NCBI RefSeq assembly: GCF_014596745.1
Contig: NZ_JABTCF010000002.1
Span: 310,001 to 374,000 of the forward strand
Direction: 5' to 3'
Length of the DNA stretch: 64,000 nt
Origin: Maribacter aquimaris
GTDB lineage: Bacteria; Bacteroidota; Bacteroidia; Flavobacteriales; Flavobacteriaceae
The position numbers and the translations under genes are program-made. The notes below the pieces were generated by a model. The model was not told where the DNA came from and did no database searches. It saw nothing but the letters and a program-made list of their open reading frames with translations. How positions within the stretch are numbered: the stretch's first letter is position 1; each line of letters begins with the position of its first letter. Positions 1 through 64,000 of the stretch are shown here, piece by piece.

Positions 1-1137
1 GCTATGTTGAACAATTCCGCCTTAAAGGATATTGAGGATAACGATCCTGCGGGGATCAAGGAAATACGGTTGGAACTCAAAGAAAATGCCTATTTGCTGG
101 GCTTGGACCTAAGAACGGTCATGACCCAGGTTAGGGCTGGTTTTTTTGGTGCTCAGGCCCAACGCTTTCAACGGGGGCAGGATGAAATTCGGGTATGGGT
201 GCGTTATGACCGCGAAAACCGTTCTTCCATTACCGATTTGGATGAAATGCGCATACAGACCCCATCGGGAAATCGAGTGCCCTTAAAGGAAATTGCCGAT
301 TATACCATTGAAAGGGGTGATGTAGCCATAAACCGTTTGGAAGGTAGGCGTGAAATTCAAATATCAGCAGACCTAAAAGACGAGAAGGTTACAAGTGCTA
401 CCGATGTTATGGCAGAAATAAAGGCGGATATTATGCCCGCAATACAATCTAAATACCCCACGGTGACACCTTCTTATGAGGGGCAGAATAGGGAGGCGAA
501 TAAGATGTTGAAATCATTGAAGGTAGTGGGTGTCGCTGTTTTACTCTTAATCTATATCACCATTGCCTTTACCTTTAGAAGTTTTAGTCAGCCTTTAATG
601 TTGATATTGTTGGTGCCTTTTAGTATTACCGCAGTAGGATGGGGGCATTGGATCCACGGATTTCCGGTGAACTTTCTCTCTATGTTGGGTATTATCGCCT
701 TGGTAGGGATTATGGTGAATGACGGACTGGTACTTATAGGGAAGTTCAATGCCAACCTAAGGGATGGTATGCATTTTGACGAGGCGTTGATTGAAGCGGG
801 AAGGTCTAGGTTTAGGGCTATTTTTCTAACCTCGGTAACTACTATTGCAGGTCTGGCTCCCTTACTTTTAGAGAAAAGTAGGCAGGCACAGTTTCTAAAG
901 CCAATGGCCATTTCCATTGCTTATGGTATTGCCTTTGCCACCATCCTGACCTTATTGATGTTACCAATATTCCTTTCGTTCAGTAATAAGATCAAGGTGG
1001 GGACGAAATGGTTGAAGACCGGTAATAAAGTCACAAAGGAGGAGGTCGAAAGAGCGCTAAAAGAGCAAAAAGAAGAGGCCCATTTAAGTGGGGGACTTTC
1101 AAAAGGCCATGAAGTAACGAATACAGACAATGATTAA
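1..1137 (+). CDS. RND efflux transporter, inner-membrane subunit (C-terminal part, cut by window start)
   Basis: This is the last ~378 residues of an AcrB/HAE-type resistance-nodulation-division pump, which exports small molecules with proton antiport together with a periplasmic adaptor and TolC. The visible part carries the second porter half (~1-160) and then the final block of membrane segments, starting near VVGVAVLLLIYITIAF (~175), through NFLSMLGIIALVGIMVNDGL, and ending with a charged cytoplasmic tail. The reading frame is open to base 1, so the true start lies outside the window and the Met at position 4 is internal. The TolC-family gene follows at once. The substrate cannot be told from this fragment. 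Confidence 0.92.
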   Translation, partial: AMLNNSALKDIEDNDPAGIKEIRLELKENAYLLGLDLRTVMTQVRAGFFGAQAQRFQRGQDEIRVWVRYDRENRSSITDLDEMRIQTPSGNRVPLKEIADYTIERGDVAINRLEGRREIQISADLKDEKVTSATDVMAEIKADIMPAIQSKYPTVTPSYEGQNREANKMLKSLKVVGVAVLLLIYITIAFTFRSFSQPLMLILLVPFSITAVGWGHWIHGFPVNFLSMLGIIALVGIMVNDGLVLIGKFNANLRDGMHFDEALIEAGRSRFRAIFLTSVTTIAGLAPLLLEKSRQAQFLKPMAISIAYGIAFATILTLLMLPIFLSFSNKIKVGTKWLKTGNKVTKEEVERALKEQKEEAHLSGGLSKGHEVTNTDND

Positions 1138-1207
1138 GTGCTTTATGATATATAAAGAATCGGAACGCATGTACAAGAAACTTCAATCAATACAGAAGTC
1201 GAATATA

Positions 1208-2560
1208 ATGAGAAATAAAACTGCTTTTTTAATGGTGGTTCTTGGTCTACTTGGAGTATGTGCCCAGGCACAGGAAAAAAAGTTGAGCAAGGAAGAAGCC
1301 ATTACCCTCGCCTTGGAGAACAATTACGGTATTAACGTAGCCAAAAACGAGGTTGAGGTTGCAGGGAACAATAAAGGCATATTGAATTCCGGTTATTTGC
1401 CAACACTTACGGGTACCGCCGGGGCCAATTATGGTCGGGACGATTCCGTTATTGAGTTTCCAGGCCAGTTCAATGAGGATGGGAGTCCAAGGGGGGATGT
1501 TGAACTCGATAAGGCGGAAGCCCAATCCTATTCCTCCGCCTTAACGGCCAGATATACTTTGTTCGATGGTCTAGGACGATTTTACAATTATAAAAAATTG
1601 AAGGAACAATATCAATTGACCGAACTACAGGCCAGGGAAACCATAGAAAATACTATAGTACAATTGTTCAGTGTTTACTATGAAATCGCGAGGCTTACTG
1701 AAAATGAATATGTATTGGGGAAAACGCTCAATATATCCAAGGATCGGTATAAGAGAGCGCAATATGCCTTCGAATACGGTCAGAGTACCAAATTGGATGT
1801 TCTTAATGCCCAAGTGGATATTACCAATGATAGTATAAATGTGTTGAATACACGGCAAGAATTGTCCAATGCTAAACGGGACCTTAATGTGCTCTTGAGC
1901 CAAGATCTTAATATGCTTTATACTGTAGATACCTTGGTTACTTTTATACCGAAGATTAAATTGGAAGCGTTTGTTGAACAGGCAAAAATCAATAACGTTT
2001 CCGTATTGCAGACCGAAAGGAGTCTTACAATCAATTCTTATGATATTAAAGTTCAACGTTCGGGCTATCTTCCTACCATTGGTTTAAGTGGGGCTTATGG
2101 GTGGAACTTGAACCAAAGTGCCCAATCGGCTTTTTTTCCGGGAACCAATACCGATAATACCAGTTTTGATTTAGGGGCCAGTCTTACTTGGAACTTGTTT
2201 GATGGAGGCGGTACAACGGTACGGGTCAAGAATGCCAGAATAGCGTATGAGAACCAAGAATTACTAAAAAAGCAAATAGAAATCGAGGTTGATCGGGATA
2301 TAAGGAATGCGATGGCCAATTACGAGAATAAATTAGTGATACATGGTATTCAGGAACAAAATGTAATTACCAACCAAAACAATTTTGAACGGTCCAAGGA
2401 ACAGTTTCAATTGGGACGGATTACATCGATAGAATTCAGGCAGGCACAAATAAATTTATTGAACGCCCAGACCAATAAGAATTTGGCCAAATATGATGCT
2501 AAATTGGCAGAACTTCAATTGTTGCAGCTAACAGGGCAATTGCTGAATGTAGAACTTTAG
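1208..2560 (+). CDS. TolC-family outer-membrane efflux protein
   Basis: This protein forms the outer-membrane channel that partners the RND pump just upstream. The frame is open from an ATG at 1130 that overlaps the pump gene, but the Met at 1208 begins a clean signal peptide (MRNKTAFLMVVLGLLGVCAQAQ) and is preferred. The mature protein (~430 aa) shows the two-fold repeat of the family: long helical stretches such as LSKEEAITLALENNYGINVA (~23-43) and a second repeat after ~240, with beta segments such as SSALTARYTLFDGLG and SFDLGASLTWNLFDGGG. Length and pattern are normal for OEP-family channels. The family call is secure; the cargo is unknown. Confidence 0.9.
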   Translation: MRNKTAFLMVVLGLLGVCAQAQEKKLSKEEAITLALENNYGINVAKNEVEVAGNNKGILNSGYLPTLTGTAGANYGRDDSVIEFPGQFNEDGSPRGDVELDKAEAQSYSSALTARYTLFDGLGRFYNYKKLKEQYQLTELQARETIENTIVQLFSVYYEIARLTENEYVLGKTLNISKDRYKRAQYAFEYGQSTKLDVLNAQVDITNDSINVLNTRQELSNAKRDLNVLLSQDLNMLYTVDTLVTFIPKIKLEAFVEQAKINNVSVLQTERSLTINSYDIKVQRSGYLPTIGLSGAYGWNLNQSAQSAFFPGTNTDNTSFDLGASLTWNLFDGGGTTVRVKNARIAYENQELLKKQIEIEVDRDIRNAMANYENKLVIHGIQEQNVITNQNNFERSKEQFQLGRITSIEFRQAQINLLNAQTNKNLAKYDAKLAELQLLQLTGQLLNVEL

Positions 2561-2564
2561 ATAC

Positions 2565-2747
2565 ATGTACGAGCATTTTTTTCAATGTCCTTATTGTTGG
2601 GAGGAAATATCCATGTTACTCGATACTTCCGTGGCCAAACAAACCTATGTGGAGGATTGTGAAGTATGTTGTAATCCTATAGAAATCACACCTGAATTTC
2701 AAAACAATATCCTGATAGCATTTGAAGCCATTGGATTGGAACAGTAA
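2565..2747 (+). CDS. CPXCG-motif cysteine-rich small protein
   Basis: A 60-residue protein with two cysteine pairs, CPYC near residue 8 and CEVCC near residue 32, matching the widely conserved CPXCG zinc-ribbon family of unknown function. It starts four bases after the TolC-family stop codon, so it is probably the last gene of the efflux operon, although the family has no known link to efflux. A small hairpin (TCGGG/CCCGA, 2756-2770) follows the gene but lacks a T-run. Confidence 0.85.
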   Translation: MYEHFFQCPYCWEEISMLLDTSVAKQTYVEDCEVCCNPIEITPEFQNNILIAFEAIGLEQ

Positions 2748-2907
2748 AATTTTTGTCGGGAAACGCCCGATGTTAGACCTTCTATTTTGGGGGTAGGGGA
2801 ATTGAGATTTGTCATTAGGTCAAGAATAAATTGCAATTGCTGTAAATAGGTGTCATGTTTACAGCCTATTGATCATAAATTTTAATATTTTTAGTAAAAT
2901 TTATGTA

Positions 2908-3936
2908 ATGACCTTTACAACCGCCAAACCCATAACAACGCTTTCTTTCTTATTGTCTTTTGCCTCTATTGCGATCTTATCTGTATCCTGTAAGCCTTCA
3001 TTGGCCACGGTGCAAAAGACAAATGACAAAAGGGTCAATGAAGAATATACCGAGACGATTCCACTTACCACTGAATCCTTTGAAATGGTCTTGATCCCAG
3101 AGGGGGAATTTCTTATGGGGAGTCCGCCTAATGAGATGCATAGGAAAGATGATGAAGGTCCCCAGAAAAATGTTTCCTTGGATGCTTTTTGGATGGGTAA
3201 ATATGAGGTTACATGGAGTGTTTTTGAACTTTTCTTTAAACAAAATCAACAGCTTTTTGAAAATATAGGGGCAGATAAACGCGATGCCATAGATGCCATA
3301 ACGAGACCTAGTCCTCCTTATGAGGATCCTTCTTACGGTATGGGCAAGGATGATTTTCCTGCCGTGAGTATGTCGACCTACTCCGCTTTGGTGTTTTGTA
3401 AATGGCTTAGCGAAATAACAGGACGCTTCTATAGATTGCCCACTGAGGCCGAATGGGAGTATGCCGCCCGTGCGGGATCGGAAACCATGTACGGGTTTGG
3501 GGATGCTGTCGAGGATTTGGACAAGTATGCGGTTTATTATGGGAATTCGAATGGGAAGTATGCCAAAGTGGGCTCGAAATTGCCAAACCAATGGGGATTG
3601 TTTGATATGCATGGCAATGTTGCTGAATGGACGTTGGACGAATACAAGTCGGATGCCTATGCCGTAACAGGGGAGCAAAATCCCTGGGTGGTTCCAAAAG
3701 TGATTCATCCAAGGGTAATCCGGGGTGGTTCATGGGACGATGATGCAGAAAGTTTACGTTCGGCCGCGCGAAGGGCCTCCAGTGTGAAATTACAGAAACG
3801 TGATCCACAACTACCAAAAAGCTTTTGGTGGTTTACCGATTCCAATTTTGTAGGGATGCGGTTAGTGAGTCCCAAAGAAGTGCCTACTCCTGAAGAGCAA
3901 AAGAAATTCTGGCAAATGGTCCTTGATGAGGGATGA
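2908..3936 (+). CDS. SUMF1/formylglycine-generating-enzyme-fold lipoprotein
   Basis: The protein has the sulfatase-modifying-factor fold: FEMVLIPEGEFLMGSP (~60-75), RLPTEAEWEYAARAGS (~180), DMHGNVAEW (~235) and VIRGGSWDDD (~270), ending in FVGMRLV. The frame opens with a TTG at 2869, but the ATG at 2908 begins a lipoprotein signal with a lipobox-like SVSC, so 2908 is chosen. The cysteine pair that does catalysis in true formylglycine-generating enzymes is absent from the C-terminal core, so sulfatase activation is unlikely. It resembles the enzyme-dead SUMF1-fold lipoproteins common in Bacteroidota (GldJ/GldK relatives). YceI and ApbE follow closely. Confidence 0.82.
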   Translation: MTFTTAKPITTLSFLLSFASIAILSVSCKPSLATVQKTNDKRVNEEYTETIPLTTESFEMVLIPEGEFLMGSPPNEMHRKDDEGPQKNVSLDAFWMGKYEVTWSVFELFFKQNQQLFENIGADKRDAIDAITRPSPPYEDPSYGMGKDDFPAVSMSTYSALVFCKWLSEITGRFYRLPTEAEWEYAARAGSETMYGFGDAVEDLDKYAVYYGNSNGKYAKVGSKLPNQWGLFDMHGNVAEWTLDEYKSDAYAVTGEQNPWVVPKVIHPRVIRGGSWDDDAESLRSAARRASSVKLQKRDPQLPKSFWWFTDSNFVGMRLVSPKEVPTPEEQKKFWQMVLDEG

Positions 3937-3951
3937 TAAAAAGTTGTTTAT

Positions 3952-4494
3952 ATGAGAAATACGATACTTTTATTCTTGGTGTTTATACAATCCCTGGTGG
4001 CAGTGGCCCAGGAAAATTACACCCTTACCGATAAGGGGAGTATAACGGTTGATGGTTCTTCGACCTTACATGATTGGACGGTTACGGCCAATGCCTATAG
4101 TGGGGCATTAGCGCTAAATGACAAGGTCTTCAATTCCATTTCCTTAGAGGTTGATGTTGTCTCGATTTTGAGTACACGGGGGGCGACCATGGATAAAAAG
4201 ACACATAATGCCTTAAAATTTGAAGCGTTTCCCAAAATCAAGTTTACAGCTAAGGATGTCGCTTTTTCCGAAGGGGACGGTCAAGCCATTGCAGGTATTT
4301 TGGATATTGCTGGCGCTGGGAAAGAAGTGGTAATTGAAACGAGGATACAAAAGCTAGAAGATGGTATTCAAATAAGCGGTTCATATACCATTACCCTTCA
4401 GGATTTTAATATAGAACCACCAACGGCCATGTTTGGTTCTATAGTTGTTGGCGATGACGTAACCGTAAATTTCGATTTGGTCTTTGCGAAATAA
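3952..4494 (+). CDS. YceI-like domain secreted protein
   Basis: A 180-residue protein with a signal peptide ending near VAVAQ and a single YceI lipocalin-like barrel (ITVDGSSTLHDWTV near residue 31, GAGKEVVIETRIQ near 120, FNIEPPTAMFGSI near 160). Family members bind isoprenoid-type lipids in the periplasm, but physiological roles are mostly unknown. It sits 15 bases after the SUMF1-like lipoprotein and its 3' end overlaps the apparent start of the ApbE gene, which suggests one transcript. Confidence 0.88.
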   Translation: MRNTILLFLVFIQSLVAVAQENYTLTDKGSITVDGSSTLHDWTVTANAYSGALALNDKVFNSISLEVDVVSILSTRGATMDKKTHNALKFEAFPKIKFTAKDVAFSEGDGQAIAGILDIAGAGKEVVIETRIQKLEDGIQISGSYTITLQDFNIEPPTAMFGSIVVGDDVTVNFDLVFAK

Positions 4495-5533
4495 CCGTAA
4501 CCCACTCGATCCAACATACATTTACCGGGAATTTACTTTCGTAAGGCTTTTATGGTGTTCTTTATTGTTCCTCGGACATCTATCCGTGTGGTCCCAAAGT
4601 AGATTTGAATACACCTATCAACAGATGGGTACCCAGATCAGATTGGTGCTGTATGCCTCCGATAAGGAAAAAGCGGATTCAGTATCGGTATTGGCCTTTC
4701 AAAGAATAGATGAACTGAATGCTATTTTGAGTGATTATCTCGTAAATAGTGAGCTCAACCTGCTTTGTGATAAAAAACCCGGAACCTATGAGGTTAGTGA
4801 TGACCTGTATAGGGTGTTGAAAAAGGCAGATAGTATTTCTAAGTGCACCGAGGGTGCTTTTGATGTTACCGTTGGGCCAGTGATTGCCCTCTGGCGAAAG
4901 GCTAGAAGGACTAAAAAGTTACCGGTCCATGCAGCATTGGCCAAAGCAAAGCAAAGGGTTGGTTATAATTTATTGCAGTTAACACCACCCAACAAGGTTC
5001 GGCTCACCGTGGAAGGAATGCGGTTAGACCTGGGTGGGATAGGAAAGGGTTTCGCTGCGGATGAGGTTATCCAGATATTGGAATCAAACGGTATTTATTC
5101 CGGTTTGATAGATATGGGGGGTGATATACGGGTGAGTGGCCCTCCGCCGGAAAGGGAGCATTGGGTTTTAGGATTCTCTTATGTTGACCGACAAGGAGCG
5201 GAGTGTTTTCAAAAAATAAGATTGAAGGATGGGGCAGTGGCTACCTCAGGCAACCTGTATCAATTCGTTGAAATTGATGGCATAAAGTTTTCACATATCA
5301 TCAACCCTAAATCAGGTCTGGCATTGAAAGATGGTATTCAGGTGACCACTATATCAAGATACGCTGCCGAGGCCGATGCTTTTGCCTCAGCCTTCAGTGT
5401 CATAGGCCTTGATCAAAGCAGCCTTGGGGATGCCGATTATCAGCATTTGGAAGTCTTTATGACAAATCAATCCAAAGCGGGATACAAACAATGGGAAAGC
5501 TCGGGATTCAAACAGCATTTAATGCCTGAATGA
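4484..5533 (+). CDS. apbE: FAD:protein FMN transferase (ApbE)
   Basis: ApbE covalently attaches FMN to a threonine of target proteins outside the cytoplasmic membrane. The sequence has the expected blocks: GAFDVTVGPVIALW (~125), LDLGGIGKGFAADEV (~185), GLIDMGGDIRVSG (~205), HIINPKSG (~270) and ADAFASAFSVIG near the C-terminus. A hydrophobic segment at ~20-38 is the signal or anchor. There is no in-frame ATG before the mature domain; the only early start is a TTG at 4484 overlapping the YceI stop by 11 bases, so translational coupling or another start is possible. Likely targets in this window are RnfG and RnfD, which carry flavinylation-type threonine motifs. Confidence 0.88.
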   Translation: MRNNRNPLDPTYIYREFTFVRLLWCSLLFLGHLSVWSQSRFEYTYQQMGTQIRLVLYASDKEKADSVSVLAFQRIDELNAILSDYLVNSELNLLCDKKPGTYEVSDDLYRVLKKADSISKCTEGAFDVTVGPVIALWRKARRTKKLPVHAALAKAKQRVGYNLLQLTPPNKVRLTVEGMRLDLGGIGKGFAADEVIQILESNGIYSGLIDMGGDIRVSGPPPEREHWVLGFSYVDRQGAECFQKIRLKDGAVATSGNLYQFVEIDGIKFSHIINPKSGLALKDGIQVTTISRYAAEADAFASAFSVIGLDQSSLGDADYQHLEVFMTNQSKAGYKQWESSGFKQHLMPE

Positions 5534-5845
5534 CGAAAAAAGATAGAATTTACTTCCTCAAGGATCAAGTGTAGTAGGGGGAAATGGTTTTGGGAATACA
5601 AAATTATTCGGGATTTCAGCCGTGTAGGGTATCTTAAAAATCACGAAGCTGACCATTCATATAATGTGCAGAATGCGGTGGTATTACTTCTTAATAGACA
5701 AAAATATTTGTCAAAACAGTCAAAAAATACGTTCAACGAACCAAATTAACAGTAAAAAGCATAAAAACCTATGAATTTTTGCTAGTACATGGTCTGCAAC
5801 AATTAGTGAACTTTGACACCATAAGAACCCAATATCTTATTTATT
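5534..5845. other. Intergenic region, no gene seen
   Basis: About 310 bases between apbE and the PD40 protein gene. It is AT-rich in its second half and should hold the promoter of the PD40-porP pair. A weak -7-like box (GAACTTTG near 5809-5816) is visible, but no convincing partner box, and no coding remnant was recognised. Confidence 0.4.
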
Positions 5846-7090
5846 ATGAAAAATACTATAACCTATAACGTGGCCCTTGGCCTTATTATTACATTTTTCT
5901 GTTCTTCTTTAAACGCACAGAGCGTAAATAGTCCTAATACATCCGTTTCCGATGTCTACAAAGCCAACCAACGTGTAAGTCAATACATGGAGCTGCGAAA
6001 ACTGGGTTACGAGGAAAAGGCGATTTTTGAAGATTTAGGGAATGCCAATTTTCTTGCCGGAAATTATGACAATGCTGTTTTCTGGTATGAAAAATTGAAG
6101 GAAGTCGGTGATAGCGATATGTTGAGCAATGGTTTCCAAAAGAGATATCAATATGCATTGGGGAAAACATCAACAGGTCAGGTAGCGACTCCAATGAAAA
6201 AGGAAGATTGGTTAGCGAGTATTAAGGAAGATTACGAATTGGATACACCAAAGCGTGAATTGGCGAAGTACCGACCCTTGGATGCCCAATTATCGCAGCA
6301 GGAAGTTCTGGAGCAAGGGTTGTTATTGGCTAATAATGATGCTTCGAATAATGGAATGACCAAGGGTAAAAATATCTTTACCGCCCCAATAACCGTTACA
6401 GCGGATGGGAAAACGGCATTTTTCAGTAAGCCGGTGTATGTTAAGCCTGAAGTTGGTCTCTTTTCTAAAAAAGAGCTGGTGTATAAAATATATAAGGCCA
6501 ATAAAGTACATGGCAAATGGCAGAATATAAAGGAATTGGCCTTATGCCCAAAATACTATTCGGCCCTTCATCCTGCAGTTTCCTTTGATGGTAAACGATT
6601 GTTTTTTACTTCAGACATGCCTGGTACTTATGGTAAATACGATATTTATGTATCGAACATCCGTAAGGATGGCACTTTGGATGTCGCCAAGAACCTTGGG
6701 CAAAAGGTGAACACCAAGAAAAATGAGATGTATCCAAAGATAGTTGGAGCCAACACCCTGTTTTTTGCTTCTGATGGGAGAAAAGGTCTTGGAGGACTAG
6801 ATGTGTATATGGCGGAAGTCAATAGTTCGGATGTCGGCTTGGCCATTAATTTAGGGGACACCCTGAACAGTCGGGAAGATGATTACTCGATTCGTTTCTT
6901 GCCCGAACAAGGAATGGCCTATGTCGTTTCCAGTAGGGGTAAGGATGAAGGCGACCTACATCAAGTGGCATTCTCATACCATCAACCGAGTACCAACATT
7001 CCAGAGGAAAAAACAGCATATACTCTTCTGGAGGCTATAAACAGTGATTCAAAAACGGATTATAGTACCTCTGTATTTGAAGATGAATAA
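5846..7090 (+). CDS. PD40/WD40-like beta-propeller protein with N-terminal TPR-like part
   Basis: A secreted 414-residue protein with a signal peptide ending near SSLNAQ, a short TPR-like segment (LGNANFLAGNYDNAVFWYEK, ~55-75) and then PD40 propeller repeats (HPAVSFDGKRLFFTSDMPG, ~235; MYPKIVGANTLFFASDGRKG, ~290). This matches the front half of the PorE/OmpA-family proteins that accompany PorP/SprF in gliding and type IX secretion gene pairs. The usual C-terminal OmpA peptidoglycan-binding domain is missing: the protein ends soon after the propeller. The PorP/SprF gene lies 56 bases downstream, so the two probably act together in the envelope. Confidence 0.82.
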   Translation: MKNTITYNVALGLIITFFCSSLNAQSVNSPNTSVSDVYKANQRVSQYMELRKLGYEEKAIFEDLGNANFLAGNYDNAVFWYEKLKEVGDSDMLSNGFQKRYQYALGKTSTGQVATPMKKEDWLASIKEDYELDTPKRELAKYRPLDAQLSQQEVLEQGLLLANNDASNNGMTKGKNIFTAPITVTADGKTAFFSKPVYVKPEVGLFSKKELVYKIYKANKVHGKWQNIKELALCPKYYSALHPAVSFDGKRLFFTSDMPGTYGKYDIYVSNIRKDGTLDVAKNLGQKVNTKKNEMYPKIVGANTLFFASDGRKGLGGLDVYMAEVNSSDVGLAINLGDTLNSREDDYSIRFLPEQGMAYVVSSRGKDEGDLHQVAFSYHQPSTNIPEEKTAYTLLEAINSDSKTDYSTSVFEDE

Positions 7091-7146
7091 ATGGTTGAAT
7101 GCCCATTCAAACAGTAGAACTCCATATAATTTAAAATTTCGTCGTG

Positions 7147-8820
7147 ATGGATTACAACATAACAATTATATATAGATCGAGATTATTGATAGTAATTTAC
7201 ATGATGCTTTGTGTATTTACATCATTCGCACAGGAAACGGCTTCGGGCCTAAGTTCTCGTAGCGCGTATCACAATCAATTGTTTTTCAATCGGTTTTTGA
7301 TCAATCCGACTTTCTCCTTGGTAAGGGAAAATAAATCGTACCTCAATATCCTGCACAGAAACCAGTATGCTACTTTTGAGGACAATAGTCAAAACTATTT
7401 TTTGGGTTTCAGTAATAAATTGAACGAGAATACAGCCGTAGGAATCGGCGTATACAGTCAATGGGAAGGGGTTGTCCAAGAATTCGGTTTTAATGCGAAT
7501 TACGCAAGGGCTGTACAGTTGGGAGAGAAAAGTAGACTGACTTTCGGAACCAATGTTTCGTATTACAATGAAGGATTGGATAAAAACAGGGTCATAACCA
7601 ATGAGAATGATCCAGAGGTTCTAGAAGCAAGCAAACAAAGTAAAATCGCGATACAACCGGGTGTTACCTTGTCGGTCGGAAGCTTCGATTTTGGATTGTA
7701 CGCCGAGGATTTGTTCAAATTCAATCAAACCACGAACGAGTTTTTAACGCAACTCGACGATAAGAGTATAAAGGCTTCCCTACAGTATACCCATTCTTTT
7801 GGGGCCAATATGGGAATGTTCAAAAATGCGAGATTAATGCCGTTGCTCCAAGTTGGTAGAAATGACGATAATACGTTGGCCTATATGGGCTCAGTGCTCT
7901 TGGATATGCCAAAGTATGGTTGGTTGCAAACTACTTTGGACGATACCTATGGCTTATCAATGGGTCTTGGTTTTAATATTAGTAATAAAATGTCCATCGG
8001 TTATTTAATGGAAAAGAACATTAAGCAGGAGGATGCCGATCTTGGGTTTAACCATGAGTTGTCATTGGCTTATACCTTTAAGGATTCCCAGAATCTTAAG
8101 AATGCTTTTACCGACAATTCCGAAGATGAAAAGATTGATCGTATTGTACGGAATTATGAGGAACAGATCTTGGCGTTAATGGAGGAAAAGAAAAATAAAA
8201 GCAAGGTTGAGCCTAAAGCGGAGCCTATTGAGGAAATAAGTATCGATAAAAATGATCTAGCCTATCAAAACCGCCTCATCCTGGATGAGCTTATTTTGAG
8301 ACAGGATTCATTGGAGCGGGCGCGAAATAATGAATTTGAAGAACGATTCGAGTCCATTGTCCGAGTGTTGCGTAATGACCTTAAGAAGAATATAAAGTCC
8401 AATTTAAAGGAATTTACCAATGGCAGTAGAACGGTATTGGTCACCAATGATAGGCAACCTGAAGAATCTAAGGATCTGAATGAATTGGAACATAAGGATT
8501 ACATTAAGTTACCGATTAAAGTTTTAGGCCAGTCAGATATGATAGGTGTGGAATCCGGTTATTATGTCATTGTCAATGTATATAAGAACAAAAGGTATTT
8601 AAATGCCTTTGTGGATAATCTGAAGCATCAAGGATTGAATGCCAAACACTTCTTTAATAAATCAAACGGATTGTATTATGTTTATTTGGCTGATTATGAT
8701 ATTAAGAAAGATGCCGAAACCGCTATAGTATCTAACCTAGAAGGTGAATATAGGGATGAAAAATGGATCATGCAGGTTCAGAACTCTTCCGCTACGGCAG
8801 CAAATTTATACAATGATTAA
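7147..8820 (+). CDS. PorP/SprF-family outer-membrane protein fused to a C-terminal SPOR domain
   Basis: After a signal peptide ending TSFAQ, residues ~30-310 match the PorP/SprF barrel of gliding-motility/type IX secretion systems: NQLFFNRFLINPTFS near the start, NYFLGFSNKLNENTAVGIGV, then repeated beta strands. A charged helical linker (~330-440, rich in Glu/Lys) leads to a SPOR-type domain (~475-550: GYYVIVNVYKNKRYLNAF, then NGLYYVYLADYDIKKDAE), which in other proteins binds denuded peptidoglycan. Typical PorP/SprF proteins are ~300 residues, so this is an unusual extended form. The frame opens at a GTG (7144), immediately followed by the preferred ATG at 7147. Confidence 0.83.
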   Translation: MDYNITIIYRSRLLIVIYMMLCVFTSFAQETASGLSSRSAYHNQLFFNRFLINPTFSLVRENKSYLNILHRNQYATFEDNSQNYFLGFSNKLNENTAVGIGVYSQWEGVVQEFGFNANYARAVQLGEKSRLTFGTNVSYYNEGLDKNRVITNENDPEVLEASKQSKIAIQPGVTLSVGSFDFGLYAEDLFKFNQTTNEFLTQLDDKSIKASLQYTHSFGANMGMFKNARLMPLLQVGRNDDNTLAYMGSVLLDMPKYGWLQTTLDDTYGLSMGLGFNISNKMSIGYLMEKNIKQEDADLGFNHELSLAYTFKDSQNLKNAFTDNSEDEKIDRIVRNYEEQILALMEEKKNKSKVEPKAEPIEEISIDKNDLAYQNRLILDELILRQDSLERARNNEFEERFESIVRVLRNDLKKNIKSNLKEFTNGSRTVLVTNDRQPEESKDLNELEHKDYIKLPIKVLGQSDMIGVESGYYVIVNVYKNKRYLNAFVDNLKHQGLNAKHFFNKSNGLYYVYLADYDIKKDAETAIVSNLEGEYRDEKWIMQVQNSSATAANLYND

Positions 8821-8929
8821 TTAAAACCGGTTCAAAATTGTGGGGAAGTAGGTAAACCGAAGCGGTTTAGCGCCACACAAGAAAGTTGAAAATGATATAA
8901 AATATTTAAAAATTTCTGATTGGGTTGAT

Positions 8930-8973
8930 AAAAGGAGGGGTATCCGGGGGGATAGTATTTACCCCCTCCTTTT
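8930..8973 (+). terminator. Probable transcription terminator after the PorP/SprF gene
   Basis: A GC-rich inverted repeat, AAAAGGAGGGGTA pairing with TACCCCCTCCTTTT (one bulged C), is flanked by A and T runs and lies ~110 bases after the stop codon. The A-run/T-run symmetry would let it work on either strand. Confidence 0.55.
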
Positions 8974-9220
8974 CATTTGTAATAAGATGGAAACCTAAAA
9001 GGATGCTAATCCAATAGCTAGATCCGTAACATTACCCGTGACCTTCACGGGCTCTTCTTAAATGGTTTGTATTATGCCGTTGAACGATGTTTTTCGAATG
9101 TGGACTTAAAATTCCGTGTATTTGAACGAAAAAACCTACATTAAATTGAAGCGCATTTCAATTTTATATATCATTGTATCATAATATCAACCAATATTAA
9201 TCTCCAAATCCCCCCAAGAA

Positions 9221-9349
9221 ATGGAACCAGACCCAAACCTACAGTACTACAAAAAAAGCAAGCACATTGATGTGTTGAATGTTGAAACCCTTAAGGAACA
9301 GGATCCGTATCGGATTTTTCGATCCAAAGGATTTTCAGGGCTGAGTTAA
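9221..9349 (+). CDS. Small hypothetical ORF (42 aa)
   Basis: An ATG-started 42-codon frame with protein-like composition: it opens MEPDPNLQYYKKSKHID, continues with NVETLKEQDPYRIF near residue 20-33, and ends SGLS. It has no signal peptide or membrane segment. It could be a small gene or the surviving end of a larger lost one; I do not recognise the family. It stands alone between a terminator and the response regulator gene. Evidence is limited to codon-like content, so confidence is low. Confidence 0.35.
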   Translation: MEPDPNLQYYKKSKHIDVLNVETLKEQDPYRIFRSKGFSGLS

Positions 9350-9596
9350 AGCTTCTGTCAAGGCATTTAATAGATCATTTTGCATGGGGGAACCCATCTG
9401 AAGTTCCCTGCTTATAAACCCTAGTAACAATTTTTATTTGTTGAGTTTTTTACCTGTTATGGATCATAATGGGAAAGAGGCTATAGGTCTTTCTATTTGA
9501 TTTTTTAAGTGTCTGATTGGCGGCAAACTTGCCCTGGCCGTTCGTGGAATAATTCCAAAAAAAATAGAAATATATGTAACATAAATACGCTGACGT

Positions 9597-10217
9597 ATGA
9601 AATCAACAATTTTAAAAATTATCATTGTAGATAATGATCAGGAGCTTTATGAAGGATACCGATTCTTCTTTGAAACTTATAGGGATTACGGACTTGAAGG
9701 ACTGTTTCCTTCGATAAAGGACGCGCTGTTGGACTATGAAAATATAATGCCCGACATTGTGATTTTAGAGGCAAACTTATGGAGAGAGGATGGGATTGAA
9801 TCCATACATAAGTTTCGCCAAAAGGATCCCAGGGTGAAAGTTATTATGATAAGTGACCGTTCTGATTTTGAGCGTGTAAAAAAAGCATTTAAGAATGGCG
9901 CTAATGGCTATTTGACCAAGCCATTGACTAAAAATCGATTGCACAATGCCCTCAACTCGATTAAGTATGAAGGGGCTGCTATGAGTAATGATATCGTACA
10001 AAAGATAATATCGAATTTAAACGGGAAATCATATCAATCCTTCTCCAAAAGGGAGAACCAGATTATTGATTATCTGTGTAAGGGGGCGACCTATAAGGTC
10101 ATTGCCGAAAAATTATTCGTGACCACCAGTACCATAAATTTTCACATACAGAACATATATTTAAAACTCAATGTGAATTCAAAATCAGAAGCCCTGGTTA
10201 AACTAAGGCAATTGTAA
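9597..10217 (+). CDS. LuxR/NarL-type response regulator with Glu in place of the phosphoacceptor Asp
   Basis: The 206-residue protein has a CheY-like receiver (~5-125) and a GerE/LuxR helix-turn-helix (~145-206: SFSKRENQIIDYLCKGATYK, then KLFVTTSTINFHIQNIYLKL). The receiver keeps the acidic pocket (VDNDQE), the switch Ser (MISDRS) and Lys (TKPLTK), but the phosphorylated Asp is replaced by Glu58 (PDIVILEANL). Such proteins may be locked in an active-like state or be phosphorylation-independent. No histidine kinase gene is nearby. It is monocistronic; its targets are unknown. Confidence 0.88.
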   Translation: MKSTILKIIIVDNDQELYEGYRFFFETYRDYGLEGLFPSIKDALLDYENIMPDIVILEANLWREDGIESIHKFRQKDPRVKVIMISDRSDFERVKKAFKNGANGYLTKPLTKNRLHNALNSIKYEGAAMSNDIVQKIISNLNGKSYQSFSKRENQIIDYLCKGATYKVIAEKLFVTTSTINFHIQNIYLKLNVNSKSEALVKLRQL

Positions 10218-10757
10218 TTAAAAAGCACTGTGTTGATTTGGTTTTTGCGGGATGTGGATGTTGTATAGTCTTTTTTAAACTAGGGTAAGTTGCTTGTCAT
10301 TCGGTGTAGTTTGTATGGCGCCTATATTCCATAATTCCTAAAAATAGTGGTCGCCACCCTTTTGTCAAGGTTTTGGGTAACTATAAGGTGAGGAAAATCC
10401 CTTAGGGCCATATTCCATACCTGGTTCGCCTTTCTCCGGGGAGTATTGGGCCGAAGGACCCGCAAGCCCGAAGATTATAGGAAAGTGGACCGTGTATTTT
10501 GATAAGTACGCGGATAAGGAATAAGGGGCAGTCCAATCCAGCGATTTAAAAAGATGTGAAGACATTTCCGATCAAATCAATTTCCCCAAAGGGGATGGAA
10601 CTGTTTTTAAATTGACAAAGGGTTTATTGTCACAATTGAAGGCAATAAAGTGATATCCTTAAAGAAAACACCCAAAAAAAAGAAATAGCACCATTTTTAT
10701 TGACAATTATTAGAAATCCATTATCTTCGCGTAATCGATTGCACAATATTTTAAAAG
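10218..10757. other. Intergenic region before the uronate operon, possibly with decayed coding sequence
   Basis: About 540 bases. The segment ~10350-10640 is GC-richer than usual for non-coding DNA here and reads as short protein-like pieces broken by stops and frame changes (for example KIIGKWTVYFDKYADKE ending in a stop near 10522), which suggests a decayed gene of unknown identity. The last ~60 bases carry the kduI promoter and operator, listed separately. Confidence 0.35.
10699..10744 (+). promoter_or_regulatory. Promoter and LacI-type operator of the uronate operon
   Basis: A TTG at 10700-10702 is followed after 19 bases by TATCTTCG (10722-10729), close to the Bacteroidota pattern TTG-N19-TANNTTTG. 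Abutting the -7 box is GCGTAATCGATTGCAC (10729-10744), an imperfect palindrome centred on ATCGAT. A close relative, GTGTTATCGATTACAC, lies before the LacI-family gene at 21773-21788. A repressor bound here would block the start of kduI transcription. Confidence 0.6.
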
Positions 10758-11594
10758 ATGATAAAACACGAATTTAGATATGCAGCTAATCCTGTTGATG
10801 CTAGAAAATATGGGACTGAGGAACTACGTAAAGAGTTTTTGATCGAAAAGTTGTTTGTCCAAGATGAAATACGGTTGACCTATTCGATGTATGATCGTTA
10901 TATCGTAGGTGGGGTAATGCCTGTCAGTAAAGATTTAACCTTGGAAACGATACCTTATTTGAAATCGGAAAACTTTCTAGATCGACGGGAATTAGGGATT
11001 GTGAATGTCGGAGGAAAAGGAAAGGTGGTCGTTGATGGCAAGGAATATGAACTCAGTAAAAAGGAAGCGCTGTATGTTGGGCAAGGAGCCAAGGAAGTGA
11101 TATTTTCAAATGTCGGGGAAGGGCAACCCTTGTTCTATATAAATTCAGCCCCGGCGCACAAAAATTTTCCTACCAAAAAAGTTGGTGTGAACGAAGCTGA
11201 GGTTGTTCAACTGGGGGATGAAAAATACGCCAATAAGCGAGTACTTAACAAGTTAATCGTGAATAGTATAGTCGAGACCTGTCAATTGCAAATGGGCCTT
11301 ACGGAGCTTTTACCGGGTAACGTTTGGAATACTATGCCAGCACATACACACAATCGACGTATGGAGGCCTATTTCTATTTTAATTTGGAAGAAGGTCAGA
11401 CCATCAGTCATTTTATGGGGGAACCCCAGCATACCAGGCATATTTTTATGGAGAATAACCAAGCGGTCTTATCGCCCGAATGGTCAATCCACTCTGGATC
11501 GGGTACCAGTAGCTATTCCTTTATTTGGGGAATGGCTGGGGAAAACCTTGATTATGGGGATATGGATGTCTGTGCACCCAACGAATTGAAATAA
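10758..11594 (+). CDS. kduI: 5-dehydro-4-deoxy-D-glucuronate isomerase (KduI)
   Basis: KduI isomerises the unsaturated-uronate product 5-keto-4-deoxyuronate (DKI) to 2,5-diketo-3-deoxygluconate in pectin and glycosaminoglycan catabolism. The 278-residue length is typical of the family. The zinc-binding cluster is present in MPAHTHNRRMEAYFYF (~197-212), with a further His in WSIHSG near residue 245. It is the first gene of the uronate operon, 14 bases after the LacI-type operator. Its usual partner KduD survives here only as a short remnant immediately downstream; an intact kduD lies at 53.9 kb. Confidence 0.95.
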   Translation: MIKHEFRYAANPVDARKYGTEELRKEFLIEKLFVQDEIRLTYSMYDRYIVGGVMPVSKDLTLETIPYLKSENFLDRRELGIVNVGGKGKVVVDGKEYELSKKEALYVGQGAKEVIFSNVGEGQPLFYINSAPAHKNFPTKKVGVNEAEVVQLGDEKYANKRVLNKLIVNSIVETCQLQMGLTELLPGNVWNTMPAHTHNRRMEAYFYFNLEEGQTISHFMGEPQHTRHIFMENNQAVLSPEWSIHSGSGTSSYSFIWGMAGENLDYGDMDVCAPNELK

Positions 11595-11604
11595 CAATTA
11601 TAAT

Positions 11605-11685
11605 ATGGATGGTTTATTTGATTTAAATGGAAAAATGGACCTGGTTATCGGTGCTGTCCATGGCTATCATTGGAAAACCGGCTAA
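11605..11685 (+). pseudogene. kduD: Remnant of kduD (5' end only, 26 codons)
   Basis: Between kduI and uxaC is a 26-codon frame, MDGLFDLNGKMDLVIGAVHG followed by YHWKTG and a stop. It aligns with the N-terminus of the intact KduD at 53907 (LFSLKGKIALVTGSTHGLG), including the Rossmann glycine region. kduI and kduD are usually adjacent, so the position fits a deletion that removed nearly all of kduD. A short ORF arising by chance cannot be fully excluded. Confidence 0.55.
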
Positions 11686-11705
11686 CGAATAGTAAAGAAA
11701 CAATT

Positions 11706-13112
11706 ATGGCAGCAAGCAACCCTTTTATACATGATGATTTTCTGTTGGAAAATAAATACGCAAAGGAATTGTATCATACCTATGCAAAAAATCAGCCCAT
11801 AATCGATTACCACAATCATTTACCACCGCAAGAGATAGCCGATGATAAGATATTTGGCGATATTACAAAGGTGTGGATCAATGGTGATCATTACAAATGG
11901 CGGGCCATGCGTACTTTGGGTATCGATGAGAAATTCATTACCGGTGATGGATCAGATAAGGAGAAGTTTATGCACTGGGCCAAAACAGTGCCCTACACTA
12001 TGCGTAACCCTCTATATCATTGGACGCATTTGGAATTGGCCCGATATTTTGATATCTACGACTTATTAAATGAAAGTTCGGCGGAAAGGATATATTTGGA
12101 TACTGCGGAAAAATTAAACGCTCCGGAATATAGTTGCCAAAACTTGCTTAGAAAGGCGAATGTTGAGGTCGTTTGTACTACAGAAGATCCATTGGATAAT
12201 TTGGAGCATCACCAGACATTGGCAAAAAGCAATATCGATATTAAGGTAAGTACGGCCTTTAGGCCTGATAAGGCCATTCTCATCGATGCCGAAGGTTATA
12301 ATGATTACGTAGATGCCTTGGCTAAAGTGGCTGATCTGGAGATAAATACTTTTGGCGATTTGTGTGATGCGCTCAAAAGTAGAATAGCCTATTTTGATAA
12401 GAACGGATGTAAGCTTTGTGACCATGGTTTAGATCGAATTCATTTCGAGAACTTTACGGATTCAGAAATAGAAACTATTTTTAAAAGGAAAAGAAACGGT
12501 GAAGTGATCTCTGATGAAGAAGCCTCAAAGTTTCAAGGAGCGGTTCTAATGTTCCTCTCAGAGACCTATCATGAATATGGTTGGGTACAACAATTCCATT
12601 TAGGTGCTTTAAGAAATAACAATGCCCGTATGCATCAAATTCTCGGTCCGGATACGGGTTGGGATTCAATAGGGGATTACCCACAAGCACAAAAACTATC
12701 CGCTTTTTTAAATGCATTGGATAGCAAGGATAAATTGGTGAAGACCATTATTTACAACCTGAATCCAGCCGATAATGAGGTTATGGCCAGTATGATCGGT
12801 AATTTTAACGATGGTAGTGTAAAAGGGAAAGTGCAGTTTGGATCGGGTTGGTGGTTTTTGGATCAAAAAGACGGAATGACCAAGCAGATGAATGCGCTTT
12901 CAAATATGGGGCTTATCAGTTGTTTTATCGGAATGTTGACCGATTCGAGAAGTTTCCTATCCTTTCCGAGACATGAATATTTTAGGCGTGTACTTTGCAA
13001 CCTTTTCGGAAGTGAAATACAACGTGGCGAATTGCCAAATGATATCGAATGGATCGGGAAACTGGTACAGGATATCTCATATAACAATGCCAAGGAATAT
13101 TTTAATTTTTAA
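11706..13112 (+). CDS. uxaC: Glucuronate/galacturonate isomerase (UxaC)
   Basis: UxaC converts D-glucuronate to D-fructuronate and D-galacturonate to D-tagaturonate. The frame is open from an ATG at 11670, but the Met at 11706 (MAASNPFIHDDFLL) matches the usual N-terminus, giving 468 residues, the normal length. The amidohydrolase-like start PIIDYHNHLPP provides metal-binding His residues, and VEVVCTTEDPLDNLEHH, WVQQFHLGALRNNN and SFLSFPRHEYFRR are family hallmarks. It is the second intact gene of the operon and feeds uxaB/uxaA downstream (galacturonate branch) and the uxuB/uxuA pair at 51.6-53.7 kb (glucuronate branch). Confidence 0.95.
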   Translation: MAASNPFIHDDFLLENKYAKELYHTYAKNQPIIDYHNHLPPQEIADDKIFGDITKVWINGDHYKWRAMRTLGIDEKFITGDGSDKEKFMHWAKTVPYTMRNPLYHWTHLELARYFDIYDLLNESSAERIYLDTAEKLNAPEYSCQNLLRKANVEVVCTTEDPLDNLEHHQTLAKSNIDIKVSTAFRPDKAILIDAEGYNDYVDALAKVADLEINTFGDLCDALKSRIAYFDKNGCKLCDHGLDRIHFENFTDSEIETIFKRKRNGEVISDEEASKFQGAVLMFLSETYHEYGWVQQFHLGALRNNNARMHQILGPDTGWDSIGDYPQAQKLSAFLNALDSKDKLVKTIIYNLNPADNEVMASMIGNFNDGSVKGKVQFGSGWWFLDQKDGMTKQMNALSNMGLISCFIGMLTDSRSFLSFPRHEYFRRVLCNLFGSEIQRGELPNDIEWIGKLVQDISYNNAKEYFNF

Positions 13113-13136
13113 AGAATAATAAACCAATCAAAAAAA

Positions 13137-14177
13137 ATGAAAAAAGTAGTTACATTCGGTGAGATCATGCTCAGATTATCCCCTCCTGGATTTTTAAGGT
13201 TTTCGCAGGCCAATAGTTTTGATGTGGTATACGGGGGCGGAGAGTCCAACGTTGCTGTATCCTTGGCGAATTACGGAGTGCCGGTCGATTTTGTAACCCG
13301 TTTGCCTAAAAATGATATTGGGGAATGCGCCCTTATGGAAATGAGGAAAAGAGGGGTGAACACCCAGAACATTGTTTTTGGAGGTGACCGTTTAGGGATT
13401 TATTTTTTAGAGACCGGTGCGGTGAGTCGTGGCAGTAAGGTGGTTTATGACCGTGCACATTCGGCCATTTGTGAGATCAAACCAGGAATGATCGATTGGA
13501 AAAAAGTGTTTGATGGTGCTGGTTGGTTTCATTGGACGGGTATCACGCCAGCAATATCACAAGGGGCGGCCGATGTTTGTCTTGAAGCTGTGCAAGTGGC
13601 CAGTGAAATGGGAATCACCATTTCAACCGATTTGAATTATAGGGCCAAATTATGGAACTATGGAGGCGATAGGGAGGCTATCATGACCGAACTTACTTCC
13701 TACTGTGATATTATTTTGGGCAATGAGGAAGATGCCGAAAAGCATTTTGGAATACATCCCGAAGGCTTGGATGTGCATAAAGACGGCCATGATGTTAAGG
13801 CAGAGGCTTTTCTTTCCGTCTGTGAACAAATGATGAAAAAATTCCCGAAAGCAAAAAAAGTAATCACTACTTTAAGAGGGTCTATATCGGCATCCCATAA
13901 TACATGGGCCGGTGTCCTCTACGATGGTAAAAAAATGTATGAGACCCGTCAATATCAAATAACCGATATCGTTGACCGTGTTGGTGGTGGCGATTCCTTT
14001 ATGGGTGGGTTGATCTATGGACTATTGCAGTATCCCGATGATGACCAAAATGCATTGGATTTTGCTGTAGCAGCTTCCTGTTTGAAGCATACCATAAAAG
14101 GGGATGCGAATTTGGTGACCGTGGATGAAGTGAAAAAATTAATGGGAGGTGATGCCTCAGGTAGGGTAGCACGTTAA
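13137..14177 (+). CDS. kdgK: 2-dehydro-3-deoxygluconokinase (KdgK), copy 1
   Basis: A PfkB/ribokinase-family kinase that phosphorylates 2-keto-3-deoxygluconate (KDG) to KDPG using ATP. N-terminal FGEIMLRLSPPG, the substrate region YGGGESNVAVSLANYG (~30) and the C-terminal ATP/catalytic motif DRVGGGDSFMGGLIYG (~280), with the catalytic Asp in GGGDSF, are all present. At 346 residues it matches copy 2 at 43198 end to end; by eye about 30 residues differ. It lies 24 bases after uxaC and is followed by kdgA, so this operon has its own lower pathway. Confidence 0.94.
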   Translation: MKKVVTFGEIMLRLSPPGFLRFSQANSFDVVYGGGESNVAVSLANYGVPVDFVTRLPKNDIGECALMEMRKRGVNTQNIVFGGDRLGIYFLETGAVSRGSKVVYDRAHSAICEIKPGMIDWKKVFDGAGWFHWTGITPAISQGAADVCLEAVQVASEMGITISTDLNYRAKLWNYGGDREAIMTELTSYCDIILGNEEDAEKHFGIHPEGLDVHKDGHDVKAEAFLSVCEQMMKKFPKAKKVITTLRGSISASHNTWAGVLYDGKKMYETRQYQITDIVDRVGGGDSFMGGLIYGLLQYPDDDQNALDFAVAASCLKHTIKGDANLVTVDEVKKLMGGDASGRVAR

Positions 14178-14193
14178 TAAAAAAATAAGCATT

Positions 14194-14865
14194 ATGGCAA
14201 AATACTCAAGATTACATGTTGCAAAAGTGATGGAAGAAACAGGGATGATTCCCTTGTTTTACCATTCCGATATCGAATTGGGCAAAAAAGTACTTAAAGC
14301 CTGTTATGACGGGGGAGCCCGTTTAATGGAGTTTACAGCAAGGGGCGATTTCGCTTTTGAGGTATTTTCAGAATTGAATAAATATGCCCTTAAGGAATTA
14401 CCAGGGATGATTATGGGGGTTGGTTCCATTACCGACGCTGGTGCGGCCAGTATGTTTATGCAAATGGGGGCCAATTTTATAGTAACCCCTTCCTTACGGG
14501 AAGATATTGCGTTGGTCTGCAATAGGAGAAAAGTACTTTGGTCTCCGGGCTGTGGGTCATTGACCGAAATAAACCGTGCTGAAGAGTTAGGTTGTGAAAT
14601 CATTAAACTATTTCCAGGGTCTACCTATGGTCCAGGCTTTGTAAAAGCGATAAAAGGACCACAACCTTGGACAAGTATTATGCCTACGGGAGGTGTGAGC
14701 ACTGAGGAAAGCAACCTTAAAGGTTGGTTCGGTGCCGGTGTAACCTGTGTGGGCATGGGTTCACAATTGATCAGCAAGGAAATTCTTGTGAATAAGGATT
14801 ATGACCTTTTGAAAAAGAAGGTAGGGGAAGCTCTCGAAACGATTAAAAAGATCAGAAACAATTAG
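14194..14865 (+). CDS. kdgA: KDPG aldolase (KdgA/Eda), copy 1
   Basis: A class I aldolase that splits 2-keto-3-deoxy-6-phosphogluconate into pyruvate and glyceraldehyde-3-phosphate. The Schiff-base lysine lies in EIIKLFPGSTYGPGFVKAI (~150), the conserved Glu in RLMEFTARGDF (~47), and the phosphate-binding loops in MGVGSITDAGAA (~75) and MPTGGVS (~175). The 223-residue length is normal. It starts 16 bases after kdgK. Copy 2 at 45512 is nearly the same length and highly similar. Confidence 0.94.
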   Translation: MAKYSRLHVAKVMEETGMIPLFYHSDIELGKKVLKACYDGGARLMEFTARGDFAFEVFSELNKYALKELPGMIMGVGSITDAGAASMFMQMGANFIVTPSLREDIALVCNRRKVLWSPGCGSLTEINRAEELGCEIIKLFPGSTYGPGFVKAIKGPQPWTSIMPTGGVSTEESNLKGWFGAGVTCVGMGSQLISKEILVNKDYDLLKKKVGEALETIKKIRNN

Positions 14866-14868
14866 GAT

Positions 14869-15846
14869 ATGCAAATCTTTAGAAACCTTACCTTTTTATT
14901 TATAGTTCTTCTCATCCAAGGATGTGGCTCGGAAAATGCAACAAAGACTTTGCGATTAGGGCATGGTTTGGATGTTAGCCACTCCGTTCACAAAGCCATG
15001 GTGAAAATGGGTGAAGATCTCGCTCAACGTTCCGGCGGTAAATTGAAATTGGAGATTTATCCAAGTCAGCAGTTGGGAACCGAGCGTGAATGTTTGGAAC
15101 TATTGCAAATCGGTAGCCTGGACATGACCAAGGTTTCTGTAGGTGTATTAGAGAATTTCGCCCCTAAAATGAAAGTTTTAGGGTTGCCCTTTTTGTTTAG
15201 GGACAGGAAACATTCCTTTGATGTCCTGGATGGTCCTATAGGACAATCCCTGTTGAACGAAGGTGAGAAATATTGGTTAAAAGGTCTGGGTTATTACGAT
15301 GCGGGTAGCCGAAGTTTTTATACCATGAACAAACCTATTGAGACTCCGGATGATCTTAAGGGGCAAAAAATAAGGGTCATGGAAAGTGTTACAGCAGTGC
15401 GTATGGTACAGGAATTGGGAGGTTCGCCAACACCCATTTCATGGGGTGAACTCTATACATCCTTACAACAGGGTGTCGTTGATGGTGCGGAAAACAATCC
15501 ACCTAGTTTTTATCTTTCGAGGCATTATGAAGTCTGTAAGTATTATTCACTTGATGAACACACGGTCTTACCCGATGTATTGCTCATGGGTACTTACCGA
15601 TGGAACAAGCTGTCGAAGCAAGAACAACAATGGCTTACCGAATCTGTGAATGAATCGGTCAAATACCAAAGAAAACTTTGGGCAGAGGCGGAAGCCGAGG
15701 CCCTTAGGGAAGTTGAGAAAGCAGGGGTTACCATCATACACCCCGATAAAACACTTTTTGCAGAAAAGGTCTCCAGTATCTATGAAGATTATAAGAATGA
15801 TAAGGACATCTACCCACTTATCCAGCAAATAAAAGAAACCAACTAA
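14869..15846 (+). CDS. dctP: TRAP transporter solute-binding protein (DctP family)
   Basis: The extracytoplasmic receptor of a tripartite ATP-independent periplasmic carrier, here probably for hexuronates because of its place in the operon. The signal ends in a lipobox-like IQGC, so it is probably a lipoprotein rather than freely periplasmic. DctP hallmarks are LEIYPSQQLGTERECLELLQ (~62), LPFLFRDRKH (~105), GQKIRVMES (~165, with the Arg that pairs with the ligand carboxylate) and QQGVVDGAENNPPSFY (~205). It begins four bases after kdgA and is followed directly by the two membrane subunits. Confidence 0.92.
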   Translation: MQIFRNLTFLFIVLLIQGCGSENATKTLRLGHGLDVSHSVHKAMVKMGEDLAQRSGGKLKLEIYPSQQLGTERECLELLQIGSLDMTKVSVGVLENFAPKMKVLGLPFLFRDRKHSFDVLDGPIGQSLLNEGEKYWLKGLGYYDAGSRSFYTMNKPIETPDDLKGQKIRVMESVTAVRMVQELGGSPTPISWGELYTSLQQGVVDGAENNPPSFYLSRHYEVCKYYSLDEHTVLPDVLLMGTYRWNKLSKQEQQWLTESVNESVKYQRKLWAEAEAEALREVEKAGVTIIHPDKTLFAEKVSSIYEDYKNDKDIYPLIQQIKETN

Positions 15847-15847
15847 T

Positions 15848-16312
15848 ATGGCATTACGAAAACAGATTGATAAAATTCTTGGGAAAACCCTAGTGGCCAT
15901 TATGGCCATTATGGTCATAAATGTACTCTGGCAGGTGTTTACAAGATACGTCACGGGCAATCCCAGCTCGTTTACCGATGAATTGGCCCGATACCTAATG
16001 ATATGGGTCGGTATTCTGGGAGCGGCTTATGTAGCCGGAAAGAATTTGCATGTGGCCATTGACATCCTGCCCTCAAGGGCTACTGCCAAAACGCAGAAAA
16101 AGTTAAAATTCATAGTAACCATACTGATAATCCTTTTCGTGTTTTGTGCTTTTATAGTAGGAGGTTCCCGATTGGTTTATATCTCCTATATTTTGGGACA
16201 ACAGTCCCCAGCACTGCAAATACCTTTGGCGGTAGTGTATGTAATTATTCCGATTAGTGGTCTTTTGATCATTTATTACAAAGTTTCGGATCTCTTAAAC
16301 CTAAGGTCATGA
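15848..16312 (+). CDS. dctQ: TRAP transporter small membrane subunit (DctQ family)
   Basis: A 154-residue protein with four predicted membrane helices, the normal size for the small TRAP subunit. Typical features are VLWQVFTRYV (~28-37), SSFTDELARYLMIWVGILGA (~42-61) and a C-terminal pair of helices. It starts one base after the dctP stop codon, and its last codons overlap the start of dctM (ATGA-type junction), so the three subunits should be translated together. Confidence 0.92.
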   Translation: MALRKQIDKILGKTLVAIMAIMVINVLWQVFTRYVTGNPSSFTDELARYLMIWVGILGAAYVAGKNLHVAIDILPSRATAKTQKKLKFIVTILIILFVFCAFIVGGSRLVYISYILGQQSPALQIPLAVVYVIIPISGLLIIYYKVSDLLNLRS

Positions 16313-17607
16313 TGGAAAATATACCCGTTTTAGTATTAGTGATTAGTTTTATTTGTCTTTTGGCCATAGGTACGCCTGTTGCTTGGAGCATCGCTATCTC
16401 ATCCTTATTGACCATGTTGGTAAGCATACCTGCAATACCGGCATTTACCACAGTATCACAACGAATGGCCACTGGGCTCGATAGTTTTGCACTGCTGGCC
16501 ATACCTTTCTTTATACTTTCTGGGGAACTGATGAATAAGGGTGGTATTGCCCAACGGCTTATCGCCTTTGCAAAAACCCTGGTGGGTTCGCTACCTGGGG
16601 GACTTGCACTGATCAATGTTATCGCTGCCATGTTAATGGGTGCGATTGCCGGATCGGCTATGGCCTCAGCTTCGGCAATGGGTAGTATTCTTGGTCCGGA
16701 AATGGAGAAAGAAGGTTATTCCCGTGAGTTTGGTGCCGCCGTGAATATTACCTCGGCTACCACCGGGTTGATAATTCCACCAAGTAACGTTTTGATCGTG
16801 TATTCCTTGGCTAGTGGGGGCGCATCTATAGCAGCCTTGTTTTTGGCTGGTTATATTCCAGGGATTTTAACCGGATTGTTCTTAATGATCGTAGCTTCTT
16901 TTTGGGCCAAAAAGAAAAAATATAAAGTAGGAAAACGCAGTAGCTTAAAAGAGGTTTTTAAAACCTTTATCGATGCCATGCCTAGTCTACTTATGCTCGT
17001 GGTCGTTATCGGGGGTATTGTAACCGGTATCTTTACCGCGACGGAAGCATCGGCCATAGCCGTTTTGTATAGTCTTATCCTAGGGTATGTCTATAGGGAA
17101 ATTACTTCTGCAAAATTACCCCAGATTTTATTGGACGCTGCTTCGACTACCGCCATAGTAATGCTGCTTATCGGCGCGTCGATGTGTATGTCATGGGCAC
17201 TTTCCTATGAGAACATTCCACAGGAAATAAGTTCCGGTTTATTGGGATTGAGCGACAATAAGATCGTTATTCTTTTGATTATCAATTTGCTGCTCTTGTT
17301 TGTGGGTGTGTTTATGGATATGACTCCGGCTGTCCTGATTTTTACTCCGATATTTCTACCTGTCGTCACAAAATTGGGATTGGATCCCGTACATTTTGGA
17401 ATCATAATGGTGTTGAATCTTTGTATTGGACTGTGTACACCTCCCGTTGGTTCTGTACTCTTTGTTGGTGTGGGTGTGGCGAAGACAACTATAGAAAAGG
17501 TGTTTAAACCGCTTTTACCTTTGTTCATCGCAATGATCGTGGCCTTGTTCTTGGTTACTTATTTCCCACAGTTGAGTTTGTGGCTACCGAGTTTATTCGA
17601 CCTTTAA
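16309..17607 (+). CDS. dctM: TRAP transporter large membrane subunit (DctM family)
   Basis: The ~432-residue permease subunit couples sodium flow to import of the DctP-bound substrate. It has about a dozen hydrophobic segments and the family motifs GLDSFALLAIPFFILSGELM (~60), AIAGSAMASASAMGSILGPE (~115) and TAGLIIPPSN-like TTGLIIPPSNVLIVYS (~155). Two adjacent ATGs (16309 and 16312) are possible starts; the first overlaps dctQ. The operon context (UxaC, UxaB, UxaA, KdgK) points to galacturonate/glucuronate uptake, but substrate identity is inferred only. Confidence 0.93.
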   Translation: MMENIPVLVLVISFICLLAIGTPVAWSIAISSLLTMLVSIPAIPAFTTVSQRMATGLDSFALLAIPFFILSGELMNKGGIAQRLIAFAKTLVGSLPGGLALINVIAAMLMGAIAGSAMASASAMGSILGPEMEKEGYSREFGAAVNITSATTGLIIPPSNVLIVYSLASGGASIAALFLAGYIPGILTGLFLMIVASFWAKKKKYKVGKRSSLKEVFKTFIDAMPSLLMLVVVIGGIVTGIFTATEASAIAVLYSLILGYVYREITSAKLPQILLDAASTTAIVMLLIGASMCMSWALSYENIPQEISSGLLGLSDNKIVILLIINLLLLFVGVFMDMTPAVLIFTPIFLPVVTKLGLDPVHFGIIMVLNLCIGLCTPPVGSVLFVGVGVAKTTIEKVFKPLLPLFIAMIVALFLVTYFPQLSLWLPSLFDL

Positions 17608-17631
17608 TAGAAAATCATAAAAGACATTAAA

Positions 17632-19077
17632 ATGCAACAATTAAATAGGGCTAATATTGGTTTAGCCGAAAGCCTTCCTATCAAAGTGGTTCAATTTGGT
17701 GAAGGTAATTTTTTAAGGGCCTTTATTGAATATGCCATTCAAAAGTTGAATAAGGAAGCGGATTTCGATGCAGGGATCGCTGTTGTACAACCTATTGATA
17801 AGGGCATGGTTTCCATGCTGAATGATCAGGACGGCCTATATACCCTTTTTACAAAAGGAATCAAGGAGGGCCAGGAAGTCGAGGAAAAGGAACTTATTAC
17901 CAATATTGTAAAAGGGATAGATCCATATGCCGATTTTCAGGATTTTTTGGATTTGGCCAAAGAGGAGCAACTTCAATTTATCATATCGAACACTACGGAA
18001 GCAGGTATTGCATATGTGGCCACCGATACCCCGGATATGAGACCACCAAGTTCGTATCCTGCCAAACTTACGGTATTATTGCGTGAACGTTACCGGCATT
18101 TTGATGGGGCAGAAGATAAAGGGCTTACTATTATCCCTTGTGAACTGATCAATTATAATTCGGATACGTTAAAAAAAATCATACTTGATTATATTGGACT
18201 ATGGAAGTTAGGCGAAGGTTTTGAAAACTGGGTTTTGAATGCCTGTACCTTCCACAATACTTTGGTAGACCGTATTGTACCAGGTTATCCTCGAGATCAA
18301 ATAGAAGCCTATAACGCACAATTGGATTATGGGGATAAGCTCCTCGTGAGTGCGGAAACTTTCTTTTTGTGGGTGATAGAAGGAGATGATAGGCTGAAGG
18401 AAAAACTGCCTTTTCATAAAACGGGCCTCGATGTCAAAATCGTAAAGGACATGCAGCCCTTCAGGACCCGTAAGGTGCGTATATTGAATGGCGCACATAC
18501 GGCAATGGTACCCATTTCTATCTTATATGGAAACCAGACCGTAAAGGAAAGTGTAGAGGAAAAATTCACCGGGCCATTCATCCAATCAGTGGTATTTGAC
18601 GAAATTATTCCCACCTTGGATATGGACAAGGCGGAATTGGAGGCTTTCGCAAAAGCGGTATTCGATCGTTTTCGAAACCCGTTTATTAAGCATCAGTTGG
18701 CAAGTATTGCCTTAAATTCCATTTCAAAATTTAAGGTTAGGGTCTTGCCCAGTCTTTTGGAGTTTGTGAAAAGAAACAACAGCTTGCCCGTGCATATGGT
18801 TTTTGCCTTTGCCTGTCTGATCCGTTTTTATAAGGGGGATTTCAAGGGCAGGGAACTACCTGTCGATGATGATGCGGAAATCGTTGCTGAAATGGCTGGT
18901 ATATGGAAGTCCGGAAATTACAATACCATAGCGGAAAAGGTATTGTCTAAAGTTGAATACTGGGGAGAAGACCTTACACAGATTAAGGATTTGAAGCAGC
19001 GTATCGCAAAAGCTTTACAACTTATTGAAGAAGATGGAATAAGTGATGGGTTTATTGCATTTAAGAACATTAAATAA
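17632..19077 (+). CDS. uxaB: Tagaturonate reductase / altronate oxidoreductase (UxaB)
   Basis: UxaB reduces D-tagaturonate to D-altronate with NADH in galacturonate catabolism. The 481-residue protein belongs to the mannitol dehydrogenase family: N-terminal KVVQFGEGNFLRAFIEYAIQ (~18-37), the nucleotide-binding start, then CELINYNSDTLKK (~165), FHNTLVDRIVPGYPRD (~205) and KVRILNGAHTAMVP (~280). Gaps to neighbours are small (24 bases after dctM, 6 before uxaA). UxuB is a member of the same superfamily in enterobacteria, but the coupling to uxaA and the 480-residue length favour UxaB. Confidence 0.92.
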   Translation: MQQLNRANIGLAESLPIKVVQFGEGNFLRAFIEYAIQKLNKEADFDAGIAVVQPIDKGMVSMLNDQDGLYTLFTKGIKEGQEVEEKELITNIVKGIDPYADFQDFLDLAKEEQLQFIISNTTEAGIAYVATDTPDMRPPSSYPAKLTVLLRERYRHFDGAEDKGLTIIPCELINYNSDTLKKIILDYIGLWKLGEGFENWVLNACTFHNTLVDRIVPGYPRDQIEAYNAQLDYGDKLLVSAETFFLWVIEGDDRLKEKLPFHKTGLDVKIVKDMQPFRTRKVRILNGAHTAMVPISILYGNQTVKESVEEKFTGPFIQSVVFDEIIPTLDMDKAELEAFAKAVFDRFRNPFIKHQLASIALNSISKFKVRVLPSLLEFVKRNNSLPVHMVFAFACLIRFYKGDFKGRELPVDDDAEIVAEMAGIWKSGNYNTIAEKVLSKVEYWGEDLTQIKDLKQRIAKALQLIEEDGISDGFIAFKNIK

Positions 19078-19083
19078 TCATTT

Positions 19084-20697
19084 ATGCAAAAGTTGATCAA
19101 GGTTCAGAATGAAGATAATGTAGCTGTCGCTCTTGTTGATTTAAAGCAAGGGGAGAAATTGCATTTTGAGGGTGATGTGCTTGTTATTTTGGAAAATACC
19201 AAAGCCAAGCACAAAATATCCTTGGTCGAATTACAGCCTAATGATAACATTTACATGTATGGTGTGCTTGTAGGTAAGGCAGTTACCCATATAGATAAGG
19301 GAGGATTGTTGACGGTTGGGAATGTCAAACACCAAACCAATCCGGTAAAGGAAAAGACTACTAGCGTTTCGTGGACGGCACCATCCATTGAAAAATGGAA
19401 GGATAGGACTTTTATGGGCTATCATCGACCCGATGGGCAGGTGGGTACCGAGAATGTTTGGTTGTTCTTCCCATTGGTCTTTTGTGAAAACAGGAACATA
19501 GAGGTCTTAAAAGATATTTTCGAAAAAGAACTTTCGATAGGTAAGGTCAGTAAACAACAACAGTTGTTGCGAAACCTCATTAGCGGGAATACCACTGATG
19601 TCCATGTAGAAGATGGAGTACAACAACCCCTGAGCTTAGAGAACATCAAGGTTAAGTTCATTACCCATCAAGGAGGGTGTGGGGGAATCCGTCAAGATTC
19701 GGAGACTTTGGCCAAACTTTTGGCAGGTTATGTAAAAAACCCGAATGTTGCCGGGGCAACGGTATTGAGTTTAGGGTGTCAAAACCTGCAGGTCGATATC
19801 TTCAAAAAAGCATTGTCGAATATTGATCCTAATTTGGAGAAACCCGTACTTATTTATGAGCAACAACAAATGGGTACTGTTGACCATATGATGAATACGA
19901 TCATCAAGGAGTCTTTCGAGGCCATTAAGGAGGCTAATGGAATAAAACGGGGACCAGCTCCCCTTTCTAAATTGAAGATGGGATTGGAGTGTGGTGGTTC
20001 TGATGGTTTCTCGGGCATATCTGCCAATCCGGCATTGGGTTATGCCTCCGATATTTTAGCGGCCTTGGGCGGTTCACCGATACTTTCCGAGTTTCCGGAA
20101 TTATGTGGGGTTGAACAAGAATTGGTAAACAGATGTGTGAATGATGCCGATGGCATTCGATTTATGCAATTGATGCATGACTATGAAAAATCAGTTGTGG
20201 ATGCAGGTTCTGGTTTTGACATGAATCCGTCTCCAGGAAATATAAAGGATGGTCTTATTACCGACGCGATGAAATCTGCAGGGGCGGCCAAAAAAGGGGG
20301 TACTTCACCAATTGAAGCTGTATTGGACTACGCAGAGTACGTTACCAAACCAGGTCTTAATTTATTGTGTACCCCGGGCAATGATGTGGAAAGCACCACG
20401 GGTTTAGTGGGCTCAGGAGCCAACATTGTACTATTTACAACAGGTTTGGGTACGCCTACGGGCAATCCGATAGCTCCAGTGTTGAAAGTTTCAAGCAATA
20501 CGGTATTGGCAGAACGAATGTCTGATATCATTGATATTGATACGGGGTCAGTAATACGTGGCGAAAAGTCTATCCCTGAAATGGGAGAGGAAATATTGGA
20601 GTATGTCATCAAAGTGGCAAGTGGGGAGGTGATGTCCAAAGCCGACCAATTGGGGCAAGATGATTTTATCCCTTGGAAACGAGGGGTTTCCTTATGA
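19084..20697 (+). CDS. uxaA: Altronate dehydratase (UxaA)
   Basis: UxaA dehydrates D-altronate to 2-keto-3-deoxygluconate, the shared intermediate for KdgK. The 537-residue protein has an N-terminal SAF-type domain (~1-85) fused to the catalytic region: DRTFMGYHRPDGQVGTENVW (~105-124), ITHQGGCGGIRQDS (~195), LGCQNLQVD (~225), LECGGSDGFSG (~305) and LLCTPGNDVESTTGLVGSG (~435), with iron-binding cysteines. It is the last gene of the operon; its stop overlaps the end of the opposite-strand LacI gene by six bases, leaving no room for a terminator between them. Confidence 0.95.
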   Translation: MQKLIKVQNEDNVAVALVDLKQGEKLHFEGDVLVILENTKAKHKISLVELQPNDNIYMYGVLVGKAVTHIDKGGLLTVGNVKHQTNPVKEKTTSVSWTAPSIEKWKDRTFMGYHRPDGQVGTENVWLFFPLVFCENRNIEVLKDIFEKELSIGKVSKQQQLLRNLISGNTTDVHVEDGVQQPLSLENIKVKFITHQGGCGGIRQDSETLAKLLAGYVKNPNVAGATVLSLGCQNLQVDIFKKALSNIDPNLEKPVLIYEQQQMGTVDHMMNTIIKESFEAIKEANGIKRGPAPLSKLKMGLECGGSDGFSGISANPALGYASDILAALGGSPILSEFPELCGVEQELVNRCVNDADGIRFMQLMHDYEKSVVDAGSGFDMNPSPGNIKDGLITDAMKSAGAAKKGGTSPIEAVLDYAEYVTKPGLNLLCTPGNDVESTTGLVGSGANIVLFTTGLGTPTGNPIAPVLKVSSNTVLAERMSDIIDIDTGSVIRGEKSIPEMGEEILEYVIKVASGEVMSKADQLGQDDFIPWKRGVSL

Positions 20698-21723
20698 GGG
20701 GGTATAATCGAGTCTAGAGGAGGATTTGCGTATTTTTAGGCTAGGGGAGAGCACCATACGTCTTTCGATTTTCAGGTTGTCTGCATTCATCTGCTCCAAG
20801 AAAACCTTGGCGGCCGTTTTTCCCATTAATAAAGGGGATTGATCTACGGTACTTATCGTTAACTCCATAAATTGGGTAAATGGTTCATTACTGAACCCTA
20901 CCACGCAGAAATCTTGTGGAATCTGAACACCGATACCCTTCAAATATTGTATAGCCCCCAGGGCCCCAAGGTCACTTGCCGAGAATATAGCGTCAGGCGG
21001 AATGTCCAGTTCCATTAATTTTTTGGCGGCATCTTTTCCCGATTCAATCTTACTCTCTAAGGAAAGTACATAATCCTCATTAAAAACAACGCTATTATTA
21101 AGTAGGGCTTGCTTGTACCCCTCGTATCTTTTCCTATAGATTTCCACAGAGCGATCTACCGTAAAATGGGCGATTTTGGTACAACCTTGTTCAATCAAAT
21201 GCTGTGTGGCCTCATAAGCGCCACGAAAATCGTCAAGGGTAACGGAACTAGCCCCTTTGACGTCTATTTTACGGTCAAAGAAAATCAAAGGAATGTTCTT
21301 TTTTAAAATCTGTTCAAAATGTTCGGTATTTTTCGTGTGTCTTGCAATCGACATGATAATGCCGTCTACTTGGGCGTTTAGCAGATTTTGTATAATATCC
21401 GCTTCCTTTTTCTCATCATCATGGGTCTGGCAGATAATAACATTGTATCCCATGGGATTCAGTTCTTCCTCTATACCCCGAATAACGTTTGAGAATAGGT
21501 TTCTATTGATAATGGGAAGTACAACGCCTACGTTCTTGCTTTTGCCACTTTTTAGGGCTAAGGCCAAACTATTTTGTTTGTAATTTAATTTTTTGGCGGT
21601 CTTTTGTACCAGTTTTTTGGTGTCTTCACTTATTCTGGGGTTGTTGTTGAGGGCCCTAGATACTGTTGCAGCAGTGATGTTAAGCACTTTCGCGATATCA
21701 TATATCGTAGTTTTTTTACTCAT
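20692..21723 (-). CDS. LacI-family transcriptional regulator of the uronate operon
   Basis: A 343-residue LacI/PurR-type repressor: N-terminal helix-turn-helix and hinge TIYDIAKVLNITAATVSRAL (~5-24) and KKLNYKQNSLALALKSG, then a periplasmic-binding-protein-like effector domain (NVGVVLPIINRNLFSNVIRG at ~62, FSASDLGALGAIQYL near 240). It converges on uxaA and has its own operator-like palindrome 50 bases upstream of its ATG, matching the one before kduI, so autoregulation and control of kduI-uxaA are likely. The effector is probably a uronate or KDG-type intermediate, which the sequence does not show directly. Confidence 0.92.
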   Translation of the reverse strand: MSKKTTIYDIAKVLNITAATVSRALNNNPRISEDTKKLVQKTAKKLNYKQNSLALALKSGKSKNVGVVLPIINRNLFSNVIRGIEEELNPMGYNVIICQTHDDEKKEADIIQNLLNAQVDGIIMSIARHTKNTEHFEQILKKNIPLIFFDRKIDVKGASSVTLDDFRGAYEATQHLIEQGCTKIAHFTVDRSVEIYRKRYEGYKQALLNNSVVFNEDYVLSLESKIESGKDAAKKLMELDIPPDAIFSASDLGALGAIQYLKGIGVQIPQDFCVVGFSNEPFTQFMELTISTVDQSPLLMGKTAAKVFLEQMNADNLKIERRMVLSPSLKIRKSSSRLDYTPS

Positions 21724-22036
21724 TTAAGGTTTGTTGTCAAATAACAGAAATTCCTATGTGTAAAGTGTATGTGTGTTATCGATTACACTTGCCAGTTCCA
21801 ATGAATAAAGATAAATTATTTATTTATGAAAAACATATTTTGTTGTTTTTCAATTATGGGGTTGTTTAATGCCAAAAATAGAAACCTTATTGTGTTAAAT
21901 AATAAAGGCCACGAGGTTTGGATACGTAAAACATGGAGGAAATTTGAATAATGATTTAGGATAATAATTACACAAGAGGTAATGATAATAGTTGTTTATA
22001 CACTATTACGTATCAATATAAAATGGTTATAAAAGT
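21724..22036. other. AT-rich spacer between the LacI gene start and rnfA end
   Basis: About 310 bases lying upstream of the LacI gene and downstream of rnfA, both on the minus strand. It is strongly AT-rich and, apart from the operator at 21773-21788, no gene or clear terminator for the rnf operon was found. Confidence 0.4.
21773..21788. promoter_or_regulatory. LacI-type operator before the regulator gene
   Basis: GTGTTATCGATTACAC is a 16-base near-palindrome centred on ATCGAT with GTG/CAC ends, lying ~50 bases upstream of the LacI-family start. It matches the site before kduI (GCGTAATCGATTGCAC) at 12 of 16 positions. A -7-like box (TATCTTTA on the minus strand) lies on its upstream side, so repression of the regulator's own gene is plausible. 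Confidence 0.55.
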
Positions 22037-22612
22037 TTATACCAATCCTGTAAATCCTAAAAAGGCCAAGGATAATAGTCCGGCCACCAATAAATTGATA
22101 GGAACCCCTTTCATGCCTTCAGGTATATTGGCGAGTTCTAGATATTCGCGAATACTGGCAAAGACGATCAAAGCCAAACCAAAGCCAAGGGAATTGGAAA
22201 AGGCAAAGAAAACGGCCTTTAAGAGGCTACTGTTTTCGAGGCCCAAAGCCAGAATGGCAACACCAAGGACTGCACAGTTCGTGGTGATCAGTGGAAGAAA
22301 AACCCCCAAAGCCTGGTATAGAGGTGGACTTACTTTTTTAAGGATGATCTCTACCATTTGCACTAAAGCGGCAATTACCAGGATAAAGGTTATGGTCCGT
22401 AGATAATCCAATCCTGCAGGAAGCAGAATATAGTTGTGCAACAGATAGGTTGCGGTAGTGGCAATGGTCATTACGAACATTACGGCACCTGCCATACCTA
22501 CCGATGTCGATATTTTGTTGGAAACGCCTAAAAAGGGACATATGCCCAAAAATTGCGATAGTACAATATTATTGACGAATACAGCGGCTATGAGTATTAC
22601 GATATAGTCCAT
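22037..22612 (-). CDS. rnfA: Rnf electron-transport complex subunit RnfA
   Basis: RnfA is an integral membrane subunit of the Rnf complex, which couples ferredoxin:NAD oxidoreduction to ion transport across the cytoplasmic membrane. The 191-residue protein has six hydrophobic helices and the family hallmark FVNNIVLSQFLGICPFLGVS (~12-31), whose Cys takes part in an intramembrane iron-sulfur site shared with RnfE, and VLPLITTNCAVLGVA-like FLPLITTNCAVLGVAILALG (~105). It is the last gene of rnfBCDGEA, one base after rnfE. Confidence 0.94.
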   Translation of the reverse strand: MDYIVILIAAVFVNNIVLSQFLGICPFLGVSNKISTSVGMAGAVMFVMTIATTATYLLHNYILLPAGLDYLRTITFILVIAALVQMVEIILKKVSPPLYQALGVFLPLITTNCAVLGVAILALGLENSSLLKAVFFAFSNSLGFGLALIVFASIREYLELANIPEGMKGVPINLLVAGLLSLAFLGFTGLV

Positions 22613-22613
22613 T

Positions 22614-23219
22614 CTAAGCTGTTTTAGCGGTTAGTTTATTAAACAAGATTGATAGATAGGCCAGGGCTATAAACGCTCCTGGAGGTAGAATGAAAAGGAT
22701 GAACGTATTGGCATCCTCTGACACGAATTTATAATCGAAAATACTTCCATTACCCAGAATTTCACGGGTTATACCCAGAACGGTAAGCGCAAGAACAAAA
22801 CCCAGTCCCATGCCAAGAGCATCCAAAACCGAGGATTTTAAATCGTTTTTCGAGGCAAAGGCCTCGGCCCTCCCCAGAATGAGGCAGTTTACCACGATCA
22901 AGGGGATAAAGATGCCCAGTTGCTCGTAAAGAAAGGGGATATAAGCTTCCAAGACCATTTCAACGATGGTCACGAAAGAAGCGATTATGATGATAAAGGC
23001 AGGAATCCTGACCTTACTCGGTATTTGCGATTTGACTAGGGAAACTACCGTATTGGACATTAAGAGTACGAATAAGGTGGCAACGCCCATCCCGAATCCG
23101 TTAAAGGCCGATGAAGTAACCCCCAATGTAGGGCACATACCCAGAAGCATTACAAAGATGGGGTTCTCCTTGACGATACCTTTTAAGAAATTTTGCTTTT
23201 GATCAATGGTGTTGGCCAT
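22614..23219 (-). CDS. rnfE: Rnf electron-transport complex subunit RnfE
   Basis: A 201-residue membrane protein homologous to RnfA, with six hydrophobic helices and the pseudo-symmetric motifs NPIFVMLLGMCPTLGVTSSA (~19-38) and FIPLIVVNCLILGRAEAFAS (~102-121). RnfA and RnfE pack as an inverted pair with an iron-sulfur centre between them. It lies five bases after rnfG in the operon. Confidence 0.93.
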   Translation of the reverse strand: MANTIDQKQNFLKGIVKENPIFVMLLGMCPTLGVTSSAFNGFGMGVATLFVLLMSNTVVSLVKSQIPSKVRIPAFIIIIASFVTIVEMVLEAYIPFLYEQLGIFIPLIVVNCLILGRAEAFASKNDLKSSVLDALGMGLGFVLALTVLGITREILGNGSIFDYKFVSEDANTFILFILPPGAFIALAYLSILFNKLTAKTA

Positions 23220-23224
23220 AATTT

Positions 23225-23821
23225 CTAGTTGTTCGATTTGGTTAAAGAATCCTTGATTTTCATGTATTCATCATAGGCACTTTGGGCAGCTTCCGTAAAG
23301 GCCCTTGAACTGATCGTAGCTCCGGTCAGGGCATCGACCCCACCACCATCTTTGGAGACTTTTAGGTTATAGTCGGATGGATTTTTTTCCCGAAATTGGC
23401 CCAGGAATTTTTCCTCTTTCATCTTGGTGCCCAATCCAGGGGTTTCTTTCTGCTCAAGTACGACGATATTTTGAATACTTCCGTCGGGTTTAAAACCGAC
23501 CATGATTTTCACCAAGCCACTAAAGCCTTTTTCCGAGGCACCGATAACGGCGGCACCTACGAATTTTCCACTTTTAAAAGCGGGGTAAACTTCCACACTA
23601 TCTTTTGCTACCGTGGTTTTTATCCGTACTACTTCGGATACGAGGTCGTTATCAAATTCCGGTAGTACAGCCTTAAGGGCATTGACTTTTTTGGCCAATT
23701 TGGCTTCGGCTTTAGGGGCCAAGGTTAGGTTATTGACAAAACCTAATGAGAATCCGGCCACTAGGGTGATCACGATAAGTGATAGGGCCATGTTCAAAAA
23801 TGTTGATTCCTTCTTGCTCAT
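23225..23821 (-). CDS. rnfG: Rnf electron-transport complex subunit RnfG (covalent flavoprotein)
   Basis: A 198-residue protein with an N-terminal membrane anchor (ALSLIVITLVAGFSLGFVN, ~12-30) and an FMN-binding domain facing outside. DALTGATISSRAFTEA (~165-180) contains the S/T-G-A-T-type threonine to which ApbE attaches FMN, and QKETPGLGTKM (~125) is also conserved. An ApbE gene is present at 4484 in this window. It sits two bases after rnfD and five before rnfE. Confidence 0.93.
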   Translation of the reverse strand: MSKKESTFLNMALSLIVITLVAGFSLGFVNNLTLAPKAEAKLAKKVNALKAVLPEFDNDLVSEVVRIKTTVAKDSVEVYPAFKSGKFVGAAVIGASEKGFSGLVKIMVGFKPDGSIQNIVVLEQKETPGLGTKMKEEKFLGQFREKNPSDYNLKVSKDGGGVDALTGATISSRAFTEAAQSAYDEYMKIKDSLTKSNN

Positions 23822-23823
23822 AA

Positions 23824-24834
23824 CTACATTATTTTGGCTTTGATCTTAGAACCGAACCTGCGTGGTTTAAAATAACTGTTGATTAGGGGTACAAAAGCAT
23901 TCATAATCAATATGGCAAAAGAGATGCCTTCAGGATAGGCGCCGTATAATCGAATGATAACGGTTATTGCTCCAATACCTATGGCGAAAATCACCATGCC
24001 CTTTTTGGTCATGGGACTCGTAACCATATCCGTGGCCATAAAGAACGCCCCTAAAATGGCTCCTCCTGATAATAGATGTATTAATGGATTGGCGTAATGC
24101 TCGGGGTCTATAGACCAGAAAATACCGGTCATTATGGCCATGGTAAGCAAGATTGTCACAGGAATATGCCATGAGATGACTTTGCGAATCATAAGATATA
24201 AACCTCCAAGTAGAAGGGCAATGGCCGACATCTCACCAAGGGAACCTCCTGTGATACCTAAAAGCATATCAACGCTAGAGGGAAGCTTGGCACTTAACTC
24301 GGTCATGGTTCCTCCAAATTGTAGGCCTTCTTTTATAATGCCCAATGTTGTAGCACCGGAAACGGCATCTGCGATGGTGGTATTGTTTACTACCGCCATT
24401 GGCCAAAGCGTCATCTGTACGGGAAAGCAGATCAAAAGGAACACCCTACCGACCAAAGCTGGATTAAAAACGTTGAACCCAAGTCCACCGAAAGAGAGTT
24501 TCGCTATACCGATAGCGACCAAACTACCTACGATTATCATCCAAATGGGTAGACCGGCAGGTACGTTGAATGCCAACAGTAATCCAGTTAATAAGGCCGA
24601 ACCATCCGTAATGGTCACCTCGGTTTTCATGAGGTATTTTTGAATGAGATATTCAAACAACAAACATGAAATAATGGCTATGGAGGTGGTTATTAATGCG
24701 TTAAAGCCAAATACGTATAACGATACCAAAAACGCGGGTACCAATGCGATGACCACATCGTACATTATTTTTTTGGAAGTTCTTTCAGAATGAACGTGTG
24801 GGGAGGCCGAAATAACAATTGGGGGGCTATCCAT
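23824..24834 (-). CDS. rnfD: Rnf electron-transport complex subunit RnfD (covalent flavoprotein)
   Basis: The 336-residue integral subunit has about ten hydrophobic segments and resembles NqrB. TIADAVSGATTLG (~152-164) holds the threonine expected to carry covalent FMN, and GGLGFNVFNPALVGRVFLL (~115-133) and FFMATDMVTSPMTKKG (~260) are family hallmarks. It begins seven bases after rnfC and leads directly into rnfG, so the two flavinylated subunits are translated together. Confidence 0.93.
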   Translation of the reverse strand: MDSPPIVISASPHVHSERTSKKIMYDVVIALVPAFLVSLYVFGFNALITTSIAIISCLLFEYLIQKYLMKTEVTITDGSALLTGLLLAFNVPAGLPIWMIIVGSLVAIGIAKLSFGGLGFNVFNPALVGRVFLLICFPVQMTLWPMAVVNNTTIADAVSGATTLGIIKEGLQFGGTMTELSAKLPSSVDMLLGITGGSLGEMSAIALLLGGLYLMIRKVISWHIPVTILLTMAIMTGIFWSIDPEHYANPLIHLLSGGAILGAFFMATDMVTSPMTKKGMVIFAIGIGAITVIIRLYGAYPEGISFAILIMNAFVPLINSYFKPRRFGSKIKAKIM

Positions 24835-24841
24835 TATGTAT

Positions 24842-26170
24842 TTAATTTTTAGAAGATGCTAAATTTTTAGTGATATTTTTTCCAAACCTTATATAGTCTA
24901 ACAAAGGACGGTTCGATGGACATACATAACTGCAGGAACCACATTCGATACAGGTCATTATGTCCTCTTGGGCCGCTTTTTCATATAGGCCTTTCTCTGT
25001 AAGGTTCATTAAGAGGTGGGGTTCCAGTCCCATAGGGCAGACATTGACACATTCACCGCAACGTATACAATTTTTTACCTCTCCCCTGCAAGCTTCACCG
25101 TCATCGACGATCAAGATGCCCGAAGTACCTTTGGTAACGGGTACGTCGGTGTTTTTTATGGCTTTGCCCATCATGGGGCCACCGTTTATTATTTTCCGTG
25201 TCCCTTCTGGCATACCACCTACTTCCTCGATCAAATCCTTGATGGGGGTTCCTATCTTGACCCAAAAGTTAGAAGGGTTTTCCAATTTTTTACCGGTTAC
25301 GGTAACGACTCTTTCAATCAGCGGTTTGTTATGCTGTATGGCTTGGTAAATGGCGAAAATCGTTCCAACGTTATTGACCACCACACCAACATCCATAGGT
25401 AATCCATTTTTGGGAACCTCTCGATCCAAAATGGCACTTATCAATTGCTTTTCACCACCTTGGGGATATTTCACCTGTAAGGCAGCTACTTGTATCTCTT
25501 TTTCGTCGGCGGTCAATCGTTTGAATAATTCAACGGCATCATGCTTGTTATCCTCTATGCCGATGACCGCTTTGTGCACGTGTAGTGCTTTCATTAGGAT
25601 TTTTATACCCACAATGATTTCCTCCCCTTTCTCGAGCATCAATCTATGGTCTGCCGTCAAATAGGGCTCGCATTCGACACCATTGATGATAAGACAATCC
25701 ATCTTTTTATCTTCCTTGATGTTCAGCTTTACATGGGAAGGGAAAGTAGCACCGCCCAAACCTACGATTCCCAAATCGGAAATGCGTTTTACGATTTCCG
25801 CAGGCTCAAGATCTATTTCTTTTTTAAGGGGGTATTCGGTTTCCTGAAAATTGGTTTCGTTCTTTACGTCTGTTCGTATAACGATACATTGTTTTTTATA
25901 TCCGCTCGAATCGATGACCATATCCAATTTGGTAACCGTACCAGCAACGGGGGAATGTATGTTCGAAGAAACGAATCCTCCGGATTTGGCGATGACCTGG
26001 CCGATTTCTACCTTATCTTTTCGATCAACAATAATTTCAGCAGGTATTCCAATATGCTGGGCTATAGGCACGTAAACCACCTTGGGTGGAGCCAGTCGCT
26101 TAATGGTCTTTGTTGATGTAAGTTTATTTTCTGGGGGATGTATACCTCCTTTTGAGAATGTTTTAAGCAT
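24842..26170 (-). CDS. rnfC: Rnf electron-transport complex subunit RnfC
   Basis: The 442-residue peripheral subunit is where NADH is thought to react. It has an N-terminal barrel-sandwich start (GGIHPPENKLTS), a flavin/NADH-binding domain (VGLGGATFPSHVKLN, ~135-149; GVECEPYLTADHRLM, ~165), and two 4Fe-4S clusters near the C-terminus: CIRCGECVNVCP (~370) and CIECGSCSYVCP (~408). It overlaps rnfB by eight bases. Confidence 0.95.
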   Translation of the reverse strand: MLKTFSKGGIHPPENKLTSTKTIKRLAPPKVVYVPIAQHIGIPAEIIVDRKDKVEIGQVIAKSGGFVSSNIHSPVAGTVTKLDMVIDSSGYKKQCIVIRTDVKNETNFQETEYPLKKEIDLEPAEIVKRISDLGIVGLGGATFPSHVKLNIKEDKKMDCLIINGVECEPYLTADHRLMLEKGEEIIVGIKILMKALHVHKAVIGIEDNKHDAVELFKRLTADEKEIQVAALQVKYPQGGEKQLISAILDREVPKNGLPMDVGVVVNNVGTIFAIYQAIQHNKPLIERVVTVTGKKLENPSNFWVKIGTPIKDLIEEVGGMPEGTRKIINGGPMMGKAIKNTDVPVTKGTSGILIVDDGEACRGEVKNCIRCGECVNVCPMGLEPHLLMNLTEKGLYEKAAQEDIMTCIECGSCSYVCPSNRPLLDYIRFGKNITKNLASSKN

Positions 26171-27068
26171 CTTTTACAAGGTTTACCGATTTAACTTCGC
26201 CTGAGGAGTCAGCTTCTACCTTTTTTTCCACTACCTTTTTTACTTTTGGTGGTGGGAAGTTTGTTTCAATAATGGAGTGTGTAGGACATACAGGGACACA
26301 TTTTCTACATAATGTGCAATATTCAGGATCTATATAGGCCAAGTTGTTGACCATGGTTATGGCTTCTTTCGGACAAGCATCCACACATTTTGAACAACCG
26401 ATACAAGCCACCGAGCAAGCTTTTTTGGCGATACCTCCTTTTTCCTCATTTAAACAACCCACATAGACCTTTAGGTCCCTCTTGTTTTTAGGGCGCATTT
26501 CGATGATATCTCGGGGGCATGCTTCGACACACATACCGCACGATGTACATTTATCGGTTATGACAATGGGCAGTCCGGTGGTTTCGTCCATGTACATGGC
26601 ATCGAACTTACAGGCGGTAACGCAATCCCCATCGCCCAAACAACCGTATTGGCAATCGGTTTCACCACTATAGATCATGGCCGATATGGCACAGGATTTG
26701 GGTCCTTGGTATTCTGTGGTCTTTGGTCGAACATCACAAGATCCTTGGCAACGTACCACGGCAACCGTTGGGTCTTTTTCGGCGACTTCCTTGCCCAAGG
26801 TTTCGGCGACCAATTTCATAACCTCATTTCCCCCGACAGGACAAAACAAATCCGAAATATCTTCGGTGGCCACTAATTTTTCAGCGAATGATTTACATCC
26901 GGGAGAACCACAGCCGGCACAATTGGCCCCGGGCAATATATCTTCCACTTCAGCGATCAACGGGTCCTCATATACATAGAACTTTTTAGAGACCACAAAC
27001 AGCACCAACGCTGTTACAGCTCCTAAGGAAACGAGTAAAAGGACACTATTTAATATGGATTCATTCAT
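26163..27068 (-). CDS. rnfB: Rnf electron-transport complex subunit RnfB
   Basis: The ferredoxin-like subunit that feeds electrons into the complex. An N-terminal membrane anchor (~8-25) is followed by the Fes-type cluster ANCAGCGSPGCKSF (~48-61) with a distant Cys in LFCPVGG, and then a run of 4Fe-4S motifs: CGMCVEACP (~175), CSKCVDACP (~223) and CTLCRKCVPVCP (~252). At 301 residues it is of the longer Bacteroidota/Clostridia type with extra clusters. It lies six bases after the rseC-like gene. Confidence 0.95.
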   Translation of the reverse strand: MNESILNSVLLLVSLGAVTALVLFVVSKKFYVYEDPLIAEVEDILPGANCAGCGSPGCKSFAEKLVATEDISDLFCPVGGNEVMKLVAETLGKEVAEKDPTVAVVRCQGSCDVRPKTTEYQGPKSCAISAMIYSGETDCQYGCLGDGDCVTACKFDAMYMDETTGLPIVITDKCTSCGMCVEACPRDIIEMRPKNKRDLKVYVGCLNEEKGGIAKKACSVACIGCSKCVDACPKEAITMVNNLAYIDPEYCTLCRKCVPVCPTHSIIETNFPPPKVKKVVEKKVEADSSGEVKSVNLVKDA

Positions 27069-27074
27069 CGTTAG

Positions 27075-27503
27075 CTAAATTTTTACAACGGAAATTTTAA
27101 ATGTTTTTTTAAAGACATTCCTTAAAACATAGAGCAACAGGTAATAAGGTACCAAGATCAAAAGGGATAGAATACCCGCCATCCATTCTTTTAAGAATAA
27201 GGAAGAGACCATTAATGTCAATACCATTAGTAGAAAAGGGAAAATATATGCCCAGAAAACGGCTTTTAGTCCCAGTCCTTTCTTTAAAATCACATTAACC
27301 TGTTCGTTTAAATCAAAAGATTCATCTGTACTGGAAATCTCCACTTCCTTGGAACCGGATTCGGAAATACCGCAAGTGCTTTTGGCACGGCACGATTCAC
27401 AATGGACATTTTCATCTAAAGAAACAATCAGTGAACCATTGTCCTTTTTGGAAATAACACCAGAGTGTATGTATGCATCTTTGTCTGATAACCTTGATTC
27501 CAT
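27075..27503 (-). CDS. rseC: SoxR-reducing system / RseC-family membrane protein
   Basis: A 142-residue protein with an N-terminal cysteine cluster (HCESCRAKSTCGIS, ~33-46) and two adjacent membrane helices (~80-125), the RseC domain. In many Bacteroidota it is the first gene of the rnf operon and is thought to be an Rnf accessory factor. Here it is six bases ahead of rnfB and is therefore probably the promoter-proximal gene. Confidence 0.88.
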   Translation of the reverse strand: MESRLSDKDAYIHSGVISKKDNGSLIVSLDENVHCESCRAKSTCGISESGSKEVEISSTDESFDLNEQVNVILKKGLGLKAVFWAYIFPFLLMVLTLMVSSLFLKEWMAGILSLLILVPYYLLLYVLRNVFKKTFKISVVKI

Positions 27504-27568
27504 TTATAATGGGTGTTTGTCTCTTTTTTAGTGGCAATAAAGTTAAGTTGATTGGTTAGGTCAGAACA

Positions 27569-27633
27569 TGACATATGTCAGGATTTGACGCATGGGTAGG
27601 TGGTTTATAGCTCTTTAGAATCATTCTAAAGAG
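27569..27633. promoter_or_regulatory. Two palindromes upstream of the rseC-rnf operon
   Basis: A perfect 12-base palindrome, TGACATATGTCA, is at 27569-27580, ~65 bases before the rseC ATG. A perfect inverted repeat, CTCTTTAGAAT / ATTCTAAAGAG around one C, is at 27611-27633. The first has the form of an FNR/CRP-class or other dimeric regulator site; the second could be an operator or a transcript-end hairpin. No bound protein can be named. Confidence 0.35.
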
Positions 27634-27649
27634 TGTTTCTTTAAAAAAT

Positions 27650-27678
27650 AAGGGGCGAAATGATGTATTTCGCCCCTT
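27650..27678 (-). terminator. Rho-independent terminator of the RraA-fold/TIM-barrel operon
   Basis: A perfect 12-bp stem, AAGGGGCGAAAT (27650-27661) and ATTTCGCCCCTT (27667-27678), with a 5-nt loop. Read on the minus strand it is followed by a T-run (ATTTTTT), and it lies ~30 bases past the stop codon at 27709. Confidence 0.85.
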
Positions 27679-27708
27679 GTTAAAATGTAAATTATTGATA
27701 GTAATATG

Positions 27709-28434
27709 TTATTGATTAGTGGTTTTGTTTTTCTTCCATGACTCAAACTCTTTTTTAATGTTTTCATCAACAAGGGGATAGAGGCCTATGACCGCATGTC
27801 CATTTTTAACTTGTTGGATAACATAATCCTCATACAAGGTCATCTGGATACATTCATCCGCTACTTCATCGGCTATATGGGCAGGTATTACCATGACACC
27901 ATCATCATCACCCACTAAAATATCACCGGGAAATACGGCAACATCGCCACAACCTATGGGTTCATTGATTGCAATGGCTTGGTGCAAGGTTAAATTGGTA
28001 GGAGCGGAAGGGCGGCTATGGTAAGAAGGGAATTCCAATTCGGCAATTTCAGCGGAATCACGGAATCCACCATCGGTAACGATTCCGGCGACACCCCTAA
28101 CCATTAACCGTGTCGCTAAGATGGAACCTGCCGATGCTGCCCGGGCATCTTTTCTGCTGTCGATAACCAAAACCGCACCCTTTGGACATTCCTCCACGGC
28201 AACTCTTTGAAGGTGGTTAGGGTCTCGGAAGACTTCTATTGGGTTGAGATCTTCCCTTGCGGGAATGTACCTTAATGTATAAGCCTCACCAACCATGGTC
28301 GGTTTGTTCGGCTTTAAGGGTTTTACATCTTGAATGAATTGATTCTTCAAGCCTCTTTTAAAAAGACAAGTGGCTATGGTCGCCGTACTTAATTTTCGTA
28401 ACTTCTCCTTGGTGGTATGTAAGGTTGTACCCAT
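27709..28434 (-). CDS. RraA-fold protein (4-hydroxy-4-methyl-2-oxoglutarate aldolase-like)
   Basis: A 241-residue member of the RraA/HMG-aldolase superfamily. The active-site pattern is visible: VLVIDSRKDARAASAGSILA (~88-107, the glycine-rich stretch) and GVAGIVTDGGFRDSAEIAEL (~115-134, with the Arg-Asp pair used for metal and substrate binding in aldolases). Related proteins act as aldolases or decarboxylases on short keto-acids, and others only share the fold; the true RNase E regulator role is unlikely here. It follows the TIM-barrel gene by 24 bases, so the two form an operon that may process a sugar-acid derivative. The exact reaction is unknown. Confidence 0.8.
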   Translation of the reverse strand: MGTTLHTTKEKLRKLSTATIATCLFKRGLKNQFIQDVKPLKPNKPTMVGEAYTLRYIPAREDLNPIEVFRDPNHLQRVAVEECPKGAVLVIDSRKDARAASAGSILATRLMVRGVAGIVTDGGFRDSAEIAELEFPSYHSRPSAPTNLTLHQAIAINEPIGCGDVAVFPGDILVGDDDGVMVIPAHIADEVADECIQMTLYEDYVIQQVKNGHAVIGLYPLVDENIKKEFESWKKNKTTNQ

Positions 28435-28458
28435 AGTATCGATGTTTCGAAAGTTGTT

Positions 28459-29412
28459 TTATTTCGCTTTTTGCCATGCCTCCTTTAGGAAGGTCAAGTC
28501 TTTTTTCATCTGTTTGAAAACCTCCTTTTGAGGAATGGATATTTTCGAAGCTCCCTTTTCGGCACCACCAAGGTCATATTCTAAATGAAGGGAAATCGGA
28601 ACATTGATTTTATATTTTTTAAGTAACGAAAAGTACAGGTCAAAATTGACCATTCCCTCTCCTAGGGGGGTGTTTATCGGTTTCCATTTTCCGTTCTCAT
28701 TACCCCATTTAAAATCCTTGATCACGATTGTTTTTATATAAGGACGTATGCGCCTTAAACCTAACTCCCAACAGGATCCTCCTTCGACCACCGCATGTCT
28801 AATGTCGTATTGACAGCCCATATATTCATTTTGGGTATGGGAAAGGATTGGCGGTAAATCCCATATTGGGGCACCGACATGGTTGCCAGCATGGTTTTGA
28901 TAGCATCCTATGAGTCCATACTTTTTGTTAAGGGTTTCCAATTCCTTGAATTGTTGCGCATAAATGGCCTGACTCTCCGCAATGGTACGGTCTTCAGGAT
29001 AGGAGAGCCACCCTGTGCGGTAATGGGTCAAACCCAAGGAACCGGCTGTTTTCAAAACGGATAAGGTCTCTTTTTTTTCGGCATCGAGAATATTGGTTGT
29101 CATCATTAAAGGAAGCAAATCGTTTTTTTGCATGGCCTCTACAGCTTTTGGCAATTCATCGACGACTTTTTCAGGGGATACATGGCCTTTGGGTCTCACC
29201 GTTAAGTCAAGTCCATTAAAACCCATTTCAGCAGTAGCTTCCGACATGGCATTATAGTCCAGGAATTGAAGATGCTTCGAAAACAAGAACACTTTGGGCA
29301 GCTCTGGCGTGTTTCCTTTAAATAGATTCCCAGCAACACCCGATAAAGGAAGGATCATGGCGGAACCGGCAAGGGTTGATTGTTTTAGGAAGTGTCTTCT
29401 AGTGTGTTTCAT
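28459..29412 (-). CDS. Tat-exported xylose-isomerase-like TIM-barrel protein
   Basis: A 317-residue sugar phosphate isomerase/epimerase-family (AP endonuclease 2 fold) protein. The N-terminus MKHTRRHFLKQS carries a twin-arginine signal (RRHFLK) followed by a hydrophobic stretch, indicating folded export to the periplasm. Barrel residues include GLDLTVRPKGHVSPE (~69), GLIGCYQNHAGNHVG (~165), GCQYDIRHAV (~198) and ISLHLEYDLGG (~272), giving the acidic/His metal ligands typical of the fold. It is transcribed away from the PL6 lyase gene; the shared 324-base gap contains the GntR operators. Substrate unknown. Confidence 0.82.
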   Translation of the reverse strand: MKHTRRHFLKQSTLAGSAMILPLSGVAGNLFKGNTPELPKVFLFSKHLQFLDYNAMSEATAEMGFNGLDLTVRPKGHVSPEKVVDELPKAVEAMQKNDLLPLMMTTNILDAEKKETLSVLKTAGSLGLTHYRTGWLSYPEDRTIAESQAIYAQQFKELETLNKKYGLIGCYQNHAGNHVGAPIWDLPPILSHTQNEYMGCQYDIRHAVVEGGSCWELGLRRIRPYIKTIVIKDFKWGNENGKWKPINTPLGEGMVNFDLYFSLLKKYKINVPISLHLEYDLGGAEKGASKISIPQKEVFKQMKKDLTFLKEAWQKAK

Positions 29413-29736
29413 TCGTTCCGGTTTTTAGGTTGTTCTTTATTTATGCAATCGGAAATACAAACTGGGTATATTTTTTAAGGATTACCTACCTAAAAGTATG
29501 ACTTCATATTTCCCTTTGAGCTCCTAAATCTTCAAAGTTCCTTTTTACCAACCTATAATCGATAATGGATAAAACAGGTGGCAATGAAGGATGTTTCTAA
29601 AGTTTCTTTTTGCCGTTTACCCATTAAGTAGCTTATAGGATTATCAGTTTAGGAATTTAATGTTAAAAATTTGTTAGCTCCACAAATATACATATATTTG
29701 GTAAACCAAATTGGTAAACCAATTTAATCTATCGCA
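29413..29736. promoter_or_regulatory. Divergent promoter region of the PL6 lyase, with two tandem GntR operators
   Basis: TTTG (29670-29673) is followed after 19 bases by TATATTTG (29693-29700), a good match to the Bacteroidota TTTG/TANNTTTG promoter. Two copies of the palindrome TTGGTAAACCAA (29698-29709 and 29711-29722) overlap the -7 box and continue towards the ATG at 29737. The same kind of palindrome occurs before both susC genes and before the GntR gene. The remainder of this 324-base gap, towards the TIM-barrel gene, shows nothing clear. Confidence 0.7.
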
Positions 29737-32058
29737 ATGTACTTCAATCTCTTTAAACAAGTTTTTCTCTTACTTATTTTAGTCTCAACAATTTCGTGCT
29801 CGGAAAAAGCAGCAACCGATGTTTTGGTTCATAATCTTGCAGAATTTGATAAAGCTGTTCTAGAAGCGGAACCTGGTACTGAAATCGTGTTAGCCAATGG
29901 AGTCTGGAAAGATGTTCAAATTAAATTTATAGGAGAAGGGACTAAAGACAAACCAATAACTATTAAGGCAGAAACACCTGGGAAAGTATTTATTGAAGGT
30001 GTTTCCAATTTAGAGATTGCTGGAAATTATTTAGTCGTTAAAGGCTTGTTTTTTAGAAATGGTTATACACCAACCGGTGATGTAATTGCTTTTAGAACAA
30101 GCGAAGAAAAAGTAGCCAACTACTCTAGGGTTACTAATTGTGTAATTCTGGATTACAATCAGCTACAACGTGATAAAGATGATCTCTGGGTTCAGTTTTA
30201 TGGTACACACAATACATTAGACCATTGTTATATTGCAGGTAAAACCAATGGTGGCCCAACGGTTAGAGTAGATTTAAAAGGAAATCAAAGCATAAGAAAC
30301 TATCATCAAATTGTAAATAATCATTTTGGTCCAAGACCTAGAAAAGGTGGTGCCAGAGGAGAAACCATTCAATTAGGTAGTAGCTTTACATCAATGTCGC
30401 CAAGTAATACAACTATTGCCAATAATTTATTTGAAGAATGTAACGGAGAGGTTGAGATTATTTCTAGCAAAACAAATTTTAATGAAATTAGAAATAATGT
30501 TTTCTACAAAAGTGAAGGTTCTGTTGTAACACGTCATGGTAATTATGCTATTATAGATGGTAATTATTTTATTGGTGATGGTGTAAATAAAAACTTTGGA
30601 GGAATAAGACTTGTAAATACAGGGCATTGGGTTATCAATAATTATTTCTATAATATCATTGGTGAAAACTTCAGAAGTCCATTAGCGGTTATGAATGGAA
30701 TTCCAAAATCGCCATTAAATAGATATAATCAAGTTACAGATGTTGTGGTTGCATATAATACGTACGTTGACTGTAAATCACCATGGCAATTTGGAGTTGG
30801 AACGAATATTGCACAGGCAGATGTGCTTCCTAAATCGGAAATACGTTCTGCTAGGGCACTTAGAACAGAGGTTGCCAATAATATTATCTACAATAAGATA
30901 GGGGATAAAAATGTAATTATTGAGCATGATAAGGCTGATGGCGTGAAATTTAAAAATAACATTATCAATAACCAAGGTGTTGATTTTGGTGATACTATAA
31001 GAATTAAGGCAACTGAATTTGAATTGACGAAAGTTGGTGAGCATATTTATTTACCTAAATTAACAAGCGAATTTGATATTTATCAAGGTTTTGGATTTGA
31101 GAAAATAACAAAAGATCTTTTTGAAAATTCCAGAGAAAATAAGAACTCCATTGGAGCAACAGTTCAAGGTGAGTATAAAGACCCAAATATTTTGGATAAA
31201 ACTAAATACGGGGCTGATTGGTATTCTAATATTGTTGAAGTTAAAGAACCTAGTATTATTGAGGTTACCACGACTAAGGGAGAATTAGAAGCTAAAATAG
31301 CTGCGGCCAAAGCTGGAGATGTTATCTCCTTGATTCCAGGAAAATACAATGTGTCAAAATCAATAAAAATCAATAAAACCATTACAATCCAATCAAAAGA
31401 AAATGGGAAAGCTGAAATCGTTTTTACGGGAACAGAAAATACTCCTGTATTTGAATTAAATCCTTATGGGATCTTACACCTTAAGAATGTGTCGCTTACA
31501 GGGAACGGTAAACAACAAGCTTTTTCCAACCTAAAAGAGAATATGTCAAATCACTTCGGATTAACAGTTTCAGGATGTGATATCAACAATTTTAATTATG
31601 TTTTAAAAGCATACAAGCAGACATTTGCTGAAGAAATTACCTTTAAAAACACAACTATCTCTGATTGTGAAAACGGTATAGAATTATCAGAAGAGATAAA
31701 TGACAAAGGAGATTATAATGTCGAGTATTTAACTATCGATAACTGTACGTTCAGAAACGTAAATCAAAATGTGATCGATTATTATAGGGGAGGTTATGAT
31801 GAATCTACAATTGGAGGGAATTTGTTAGTCACTAATAGCACTTTTACAAATTGTGGAAGCAAAGAAAAGAATGGGATTTTATTAAACCATAGGGGGATTG
31901 TGAATGTTAATATCAATAAAAATACATTTACTGATAACAGCGTGGAATTGGTTGCTTTATTATGGGGGGCAAAGAACAATGTAGCTTCTGATAATAAATT
32001 TTCAAATTCAGGAGAGATTAAAGTTGAAGCGAATTTAAAGATGAAATTAATGTACTAA
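29737..32058 (+). CDS. Alginate lyase, polysaccharide lyase family 6 (lipoprotein)
   Basis: A 773-residue family PL6 lyase that cleaves alginate by beta-elimination. The signal ends in a lipobox-like STISC (Cys21), so it is probably outer-membrane anchored. Residues ~28-430 form the first right-handed beta-helix. The catalytic set known from chondroitinase B-type lyases is visible: Glu240, Lys245 (EIISSKTNFNEIRNN) and Arg266 (VVTRHGNY). Residues ~510-770 form a second beta-helix-like domain (NGKAEIVFTGTENTPVFEL, then YLTIDNCTFRNVNQNVIDYY). The two-domain length is like other long PL6 enzymes. It heads the PL6-PL17-KdgF operon and is under the tandem GntR operators. Base composition is clearly AT-richer than in the uronate operon. 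Confidence 0.92.
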   Translation: MYFNLFKQVFLLLILVSTISCSEKAATDVLVHNLAEFDKAVLEAEPGTEIVLANGVWKDVQIKFIGEGTKDKPITIKAETPGKVFIEGVSNLEIAGNYLVVKGLFFRNGYTPTGDVIAFRTSEEKVANYSRVTNCVILDYNQLQRDKDDLWVQFYGTHNTLDHCYIAGKTNGGPTVRVDLKGNQSIRNYHQIVNNHFGPRPRKGGARGETIQLGSSFTSMSPSNTTIANNLFEECNGEVEIISSKTNFNEIRNNVFYKSEGSVVTRHGNYAIIDGNYFIGDGVNKNFGGIRLVNTGHWVINNYFYNIIGENFRSPLAVMNGIPKSPLNRYNQVTDVVVAYNTYVDCKSPWQFGVGTNIAQADVLPKSEIRSARALRTEVANNIIYNKIGDKNVIIEHDKADGVKFKNNIINNQGVDFGDTIRIKATEFELTKVGEHIYLPKLTSEFDIYQGFGFEKITKDLFENSRENKNSIGATVQGEYKDPNILDKTKYGADWYSNIVEVKEPSIIEVTTTKGELEAKIAAAKAGDVISLIPGKYNVSKSIKINKTITIQSKENGKAEIVFTGTENTPVFELNPYGILHLKNVSLTGNGKQQAFSNLKENMSNHFGLTVSGCDINNFNYVLKAYKQTFAEEITFKNTTISDCENGIELSEEINDKGDYNVEYLTIDNCTFRNVNQNVIDYYRGGYDESTIGGNLLVTNSTFTNCGSKEKNGILLNHRGIVNVNINKNTFTDNSVELVALLWGAKNNVASDNKFSNSGEIKVEANLKMKLMY

Positions 32059-32174
32059 TCCATAATTTAAACCAATACATAAAAAGTTCATTGGTCTTCA
32101 TATTGTTTTTGTGAAACAGTTTGCAGGCTATAAGAAATAGTTTGTAAATGACTATTGAAAAGTAAATTAAAAGA

Positions 32175-34415
32175 ATGTATATAAAAAGAATCAATAAGGC
32201 GGTAATAACGGTTACATGCTTATTAATAAGCATATGTCCTATTATCAATCAAGCTCAAGAACATCCAAGTCTAATTTTAACCAAAGCGGGAGTAGAAAAA
32301 ATTAGGGCAGAATTAGGCAGTATACCTTTATTTGATGCATCCCTTAAAAAAATAAAGGAAGAAGTAGATGCTGAAATGGCTTTGGGCATTGATACGCCTA
32401 TACCAAAAGATTATTCTGGTGGTTACACACATGCACGTCATAAGCGTAACATGATAGTTATGCAACAAGCTGGTGTTTTATACCAAATATTGGACGATGA
32501 AAAATATGCGAAGTATGTAAAAGACATGCTAATGCAATATGAAGGAATGTATAAAACATTACCCTTGCATCCAAAAACAAGATCTTATGCTAGAGGAAAA
32601 TTGTTTTGGCAATGTTTAAATGATTCCAATTGGTTGGTTTACGTTAGCCAGGCTTACGATTGTATTTTTAATTACTTAAGTAAAGCTGAAAGAAAAAAAT
32701 TGGAGCAAAATCTTTTTAGACCATTTGCAGATCATATTTCAGTAGACAGTCCGCAGTTTTACCAAAGAGTCCATAACCATAGTACCTGGGGAAATGCAGC
32801 TGTCGGTATGATTGGTTTGGTAATGAACGATAAGGAGTTGATTGATCGTGCCCTTTATGGTATCAAAGGTGTTAATTTAGATAAGAACGCCAAAGATGAT
32901 GATGGGGGTTTTTTAAATAAAGAGGGAAAAGCAGGTTTTTTGGCTAATATAGAAGAACCATTTTCGCCAGATGGCTATTATAATGAAGGTCCATATTATC
33001 AAAGGTATGCCATGTATCCTTTTTTGATTTTTGCAGAAGGACTACACAACGTAAAACCAGAATTGAAAATTTTTGAATATAAAGATGGTGTACTTTTAAA
33101 ATCAATCAATGCTCTTTTAAATTTATCTGATGCGGATGGTGATTTTTTCCCATTGAATGACGGTCAGAAAGGAATGTCGTATTATAATGATGCTTTAGTT
33201 ACAGCCGTGGATATTTCTTATTATTTCGGTAATCAAGATCCAGGTTTATTAAATATTGCAGCAAAACAAAACAAGGTCTTATTAGACGATTCAGGTTTGG
33301 CAGTAGCACTTGGTATAAAAAATGGAAAAGCAAAACCATTCGACAAAAAATCAATCAACTTGTCTGACGGACCTGATGGAAAACAAGGTGGTGTTGGTAT
33401 TTTACGAAGTGACGATTTAGAACTTGTTTTTAAATATTCTGCCCAAGGATCAAGTCATGGCCATTATGATAAGTTATCCTATTCCTTCTACGAAAATGGT
33501 AATGAAGTACTGCAAGATTATGGATTGGCACGTTTTGTGAATATTGAACAAAAAGGCGGTGGTAACTATTTAAAGGAAAATAAAACTTGGGCCAAACAAA
33601 CGATTGCCCATAATACGCTAGTGCAGAACGGGAAGTCTCACTATCAGGGCAAATATGACATTGGAAGTAAACATCATCCAGATTTATATGTTTTTGATGA
33701 TTCTAACGTCAATATACAAATAGTAAGTGCTAAAGAAAACAATGCTTATCCTGGCACGGAAATGCACAGAACAATGGCTATTATTAAAGAAGAAGGTTTT
33801 GAAAAGCCATTCCTGCTTGATATATTCAAAGTCAAATCTGATAGTACAAACCAGTATGATTTACCCTTTTATTTTATGGGTCAAGTATTGAAAACAAATT
33901 TTGAATACGAGGTTCCGGGAACACTAGAGCCTTTAGGTATTGATAACGGATATCAACATTTATGGTCTGAAGGTTGCGGAAGTACAACAGCAGAAAACAC
34001 TAAATTAAGTTGGTTGGAAAAAGGGAGGTTCTACACACTGACGTCTGCTACATCAAAAGATGACGAATTAAGATTTGTCAGAATAGGAGCGAATGACCCT
34101 GAATTTAATCTGAGAAGAGAGGCAGGTTTTCTGATTCGTAGAAAAGATGCTAAAAACACTCTTTTTGTTTCAGTGATAGAGGCACATGGCAGTTATAGTC
34201 CAGTCACAGAATCTGCGGTGAACTCCAATAGTAATGTTGCATTGTTAAAAGTGGTTTTGGATACTATAGATTATACCGCTATTTCAATTACTACTATAAA
34301 AGGAGATACCAAACTGTTTATTATTGCAAATACAAACGCTTCAAAAGAAGCAAAACATACTTTAAATATAAACGAAAAGAATTACACTTGGATGGGTTGT
34401 TCTTATTATAATTAA
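32175..34415 (+). CDS. Oligoalginate lyase, polysaccharide lyase family 17
   Basis: PL17 enzymes act exolytically on alginate oligomers, releasing unsaturated monouronate that becomes DEH. The 746-residue protein has a signal peptide (~1-28), an alpha-toroid domain (~30-370) and a heparinase II/III-like beta-sandwich domain (~390-740). Catalytic residues known from Alg17c-type enzymes are visible: Asn201-His202 (VHNHSTWGNAAV) and a Tyr in EGPYYQRYAMYP (~271-282); the beta-domain has SSHGHYDKLSYSFYENGNE (~430) with a metal-binding His. It lies 116 bases after the PL6 gene and 24 before kdgF. Confidence 0.93.
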   Translation: MYIKRINKAVITVTCLLISICPIINQAQEHPSLILTKAGVEKIRAELGSIPLFDASLKKIKEEVDAEMALGIDTPIPKDYSGGYTHARHKRNMIVMQQAGVLYQILDDEKYAKYVKDMLMQYEGMYKTLPLHPKTRSYARGKLFWQCLNDSNWLVYVSQAYDCIFNYLSKAERKKLEQNLFRPFADHISVDSPQFYQRVHNHSTWGNAAVGMIGLVMNDKELIDRALYGIKGVNLDKNAKDDDGGFLNKEGKAGFLANIEEPFSPDGYYNEGPYYQRYAMYPFLIFAEGLHNVKPELKIFEYKDGVLLKSINALLNLSDADGDFFPLNDGQKGMSYYNDALVTAVDISYYFGNQDPGLLNIAAKQNKVLLDDSGLAVALGIKNGKAKPFDKKSINLSDGPDGKQGGVGILRSDDLELVFKYSAQGSSHGHYDKLSYSFYENGNEVLQDYGLARFVNIEQKGGGNYLKENKTWAKQTIAHNTLVQNGKSHYQGKYDIGSKHHPDLYVFDDSNVNIQIVSAKENNAYPGTEMHRTMAIIKEEGFEKPFLLDIFKVKSDSTNQYDLPFYFMGQVLKTNFEYEVPGTLEPLGIDNGYQHLWSEGCGSTTAENTKLSWLEKGRFYTLTSATSKDDELRFVRIGANDPEFNLRREAGFLIRRKDAKNTLFVSVIEAHGSYSPVTESAVNSNSNVALLKVVLDTIDYTAISITTIKGDTKLFIIANTNASKEAKHTLNINEKNYTWMGCSYYN

Positions 34416-34439
34416 ATTAATCATTAAAAAAATTGAAAA

Positions 34440-34817
34440 ATGAAACGATTTAGTGAAAAGTACATTATCTCAAAAGAAATACCATGGGAAGAACTTGGAG
34501 GAGGGGTATCAAGAAAGTTCTTAGGTTACGATAACCAAATCATGATGGTAAAAGTGAAGTTTGAGAAAGGGGCATTAGGTGCCCCACATCAACATTTTCA
34601 CACACAAGCTACCTATTGTGTTTCAGGTAAATTTGAATTTGAAATTGATGGGGAAAAGAAAATTATAGAAGGAGGGGATGGAGTTTATATAGAACCTAAT
34701 TTGTTGCATAGTGCAGTTTGTTTGGAAGAAGGGATGCTAATAGACACATTCAGTCCTGTAAGAGAAGATTTTTTGAGTGGTGGTGAGGTATCTTATTTTG
34801 GAGATAAAGAGGCGTAA
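34440..34817 (+). CDS. kdgF: Cupin, KdgF-type (ring opening of unsaturated monouronates)
   Basis: A 125-residue single cupin barrel. Metal-binding His residues occur in APHQHFHTQATYCVSGKFEF (~47-66) and a further His in EPNLLHSAVCLEEGML (~90). KdgF speeds conversion of 4,5-unsaturated uronate monomers to the linear keto form (DEH/DKI). The assignment rests on the cupin motif and on its place directly after PL6 and PL17, where KdgF commonly sits in alginate loci. No signal peptide, so it acts in the cytoplasm. A strong terminator follows 90 bases downstream. Confidence 0.85.
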   Translation: MKRFSEKYIISKEIPWEELGGGVSRKFLGYDNQIMMVKVKFEKGALGAPHQHFHTQATYCVSGKFEFEIDGEKKIIEGGDGVYIEPNLLHSAVCLEEGMLIDTFSPVREDFLSGGEVSYFGDKEA

Positions 34818-34908
34818 TATAAAAAACCACTAATCCTATTGGTGAGGATTTTATGGAATAGTCCCTCATTATGGGATGTTTTGTGTATTTCATAAAAAGA
34901 AGGGTGTT

Positions 34909-34962
34909 AAAATCCAAAACAAATTAAATTTTAACATTTAATTCTGTTTTGGATTTTTTTTT
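34909..34962 (+). terminator. Rho-independent terminator after kdgF
   Basis: A 13-bp stem (AAAATCCAAAACA, 34909-34921; TGTTTTGGATTTT, 34945-34957), extended by an inner AATTAAA/TTTAATT pairing, ends in a run of T. It separates the lyase operon from the susC promoter, which begins only ~16 bases later. Confidence 0.85.
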
Positions 34963-34977
34963 AACACATATATAACA

Positions 34978-35020
34978 TATATTTGGTTATCCAAACTGGT
35001 TTACCAGTTTGGATAACCAG
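34978..35020 (+). promoter_or_regulatory. Promoter -7 box and GntR operators of the first susCD operon
   Basis: TATATTTG (34978-34985) is a perfect TANNTTTG box. It overlaps TTGGTTATCCAA (34983-34994), followed by CTGGTTTACCAG (34996-35007) and TTGGATAACCAG (35009-35020). Together 34984-35019 form one 36-base near-perfect palindrome. The first 20 bases (from ACATATATTTGG onwards) are the same as before the second susC gene. Confidence 0.7.
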
Positions 35021-35331
35021 AAAAAACTAGATAAACGAATACTAACTCTGACAAAATCAACATTCAATGAAACTAGATGGATAGTACAAAAAAAAGGATA
35101 GGTGCCAGCCTATCCCTTTCAAAATGATCACTTCTTTTGGAAAGAAGTAAACTCTAAAACACATAATGCTTTACAAAAACATGCTTTCTGCAAAAATAGC
35201 AAAATATTAATTGACTTCTTCAGAAAGATCGTGCTTAGGTAAGGCAAGGGAATTGAGATTGTTATATCTCATTTATCAATACTTCTCAATGGTATTGAAT
35301 TGTAAAAAGTATAAACATAATAAGATCACAA
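35021..35331 (+). ncRNA. Conserved 5' leader of susC, copy 1 (candidate cis-regulatory RNA)
   Basis: The ~310-base stretch between the operators and the susC ATG has no gene of its own but shares blocks and spacing with the leader before the second susC (55876-56185). Shared parts are GCCAGCCTATCC (35104-35115), a hairpin ACTTCTTT-TGG-AAAGAAGT (35130-35148), and a hairpin ATCAATAC / GTATTGA (35275-35298) just before the start region ATAATAAGATCACAAATG. The last 121 bases align with copy 2 without gaps. It may fold to control translation or readthrough; function is inferred. Confidence 0.5.
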
Positions 35332-38300
35332 ATGAATTTAAAATCGAGATTAATCTTAATGGTGGTATTGCTATTCAATGCTACATTATTTGCGCAGGAT
35401 AGCTATCAGCTATCAGGTACGGTAACAGATGAGGCGAATGTTCCCATTCCAGGGGTGAATGTTGTTATATTAAATACAACTAGGGGAACGGCGACCGATT
35501 TTGATGGGTTGTATCAAATAGAGGTTTCAAATGGCGAAACGCTACAATTTTCGTATTTGGGTTATGTTACCCAAACGATCGATGTTTCTGGTCAGAAACA
35601 AATTAATGTTGCTTTGAAAGAAGATGCGGCACAACTTGAAGAAGTTGTGGTGGTAGGGTATGGTGCTCGTAGAAAAAGTGATGTAACGGGTTCTGTATCT
35701 TCAGTTAAATCTGATGAATTGACGGCTTTTCCAGTATTGGAGGCCGAGCAGGCACTTCAAGGTCGTGCTGCCGGTGTTGTTGTCCAATCCAATAATGGAG
35801 GTGAGCCAGGGGCTCCTATTAGTATTAGTGTTAGGGGTAATACTTCTATAAATGCAAATAGCGATCCGCTAATTGTTGTAGATGGTTTTATCGGGGCTAA
35901 TATGCCTCAAGCTGGTGATATTGCATCTTTACAGGTTTTGAAGGATGCTTCTGCAACTGCAATTTATGGTTCCAGAGGTTCTAATGGTGTTATTATGGTT
36001 ACAACCAAGAAAGGTAAAAGTGGTAAATTAAATATTGAATTAAATACGACTTATTCCATTCAAAGTACTTCAAATAAATTGGATTTGTTGAATGCTAGTG
36101 ATTTCGCAAATTATCAAAATCAAATAAGGGCTAATCAGGGGAATACTAATACTTATACTCAAGGAGCGTATGATACGGATTGGCAAGATTTGATTTATAG
36201 AACCGGTAGCACCCAAAACCATCAAGTTTCTTTTTCAGGTGGATCGGAAAAAATCAATGTTTATGCCTCGGGTACGTATTTTAATCAAGATGGTGTTTTG
36301 ATAAATTCAGGTTACGAGAGGTTATCATTTTTGTCAAATATTGATGCCCAAATATCGGATAAATTAAAATTAGGACTTAATTTAACTGGTAGTACTAGTA
36401 AAAAGAATGGTGTTGCTACCCAATCGGACGGTTCTGCTTCCGTAGGGGGTGATGATGTGGTTTCTTTGGCTATGCGGTTTGCTCCTGATAAGGGTATTTA
36501 TAACGAGGATGGCACGTTTGCGACAAATGATCAAATAGGGGATCAGGTGGATAATCCATGGGCTGTGGCCACGCAAAAAGACGATGATACTACAATAGAC
36601 CTTTTTAGGGCAAATGTCTATGCGGACTATGAGATTATCGAAGGTTTGACTTTTAAGACAACTTTTGGTTTAAGTACCAAAAATGAATTTAGAGGAACTT
36701 ATACGCCCAGAACATTAACATTGACTTCAGGAGGTGTTGATGGCAGGGCAATAATGTCAGAAGATAAATCCAAGTCGGTATTGAGTGAAAATTATTTAAC
36801 CTACAATAAAGAGTTGGGAAAAGGTAATTTAACATTATTGGCTGGTTATTCGTATCAAAAAACCACTAATGAAGGGTTTTATAGTGAGGGTACAGGAACT
36901 ATCGATGATTCGTTTTCCTATTATGGTTTATACACCGCCACAAGTTTAATCAATGGTTCTTCAGGTGATGTGTATTTCAATGAAACAGAAATTCAATCCC
37001 AATTTGGAAGGGCGAACTTTGATTACGATGATAGATTTTTGTTGACAGCTACGGTAAGAAGGGATGGAGCCTCGAATTTTGCTAAAAATGAAAAATATGC
37101 TATTTTTCCTTCAGGGGCTTTAGGTTGGAAAGTGTCCAATGAAAACTTTTTGAAAGACAGTAAATCCATTTCAAACTTGAAATTAAGGGCAAGTTATGGT
37201 GTTACGGGTAACCCGTCAATTGGTGCTTACGAATCGTTAGCGGTTTTGAGAAGTTTATATGCTTCAAGTAATGGTGAAACTGTTACGGCTGTTACTCCAT
37301 ATCAAAATGCTAACCCGGATTTAAAATGGGAGTCTTCCTATCAAACAAACTTTGGTTTGGATTTAGGTCTGTTCAATAGTGCAGTTTCACTTTCTTTGGA
37401 TTATTATGATATCGACACCAAAGATGTTCTTATGTTCGATAATAGTATCCCATGGTCTTTTGGTCTTCTTAATGATGAAATAATCACGAATGTTGGTGAG
37501 ATTAACAATAAAGGATTTGAAATTTCATTAAATACCAGAAATATATCCAATGAAAGTTTTAGTTGGACTACGGATGTTGTCTTCTCCAGAAACAAAAATA
37601 CGGTTGAAACCTTAATTAACGGTGCGGATTTCTTTGGTAGTGGTGCGCCAAGTTATTTTAGTGTGGATAATAACTACATCCTAAGGGAAGGTGAAGAAGT
37701 TGGTCTATTTTATGGCTTGGATTATGCAGGTGTATATCAAGGAGGTGCTGTACCAGCGGGGACAGCAGCTCTTACAGGGGCTGTAGCTGGTGACCCATTG
37801 TTTGCAGATTTAGATGATAGTGGAGATATTACTACTGCAGATAGGGAAATTATTGGTAACCCTAACCCTGATTTCACTTGGGGTATTACAAATACCTTCA
37901 GATATAAAGACCTTGATTTAAATATCTTTTTCCAAGGTTCTCAAGGTGGGGATATTTTTAATATGACCAATGTTCAATTGTACAATGGTGATGCCAATAC
38001 AACGTATGAGAATTACAATAATGCTTGGACGTCTACCAATACCGATACAAACGTTCCTCGTGTAGGAAATAATAGTAACAGGGAAATTTCTTCCCGTTTT
38101 GTTGAAGATGGAAGTTACATTAGATTAAAGAACATAGCCATAGGTTATAATTTACCTTCAGATGTTCTCGAACCTATAGGTATATCTAAAATGAGATTAT
38201 CAGTTAGTGCACAGAATCTATTGACTATTACAAATTACTCTGGTCTGGATCCTGAGGTAAATTACTATGGTGCTTCTGGCAATAATAATACTTCGAGCAA

Positions 38301-38376
38301 TACTGTTAGGGGTTTTGATTTTGGAAATTATCCAACGGTAAAATCGGTTAGTTTTAGCCTTAATGTAACATTTTAA
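35332..38376 (+). CDS. SusC/RagA-type TonB-dependent transporter (alginate locus)
   Basis: A 1014-residue outer-membrane importer for oligosaccharides, working with the SusD lipoprotein that follows. It has a signal peptide ending LFAQ, a carboxypeptidase-like regulatory domain (~25-100: LSGTVTDEANVPIPGVNVVI), a TonB-box-like LEEVVVVGYG (~103), a plug domain (~115-225: VVDGFIGANMPQAGDIASLQ, ATAIYGSRGSNGVIMVTTKK) and a 22-strand barrel to the C-terminus. The start is fixed by the signal peptide and by the matching position in the second susC. Location next to PL6/PL17 suggests alginate oligomers as cargo. Confidence 0.95.
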   Translation: MNLKSRLILMVVLLFNATLFAQDSYQLSGTVTDEANVPIPGVNVVILNTTRGTATDFDGLYQIEVSNGETLQFSYLGYVTQTIDVSGQKQINVALKEDAAQLEEVVVVGYGARRKSDVTGSVSSVKSDELTAFPVLEAEQALQGRAAGVVVQSNNGGEPGAPISISVRGNTSINANSDPLIVVDGFIGANMPQAGDIASLQVLKDASATAIYGSRGSNGVIMVTTKKGKSGKLNIELNTTYSIQSTSNKLDLLNASDFANYQNQIRANQGNTNTYTQGAYDTDWQDLIYRTGSTQNHQVSFSGGSEKINVYASGTYFNQDGVLINSGYERLSFLSNIDAQISDKLKLGLNLTGSTSKKNGVATQSDGSASVGGDDVVSLAMRFAPDKGIYNEDGTFATNDQIGDQVDNPWAVATQKDDDTTIDLFRANVYADYEIIEGLTFKTTFGLSTKNEFRGTYTPRTLTLTSGGVDGRAIMSEDKSKSVLSENYLTYNKELGKGNLTLLAGYSYQKTTNEGFYSEGTGTIDDSFSYYGLYTATSLINGSSGDVYFNETEIQSQFGRANFDYDDRFLLTATVRRDGASNFAKNEKYAIFPSGALGWKVSNENFLKDSKSISNLKLRASYGVTGNPSIGAYESLAVLRSLYASSNGETVTAVTPYQNANPDLKWESSYQTNFGLDLGLFNSAVSLSLDYYDIDTKDVLMFDNSIPWSFGLLNDEIITNVGEINNKGFEISLNTRNISNESFSWTTDVVFSRNKNTVETLINGADFFGSGAPSYFSVDNNYILREGEEVGLFYGLDYAGVYQGGAVPAGTAALTGAVAGDPLFADLDDSGDITTADREIIGNPNPDFTWGITNTFRYKDLDLNIFFQGSQGGDIFNMTNVQLYNGDANTTYENYNNAWTSTNTDTNVPRVGNNSNREISSRFVEDGSYIRLKNIAIGYNLPSDVLEPIGISKMRLSVSAQNLLTITNYSGLDPEVNYYGASGNNNTSSNTVRGFDFGNYPTVKSVSFSLNVTF

Positions 38377-38394
38377 TGAATTGTTTAAAAAAAT

Positions 38395-39942
38395 ATGTAT
38401 AAGATGATAAAAACTAAATATATATTATTATTGATAATGGGATTGTCGATAATGGGATGTTCCGATTTGGAAGAAGATCCAATAGCTTTATTATCCCCAG
38501 AAGGATACTTCAAGTCTACAGCTGATATACAAGCTGCTGTAGATGGTTCGTTAACACATGCGATCAATGAAGAGATTTGGGGTAGGAAACTATCCATAGC
38601 TTTATTGTTGCGTTCTGATATGGTTGATCTTCAATCCGATGAAACTAGAAGGGTAGAAATGAATACGCATACAATTTCGGGTGATAATGAAATGGTATAT
38701 GATCCTTGGACAAGGATTTATCTTGGAATATCAGCGGCCAATACGGCCATTGCGGGGGCTGACGACGTAGTCGAAGAAGATAGTGTTAAAAATCCGGTTA
38801 CGGCGCAAGCTTATTTTGCTAGGGCTTTTTATTATTTTCATTTAGTGAGATTATTTGGGGATGTTCCCTATTTTGATGCACCTGTAATCGATGCAGAAGC
38901 GGCTAAATCTGTGAGTAATACGCCAGAGGCTGAGGTGTATGAAAAAATCATTGCCGATTTGCAATTTGCCAAAACCTGGTTACCTGAAACCGTTGCCTCA
39001 AGATCAATACCGTCTAAAGCCGCTGCGAGTTCTTATTTGGCCTTAGTGTATTTGACAATGGCCGGAAATGATTCAGGAAGTGAATATTTTCAAATGGCTT
39101 TCAATGAGGCCAAAGAAGTGATCAACAATGCAGGGACGTATAATTTGGCTTTGGATAATGACTTCCAAACTTTATTTAATGCCGAAAAAATAGATGCTTC
39201 TTTGGAACCTATATTCGCTTTGGATTACAATAATGTAGAGGCAGAAGACAATGCTTATGACCAAACAGCTCCAATGACGGGTATCAGGGGTGATGATGAT
39301 GATCAAGGTTGGTCTGTAGCTGTCCCAGCTATGGCTGTTTATGATTCATTTGATGCAGATGATTATAGAAGAAGGGTTTCTTTTCAAACTGAAGCTACAA
39401 TTGGAGGTGTTACCGTTGATTATACCGAGTTTGATATAAGCGGACATGAATTTGCTGCAAATAGACCATATATTGCAAAATATACTCGGTTCCCTGGACC
39501 TTATGCGAAATCGAATAAAAGGGCAACAAGCCATAATTATTCAATGATACGTTATGCTGAAGTGTTGTTGATTGCAGCTGAGGCGGCAGTAGAAATTGGA
39601 GATAATGCATCGGCACTTACTTATATTAATATGGTAAGGGAAAGAGCAAGAAGAGGTGGTGAATCGACCAATGGTGGTTATGTTGAGGAAGCAATCCCAG
39701 CAAGTGCCGTCCCAGCCGATCTTAGTGGAACTGTCACTGTTGATGATGTGTTGGAAGAACGAAGGGTGGAACTTGCTTTTGAAGGTAAGAGATGGTACGA
39801 TATTAAAAGAAGACAATTAGGAGAAGAAGTATTTGGTGCTTCCGGTTATGAAGGTGCAAAACCAGATTGGAATTCTGCCGTTGATTATGATACTCCAATT
39901 CCAGACGAAGAGTTGAATAGGATGCCTAATGTTGTGAATTAA
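38395..39942 (+). CDS. SusD/RagB-type substrate-binding lipoprotein (alginate locus)
   Basis: The 515-residue surface lipoprotein caps the SusC channel and binds the incoming oligosaccharide. A lipoprotein signal with SIMGC (~18-22) is followed by the SusD N-terminal domain (EEDPIALLSPEGYFKSTADI) and TPR-like helices (AQAYFARAFYYFHLVRLFGD, ~140-159), and the C-terminal RagB part (EVLLIAAEAAVEIGDNASAL; VDDVLEERRVELAFEGKRWY). Two in-frame ATGs (38395 and 38404) are possible starts. It is 18 bases after susC and ends before a stem-loop. Confidence 0.94.
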   Translation: MYKMIKTKYILLLIMGLSIMGCSDLEEDPIALLSPEGYFKSTADIQAAVDGSLTHAINEEIWGRKLSIALLLRSDMVDLQSDETRRVEMNTHTISGDNEMVYDPWTRIYLGISAANTAIAGADDVVEEDSVKNPVTAQAYFARAFYYFHLVRLFGDVPYFDAPVIDAEAAKSVSNTPEAEVYEKIIADLQFAKTWLPETVASRSIPSKAAASSYLALVYLTMAGNDSGSEYFQMAFNEAKEVINNAGTYNLALDNDFQTLFNAEKIDASLEPIFALDYNNVEAEDNAYDQTAPMTGIRGDDDDQGWSVAVPAMAVYDSFDADDYRRRVSFQTEATIGGVTVDYTEFDISGHEFAANRPYIAKYTRFPGPYAKSNKRATSHNYSMIRYAEVLLIAAEAAVEIGDNASALTYINMVRERARRGGESTNGGYVEEAIPASAVPADLSGTVTVDDVLEERRVELAFEGKRWYDIKRRQLGEEVFGASGYEGAKPDWNSAVDYDTPIPDEELNRMPNVVN

Positions 39943-40045
39943 GTCTTGGCGATTGATTTATGTTTAATAGGCAGTTATCTATTATTTCATGTTCTAGTCG
40001 CATTAAAAGCATAAGTTTTGATTAGTAGTTGAGTTAGTTTGAGTT

Positions 40046-40084
40046 TTTGGTGGTACTGGTCCTTTATTGGACCGGTACTCCAAA
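40046..40084 (+). terminator. Probable terminator after the first susCD operon
   Basis: A strong stem, TTTGGTGGTACTGGTCC pairing with GGACCGGTACTCCAAA around TTTATT, lies ~100 bases after the SusD stop. The T-run after it is weak (TTAAAAG), so termination may need help or the hairpin may stabilise the 3' end. Confidence 0.5.
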
Positions 40085-40169
40085 TTAAAAGAGTAATGGG
40101 AATAATTGTTTTTTGAACATTTCGAACTCCTTTTATGTTGAATTAATTGTTTAATTTTAACAAACCAAA

Positions 40170-40181
40170 CTGGTTAACCAA
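40170..40181. promoter_or_regulatory. GntR operator in front of its own gene
   Basis: CTGGTTAACCAA contains the perfect palindrome TGGTTAACCA (40171-40180), 20 bases before the gntR ATG, preceded by a half-site AAACCAAAC. It is of the same type as the palindromes before PL6 and both susC genes, suggesting autoregulation. Confidence 0.6.
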
Positions 40182-40199
40182 TTTAGCGAAAATGTTAAT

Positions 40200-40904
40200 A
40201 TGAAATTAGAAGTCCTTACAAAATCAGAGAATAAAGAAGTTCAAAAAGAAATTATTTCAAAAATCCGAGACCTAATCGATTTTAAAAATTTAGAACCAGG
40301 GGATAAACTGCCTTCAGAGCGTATGTTGTCAGAAAAGTTTGGGGTAAGTAGAAGCAACCTAAGGGAAGCCATCCAAAGATTGGAGTTCTATGGTTTGTTG
40401 AAATCCAGGCCACAGAGCGGTACATTTATTGCCGATATAGGGCCTATTGCCATGAAGGGAATGCTAAAGGATATACTTGAATTGGAAACTCCGGATTTTA
40501 AATCTCTCGTTGAGACACGGATTTTATTAGAGTTGAAAACTTGTAGATTGGCAGCTTTGCGACGAACCGAAGAGGATTTGGAACATATGAAAAAGGCCTT
40601 GGATGCTTTTAGTGCTAAGGTGAATAACGGGGAAGATGCCGTTCAGGAAGATTTGTTGTTTCATTTGTCCATCGCTAAAGCCAGTGGCAATAGTAGTATG
40701 AATACATTCATGTTGATCATTACCCCTGAGATCATTACCAACTTCGAAAAGTATCATGTATGTGATGTCAATAGAGCGGCCTTAGGGATACAAGAACATA
40801 ATGATATCTTCGAAGCGATAAAAAAACAAGACCCAAAATTGGCCAAAGAAAAAATGAAAGTACACTTCAAAATGTTGTACCAGTATTGTTATAATATTGA
40901 ATGA
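40200..40904 (+). CDS. GntR-family (FadR subfamily) transcriptional regulator
   Basis: The 234-residue regulator has a winged helix-turn-helix (~12-80: LEPGDKLPSERMLSEKFGVS, RSNLREAIQRLEFYGLL) and a C-terminal FCD effector domain (~100-225) with the metal-binding residues expected in that fold (LLFHLSIAKASGN, EHNDIFEAI, MKVHFKML). FadR-type regulators with FCD domains commonly respond to sugar acids, so an alginate-derived acid such as DEH or KDG is the likely ligand. A palindrome precedes its own gene and four regions of the window carry the same type of site, so it is the probable local controller. Confidence 0.92.
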   Translation: MKLEVLTKSENKEVQKEIISKIRDLIDFKNLEPGDKLPSERMLSEKFGVSRSNLREAIQRLEFYGLLKSRPQSGTFIADIGPIAMKGMLKDILELETPDFKSLVETRILLELKTCRLAALRRTEEDLEHMKKALDAFSAKVNNGEDAVQEDLLFHLSIAKASGNSSMNTFMLIITPEIITNFEKYHVCDVNRAALGIQEHNDIFEAIKKQDPKLAKEKMKVHFKMLYQYCYNIE

Positions 40905-41062
40905 AACTAGTTTGGGAAAAAGATAGAATCTCGCACTTTTACTTTTTTAAGTAAAACAATCTAGGAAGACAAATAATTTATATCAGTTTAATTGCTAAGT
41001 CAATTTCTAGCTTAATTGGGTTCAGTGATTAAATAGATTTTCAATAAATAAAATAAGTGATT

Positions 41063-42352
41063 ATGAAAGTTAAGGGATTAAGATGGTTTATTATCGGCCT
41101 CATATTTTTGGCCACGGTAATTAATTATATAGATAGGAGTGCGCTTTCTATAATGTGGGGTGGTGAAGATGTTGAAGGTTCAATAGCTCAATCTCTTGGT
41201 TTAACAAAGTATCATTATGGGTTAATATCCAATGTTTTTATGGTTGCCTATGCATTGGGTCAACTTTTCTCAGGGAAATTATTTGACAAGGTAGGAACCC
41301 GAATCGGTTATGTAATCAGTATTGGGGTTTGGGGTATATCGTCTTTTTTACACTCCACAGTTCGAGGATTTTTATCTCTTGCTTTTTTCAGAACCACCCT
41401 AGGTTTATCTGAAGCTGGCAACTGGCCAGGAGGTGTAAAAAGTAATGCCGAATGGTTTCCGATAAAGGAACGGGCCATTGCTCAAGGATTATTTAATGCT
41501 GGAGCTTCTATTGGGTCAGTAATTGCCCCACCATTTATAGCCACATTATTTGTGGCTTTTGGGTGGAGAATAACCTTTATGGTTGTTGGTTCTTTTGGAA
41601 TACTATGGATTATTCCTTGGTTATTGGTTAACAAAGCGGGACCTAAAAAACACCCTTGGATTTCAAAAGAAGAGCAAGATTATATTCTTGAAGGTCAAAG
41701 TTTGGCTGATCAAAATGCGACTGAAGATACTAAAGGAAAAAGTTTAAAGGAAATCCTTTCATTTAAAGAGTCTTGGGCGGTTGTAATCGGTCGTTTTTTC
41801 CTAGAGCCAATATGGTGGATTTTTGTCACTTGGATGCCAATTTACCTTTTTGATATTTATGGATTTAATGTAAAAGAAGTTGGGATGTTCCTCTGGGTAC
41901 CTTACGTAGGGGCTGCTGCCGGTAGTATTATTGGTGGATACGTTTCAGGAAAAATCATATCAAAAACCAATTCAATCGATAAGGGAAGAAAAACGACCAT
42001 ATTTATTGGAGGTGTTATCATGTTGTTAGGTTTGATAGCTACTGTACTTATAGGTGATACAGCTGAAAAATTTGTTGCCATAGTGTTTTTTGTTTTGTTC
42101 GGTTTCCAGTTCGCCATCAGTAATGTGCAAACATTACCGAGTGATTTCTTTAGTGGAAAATCTGTAGGTTCATTGGCCGGCTTGGGCGGTATGATTGGTG
42201 TTTTATCTGTAATTATAATGAACTTTTTAGTTCCGGTTATAGTGGATAATTTCTCTTACACACCCATATTTGTTGTTATCGCAATATTTGTGCCCCTTGG
42301 GGTAGGGGCAATATATTTCTTCGCAAGGGATATAAAATCAGTTGAAAAATAA
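41063..42352 (+). CDS. MFS transporter, hexuronate/DEH permease type
   Basis: A 429-residue major facilitator with twelve hydrophobic helices and the hexuronate-transporter (ExuT/anion:cation symporter family) look: NYIDRSALSIMWGG (~20), GQLFSGKLFDKVGTRIGY (~70), FRTTLGLSEAGNWPGGVKSN (~108) and the mid-loop. The frame opens with a GTG at 41057; the ATG at 41063 (MKVKGLRWFI) is preferred. Its position before the DEH reductase gene suggests it carries DEH or unsaturated uronate monomers across the inner membrane; substrate is inferred from context. Confidence 0.9.
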   Translation: MKVKGLRWFIIGLIFLATVINYIDRSALSIMWGGEDVEGSIAQSLGLTKYHYGLISNVFMVAYALGQLFSGKLFDKVGTRIGYVISIGVWGISSFLHSTVRGFLSLAFFRTTLGLSEAGNWPGGVKSNAEWFPIKERAIAQGLFNAGASIGSVIAPPFIATLFVAFGWRITFMVVGSFGILWIIPWLLVNKAGPKKHPWISKEEQDYILEGQSLADQNATEDTKGKSLKEILSFKESWAVVIGRFFLEPIWWIFVTWMPIYLFDIYGFNVKEVGMFLWVPYVGAAAGSIIGGYVSGKIISKTNSIDKGRKTTIFIGGVIMLLGLIATVLIGDTAEKFVAIVFFVLFGFQFAISNVQTLPSDFFSGKSVGSLAGLGGMIGVLSVIIMNFLVPVIVDNFSYTPIFVVIAIFVPLGVGAIYFFARDIKSVEK

Positions 42353-42383
42353 TAGTATTATACAATAATAAAATTTTTAAAAA

Positions 42384-43148
42384 ATGAGTGATTTAAAAGG
42401 AAAAGTAGCAGTAATTACTGGGGCTACAGGTGGAATTGGTTTTGCAGTAGCAAAAAGATTGGGTAAAGACGGATATACCGTGGTTTTGAACGGTATTGAA
42501 GATGAAGAAGGAGCGAAAAGGGTTGAGGAACTCAAAGCAGAAGGGATTACCGCAGAATATTACGGATTTGACGTTACCAAAGAAGAAGAGGTAACTTCAA
42601 ATATCAATAAGATTGGAGAGAAATTTGGTAAAATCGATGTTCTTGTAAACAATGCAGGTGGACTCGGAGGAAGATCAAGATTTGAAGAAATGACTACGGA
42701 ATTTTACAGATCTGTCATGGCATTGAATCTTGACTCAACATTTTTTGCTTCTAGAGCAGCTATTCCTTTCCTTAAAAAAGGGAAAGATGCTTCTATCATT
42801 AACTATACTTCCAATGCAGCTTGGACAGCTGGTGGACCAGGAGCAGGAATCTACGGTACTTCTAAAGCTGGTGTTCATGCGATCACTAAAGCATTGGCGA
42901 AAGATTTAGCGGAATATGGAATTAGGGTGAATGCAGTATCACCGGGTACAATAGACACTCCTTTTCACGCCCAAATAAAAGCCACTAAACCTGAAGTATT
43001 CGCTTCATGGGCAAACAGTATTATGCTAGGTAGATTGGGGCAACCGGAAGATGTGGCCTCTGTTGTTTCATTCTTGGCAAGTAAGGATGCAGGTTTCATA
43101 ACAGCTGAAACTATCCAAATCGGTGGTGGACAAGCTTTGGGTATTTAG
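42384..43148 (+). CDS. Short-chain dehydrogenase, probable DEH reductase
   Basis: A 254-residue classical SDR: cofactor loop TGATGGIGFAVAKRLG (~12), NNAGGLGGRS (~88), catalytic Ser in IINYTSNAAW (~138) and YGTSKAGVHAITKALAKDLA (~155, YxxxK). In marine alginate degraders an SDR in this position reduces 4-deoxy-L-erythro-5-hexoseulose uronate (DEH) to 2-keto-3-deoxygluconate with NAD(P)H. Next-door kdgK and kdgA, which use that product, support the call. Cofactor choice cannot be settled by eye. Confidence 0.85.
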   Translation: MSDLKGKVAVITGATGGIGFAVAKRLGKDGYTVVLNGIEDEEGAKRVEELKAEGITAEYYGFDVTKEEEVTSNINKIGEKFGKIDVLVNNAGGLGGRSRFEEMTTEFYRSVMALNLDSTFFASRAAIPFLKKGKDASIINYTSNAAWTAGGPGAGIYGTSKAGVHAITKALAKDLAEYGIRVNAVSPGTIDTPFHAQIKATKPEVFASWANSIMLGRLGQPEDVASVVSFLASKDAGFITAETIQIGGGQALGI

Positions 43149-43197
43149 AATTAATGTTGTGATAAGTTTTAAAAAAGAATAAATAATCCGATTTTAT

Positions 43198-44238
43198 ATG
43201 AAAAAAGTAGTCACTTTTGGAGAGATAATGCTGAGATTGGCACCTCCTGGATTTTTAAGATTTTCCCAAACAAATAGTTTTGATGTTGTCTATGGGGGCG
43301 GTGAATCCAATGTTGCCGTTTCTTTGGCTAACTATGGGGTTCCCGTGGATTTCGTAACACGACTTCCAAAAAATGATATCGGTGAATGCGCCCTTATGGA
43401 AATGCGTAAGCGTGGCGTTGGGGTCGATAAGATCGTTTATGGTGGTGACCGTTTAGGAATTTATTTCTTGGAAACAGGAGCGGTAAGTAGGGGTAGTAAG
43501 GTTGTATATGACCGGGCCCATTCCGCTATTAGTGAAATAAAATCGGGAATGATCGATTGGGATTCCGTTTTTGATGGGGTCGAATGGTTCCATTGGACCG
43601 GGATTACGCCTGCGATTTCACAAGGGGCTGCGGATGTATGTCTTGAAGCGGTGAAAGCCGCAAGTGAAAAAGGTATTACCATTTCCACAGATTTAAATTA
43701 TCGTGCCAAGTTATGGAATTATGGGGGAGATCGTGAGACCATCATGACTGAACTTACCTCCTATTGCGATATCATCCTCGGTAATGAGGAGGATGCTGAG
43801 ATGCATTTTGGGATTAAGCCAGAGGGTATCTCGGTACAAACCCAGGGGCATGATGTAAAAGCAGAAGCCTTTTTGTCGGTATGTAAGCAAATGATGGAGA
43901 AATTTCCACGTGCCAAAAAAGTGATTACCACGCTTCGTGGATCAATTTCCGCTTCCCACAATACATGGGCAGGTGTCTTGTACGATGGTAAAAAGATGTA
44001 TGAGACCCGTCAATACCAGATTACCGATATTGTAGACCGTGTTGGTGGTGGTGACTCATTCATGGGTGGTCTGATCTATGGATTGTTGAAATATCCTGAG
44101 GATGATCAGAATGCCTTGGATTTTGCCGTGGCTGCATCCTGTTTAAAACATACTATAAAAGGTGATGCGAATTTGGTCACTGTTGCTGAAGTTGAAAAAC
44201 TTATGGGTGGTGATGCATCAGGTAGGGTTGCGAGATAA
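43198..44238 (+). CDS. kdgK: 2-dehydro-3-deoxygluconokinase (KdgK), copy 2
   Basis: PfkB-family kinase, 346 residues, phosphorylating KDG in the alginate operon. It keeps all motifs of copy 1 (YGGGESNVAVSLANYG, DRVGGGDSFMGGLIYG) and is collinear with it; differences cluster in surface segments such as ~74-82 and ~208-215. Unlike copy 1, it is separated from its aldolase by a phosphofructokinase gene. Many synonymous changes at the DNA level show the two copies parted long ago or came from different sources. Confidence 0.94.
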   Translation: MKKVVTFGEIMLRLAPPGFLRFSQTNSFDVVYGGGESNVAVSLANYGVPVDFVTRLPKNDIGECALMEMRKRGVGVDKIVYGGDRLGIYFLETGAVSRGSKVVYDRAHSAISEIKSGMIDWDSVFDGVEWFHWTGITPAISQGAADVCLEAVKAASEKGITISTDLNYRAKLWNYGGDRETIMTELTSYCDIILGNEEDAEMHFGIKPEGISVQTQGHDVKAEAFLSVCKQMMEKFPRAKKVITTLRGSISASHNTWAGVLYDGKKMYETRQYQITDIVDRVGGGDSFMGGLIYGLLKYPEDDQNALDFAVAASCLKHTIKGDANLVTVAEVEKLMGGDASGRVAR

Positions 44239-44278
44239 CCCAAGTAGAATAACTATGATCTAAATAATGATTTTTTAA

Positions 44279-45502
44279 ATGGATAAGGGTAAATCTATAT
44301 TGATTATTTGTGGAGGGGGACCTGCACCTGGAATTAATTCAGTGATCAGTACGGTTGCCAAGGTTTTTTTAAAGGATGGTTACAGGGTCTTAGGTTTACA
44401 TGAAGGTTTTAAAGGCATCTTCAGTGAAAACCCTGAGATAAAGGAGTTTGATTTTGATCATGCCGATAGAATTTTTAGCCGAGGTGGCTCCACCTTGGTC
44501 ATGAGTAGGTTCAAACCAGGAAATGAAAAGCTAAACACTAACCTTTTTTTGGAGAACAATGTAAAACTATTGGTCAGTATTGGTGGTGATGACACTGCCT
44601 CTACGGCCAATAGGATTGCATCATACCTTGAAAGGGAAAATATATTGATTTCCAATATCCATGTTCCCAAAACCATTGATAATGATTTGCCTTTGCCCGA
44701 TAGGAATCCCACTTTTGGGTTTCATTCCGCAAAGGATGAAGGTGTGCGAATAGGCAATACGACCTATGAGGATGCCCGTACCAGTCAAAATTGGTTTGTA
44801 ATGTGTGCCATGGGAAGATCCGCCGGTCATCTGGCATTTGGTATTGCCACAAGCTGCCACTTTCCGATGATGGTCATTCCGGAAATGTTCAATAATACAG
44901 ATCTTACCCTCGATAAGGTAATTCGACTTATAATTTCATCGATAGTCAAAAGAAAAGTAAAGGGTATCAAGTATGGTGTGGCAATGGTGAGCGAAGGTGT
45001 TTTTCATTCTATGCCAAAATCCGAACTGGACAAAATTGGTATAAATTTCACCTATGATGACCATGGCCATCCCGAACTAGGGAATGTGAGTAAATCCCAT
45101 ATTCTCAATGTGCTTCTCCAAAAAGAATTGGAAAAACTTGGGCTGAATGTTAAAAGTAGGCCGGTAGAATTGGGGTATGAACTACGATGTTGTCGCCCAA
45201 TAGGGTTTGATCTTACGTTGTGTACCTTACTTGGAATCGGCGTAAAGAAATTGTATGACCAAGGTCTTAGTGGTTGTATGGTAAGTGCGAACTCAAGAGG
45301 GGAAATAAAACCGCTCTTTTTATCGGATATGCAGGATGCGAACGGTAAAATACCGCCACGTTTGGTAGATATGGAATCTGAATTTGCAAATCTGTGTTTT
45401 CAAAACTTGGATTATTTAAAACCAAGTGATTATGAGGCTGCAAGGAAGTTTGTGGAGAATCCTTTAAGCTATGATTTTAAAAAAATATTAAACGAAAAAT
45501 AG
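44279..45502 (+). CDS. 6-phosphofructokinase family protein, PPi-dependent type by active-site residues
   Basis: A 407-residue PfkA-family enzyme: nucleotide/pyrophosphate loop CGGGPAPGINSVI (~11-23), GGDDTAST (~102-109), PKTIDNDLP (~130-138, catalytic Asp134), MGRSAGHLA and PVELGYELRCCRP near the C-terminus. ATP-dependent enzymes have a Gly where this one has Asp105 (GGDD rather than GGDG) and usually Gly where this one has Lys131; the Asp/Lys pair marks pyrophosphate users. Such enzymes are reversible and could convert fructose-1,6-bisphosphate to fructose-6-phosphate for growth on alginate. It lies between kdgK and kdgA, with 40- and 9-base gaps. Another sugar phosphate as substrate cannot be excluded. 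Confidence 0.85.
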   Translation: MDKGKSILIICGGGPAPGINSVISTVAKVFLKDGYRVLGLHEGFKGIFSENPEIKEFDFDHADRIFSRGGSTLVMSRFKPGNEKLNTNLFLENNVKLLVSIGGDDTASTANRIASYLERENILISNIHVPKTIDNDLPLPDRNPTFGFHSAKDEGVRIGNTTYEDARTSQNWFVMCAMGRSAGHLAFGIATSCHFPMMVIPEMFNNTDLTLDKVIRLIISSIVKRKVKGIKYGVAMVSEGVFHSMPKSELDKIGINFTYDDHGHPELGNVSKSHILNVLLQKELEKLGLNVKSRPVELGYELRCCRPIGFDLTLCTLLGIGVKKLYDQGLSGCMVSANSRGEIKPLFLSDMQDANGKIPPRLVDMESEFANLCFQNLDYLKPSDYEAARKFVENPLSYDFKKILNEK

Positions 45503-45511
45503 AATAAAAAT

Positions 45512-46180
45512 ATGGCACAATATTCAAGAATTGAAGTGGCATCAGTGATGAGAGAAACAGGCATGGTACCATTGTTTTATCATCCAGATATTGAACTTGG
45601 TAAAAAAGTACTTAAGGCGTGTTATGATGGTGGCGCGCGATTGATGGAGTTCACCAGTAGGGGCGATTTTGCCTTTGAGATATTTGGTGAACTGAACAAA
45701 TATGCCATCGCAGAGCTTCCCGGAATGATTATGGGGGTCGGTTCCATTACCGATGCAGGGGCAGCTTCCCTATACATGCAATTAGGTGCGAATTTCATTG
45801 TTACACCATCACTACGTGAGGATATAGCGATAGCCTGTAACCGCAGAAAAGTACTTTGGTCACCGGGTTGTGGCTCTTTGACCGAAATCAATAGGGCAGA
45901 GGAATTGGGATGTGAGATTGTTAAGCTGTTCCCAGGTTCAACCTATGGGCCAGGGTTCGTAAAGGCAATTAAAGGTCCGCAACCATGGACTAGTGTTATG
46001 CCTACAGGAGGTGTTTCGACTGAAACCTCAAACCTTAAAGGTTGGTTCGATGCGGGTGTTACCTGCGTAGGTATGGGATCCCAATTGATCAGTAAGGATG
46101 TGTTGGCGAACAAAGATTACAAAGGTTTGGAAAATGCTGTACGTGAGGCCATGAAAACTATAAATAAAGTAAGAAAATAA
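45512..46180 (+). CDS. kdgA: KDPG aldolase (KdgA/Eda), copy 2
   Basis: A 222-residue class I aldolase, the last gene of the MFS-SDR-kdgK-pfk-kdgA operon. The Schiff-base Lys (EIVKLFPGSTYGPGFVKAI), the Glu in RLMEFTSRGDF and the phosphate loop MPTGGVST are as in copy 1 (14194). It yields pyruvate and glyceraldehyde-3-phosphate, the latter the likely reason for a neighbouring phosphofructokinase. A short hairpin (TTAGG/CCTAA, ~46193-46205) follows; the next gene starts 260 bases on, after an AT-rich gap without other features. Confidence 0.94.
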   Translation: MAQYSRIEVASVMRETGMVPLFYHPDIELGKKVLKACYDGGARLMEFTSRGDFAFEIFGELNKYAIAELPGMIMGVGSITDAGAASLYMQLGANFIVTPSLREDIAIACNRRKVLWSPGCGSLTEINRAEELGCEIVKLFPGSTYGPGFVKAIKGPQPWTSVMPTGGVSTETSNLKGWFDAGVTCVGMGSQLISKDVLANKDYKGLENAVREAMKTINKVRK

Positions 46181-46440
46181 TTTTTATTAGGAAAAGCCTA
46201 AAACAAGTAATTGAATAATGTATAATTGCTTGCTTTGGTTTTTATCATTTACATCAAATGGACATTGAGGTGTATTTGGGGCAAAAATCTTGAACATTTC
46301 AATTTATACAGAGGTACGTTTCATTTCTTAAAAAAAAAATTGGAATTTCTCTATTGTTTTTCACATCTTAATCTGATTGGATGCTGAAGCTTGAAAATAC
46401 ATATTATTATATCAATATTTATTAATAAAAAACAAAAAAC

Positions 46441-47322
46441 ATGAAAAACCCCTCTATCGGATTTATAGGACTCGGTCTTATGGGTGCCAACATGGTTGAA
46501 AATCTGCAAAATAGAGGTTATCAACTATCTGTCATAGATCTTAATAAGGAAGCTGTTGCTACTGTTGTAGCTCGCGGTAATGCTACCGAGGCGACATCAC
46601 CTAAAGAATTAGCTGAAAAGAGTGATATCGTAATGCTCTGTCTAACCACGTCCGCTGTTGTAGAAAAAATCGTTTATGGCGATGAAGGTATCCTGGCCGG
46701 AATAAAAGAAGGTGCTGTTTTGATTGATTTCGGAACATCGATTCCTTCATCTACCCGTAAAATCGGTAAAGATCTTGCCGCGAAAGGTGTCGGCATGATC
46801 GATGCTCCTCTGGGTCGTACACCTGCACATGCCAAGGATGGGCTTCTTAACATTATGGCAGCTGGAGATAAGGAGACTTTTGAGAAGGTAAAACCGGTTT
46901 TGGACGAACAGGGTGAGAATGTATTCCATTTAGGTGCTTTAGGAGCCGGTCATACGACCAAGTTGATCAATAATTTTATGGGAATGACTACCGTAGTCGC
47001 TATGTCACAGGCTTTTGCAGCTGCAAAACTGGCTGGAGTAGACGGGCAGCAATTATTCGAGATCATGTCTGCGGGACCTTCGAATTCCCCGTTCATGAAA
47101 TTCTGTAAGAACTATGCCGTGGATAACGTAAGTGATTTGGGGTTCTCAATTGCCAATGCCAATAAAGATTTGGGATATTTTGTACATATGATGAAGGATT
47201 TAGGTACGGTTTCCAAGATTGCCGAGGCTACTTCGTCCAACCTTCAGGCCGCTTTCGATGCGGACATGGGTAGTGGTAATGTTCCTGAGATTTTCGATTA
47301 TTTCATGAAGTTACAGAAATAG
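46441..47322 (+). CDS. NAD(P)-dependent beta-hydroxyacid dehydrogenase family protein (GarR/YihU-like)
   Basis: A 293-residue member of the 3-hydroxyisobutyrate dehydrogenase family: Rossmann start IGFIGLGLMGANMVENLQNR (~5-24), the second-domain catalytic Lys in TTKLINNFMGMTT (~175). At the substrate loop the usual SGG-type motif is replaced by DAPLGRTPAHA (~121), as in YihU sulfolactaldehyde reductase. Possible substrates are tartronate semialdehyde or another small aldehyde acid, or DEH. It is alone, ends at a terminator, and has no GntR-type site upstream. Confidence 0.8.
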   Translation: MKNPSIGFIGLGLMGANMVENLQNRGYQLSVIDLNKEAVATVVARGNATEATSPKELAEKSDIVMLCLTTSAVVEKIVYGDEGILAGIKEGAVLIDFGTSIPSSTRKIGKDLAAKGVGMIDAPLGRTPAHAKDGLLNIMAAGDKETFEKVKPVLDEQGENVFHLGALGAGHTTKLINNFMGMTTVVAMSQAFAAAKLAGVDGQQLFEIMSAGPSNSPFMKFCKNYAVDNVSDLGFSIANANKDLGYFVHMMKDLGTVSKIAEATSSNLQAAFDADMGSGNVPEIFDYFMKLQK

Positions 47323-47361
47323 CTTAATATCTTGCCTTTTTGGCTTTATAAACTTTTGAAC

Positions 47362-47403
47362 CTTTGAATAAGCACCTATTTCGTTTTATTCAAAGATTTT
47401 TTT
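47362..47403 (+). terminator. Rho-independent terminator after the GarR/YihU-like gene
   Basis: A 10-bp stem, CTTTGAATAA (47362-47371) with TTATTCAAAG (47386-47395), is followed by ATTTTTTT, ~40 bases after the stop codon. Confidence 0.75.
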
Positions 47404-48060
47404 AAAAGTAGCCCAAATTCTCGGGACAAATCTCAGAGTTCTTTTTCTATGAATTGGAGGTGGAGCACTAATCAACGCTTAGATTTATAAACGACAATAA
47501 GCAAACATTTTTATTTATTCCAGCTCAAGGATGATTGTTGCTGAACTATGCGGTCAAATCTTTTAAACGCACCGAGTGTTCTATGATAGGGCCATCCAAT
47601 AAGCGGTTAATCAGGTGTCTAAGGTTTTTTTTACAATCATTTAACTTTTTGGTTATGGGGCTTTCAGAAGCACTTTAGACTCATTAAGTATTTTTGCAGA
47701 AAAATGAAGTATATACCATTCTCTCTTCATAGGTGATATTCTTCATTCATCATAATCAATAATCCACATACCTGTTATTCAAAAACAGCAGGTACTGCAA
47801 TTATGACACCTTGTTTTTGGCGAATTGCGGCCATAATCGTATGATTTATGAACAGTTTAATAATTCAAGCAAGAAACAAGATATTACAGGATGGATACAA
47901 TGAAGGCATTGTGTAACTTTAGGGGTGTAAAAATTAACGTAATTAACCTCTTTATGAACTATTGTTTCGTTCTTTTGGTTTTAAACCAAGAAATTTGAAG
48001 AGGAGCTATTGATGCCTAGTGTAAATTCCTATAAAAGAATAAAATTTAATGAATCTAGAA
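47404..48060. other. Long non-coding stretch, last part duplicated before the intact uxuB-like gene
   Basis: No gene is seen. From about 47866 to 48060 it resembles the sequence before the intact uxuB-like gene (about 51434-51632): both have a TATTACAGGATGGATA block and GAATAAAATTTAA followed by GAATCTAG next to the ATG. So it was copied with the gene fragment downstream. Confidence 0.5.
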
Positions 48061-48302
48061 ATGGATAAAAAAGTAATTGTGTTAACAGGGGCCGGGGGGT
48101 TCTTATCAGTGCATTGGCAAAAGCCTTTGCAAAAGAAGGTCATAAAATTGCAGTTTTGGACCTAAAAAAAGAAGCTGCCGTTAAGGTCGCTGATGAGATC
48201 AATGGTGAAGGAGGTACGGCTATAAGTTTGGTAGCGAACGTTTTGGAAAAAGATTCCCTTGAATCTGCCAAAAAAGAGGTCAATGATCAATTGGAAAGAT
48301 AA
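48061..48302 (+). pseudogene. Broken 5' copy of the uxuB-like SDR gene
   Basis: Bases 48061-48300 match the start of the intact gene at 51633 at roughly 85% by eye. A one-base deletion in the glycine-rich loop (after ~12 codons) shifts the frame, and similarity ends abruptly after ~79 codons (QLER-stop instead of QLGPCDILVNG). The open frame from TTG at 48114 (MAKAFAKEGHKIAVLDLKKE) is the continuing homologous part, not an independent gene. Confidence 0.9.
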
Positions 48303-48493
48303 AAATACAGATAAAGTATTTTGCTTGTTTTCTTTGATGAAAATTATATTTCCTTATTCATCTGGATGAATAAAAGACTAGCAATATAAGGGTTGAAATA
48401 AGTATTTAGAGAATAAAAACGTTGAATTACCTTTAGAAGGGTGGAATACAAAATCATTGAAAATGGGTATTAATAGTATTAACGATTAAAATT

Positions 48494-49747
48494 ATGAATC
48501 AAACCTTCCGTAGCAAGTTTTTAAAGTGGATAGCGCTATTTCTTCCAGGCATATTTTTACTGGGTCTAAATATTGGTACAGGTAGTGTAACTACCATGGC
48601 AAAAGCTGGAGCTGATTATGGGATGTCATTACTTTGGACTATTGTTGCCTCTTGTTTAACAACCTATTTTATGATAAACTTATACGGTAAGTTTACCCTC
48701 GTCACAGGAGAAACTGCTTTACAGGCTTTTAGAAAGTATATACACCCTAGTGTTGGTGTCTTTTTTATTGTTGCTCTAACTGCAGGAGTTTGCGGAAGTG
48801 TAATGGGAGTGATGGGAATCGTATCGGATATTTGTTACGAATGGTCTAAGAGTGCAGTTGACGGAGGTATTTCTCCCGTTTATTTTGCGGCCTCTTTTAT
48901 TGCAATGGTATATTTTATTTTTTGGAATGGGAAAACACAGTTTTTCGAAAGGGCATTAGCAATAATAGTAGCAATTATGTCTGCTAGTTTCCTTCTTAAC
49001 TTTTTTATCATGATGCCCCCACCAATGGATATTTTAAAGGGGCTTATACCAAATGTGCCTGAAAGTTTAGATAATGATAAAAGCCCATTTTTAATAATTG
49101 CTTCTCTTGTAGGAACAACTGTTTTTTCTGGTTTGTTTATTATTAGAACGACTTTGGTTAAAGAGGCCGGTTGGAAAATAAGTGACTTGAAAAAACAACG
49201 TAATGATGCTGTTGTATCTGTAACTTTAATGTTTGTTATTAGTGCTTCTATAATGGCTGCCGCTGCTGGTACACTTTATATTGAAGGAATTGGGTTATCA
49301 ACGGCTTCTCAGATGATTGGATTATTAGAACCATTGGCAGGAAGTTTTGCAACATCTGTGTTTGCAATTGGAATAATTTCTGCAGGTGTTTCGTCTCAAT
49401 TCCCTAATATTTTAATGCTGCCTTGGTTATTATGTGACTATAATAATTCAGAAAGGAATATGACCTTGCCAAAATACAGGATAATGGTTCTGTTAATTTC
49501 TTTATTGGGTCTGATAGTACCTGTTTTTAATGCGCAACCAATATTTGTAATGGTGGTTTCACAAGTTTTTAATGCAGTTATCTTACCCGTTACTGTTTTG
49601 GGTATTCTATACTTGAGTAATAGATCCGATTTAATGGGGAGTCACAAAAACAAACCATTGGAAAATGTTTTTTTAACACTGATATTATTGTTTTCAATAT
49701 ATACATCTTTTGTAGGGATTACAGGAGTTATTCAACTTATAAATTAG
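48494..49747 (+). CDS. NRAMP-related membrane transporter lacking the metal-binding motifs
   Basis: A 417-residue protein with eleven to twelve hydrophobic helices and the NRAMP/LeuT-type fold layout: PGIFLLGLNIGTGSVTTMAK (~18-37) takes the place of the TM1 region, and SLVGTTVFSGLFIIRTTLV (~204-222) takes the place of TM6. Canonical NRAMP proteins have DPGN and MPH there, the residues that bind Mn/Fe; here they read NIGTG and VFSGL. Metal transport is therefore doubtful. The next gene, four bases on, is a ManA-like isomerase, and uxuB/uxuA follow, so a sugar or uronate substrate is a reasonable guess. Confidence 0.78.
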   Translation: MNQTFRSKFLKWIALFLPGIFLLGLNIGTGSVTTMAKAGADYGMSLLWTIVASCLTTYFMINLYGKFTLVTGETALQAFRKYIHPSVGVFFIVALTAGVCGSVMGVMGIVSDICYEWSKSAVDGGISPVYFAASFIAMVYFIFWNGKTQFFERALAIIVAIMSASFLLNFFIMMPPPMDILKGLIPNVPESLDNDKSPFLIIASLVGTTVFSGLFIIRTTLVKEAGWKISDLKKQRNDAVVSVTLMFVISASIMAAAAGTLYIEGIGLSTASQMIGLLEPLAGSFATSVFAIGIISAGVSSQFPNILMLPWLLCDYNNSERNMTLPKYRIMVLLISLLGLIVPVFNAQPIFVMVVSQVFNAVILPVTVLGILYLSNRSDLMGSHKNKPLENVFLTLILLFSIYTSFVGITGVIQLIN

Positions 49748-49751
49748 AATA

Positions 49752-50843
49752 ATGGAGGATTTACAAAAATTTGCTTACATACCTTTAAAACAAAATAATA
49801 ATAGAGTTTGGCGCACCTATGGGGGAGGTGCGTTAATTGATAAATGGAAAAAGGATAGGCCGGAAACTGATGGAGATATGCCAGAAGAATGGATTATGTC
49901 TACAATTACGGCAAGAGGAAAAGGTCGTCCTGAAAATGAAGGACTTTCTATGTTGAATACTCCTGTTGGCTTAAGGTCACTTAAAGAATTGGTTGATTCC
50001 AATAAAGAACTTTTTTTAGGAAAGAAACTAGCTGATAAATTTGGAACAACAGGTGTGCTAATCAAAATGTTGGATTCGAATGAGCGATTAACAATTCAAG
50101 TACACCCCGATAAAGAGTATGCCCAATCTATGCTAAATTCGGATTTTGGTAAAACAGAATCTTGGTATGTGTTGAACAAAAGAGAAATAGACGGAGAAAA
50201 GAGTGTTGTGTACATGGGGTTTAAAGAGGGTGTTACTCCTGAGATATGGAAAGAACATTTCATTGAACAAAACATTGAGGAGATGTTAAATTGCCTTCAT
50301 AAGATAGAAGTAAGCCCTGGTGATGCATTCATGATATACGGTGGTGTGCCCCATGCCATTGGTAGTGGTTGTTTTTTAATGGAGGTCCAAGAGCCGACAG
50401 ATTATACCATGAGGGTTGAACGTGTAACGCCTAAAGGATTGACGATTTCTGACGAATTAATCCATCAAGGTGTTGGCAATGAGAAAATGTTGGAATGTTT
50501 TCATTATGATTGTTGTTCTTATGAAGAAGCTTTAAGGCGTTGGAAGGTGAAACCAGAGGTTGTTGATAATTCCGATACTTACAGTTTAAAAACAATCTTC
50601 AATGAAAGGCACACCAATTGTTTTGGTCTAAATGAACTCGATTTGAATGGTGCATACACCATAAAAGGGAATGGCGGTTTTTATGTAGCTGTAGTTTACT
50701 CTGGGGAAGGTGTTGTTCTTTGTAATGGTAAGGAATTCGATTTTAAACAAGGAGATGAAATATTTTTATCCGCTGCCATTGATGAGGTTACTTTTAAATC
50801 TAATATAAAGTCAAGAATATTACTTTGTTATCCTCCTAATTAG
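49752..50843 (+). CDS. Type I phosphomannose-isomerase-like protein (ManA fold)
   Basis: A 363-residue cupin-type isomerase. Zinc ligands of the family are visible: IQVHPDKEYA (Gln/His, ~116), TESWYVLNK (Glu, ~136) and GGVPHAIGSGCFLMEVQEPT (His, ~197-216). The arginine region reads DYTMRVERVTPKG rather than the usual type I sequence, so the substrate may differ from mannose-6-phosphate. It is translationally coupled to the NRAMP-related gene (four-base gap) and ends right before a broken frame. In this uronate setting, mannuronate or mannose isomerisation is possible but unproven. Confidence 0.8.
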   Translation: MEDLQKFAYIPLKQNNNRVWRTYGGGALIDKWKKDRPETDGDMPEEWIMSTITARGKGRPENEGLSMLNTPVGLRSLKELVDSNKELFLGKKLADKFGTTGVLIKMLDSNERLTIQVHPDKEYAQSMLNSDFGKTESWYVLNKREIDGEKSVVYMGFKEGVTPEIWKEHFIEQNIEEMLNCLHKIEVSPGDAFMIYGGVPHAIGSGCFLMEVQEPTDYTMRVERVTPKGLTISDELIHQGVGNEKMLECFHYDCCSYEEALRRWKVKPEVVDNSDTYSLKTIFNERHTNCFGLNELDLNGAYTIKGNGGFYVAVVYSGEGVVLCNGKEFDFKQGDEIFLSAAIDEVTFKSNIKSRILLCYPPN

Positions 50844-50844
50844 G

Positions 50845-51046
50845 ATGAAGAGAAAAGTATTCATTGTTTTTTTAGCTAATGTGTTTTTCATAAATACCAA
50901 ATTTATTGGCGCAATTATCTGATATGTTAATTCTGGAATCAATTGAAAACCAAGGAGCAGCTAAAGGGAATGAAATCTATTGGAAGCTAAACACTACTAT
51001 GACTTTAAAAGAATTAGCTAATAATCTATTTAAAATTAAACATTAA
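50845..51046 (+). pseudogene. Frameshifted remnant of a secreted protein gene
   Basis: One base after the ManA-like stop, an ATG opens MKRKVFIVFLANVFFINTKF, a signal-peptide-like sequence, that stops after ~26 codons. In another frame it continues as MLILESIENQGAAKGNEIYW and ends at 51046. The two pieces read as the 5' end of one exported protein broken by a frameshift and truncated. I do not recognise the family. Confidence 0.4.
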
Positions 51047-51632
51047 TTGCCCATAATCCTCTAGTACTGAACTGTCCGGTTTAACGGGAGGAGATCAAAC
51101 ATAGATCAGAAAATTATTTTCGTTAATGATATTCCTCATGCAGCCTTCTTTTTTTCATGCGTTATTTCCTATAATGGTGTTGTGGCATTGTTGGCTTATT
51201 TTTAGAAAACCCTTTACTTAACTTTTATCATCATTATTTTATCCTAAGGTATCTTAAATTAGTATTAGGTAATCCCTGGTCATTGAAATCATTGCCCATT
51301 TGGTTATTCTAGAAGGTATGTTTCGAGCGGATATGCTTTAGTGTACAAAACAGCAAATACAGCCTTTGCTCATAGACGGTTCTTAGCAAAATGAAACATA
51401 TTACATAAATTATGACCATTCTATTCTTTTCTAACAAGAAAGAAGTTATTACAGGATGGATAGATTAAATGCATTCCGTAATTTTAAAGTCGCAAAAATG
51501 GACTTAATTCTGCTTTTTGTTATTGTGGAGGTAGGGGGTTAGTTCGTTTGATTTAAAATAGGGAAATTTGATGGAATACTATATTTTTTATAGTCCATCA
51601 TTATTAAGGAATAAAATTTAACGAATCTAGTA
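51047..51632. other. Non-coding stretch, partly repeated from 47.9 kb
   Basis: No gene is seen. The last ~200 bases are the second copy of the sequence found before the broken uxuB-like fragment. The first part (~51060-51180) contains a short tract with the feel of insertion-sequence debris (for example AACTGTCCGGTTTAAC), but no transposase or terminal repeat pair could be shown. Confidence 0.4.
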
Positions 51633-52463
51633 ATGGATAAAAAAGTAATTGTGTTAACAGGGGCCGGTGGGGTTCTCATTAGTGCATTGGCAAAGGCCTT
51701 TGCTAAAGAAGGTCATAAAATCGCGGTTTTGGACCTGAAAAAAGAGGCCGCCGATAAGGTTGCTGATGAAATCAATGGTCAAGGAGGAACCGCTATAAGT
51801 TTGGTTGCCAATGTATTGGAGAAAGAATCCCTCGAATTGGCAAAAAAGGAGGTCAATAGCCAATTGGGACCGTGTGATATTCTGGTCAACGGTGCTGGGG
51901 GCAACCATCCTTCGGGAACCACAAGCAACCCTTATTTGGAAGAAAAGGATTTACTCAAAACAACGGAGGGTTTCAAGACTTTTTTTGATTTGGATGTCAA
52001 CGGTATCCAGTTCACCTTCAATCTTAATTTTATAGGTACTTTATTGCCGACACAGGTATTTGCGAAAGACATGGTGGGCAGAAAGGATTGTAGTATCCTG
52101 AATATTTCCTCCATGAATGCCTTTACACCACTGACCAAAATCCCGGCCTATAGTGGGGCAAAAGCTGCGGTTTCCAACTTTACCCAGTGGTTGGCCGTAC
52201 ATTTTTCCAAAGTTGGGATACGTGTAAATGCCTTGGCTCCAGGATTTTTCCTAACGGATCAAAATAGGGCCTTATTGTTAGGGGCAGACGGGGCTTTGAC
52301 CCCAAGGGGGAATACGATAATAGGCCAAACACCCATGGGACGCTTTGGAGAGCCCGAGGATTTGATAAGCACAGCTTTATGGCTGAGTGATAAGGGTGCC
52401 TCTTTTGTTACAGGTGTTGTTGTGCCCATAGATGGAGGTTTTAGTGCTTTTAGCGGTGTTTAA
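51633..52463 (+). CDS. SDR-family D-mannonate oxidoreductase (fructuronate reductase, UxuB-like)
   Basis: A 276-residue SDR that, in this subfamily, reduces D-fructuronate to D-mannonate. The N-terminus MDKKVIVLTGAGGVLISALA is the cofactor loop; CDILVNGAGGNHPSGTTSNP (~87-106) and an insert with FKTFFDLDVNGIQFTFNLNF are typical of SDR mannonate oxidoreductases; catalytic residues are in LNISSMNAF (~155) and YSGAKAAVSNFTQWLAVHFS (YxxxK, ~169). It is followed 21 bases on by uxuA, which uses its product. A broken copy of its 5' end lies 3.5 kb upstream. Confidence 0.85.
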   Translation: MDKKVIVLTGAGGVLISALAKAFAKEGHKIAVLDLKKEAADKVADEINGQGGTAISLVANVLEKESLELAKKEVNSQLGPCDILVNGAGGNHPSGTTSNPYLEEKDLLKTTEGFKTFFDLDVNGIQFTFNLNFIGTLLPTQVFAKDMVGRKDCSILNISSMNAFTPLTKIPAYSGAKAAVSNFTQWLAVHFSKVGIRVNALAPGFFLTDQNRALLLGADGALTPRGNTIIGQTPMGRFGEPEDLISTALWLSDKGASFVTGVVVPIDGGFSAFSGV

Positions 52464-52484
52464 TAATATAGAATTATAATACGA

Positions 52485-53675
52485 ATGACTTTAGAACAGA
52501 CTTGGAGATGGTATGGGCCCAATGACCCAGTATCTTTATCAGATATTAGACAGGCAGGCGCTACGGGAATTGTTACCGCCTTGCATCATATTCCGAACGG
52601 ACAGGTATGGACGGTTTCGGAAATCACAGAAAGGAAAAAGGAAATAGAAGCGGCCGGACTCACATGGTCGGTCGTTGAGAGTGTGCCTATCCACGAGGCC
52701 ATCAAGACCCAGGCTGAAGGGTATATGCAGTATGTTGAAAATTATAAGCAAACCCTTTTGAATTTGGGCGAATGTGGCATCGATATCGTGTGCTATAATT
52801 TTATGCCCGTATTGGATTGGACCAGGACCGATCTTGACTATGAGGTAAAGGATAGTTCCAGGGCCTTGCGATTTGAAGCTGCCGCTTTTGCCGCTTTTGA
52901 ATTGTTTTTATTGAAACGGCCTGGTGCAAAGGAAACCTATACGGAACAGGAAGTGGTTGCCGCAAGGGATTATTTTGCAAATTTGACCGAAGAAGGCAAA
53001 CAACAACTGACCAATAATATCATTGCAGGGCTTCCAGGTGCCGAGGAAGGATATTCCTTGGAGGAATTCAACTCCATTTTAGCAACGTATGATGCTATCG
53101 ATGAAGTAAAGTTGAAAAAGCATTTATTCGAATTTTTGGGACATATAATCCCGGCCGCCGAAAAAGCAGGGGTTTTAATGTGTATACACCCCGATGATCC
53201 TCCTTATCCTATTTTAGGCTTGCCGCGTGTGGTAAGTACCGAACAGGATATTGTAGAGCTATATAAGGCTGTCGATAGTCCTAATAACGGACTCACATTC
53301 TGTACGGGGTCTTTTGGTGTGCGCAAGGACAATGACCTCCCGGGTATGGTGGAACGTTTAGGGGAACGTATCCATTTCATCCATCTTCGAAGTACCCAAA
53401 GGGATGCCGATGGGAATTTTCATGAGGCAAACCACTTGGAAGGCGATGTAGACATGTTCAATGTCATGAAGGCATTGATCACGGAGCATGAAAGGCGGAA
53501 GTCCAAAGGAAGAAAAGACTTGCGAATGCCGATGCGTCCCGATCACGGACATAAGATGCTTGATGATCTGAGAAAAAAGACCAATCCAGGATATTCCGGC
53601 ATTGGACGATTAAGGGGATTGGCAGAACTACGAGGTCTGGAATGGGGTATAAGAAAGGCGCTTTTCAATCAGTAA
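52485..53675 (+). CDS. uxuA: Mannonate dehydratase (UxuA)
   Basis: UxuA dehydrates D-mannonate to 2-keto-3-deoxygluconate in glucuronate catabolism. The 396-residue protein has the family start [20 protein letters not shown] and metal ligands in [15 protein letters not shown] (~98), [16 protein letters not shown] (~230), FCTGSFG and [10 protein letters not shown] (~348). With UxaC (11706) and the UxuB-like SDR it completes glucuronate to KDG; KdgK/KdgA copies then take over. A small hairpin (TTACTAT/ATAGTAA, 53692-53708) follows the gene. Confidence 0.95.
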
Positions 53676-53906
53676 TGGTACGTTTATATCCTTACTATAA
53701 GATAGTAAAAGAACACTTTTAAAAATAGTTTGAAATACCGGCATTGGTAGGGTTCAGCAATGCGTCTATTCCTATAGCCGTTATCTCCCTACCATGGTCA
53801 ATGCACTGGGAATCGGGAATTTCCAATTACATTTTTATTTCGGGTTGGCGGGGTAAACCTGGATGATGGCGCCATGTCGTTGAAATAACAGAATTAAAAT
53901 AATATC

Positions 53907-54701
53907 ATGGGTATGGAATTATTCAGTTTAAAGGGAAAAATCGCTTTGGTTACCGGAAGCACACACGGATTGGGAATGGCCATGGCCAAAGGATTGGGCA
54001 AGGCAGGGGCGACCTTGGTCGTCAACGGTAATTCGTCACAACAAAAAATCGATGCTGCGGTAAAGGAGTATGAAAACGAGGGAATCAAAGCCTTTGGTTA
54101 TCGATTTAACGTGGCCGATGAGACCTCGGTAATAGCAGCCATAGGTAAGATTGAACGGGAGGTAGGCCCCATAGACATCTTGGTCAATAATGCGGGAATC
54201 ATAAAACGGACTCCTTTGGAGGAAATGGAAGTGGCCGAATTTAGACAGGTCATCGATATTGATTTGGTGAGTCCGTTTATAGTGTCCAAACATGTCGTAA
54301 AATCGATGATTGCCCGTAAGCATGGTAAGATCATCAACATCTGTTCCATGATGAGCGAACTGGGTAGGGATTCAGTGGGTGCTTACGCTGCCGCTAAGGG
54401 CGGACTTAAGATGCTGACAAAGAATATGGCGACGGAATGGGCCAAACACAATATTCAGACCAACGGGATCGGACCTGGTTATTTTGCGACCTCACAAACA
54501 GCTCCCATTCGTGTTGATGGACATCCGTTCAATGATTTTATCATTAGTCGCACCCCAGCTGGAAAATGGGGAAATCCTGATGATTTGGCCGGTGCGGCCA
54601 TCTTTTTGGCATCGAAGGCCAGTGATTTTGTGAACGGGCATATTTTATATGTTGATGGGGGAATATTGGCGACTATCGGAAAACCATCAAACGAAGATTA
54701 A
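53907..54701 (+). CDS. kduD: 2-deoxy-D-gluconate 3-dehydrogenase / gluconate 5-dehydrogenase-type SDR (KduD)
   Basis: A 264-residue classical SDR: LFSLKGKIALVTGSTHGLGM (~5-24, cofactor loop), NNAGIIKRTPLEEMEV (~90), catalytic Ser in INICSMMSELG and YAAAKGGLKMLTKNMATEWA (YxxxK). KduD reduces the KduI product to KDG; gluconate 5-dehydrogenase-type activity is the alternative. It is the only intact relative of the remnant between kduI and uxaC, so this copy may have taken over its job. A second ATG two codons in (53913) is possible. It is 231 bases after uxuA and possibly in the same operon. Confidence 0.85.
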   Translation: MGMELFSLKGKIALVTGSTHGLGMAMAKGLGKAGATLVVNGNSSQQKIDAAVKEYENEGIKAFGYRFNVADETSVIAAIGKIEREVGPIDILVNNAGIIKRTPLEEMEVAEFRQVIDIDLVSPFIVSKHVVKSMIARKHGKIINICSMMSELGRDSVGAYAAAKGGLKMLTKNMATEWAKHNIQTNGIGPGYFATSQTAPIRVDGHPFNDFIISRTPAGKWGNPDDLAGAAIFLASKASDFVNGHILYVDGGILATIGKPSNED

Positions 54702-55832
54702 AACAAATGGCTGTGAAAAGAAATCCCCTTCCACCTTGTTCTACATCAATTCTATTTTTGGGGGAAGAAACATGATCGAATACTAGGATTATAGTCAAGA
54801 TTAGCAGATTCTTCAAGACTGGGAATTGAACACCGGAATCGCGGTGCCCGAGGTTCCAATGGCAGGCTGTGGGGACCATTAAACCGAAAAAAAGGATGAG
54901 GGTAATCTCTTTTTCCTATTGAAACCAAAACCGATAAAGTGTTTTGTCATACAGGTTTTCGTTGGAAAAAAAGGGACAGTTTAATATCATGGAAGAATGC
55001 AATGCTTGTTTAAAGCGATTTGCAGGGATTGAAGCATCCTTTGCAAATTAGGGTTGAGTAAACAGAAAAGTTTAAAGGGCTAATATACTCGTTACCTGTG
55101 GGTTGTAGGCCTTTTCTATATTCATTTGTGTAGGCTGAAGGGTTGAATATTATTAACCCTTACCGTTGCAAATAAATAATCATGGGTTAATATAGATTCC
55201 TTTTTTTTCTTCAAAAATTCAAATTTTGTTTGACATTTTCGAAAGACAAAAATCCATAGTCATTTGAGCGTGGTTTTTCTAGTGTATCGATCGAGGTAGG
55301 ATCCGAACCTTCTAGCGTCTGCGGGGAAGATGCTACAATTTTATTTTTAATGTATTTTAGGTTGCTGATTATCATTCCTTTATAAAATATTATAGGGAAA
55401 ATAATAATAAAGAAATAGCTGTACGCCAATGTGATTTCTACAGTTCATGTATCTTCAATGGAACATAGCTTCACTAAAAACTGATTAATAAACATTTTGA
55501 ACCTAACAATCTGTTATATATCAGATTGTGGAAGTGAAACGCAGATTACACTGCAATGTGCGTTTTTGTATAAATATCAATAAGGTTGTATATCGTGAAC
55601 CTTAATACTAAATGCATCTGCTAGGTAGCCTTTACCATTATTAGTTTAGAATTTTCCAATGGGCTTTTTTAAATTCATTTTTACTTCAATATAATAATCT
55701 TCTTTCTTTAATAGTTTCCCAATTTTATAAAACAAAGGTCTTTTAAATGATATATTCTTCGCTAATTGGACAAAGAATATAGTCAAAAATGTTAAAATCG
55801 TAAAAACTATTTATTTAACAATAAAATAACAT
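54702..55832. other. Long non-coding region between kduD and the second susC promoter
   Basis: About 1.1 kb without a convincing gene. A piece ending near 54880 reads as a C-terminal tail (QILQDWELNTGIAVPEVP, then AGCGDH and a stop), possibly a gene remnant. On the minus strand a 72-codon frame (55211-55429) begins with a hydrophobic stretch and ends DYGFLSFENVKQNLNF; it could be a remnant too, but no family was recognised. From ~55500 the sequence is AT-rich promoter-like DNA. Confidence 0.35.
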
Positions 55833-55875
55833 ATATTTGGTTATCCAAATTGGTCGACCAATGTGGGTAACCAAA
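55833..55875 (+). promoter_or_regulatory. Promoter -7 box and GntR operators of the second susCD operon
   Basis: TATATTTG (55833-55840) overlaps TTGGTTATCCAA (55838-55849), followed by the perfect palindrome TTGGTCGACCAA (55851-55862) and a degenerate GTGGGTAACCAA (55864-55875). Order and spacing mirror the three sites before the first susC gene (34983-35020), so both operons are probably controlled by the GntR regulator at 40200. Confidence 0.7.
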
Positions 55876-56185
55876 GGAAGAATAAAACGATAACTAACTA
55901 AAACCAACAATGTACATTCAATGAAACTTTACGGGTAAATCAAAAAAAGGGTAAGAGCCAGCCTATCCAAATCGCGATGTTCACTTCTTTTCAAACAGAA
56001 GTAATTCGTTAAAACATGTACTACTTTTCAAAAGCATGCTTTTATAGAACTAGGTGAAAATCCATTGGATTCTTCAAAAATGTGTTTTTTGAAAGGAGTA
56101 GGGATGTTGACATTCTTATATCCTATTCATCAATACTTCTTAACGGTATTGATCGGTAAAAATTATGAACATAATAAGATTACAA
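55876..56185 (+). ncRNA. Conserved 5' leader of susC, copy 2 (candidate cis-regulatory RNA)
   Basis: The counterpart of 35021-35331. Shared blocks are ACATTCAATGAAACT, GCCAGCCTATCC (55957-55968), a hairpin ACTTCT / AGAAGT (55983-56002), AAGCATGCTTT (here inside a perfect palindrome at 56030-56043), and a hairpin ATCAATAC / GTATTGAT (56129-56153) before ATAATAAGATTACAAATG. From operator to ATG it differs from copy 1 by a single base in length. Loop bases vary while stems hold, which points to RNA structure. Confidence 0.5.
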
Positions 56186-59100
56186 ATGAATTTAAAAACC
56201 AAATTAACTTTAGTTGCGGTAATGTTGTTCAATATATCATTATTTGCACAAGACGGATATGTGCTCTCGGGTACGGTAACCGATTCGGACAATATTCCAA
56301 TCCCTGCTGCCAATGTTGTTATTTTAGGTACAACATCAGGTACGGCAACGGATTTTGATGGTAATTATTCTATTAAGGTGTCAAATGGGGATGTTTTACA
56401 ATTCTCTTATTTAGGATTTGTAACACAAACAGTAACTGTAAGTGGTCAACAAAAATTGAACATTACATTTGTTACTGATGCGGCCCAATTGGATGAAGTG
56501 GTTGTAATTGGATACGGTAATCAATTAAAGACCAGTGTAACAAGTGCCTTAACTGAAGTTTCAGGCGAAGATATAGAGAATGTTTCCGTATCCCGTGTTG
56601 AAGATGCACTTAAGGGTCGGGTGGCCGGTTTAAGAATCCAGACAGTTGCATCAGAAGCAGGAGGTGACCCTAAGATTACTTTGAGGGGGCCTGGGTCTAT
56701 AACAGGTTCTTCATCGCCACTAATCGTGGTTGATGGGGTCGTGTTAGGGACCGATGCGGACATATTGGGTTCTATTGATAATAATAACATTGAGTCGATC
56801 AGTGTTTTGAAAGATGCGTCATCCGTGGCGATATATGGTTCCCGAGGTGCCAATGGGGTGATTTTGATTACACTGAAAAAAGGGGTTACCGGTAAAACTA
56901 AATTCTATTACAACACATTTACCGGATATAAATATGCGACGAAAAATGATAACTTCAATACGACGATAGCTGACGAAAGGGCTAGGTTGAATGGACTTCA
57001 AGGTGTAGTTGACGGAATATCGCCAGATAGTGAGAATTACGACAGAATCATTGGGGACTACAATTCGGCGTATGCAGAACTTGAGGCTATGGATTTTATA
57101 GCTTCCTTAGGGGGTGGCGAATCCAACTGGCAGGATGAAATTTTCAACGGGGGCATCATTACGAGTCATTCATTGGCGGTAAGAGGGGGTTCTGAATTAA
57201 CAAACTATTCAGCTTCTTTTGGATATCTAGACGATGAAGGTATTGTGTTGACCGATAATTTCGAGAAATATAATGCGAGGATAAAAGTTGACAGTAAATC
57301 TAAAAACGAGAAAATTAAATTTGGGGCGAATTTGCGTGCCAATTATAACAATCAAGTTAAGGTACCGACAAGATTTACGGATCCTTTAAGGCAATATGGG
57401 TATTTGCCCCTTTATTTAAATGAAGAACATTTAAAGTACATCACCCAATCGGATCCTGGTGATGCTGGCGCCCAATTTGAAAATATTGGGGTTGGCAGTT
57501 ATGGTTTTTCCAGGGCTTTTGACCATGTGTTCACCGTTGATCCCAATAACCCAAGGGCAATAGCCAGAGATCCGAATACAGGTCTTCCATTGGTGAGTGA
57601 TTTAACTTCCGGTGGATTGACATTGTCAACTACTAAAAACGTACATCCTTTAGTGCATTATCTAGAAAGGTCTAGATTAAAGAAAAAGTTAAGTTTAAAT
57701 GCATCTTCCTATATTGATTTTGAATTGGCAGAAGGACTTAATTTTAAACAGACCATATCCGGTGTTTTTAGACATAGTAAGACCAATGATGCGGATTATC
57801 TATATGGTCAGGAAAATAGGGAACAAGAGTCTTACCGATTGGAAAGAAGGGAAGAATTGAACCAATATGCATTCGAGTCCCTGCTTAGGTATACCAAAAG
57901 CTTTGGAAAACATAGTATAAACTCAATACTTGGATTTGAGTATACCCACCGGGATTTTTATATACAAGAGTCGGAGGCCGTAGGTTATACCGATGATTTC
58001 AACAATAATATTGCGCTTGCGGATGGAGGGACCACTTATACCGATAATGGAACCGATAAACTGGTTTCATATTTTGGAAGGTTGGATTATGATTATGACC
58101 AAAAATACCTTTTACAAGTTTCTGCCCGTACCGATGGTAGTACCAGATTTGGATCCAATACAAGGTTTGGTTTCTTTCCTGCAGCTTCTGTAGGTTGGGT
58201 AATGTCAAATGAAGATTTCTTGTCCCAAAGCGATTTTGTTACATTTTTGAAATTAAGGGCTAGTTATGGTATTTCGGGTTCCAATGAAATATCCAGCGAC
58301 ATATTTGAATCGCTTTACAGGTTTGATGAGACATTCAGCACTATCGGTTACAATGGAACTACCGGCGTTAAGGCGGTAACCCTTGCCAATGCGGATTTAG
58401 GATGGGAGAAATTAATAGAATTCAACCCAGGTATCGACGTTACCTTTGGGAGAGGGCTTTTGACACTTTCTGCGGATTATTATACAAGAACAAGTGAAGA
58501 CTTGATTCTTTTTGCTCCAGTAGCTGCCACTTACGGTACGGACAATTGGTTGCAGAATATAGGGGAGGTTAAAAATGAAGGTGTTGAATTGGAATTGAAT
58601 TCCAGGATTTTAACCAATGAAAACTTTAGTTGGTTGGCGTCAGGTCAGTTTTCTTTGAATAGGAATACGGTTCAGAGTTTAGGTAATAATGAACAGATCA
58701 TTTCCAGGATCGATCAGGATACCAGACCTACGGAATTTATAGCTAAAGTAGGTCAACCGATAACCTCTTTTTACGGATGGGTTTATGATAAGGAAATTCC
58801 ATTGGAGTGGGTAGACAATCCTTTTAATAGATTTAATAACGATTATGCCGATGTTTATGTAAAGGATTTGAATAATGATGGAATCATCGATGATGAGGAT
58901 AGAACCGAATTAGGTAGTCCTTATCCGGATTTTACTTGGGGGTTTAATTCTGATTTTAAACTTCACGATTTTGATTTTTCATTTCAATGGCAAGGATCTC
59001 ACGGTGCCGAAGTAAGGGTGGCCGATTTGGATCAGCTGTATTATGCCAGTGAATCAGCCGTAAACGAAGTTGCTAGTTTCCCTGATGCCGATTTAACGGT

Positions 59101-59398
59101 CCATAGAAGATATACAGATGACCATATTCAAGATGCATCCTTTGTAGCGCTAAGAAATATTACGCTAGGTTTTTCATTCCCGGAAAAATTTACTTCCAAA
59201 TATAATATAGACAGACTTAGATTGTATGTAACGGGTGAGAATTTACTTTTCTTCACAGCAGCAGGTTATGAAGGGTTTAATCCTGAAGCGGCCGGTCAAA
59301 CATCCGATAACGCTAATACGCCGTTAACAGCTGGATATCAAAGAGGAGATGGTCCCGTGGTTAGAACAATTTCAGTAGGAATGAACTTTCAATTTTAA
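56186..59398 (+). CDS. SusC/RagA-type TonB-dependent transporter (second operon)
   Basis: An outer-membrane oligosaccharide importer of ~1070 residues. The frame is open from an ATG at 56165, but alignment with the first susC and the signal peptide (MNLKTKLTLVAVMLFNISLF) place the start at 56186. It has the carboxypeptidase-like domain (VLSGTVTDSDNIPIPAANVV, ~23-42), TonB-box-like LDEVVVIGYG (~105), plug domain (VVDGVVLGTDADILGSIDNN, SVAIYGSRGANGVILITLKK) and barrel. The first ~110 residues are much closer to the first SusC than the rest, so the substrate probably differs. SusD follows after six bases. Confidence 0.94.
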   Translation: MNLKTKLTLVAVMLFNISLFAQDGYVLSGTVTDSDNIPIPAANVVILGTTSGTATDFDGNYSIKVSNGDVLQFSYLGFVTQTVTVSGQQKLNITFVTDAAQLDEVVVIGYGNQLKTSVTSALTEVSGEDIENVSVSRVEDALKGRVAGLRIQTVASEAGGDPKITLRGPGSITGSSSPLIVVDGVVLGTDADILGSIDNNNIESISVLKDASSVAIYGSRGANGVILITLKKGVTGKTKFYYNTFTGYKYATKNDNFNTTIADERARLNGLQGVVDGISPDSENYDRIIGDYNSAYAELEAMDFIASLGGGESNWQDEIFNGGIITSHSLAVRGGSELTNYSASFGYLDDEGIVLTDNFEKYNARIKVDSKSKNEKIKFGANLRANYNNQVKVPTRFTDPLRQYGYLPLYLNEEHLKYITQSDPGDAGAQFENIGVGSYGFSRAFDHVFTVDPNNPRAIARDPNTGLPLVSDLTSGGLTLSTTKNVHPLVHYLERSRLKKKLSLNASSYIDFELAEGLNFKQTISGVFRHSKTNDADYLYGQENREQESYRLERREELNQYAFESLLRYTKSFGKHSINSILGFEYTHRDFYIQESEAVGYTDDFNNNIALADGGTTYTDNGTDKLVSYFGRLDYDYDQKYLLQVSARTDGSTRFGSNTRFGFFPAASVGWVMSNEDFLSQSDFVTFLKLRASYGISGSNEISSDIFESLYRFDETFSTIGYNGTTGVKAVTLANADLGWEKLIEFNPGIDVTFGRGLLTLSADYYTRTSEDLILFAPVAATYGTDNWLQNIGEVKNEGVELELNSRILTNENFSWLASGQFSLNRNTVQSLGNNEQIISRIDQDTRPTEFIAKVGQPITSFYGWVYDKEIPLEWVDNPFNRFNNDYADVYVKDLNNDGIIDDEDRTELGSPYPDFTWGFNSDFKLHDFDFSFQWQGSHGAEVRVADLDQLYYASESAVNEVASFPDADLTVHRRYTDDHIQDASFVALRNITLGFSFPEKFTSKYNIDRLRLYVTGENLLFFTAAGYEGFNPEAAGQTSDNANTPLTAGYQRGDGPVVRTISVGMNFQF

Positions 59399-59404
59399 TT
59401 AATT

Positions 59405-61000
59405 ATGAAAAATATATATAAAAATATAGTAGTTTGTTTTTCGATCATGGCCTTATTTACAGGTTGTGAGGAAGAGCTTGATCTTAGTAACCCTACGGCA
59501 CTTTCGATAGAAGAGTTGCTGCAGACCGACAATGGATTCGAATTATTGGCAAATGGGGTTTTAGATGCATATCAAAAGGTTCCTGCCAATGAATTTTTAT
59601 TGACTGAGTTAAGATCGGATAATGTTAGGGCGAATTCTGAAAACGGAAATTATCCAGCAATCAATGCATATAATGTAGATGCGAACAATGGTGATGTCGC
59701 TACATATTATTCCAATAATATGCATACCATTAAACATGCAAACACTATTATAGATAATAAGTTTTTGGCCCCTGAAGATCAGCAGTATACGGTTGGTGAG
59801 GCTTATTTCATGAGGGCTTTGTGCCATTTCAATTTGGTAAGGGCTTATCAAAATGTGCCTTATGTGGATAAGGTTGTCGATATCACCACGGAAGAGGCTC
59901 TGGATTTTCCCCAACTACCCGAAGCGGAAGTTTACCAGAGGATAATCAGTGATTTTAAAACATCGATTGCTTATTTAAATGGGGTGGAACAAAATAGATA
60001 CCGTCCTTCTGAGGGGGCCGCTATTTGTTTGGCCGCTAAAGCGTACTTAAGTCAGCCTGTCCCTAATTATACTGAGGCAGAACTTTTATTGGCATCGGTT
60101 GTGGAAAACCACACCACGTATAATTATGACCTACTATTTACCGAAAGGGATAATGCCGAACAGTTCGAGTTCAATGCGGATCCATTGGATACCAGTGTTG
60201 ACCTTTTAACGGACGCGGAGTATAATGCAAATTTGGTGATCGATTATGGTCATGTGTTCGGTAATTCGATTTCTGATGGGTATACAGATGGAGTGCTTGA
60301 TGGTTCTTGGTCTAATAATCCCGCCTTTGAAATCAATGATGAAGTAATATTTTCAATAGCCTACGATTTAGTGAGTAGTGATAATTATGTAACTAGCGAT
60401 AGCGGTTTGGATGACCAAGTTGAAACTGATTCCGAATCCCATAGTTTTGCCATGACACTTCAAGGTCCGTCCAATGGTGTGAATATTGCATCTCTTGACT
60501 TTTTGGAAGTCATGAACCCTGAATTACAACCTGTTAGGTTTTATGCCAGTATAGATGCATTATCATACAATCCAACAGTGGAAACCAATGATACTTTTAA
60601 TGCTAAATTCCCCACAGAAGGTGAGATAGGGGATAATGATTGGATCGTTTTAAGATATGCAGATGTGTTATTGTTGTATACCGAAGCGATTATGGCAGGG
60701 GCGAACAGTACTACCGATTCAAGGGCAATAGATGCATTCAACCAAGTTAGGGCAAGGGCCGGTCTCGAAGAGGTGGCCAATTTAACAAGGCAGCAATTAT
60801 TGGATGAAAGAAGGGTTGAGTTTGTATATGAGAACCAACGCTTGTATGATCTAATACGATTTGGTGAAGCGGATAATGTTTTATCGGAGTTTTCAACTGA
60901 AAATAGTTTGTTCTATACAAGTGAAAAGAAATATCTTCCTTTCCCACAAAGGGAAATTGACAATTTGCCCAATTTTTATACACAGAACAACGGATACTAA
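59405..61000 (+). CDS. SusD/RagB-type substrate-binding lipoprotein (second operon)
   Basis: A 531-residue SusD-family lipoprotein with lipobox-like LFTGC (~17-21). The SusD start (NPTALSIEELLQTDNGFELL, ~30-49), the TPR-like helix GEAYFMRALCHFNLVRAYQN (~130-149) and the C-terminal RagB part (VLLLYTEAIMAGANSTTDSR; QQLLDERRVEFVYENQRLYD) are clear. It is clearly diverged from the SusD at 38395. It works with the preceding SusC, and two further lipoproteins follow as likely surface glycan-binding partners. Confidence 0.93.
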   Translation: MKNIYKNIVVCFSIMALFTGCEEELDLSNPTALSIEELLQTDNGFELLANGVLDAYQKVPANEFLLTELRSDNVRANSENGNYPAINAYNVDANNGDVATYYSNNMHTIKHANTIIDNKFLAPEDQQYTVGEAYFMRALCHFNLVRAYQNVPYVDKVVDITTEEALDFPQLPEAEVYQRIISDFKTSIAYLNGVEQNRYRPSEGAAICLAAKAYLSQPVPNYTEAELLLASVVENHTTYNYDLLFTERDNAEQFEFNADPLDTSVDLLTDAEYNANLVIDYGHVFGNSISDGYTDGVLDGSWSNNPAFEINDEVIFSIAYDLVSSDNYVTSDSGLDDQVETDSESHSFAMTLQGPSNGVNIASLDFLEVMNPELQPVRFYASIDALSYNPTVETNDTFNAKFPTEGEIGDNDWIVLRYADVLLLYTEAIMAGANSTTDSRAIDAFNQVRARAGLEEVANLTRQQLLDERRVEFVYENQRLYDLIRFGEADNVLSEFSTENSLFYTSEKKYLPFPQREIDNLPNFYTQNNGY

Positions 61001-61006
61001 AAACTC

Positions 61007-62215
61007 ATGATTATGAATAAATATTTATATAATTTTAAGTATATGGTTTTAGGGATATTTGTATCCCTGACTTCTTGTGTCAGTGATAACTTAGCTGACA
61101 TAGGTGACTTGGAAGATATTACAGGTCCGACTCCCTTTTATAATTATACCAACATTACTTCCTCGGAATTCGACTGTAATGATGTTGAATTATGGGCTAA
61201 TTATGAATATAATTTTCAAGCTGGTTCAAACTTGGCAGTGAACGGTATATACTATGAATGGACGGTAGTACCTTCTGAAGGTGTAACGTTGATCAATAAG
61301 GATCTTCCTGTTCTAAAGCAATCGATCGAAGCTGAGTTGGCCACGGTTGTAGCATTGGAAGATGAAATCGCAAAACTCGAATTTAAGATTCCTTGTGAGA
61401 CAAATCAAGATAAGATCGATGTCTTAGAAGCTGATATAGATGCCCTACAGGTTGAATTGGCAGCAGCTGAAGCGGCACTTTCAGAAGAGACTTTGCAAAA
61501 TGTTGCAGATCTGGAAAGTCAAATAGCTGCATTGGAGCCGGCAACGTTACAAGATCGTGAGTTGATCTTTTCGTTTCCGGGCCCTGGTGAATATACCGTT
61601 GGCTTAACGGTAAAGGATAATTTGGGTAAATCGGATTATACAGAAAAATTGATTACGGTCAACCAGGCGGTACCAACGATTCCGCTACCTGAAATTGCCG
61701 AACCTAGTTTTGAGGTAAATAGCCTATTCGATGGAACAGGTGACGGTAGGGATTCATGGAGGGTTCCTAGTAATGATGCATGGAGTCCACTTGGAGGTGG
61801 TACAACTGTAATCCAGATCAATACGGATTCAGATCCAGTAAATACCCCAAATTTACCGGATGGGGTAAAAGCGGCCAAATTCCCTGCAGGGGGTGATAGG
61901 GTTGCATATCAAGAAATAGAGGTTACTCCTGGAGCAACATATGTCATAACTTATTTCAGTGCTTTCGAAGAGGATAACTATGGAGAGATGAAGGTTTCCA
62001 TATTAGCTCCAAATACATCGAGTTATGCGGAAGCACAGCTTGAGGCTAACATCATTGCTACAAGAACCGATAATAATGTGGGTAGGGTTGATAATGTATT
62101 CAAAAAACATGCGATAACCTTCGAAGCAGGGGAATATGAATCTGTGATTATTTTTGCAACAAACTCAGGTGTTGAATCTAGGCTGGATGCATTTGAAATT
62201 TCAGTAAAACAATAA
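61007..62215 (+). CDS. Surface lipoprotein with a coiled coil inserted in a PKD-like domain
   Basis: A 402-residue lipoprotein (SLTSC, Cys24). The PKD-like Ig fold starts at ~80 (NGIYYEWTVVPSEGVTLI) and resumes at ~185 (LIFSFPGPGEYTVGLTVKDN). In between (~100-182) lies a heptad-rich helical stretch (LATVVALEDEIAKLEF, KIDVLEADIDALQVELAAAE) that should form a coiled-coil hairpin. A C-terminal beta domain (~225-400) resembles a carbohydrate-binding module. In SusCD operons the gene in this place usually encodes a surface glycan-binding protein. Starts at 61007 or 61013 are both possible. Confidence 0.78.
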   Translation: MIMNKYLYNFKYMVLGIFVSLTSCVSDNLADIGDLEDITGPTPFYNYTNITSSEFDCNDVELWANYEYNFQAGSNLAVNGIYYEWTVVPSEGVTLINKDLPVLKQSIEAELATVVALEDEIAKLEFKIPCETNQDKIDVLEADIDALQVELAAAEAALSEETLQNVADLESQIAALEPATLQDRELIFSFPGPGEYTVGLTVKDNLGKSDYTEKLITVNQAVPTIPLPEIAEPSFEVNSLFDGTGDGRDSWRVPSNDAWSPLGGGTTVIQINTDSDPVNTPNLPDGVKAAKFPAGGDRVAYQEIEVTPGATYVITYFSAFEEDNYGEMKVSILAPNTSSYAEAQLEANIIATRTDNNVGRVDNVFKKHAITFEAGEYESVIIFATNSGVESRLDAFEISVKQ

Positions 62216-62238
62216 TAGCATCTTAAAATATTACTATT

Positions 62239-63711
62239 ATGATCAATAAAATAATTAATAAATTCAATAGAAGATTTTTCACTTCGTGTTTTATGTTTTT
62301 GGGTCTTTTATCATGTGTTGATAATGGTTACGAAGAATTCGTGGCTCCTACCGGAAACGTAAATAACATTCAGCCCAATACATTATTTACCGCAACAACC
62401 GATGCAGATGATGACCTCTCAGTGGTGTTCAGAAGTTATTCGACGGATGCAGCTTCATATTCATGGGATTTTGGGGACGGTAATACGTCAACTGAAGCAA
62501 ATCCGGATTATACGTATTCAACCGGTGGATTGTACATGGTTAAATTGACCACTGTAAGTTCCGATGGTTTAACAGCTGTGGATTCATCAGAGGTAGCTCC
62601 TATTTATGTTGATTTTGATTTTACCACGATAGATTCAGAAGTGATTTTTGACAATCTAAGCAATGGCGTCAGTTCATTGATTTGGGATTTTGGTGATGGG
62701 GTAACTGTGGAATGGGATGTAGAGGATACGGAAGATGATTCTGACTTTAACCCAGTTCACATATATGCTACGGCAGAAACATTTGAGGCAACACTTACAG
62801 CGACTAACTTTTTGGGTGATGAAGTTTCCGTTTCCAAAAATATAGAAGGATTGATTTTATCCACGGTTCCTGATTTTACTTTTGAAGTTTCTTCTTTTAC
62901 TGTAGATTTTACAGATGCTTCACTTTTGGCTGTTTCCCATAGTTGGGATTTCGGGGATGATAATTCCTCTACAGAAGTCAATCCAACGCATACCTTTGCC
63001 ACTTCCGGCACCTATAATGTAACATTGACTACCACAAATGAAGCCGGTGTATCCAAAAGTATTACGAAAGCCGTTCCGGTCGGAGGGGTAGAGCCTACAT
63101 TTAAAGCAATTGTTTTAAACGGTACCGCAGATGACCATCAGACCGAAACAGGTGATAACGCCGATGCTTGGGATATGACCCCGAATAGTACGGTGGTCGA
63201 TGACGTTCTAGGAACAATAGATAGTCCATATAGGGCACTTTGGTATAATTCAGAGTTGAATGGTTACATTGATGAGACCTATTGTACAGACGAACAACCA
63301 GGGTCTTCAAGTGATGGTTCCTATGTTGACGGGGAAAAGACGAGAGCAGTTAAACTTAGCAGTTGGTGTCGACGTTTATACCAAGTTGTAGCTGTTGAAC
63401 CAGGCGTGGAATATACTTTTACCATTGATACGCGTTCAGAAGCAGAAGGAATTAATACTGAGGTGTTTATCTTGAACACGGAAATAACTACTGAGGTAGG
63501 TATTGAAGATTATGCCGATGCTTATTTTACGATTACGAATGATTTTAATTCGAGTAAAGGTTCGGCCTCTGATAATACATTTACGACCAATACTTTTACT
63601 TTCAAACCATCATCCGATAAAATCGTGATTTATGTACGATCATTGAGTGCGGTTGATAGTAGTAATGAAGTATTTATTGATAACATAGATATAATCACAC
63701 CAGGTTTTTAA
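62239..63711 (+). CDS. Surface lipoprotein with three PKD domains
   Basis: A 490-residue lipoprotein (GLLSC, Cys26) with three PKD repeats: SYSWDFGDGNTSTEANPDYT (~73), SLIWDFGDGVTVEWDVEDTE (~147) and SHSWDFGDDNSSTEVNPTHT (~233). The last ~190 residues are a separate beta-rich domain with conserved Cys and Trp (WCRRLYQVVAVEPGVEYTFT), perhaps a carbohydrate-binding module. It is 23 bases after the previous lipoprotein gene and is likely a second surface glycan-binding protein of the operon. Confidence 0.83.
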   Translation: MINKIINKFNRRFFTSCFMFLGLLSCVDNGYEEFVAPTGNVNNIQPNTLFTATTDADDDLSVVFRSYSTDAASYSWDFGDGNTSTEANPDYTYSTGGLYMVKLTTVSSDGLTAVDSSEVAPIYVDFDFTTIDSEVIFDNLSNGVSSLIWDFGDGVTVEWDVEDTEDDSDFNPVHIYATAETFEATLTATNFLGDEVSVSKNIEGLILSTVPDFTFEVSSFTVDFTDASLLAVSHSWDFGDDNSSTEVNPTHTFATSGTYNVTLTTTNEAGVSKSITKAVPVGGVEPTFKAIVLNGTADDHQTETGDNADAWDMTPNSTVVDDVLGTIDSPYRALWYNSELNGYIDETYCTDEQPGSSSDGSYVDGEKTRAVKLSSWCRRLYQVVAVEPGVEYTFTIDTRSEAEGINTEVFILNTEITTEVGIEDYADAYFTITNDFNSSKGSASDNTFTTNTFTFKPSSDKIVIYVRSLSAVDSSNEVFIDNIDIITPGF

Positions 63712-63748
63712 CCTAGGTTGAATGGAAACTTTTATAGTTTGGAATAAA

Positions 63749-63807
63749 TTTTTTGGGTGTACTCAACGTGTTGTTTATAAAACTACCATAGTAGTACACC
63801 TAAAAAA
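63749..63807. other. Long inverted repeat before the last gene
   Basis: TTTTTTGGGTGTACT (63749-63763) pairs with AGTACACCTAAAAAA (63793-63807), a 15-base stem with one G-U pair, lying in the gap between the PKD lipoprotein and the next start. Its T-run comes before and its A-run after the core, the reverse of a normal plus-strand terminator, so an operator or leader hairpin is more likely. Confidence 0.45.
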
Positions 63808-63825
63808 TTAAATTAATTTACAAAA

Positions 63826-64000
63826 ATGAAAATCTTTCGTAAAGAAGTATTTACCATTTTAATTTTGACATTTTTATCTCTTAACGCTATTTGTCAAGAA
63901 AAGACAAGTAGCGTTTCGGATTTAGACACTAAATCTGAAAAAACAGTAAAGAAGAAAAAAAAGAAAAGAAAGAAGGTAAAACTTCCCGAAATCGATTTAA
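63826..64000 (+). CDS. Start of a secreted protein (cut by window end)
   Basis: An ATG-started frame runs open to the window edge (58 codons). It has a signal peptide (MKIFRKEVFTILILTFLSLN, ending near ICQ), a Ser/Thr/Asp spacer, a run of lysines (KKKKKKRKK, ~46-54) and then VKLPEIDL. The position after SusCD and two binding lipoproteins suggests a secreted polysaccharide-degrading enzyme. Some alginate lyases of family PL7 begin their catalytic domain with an IDL-type motif, but too little is visible to assign it. Confidence 0.6.
   Translation, partial: MKIFRKEVFTILILTFLSLNAICQEKTSSVSDLDTKSEKTVKKKKKKRKKVKLPEIDL

Follow-up and report, generated by a model that had tools for sequence, protein, structure and literature searches.

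A conserved element in the leaders of alginate susC genes of Flavobacteriaceae most likely includes a DonS-like antisense sRNA gene

Introduction

For marine Flavobacteriaceae, alginate from brown algae is an important food source. In the parts of the published reports drawn on here, its regulation is described at the level of AusR, a GntR repressor of the alginate genes of Zobellia galactanivorans (PMC8286568, PMC8073546). The closest known system to the element reported here is that of DonS. DonS and the DonS-like RNAs, from PULs of Bacteroides fragilis and B. thetaiotaomicron, are 78–128 nt long and divergent to susC homologues, and DonS lowers PUL expression (PMC7366714, PMC11697453). Also in B. 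thetaiotaomicron, SusC-type transporters are regulated post-transcriptionally by the sRNAs FopS and GibS, with RbpB; the FopS family has 14 members, which target susC-type mRNAs close to their start codon (PMC11697453). For Flavobacterium psychrophilum, structured 5′ regions including Flavo-1 and leader-peptide attenuation have been reported, and the sigma-A -7 consensus was given as TAnnTTTG at positions -12 to -5 (PMC9723704).

Here we analysed the leaders of two susC genes in a 64,000 nt stretch of the Maribacter aquimaris genome (contig NZ_JABTCF010000002.1). This whole stretch is referred to as the window.

Results

The two susC leaders of the window

The gene context in the window is that of alginate use, with chondroitinase-B/PL6-type, alginate lyase/heparinase, cupin, SusC, SusD, GntR-FCD, MFS, SDR and PfkB kinase genes. 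Domain and SusC comparison identified susC copy 1 (SusC/RagA family; 35332..38376, plus strand). The product of susC copy 2 (56186..59398, plus strand) falls by SusC comparison into the main cluster of leader-linked SusC proteins, where it is one of 66 members and no singleton. The start codons lie at 35332 and 56186, and we refer to the two leaders as C1 and C2.

A first-pass annotation of the window had pointed out that the leaders are nearly equal in length from operator to ATG, and re-measuring returned its values of 349 nt for C1 and 348 nt for C2. Shared blocks and hairpins occur at matching places in both leaders, as it had claimed, and in a MAFFT alignment of C1 and C2 the gap-free stretch before the ATG is longer than the 121 nt reported there. 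The ATCAATAC/GTATTGA stem, said to be kept, has 100% of its cells paired across six leaders of the genus, the seventh (L018) being omitted. The divergence of the two SusC proteins past residue ~110 was likewise borne out: identity is 68% over residues 1–110, then 43% over a 138-residue stretch and 30% over the 601 residues of the rest.

BLASTN of C1 against its own genome recovered C2 (E 2e-57; 74% identity over 381 nt); a third full-length leader copy was not found at E up to 1. A match on contig C22 was set aside, being A-rich and in a different context. In two different SusC families, the leader is accompanied by the signal peptide and the N-terminal ~110 residues (MNLKTKLTL...LFAQ; 35332-35661 and 56186-56515). 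This combination appears to be a module swap that joined the regulatory 5′ part to different barrels.

Distribution of the element

Within the genus, the leader is present in 5 of 12 genomes, as seven copies. The element is absent from the other seven genomes. A BLASTN search of the leader against 299 genomes of the family found no full-length relative outside the genus and only fragments, mostly at the susC start. Homologues outside the genus came from the upstream regions of SusC orthologues and from a covariance model. Among 25 SusC orthologues checked by eye (L041-L065), three (L047, L048 and L053) have a clear leader homologue upstream.

The covariance-model search proposed in the first-pass annotation brought up homologues in many genera, mostly before susC and with covariation. 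Built from nine copies, the model (R1) matched 73 of 397 Flavobacteriaceae genomes, well beyond that of the window, and 57 of 237 genera (77 matches), with nine candidates scored per genome and strict filters, so that second copies may be missed. The stems do covary, in the subgroup and minus-strand alignments described below. Outside the genus there are 74 matches; we inspected the surroundings of each and found that 71 shortly precede a susC open frame. Together with the seven copies of the genus, these 74 form the set of 81 elements used throughout. Promoter and core are 37 to 128 nt apart in the 80 elements measured, and these distances fall into two classes; the near-constant leader length seen in the window thus holds within the genus and not across the family.

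Scanning one genome per species with a DNA pattern (hairpin P1 plus the start of P2, both described below) gave at least 116 matching stretches, some of them from the same genomes as the covariance-model set. Those listed come from Zobellia, Maribacter, Arenibacter, Aquimarina, Algibacter, Kordia, Polaribacter, Cellulophaga and others, genera that we take to be Flavobacteriaceae, as well as from one Cytophaga sp. Among the 116 matches listed, 108 show a downstream open frame (107 SusC-like and one GntR), and promoter and operator are both present in 110 of the 112 whose flank is long enough. A further genome (WNKP01000001.1) holds two matches to the pattern, on adjacent stretches (L285 and L293).

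Firm matches were confined to Flavobacteriaceae both in an order-wide sample of 196 genomes (R1) and in a phylum-wide sample of 375 genomes searched with a second model (R2). An order-level match in G455 (E 0.086) and five matches outside the family in the phylum search (E 0.03–0.08) were treated as chance. Rfam gave no match at gathering score in the window, and at E up to 5 five loci yielded only matches of E 1.3–3.2, far below the gathering scores. Among the titles and abstract openings listed by the literature searches, none describes the element; the literature covered includes few subscription journals, so this is weak evidence of novelty. The element is real and widespread and, as far as searched, uncatalogued, and it is not a local duplication.

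Sense promoter, operators and regulator

The predicted sense promoter of susC copy 1 has the -7 box TATATTTG (34978..34985, plus strand) and a predicted start at ~34990; the corresponding box of copy 2 lies at 55832..55839 (plus strand). An operator scan identified a GntR/AusR-type palindrome (TGGTNNACCA core; 34984..35019) that overlaps the predicted sense start, and further operators before PL6 (29681-29725), susC copy 2 (55838-55875) and the GntR gene (40171). The arrangement of a TAnnTTTG promoter followed by a TGG[TA]NN[AT]CCA operator is conserved in 80 of the 81 elements. The window's own genome holds three close promoter-operator sites, all in the window, and one match with two mismatches elsewhere; only the two sites before susC come with the element. 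The AusR-like regulator, with GntR and FCD domains (40200..40904, plus strand), presumably binds the predicted operators.

At 40171, the operator core immediately precedes the start of the GntR gene and is not accompanied by a TATATTTG box; autoregulation of this gene is possible. Profiling of 80 elements also revealed a TTAAC-like block conserved between the -33 and -7 regions of the sense promoter (34960-34985). One element (L130, 2982-3089) precedes a susC gene right behind a GntR gene and shows no recognised operator or promoter.

The conserved core read on the minus strand

The first-pass annotation had regarded the region as a leader-type element of alginate transporters. That it is a conserved element of RNA type stood up to the analysis, but a sense leader by itself does not describe its core best. 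The core is probably an antisense sRNA gene of ~99 nt, with a promoter mid-leader that opposes susC, and it would give alginate uptake a two-layer control. The predicted sRNA, delimited by conservation, folding and covariation, starts at 35186 and ends with a U-tail at 35088 (35088..35186, minus strand; 99 nt). Over the 81 elements its predicted length is 77–103 nt, with one at 77, the start being set by offset where the promoter box is not exact. Information content is 0.16–0.33 bit per column upstream of the A-run that encodes the U-tail, 1.56 in the A-run and 1.34 in P1; further on it is 0.44–0.48 in stem-loop 1, 1.39 in the box, 0.59 in the next ten columns and 0.18–0.23 beyond.

P1 (35088..35120, minus strand), a hairpin followed by U8, is the predicted intrinsic terminator. 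A G+C-rich hairpin with a U-run was recognised on the minus strand by pattern scan (35120-35091), and its stem covaries. An A-run of at least six before P1 on the plus strand, and therefore a U-run after the hairpin on the minus strand, occurs in 75 of the 81 elements and in 108 of the 116 pattern matches listed. Following P1 on the plus strand, a T-run of six or more was found in 1 of 79 elements and one of 4–5 in 52 of 79. What is a C-A mismatch in a P1 pair on the plus strand is a G-U wobble on the minus strand in 41 of 78 sequences. Without the loop-closing pair, P1 has 51 G-U cells on the minus strand only and 4 on the plus strand only; the loop-closing pair points the opposite way, being U-G on the plus strand only in 58 cells and on the minus strand only in 2. 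We first considered P1 as a sense terminator and set this aside on the U-tail and the wobble asymmetry.

By folding energy, P1 is more stable on the minus strand in 48 elements and on the plus strand in 28. Stem-loop 1, the 5′ end of the predicted sRNA (35150..35186, minus strand), folds better on the minus strand in 76 of the 81 elements and on the plus strand in one. The whole sRNA span is more stable on the minus strand in 68 of 81, with a mean z of -4.76 (plus strand, -3.70). In the minus-strand alignment A6 (77 of the 81 elements, four poorly aligned or degenerate ones omitted), 96.6% of cells are paired and two-sided changes occur in 10 of 19 pairs, compared with 2.7 in shuffled alignments and with none of 500 shuffles reaching this number; structures were predicted on the favoured strand (minus for A6; plus for A3, A4 and A5 below), so that pair counts lean that way. 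Within P1, 7 of 11 pairs show two-sided changes in the minus-strand alignment. The terminator, much of the folding and the P1 wobble asymmetry thus argue for a minus-strand gene that encodes an antisense sRNA.

The candidate antisense -7 box, TATTTTTG (CAAAAATA on the plus strand; 35191..35198, minus strand), is conserved and matches CAAAnnTA, the reverse complement of TAnnTTTG. This motif is present in 62 of the 81 elements, 59 times at the same offset (mononucleotide shuffles: mean 4.3, maximum 11), and 19 elements lack an exact box. Among the pattern matches listed, the box occurs in 98 of the 112 readable loci, and among the first 80 listed it occurs in 39 of the 46 loci that are absent from the 74. 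Its second “n” is mostly fixed (A in 71 of 81), so the box is not a pure TAnnTTTG pattern. A -33 TTG upstream of the candidate box shows no excess (9 of 61 vs. 8.6 in shuffles; at the sense promoter, as control, 42 of 80 vs. 28), and thus the candidate antisense promoter may be weak or wrong. We infer from the arrangement that an antisense RNA is made, and that it would pair in vivo and repress susC.

Structures of the sense leader

The foremost alternative takes P1–P3 as a sense cis-regulatory leader of susC, acting as an attenuator or by binding a ligand or protein; P1 would then end transcription early. It fits the position of the element, nearly always before susC and behind the sense promoter and with a micro-ORF just upstream of P1, and the T-runs of 4–5 that follow P1 in most elements. 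P1 and P2 also covary when read on the plus strand: in alignment A3 (78 of the 81 elements; E up to 0.01), 91.2% of their cells are paired and 6 of 16 pairs changed on both sides. P2 itself (stem-loop 2, ACTTC/GAAGT; 35129..35149) covaries and is ambiguous in strand. Its energy is better on the plus strand in 73 of 81 elements and on the minus strand in 8, and its three inner pairs are U-G on the plus strand only in 121 cells and on the minus strand only in one, whereas the z-score favours the minus strand. In 65 of the 81 elements, though not in the window copies, P2 could also adopt a different inner stem, pairing CTTC with GGAG/GAAG-type partners.

P3, a long hairpin of the sense mRNA leader (35167..35246, plus strand), overlaps the predicted sRNA with its 5′ arm. 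In alignment A4, a subgroup of 18 sequences, 12 of its 25 pairs changed on both sides (5.5 when shuffled; none of 500 shuffles reached 12), and its wobbles number 50 on the plus strand and 12 on the minus strand. P3 therefore belongs to the sense strand, and the sense leader is probably also a functional RNA under selection. Default RNAalifold did not recover P3 in a mixed alignment of 41 sequences and did so in subgroup alignments. Two further hairpins were examined within the genus: P4 (35254..35271, plus strand), with 88.9% of cells paired and no two-sided change, and P5 (35275..35298, plus strand), the ATCAATAC/GTATTGA stem, with one two-sided pair. By these signals P3, and within the genus P4 and P5, are assigned to the sense leader. 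Whole-structure covariation within the genus alone is weak (three two-sided pairs, a number reached in 43 of 500 shuffles). RNAalifold of alignment A5 (six-sequence subgroup) also predicted long-range pairing of the P2 flank with the susC start; we dropped this helix, as by inspection it is apparently not kept in C2, and no helix that would sequester the susC start was established on the sense strand.

A sense leader is hard to reconcile with three features of the core, namely the U-tail on the minus strand, the P1 mismatches that become G-U pairs on that strand, and stem-loop 1, which is a hairpin on the minus strand only. We therefore consider it unlikely that sense cis-regulation is the whole function of P1–P3, and retain the antisense sRNA gene as the preferred reading of the core, beside a sense leader with P3.

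A micro-ORF upstream of the core

Just upstream of the core, C1 carries a micro-ORF of codons ATG AAA CTA GAT GGA TAG (MKLDG*; 35067..35084, plus strand), and C2 carries one encoding MKLYG* (55921..55938, plus strand). An ATG with an in-frame stop giving 2–15 codons is found just before the core in 61 of 66 long leaders, compared with 19.7 ± 3.3 (maximum 29) in 300 shuffles. Of 59 nearest ATGs, 50 are followed by a stop in their own frame, compared with 19 and 13 for the other two frames (Fisher p 2e-13, kinship ignored). The second codon is AAA in 29 of 59.

These counts favour an explanation in which a ribosome at the micro-ORF sets folding, sRNA pairing or mRNA stability, with the core as its partner. 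None of the 14 short leaders carries a micro-ORF, which indicates that it is not essential, and no conserved amino acid points to a sensed signal. As the main function of the region, control by the micro-ORF is thus quite improbable.

In a subgroup (L134, L136, L144, L146, L138 and L151), an 11-codon ORF with an MYN or MSN start overlaps a second micro-ORF at ATGA, an arrangement as for translational coupling.

Two-copy genomes and elements without an attached susC

Five genomes hold two elements, and in none of them are both antisense boxes intact. Exactly one box is intact in four (in the window that of C1, not C2), and neither in the fifth (G003). From the 58 of 71 single copies with an intact box, the chance of finding no genome of five with both intact is ~0.004, kinship ignored, and we count this for the antisense sRNA reading. 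A Fisher test of copy rank against box is partly circular, as the ranking model includes the box. The second sRNA copy of the window (55942..56040, minus strand) is degenerate, with a broken box (56045-56052) and a partly broken terminator stem, and is still complementary to the copy-1 sRNA. For the C1 sRNA with the C2 leader, a duplex of -94.8 kcal/mol is predicted (mean of shuffles, -29.2), with a similar result for each of the three further pairs tested. Pairing of the C1 sRNA with the C2 leader makes action in trans possible.

Three of the 74 elements (in G112, G163 and G246) sit 368–433 nt before a GntR gene with no susC between. They score 91, 73 and 57 bits, the last with altered P1 and P2 and thus degenerate. 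These elements (L159, 3317-3429; L171, 3204-3315; L121, 4398-4515, minus strand) lie between Nramp or cupin genes and GntR, and they retain the sense promoter and operator. Copies kept apart from susC speak for the antisense sRNA reading, while the sense promoter and operator that they retain, and the degenerate state of one of them, speak against it. At E 1e-180, no main-type susC was found in G112 or G163.

Such copies, and the single intact box in four of five two-copy genomes, are what would be expected of a trans-acting sRNA whose main targets lie elsewhere and whose position in susC leaders is incidental. We consider this very improbable, since susC follows in 71 of the 74 matches and in 107 of the 108 readable loci among the pattern matches listed, and since G163 does hold C1-type susC genes, one of them ~3.5 kb away. 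Shared ancestry of duplicated promoter regions without RNA function, which the 74% identity of C1 and C2 and their common N-terminal module might suggest, can be dismissed almost entirely given a core conserved in 57 genera, its covariation and its strand asymmetry, and is contradicted by the covariation of P3 and A6.

Discussion

Most likely, a DonS-like antisense sRNA gene is nested in the alginate susC leader, and the sense leader around it is itself structured and bears a micro-ORF. In the mechanism that we propose, AusR (GntR) would close the sense promoter without alginate, and the mid-leader antisense promoter would fire against susC to give a ~99-nt RNA with three stem-loops. This RNA would stop at the intrinsic terminator ~70 bp downstream of the susC operator, and the terminator would keep the antisense polymerase off the sense promoter. 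The predicted sRNA would match positions from about +99 to +197 in the susC mRNA leader with full complementarity, and the second susC leader with lower complementarity. Once AusR is bound or alginate is exhausted, base pairing with the leader could damp any susC mRNA that is residual or arises from leaky transcription, through RNase III-type cleavage or lost translation. Strong sense transcription across the antisense promoter may then turn the sRNA down again, and the micro-ORF could gate pairing or decay.

More tentatively, and with somewhat more doubt than confidence, the element may be a family-wide alginate switch. An AusR-guarded sense promoter would be combined with a single intact sRNA gene that silences its own and paralogous leaders in trans, gated by the micro-ORF, and copies without an attached susC would belong to this regulon as stand-alone sRNA genes.

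A conserved RNA element before alginate susC genes in many genera offers a directly testable second layer beyond AusR, and it could be a second switch on the consumption of brown algae by these bacteria. If the antisense reading is true, antisense control of PULs reaches from gut Bacteroides to marine Flavobacteriaceae. The locus also illustrates that reading a region as a sense leader can mask a gene on the other strand.

Among described systems, that of AusR concerns the same pathway, and GntR-type operators are present here too; in the parts of the reports cited above, AusR represents a protein/DNA layer only. The median 5′ UTR of F. psychrophilum is 24 bp in the portion of the data drawn on here (PMC9723704), vs. 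a predicted 342 nt for the leaders of this study. With respect to structured 5′ regions such as Flavo-1, presumably an Rfam family, no Rfam family matches the window element at gathering score. FopS is a multicopy family, whereas the element occurs mostly as one copy per genome (77 matches in 73 genomes) and would be antisense to the middle of the leader.

The likeness is greatest to DonS, which is likewise opposite to the susC 5′ region; here the placement rests on sequence prediction, with susC downstream in 71 of 74 cases. The predicted lengths of 77–103 nt correspond to the range of DonS-like RNAs. The two are likened by description, and DonS belongs to loci for mucosa-derived glycans, whereas the loci reported here are GntR (AusR)-type alginate loci. 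In contrast to DonS, the element is one family spread over 57 of the 237 sampled Flavobacteriaceae genera, and it comes with a micro-ORF, the sense hairpin P3 and copies without an attached susC.
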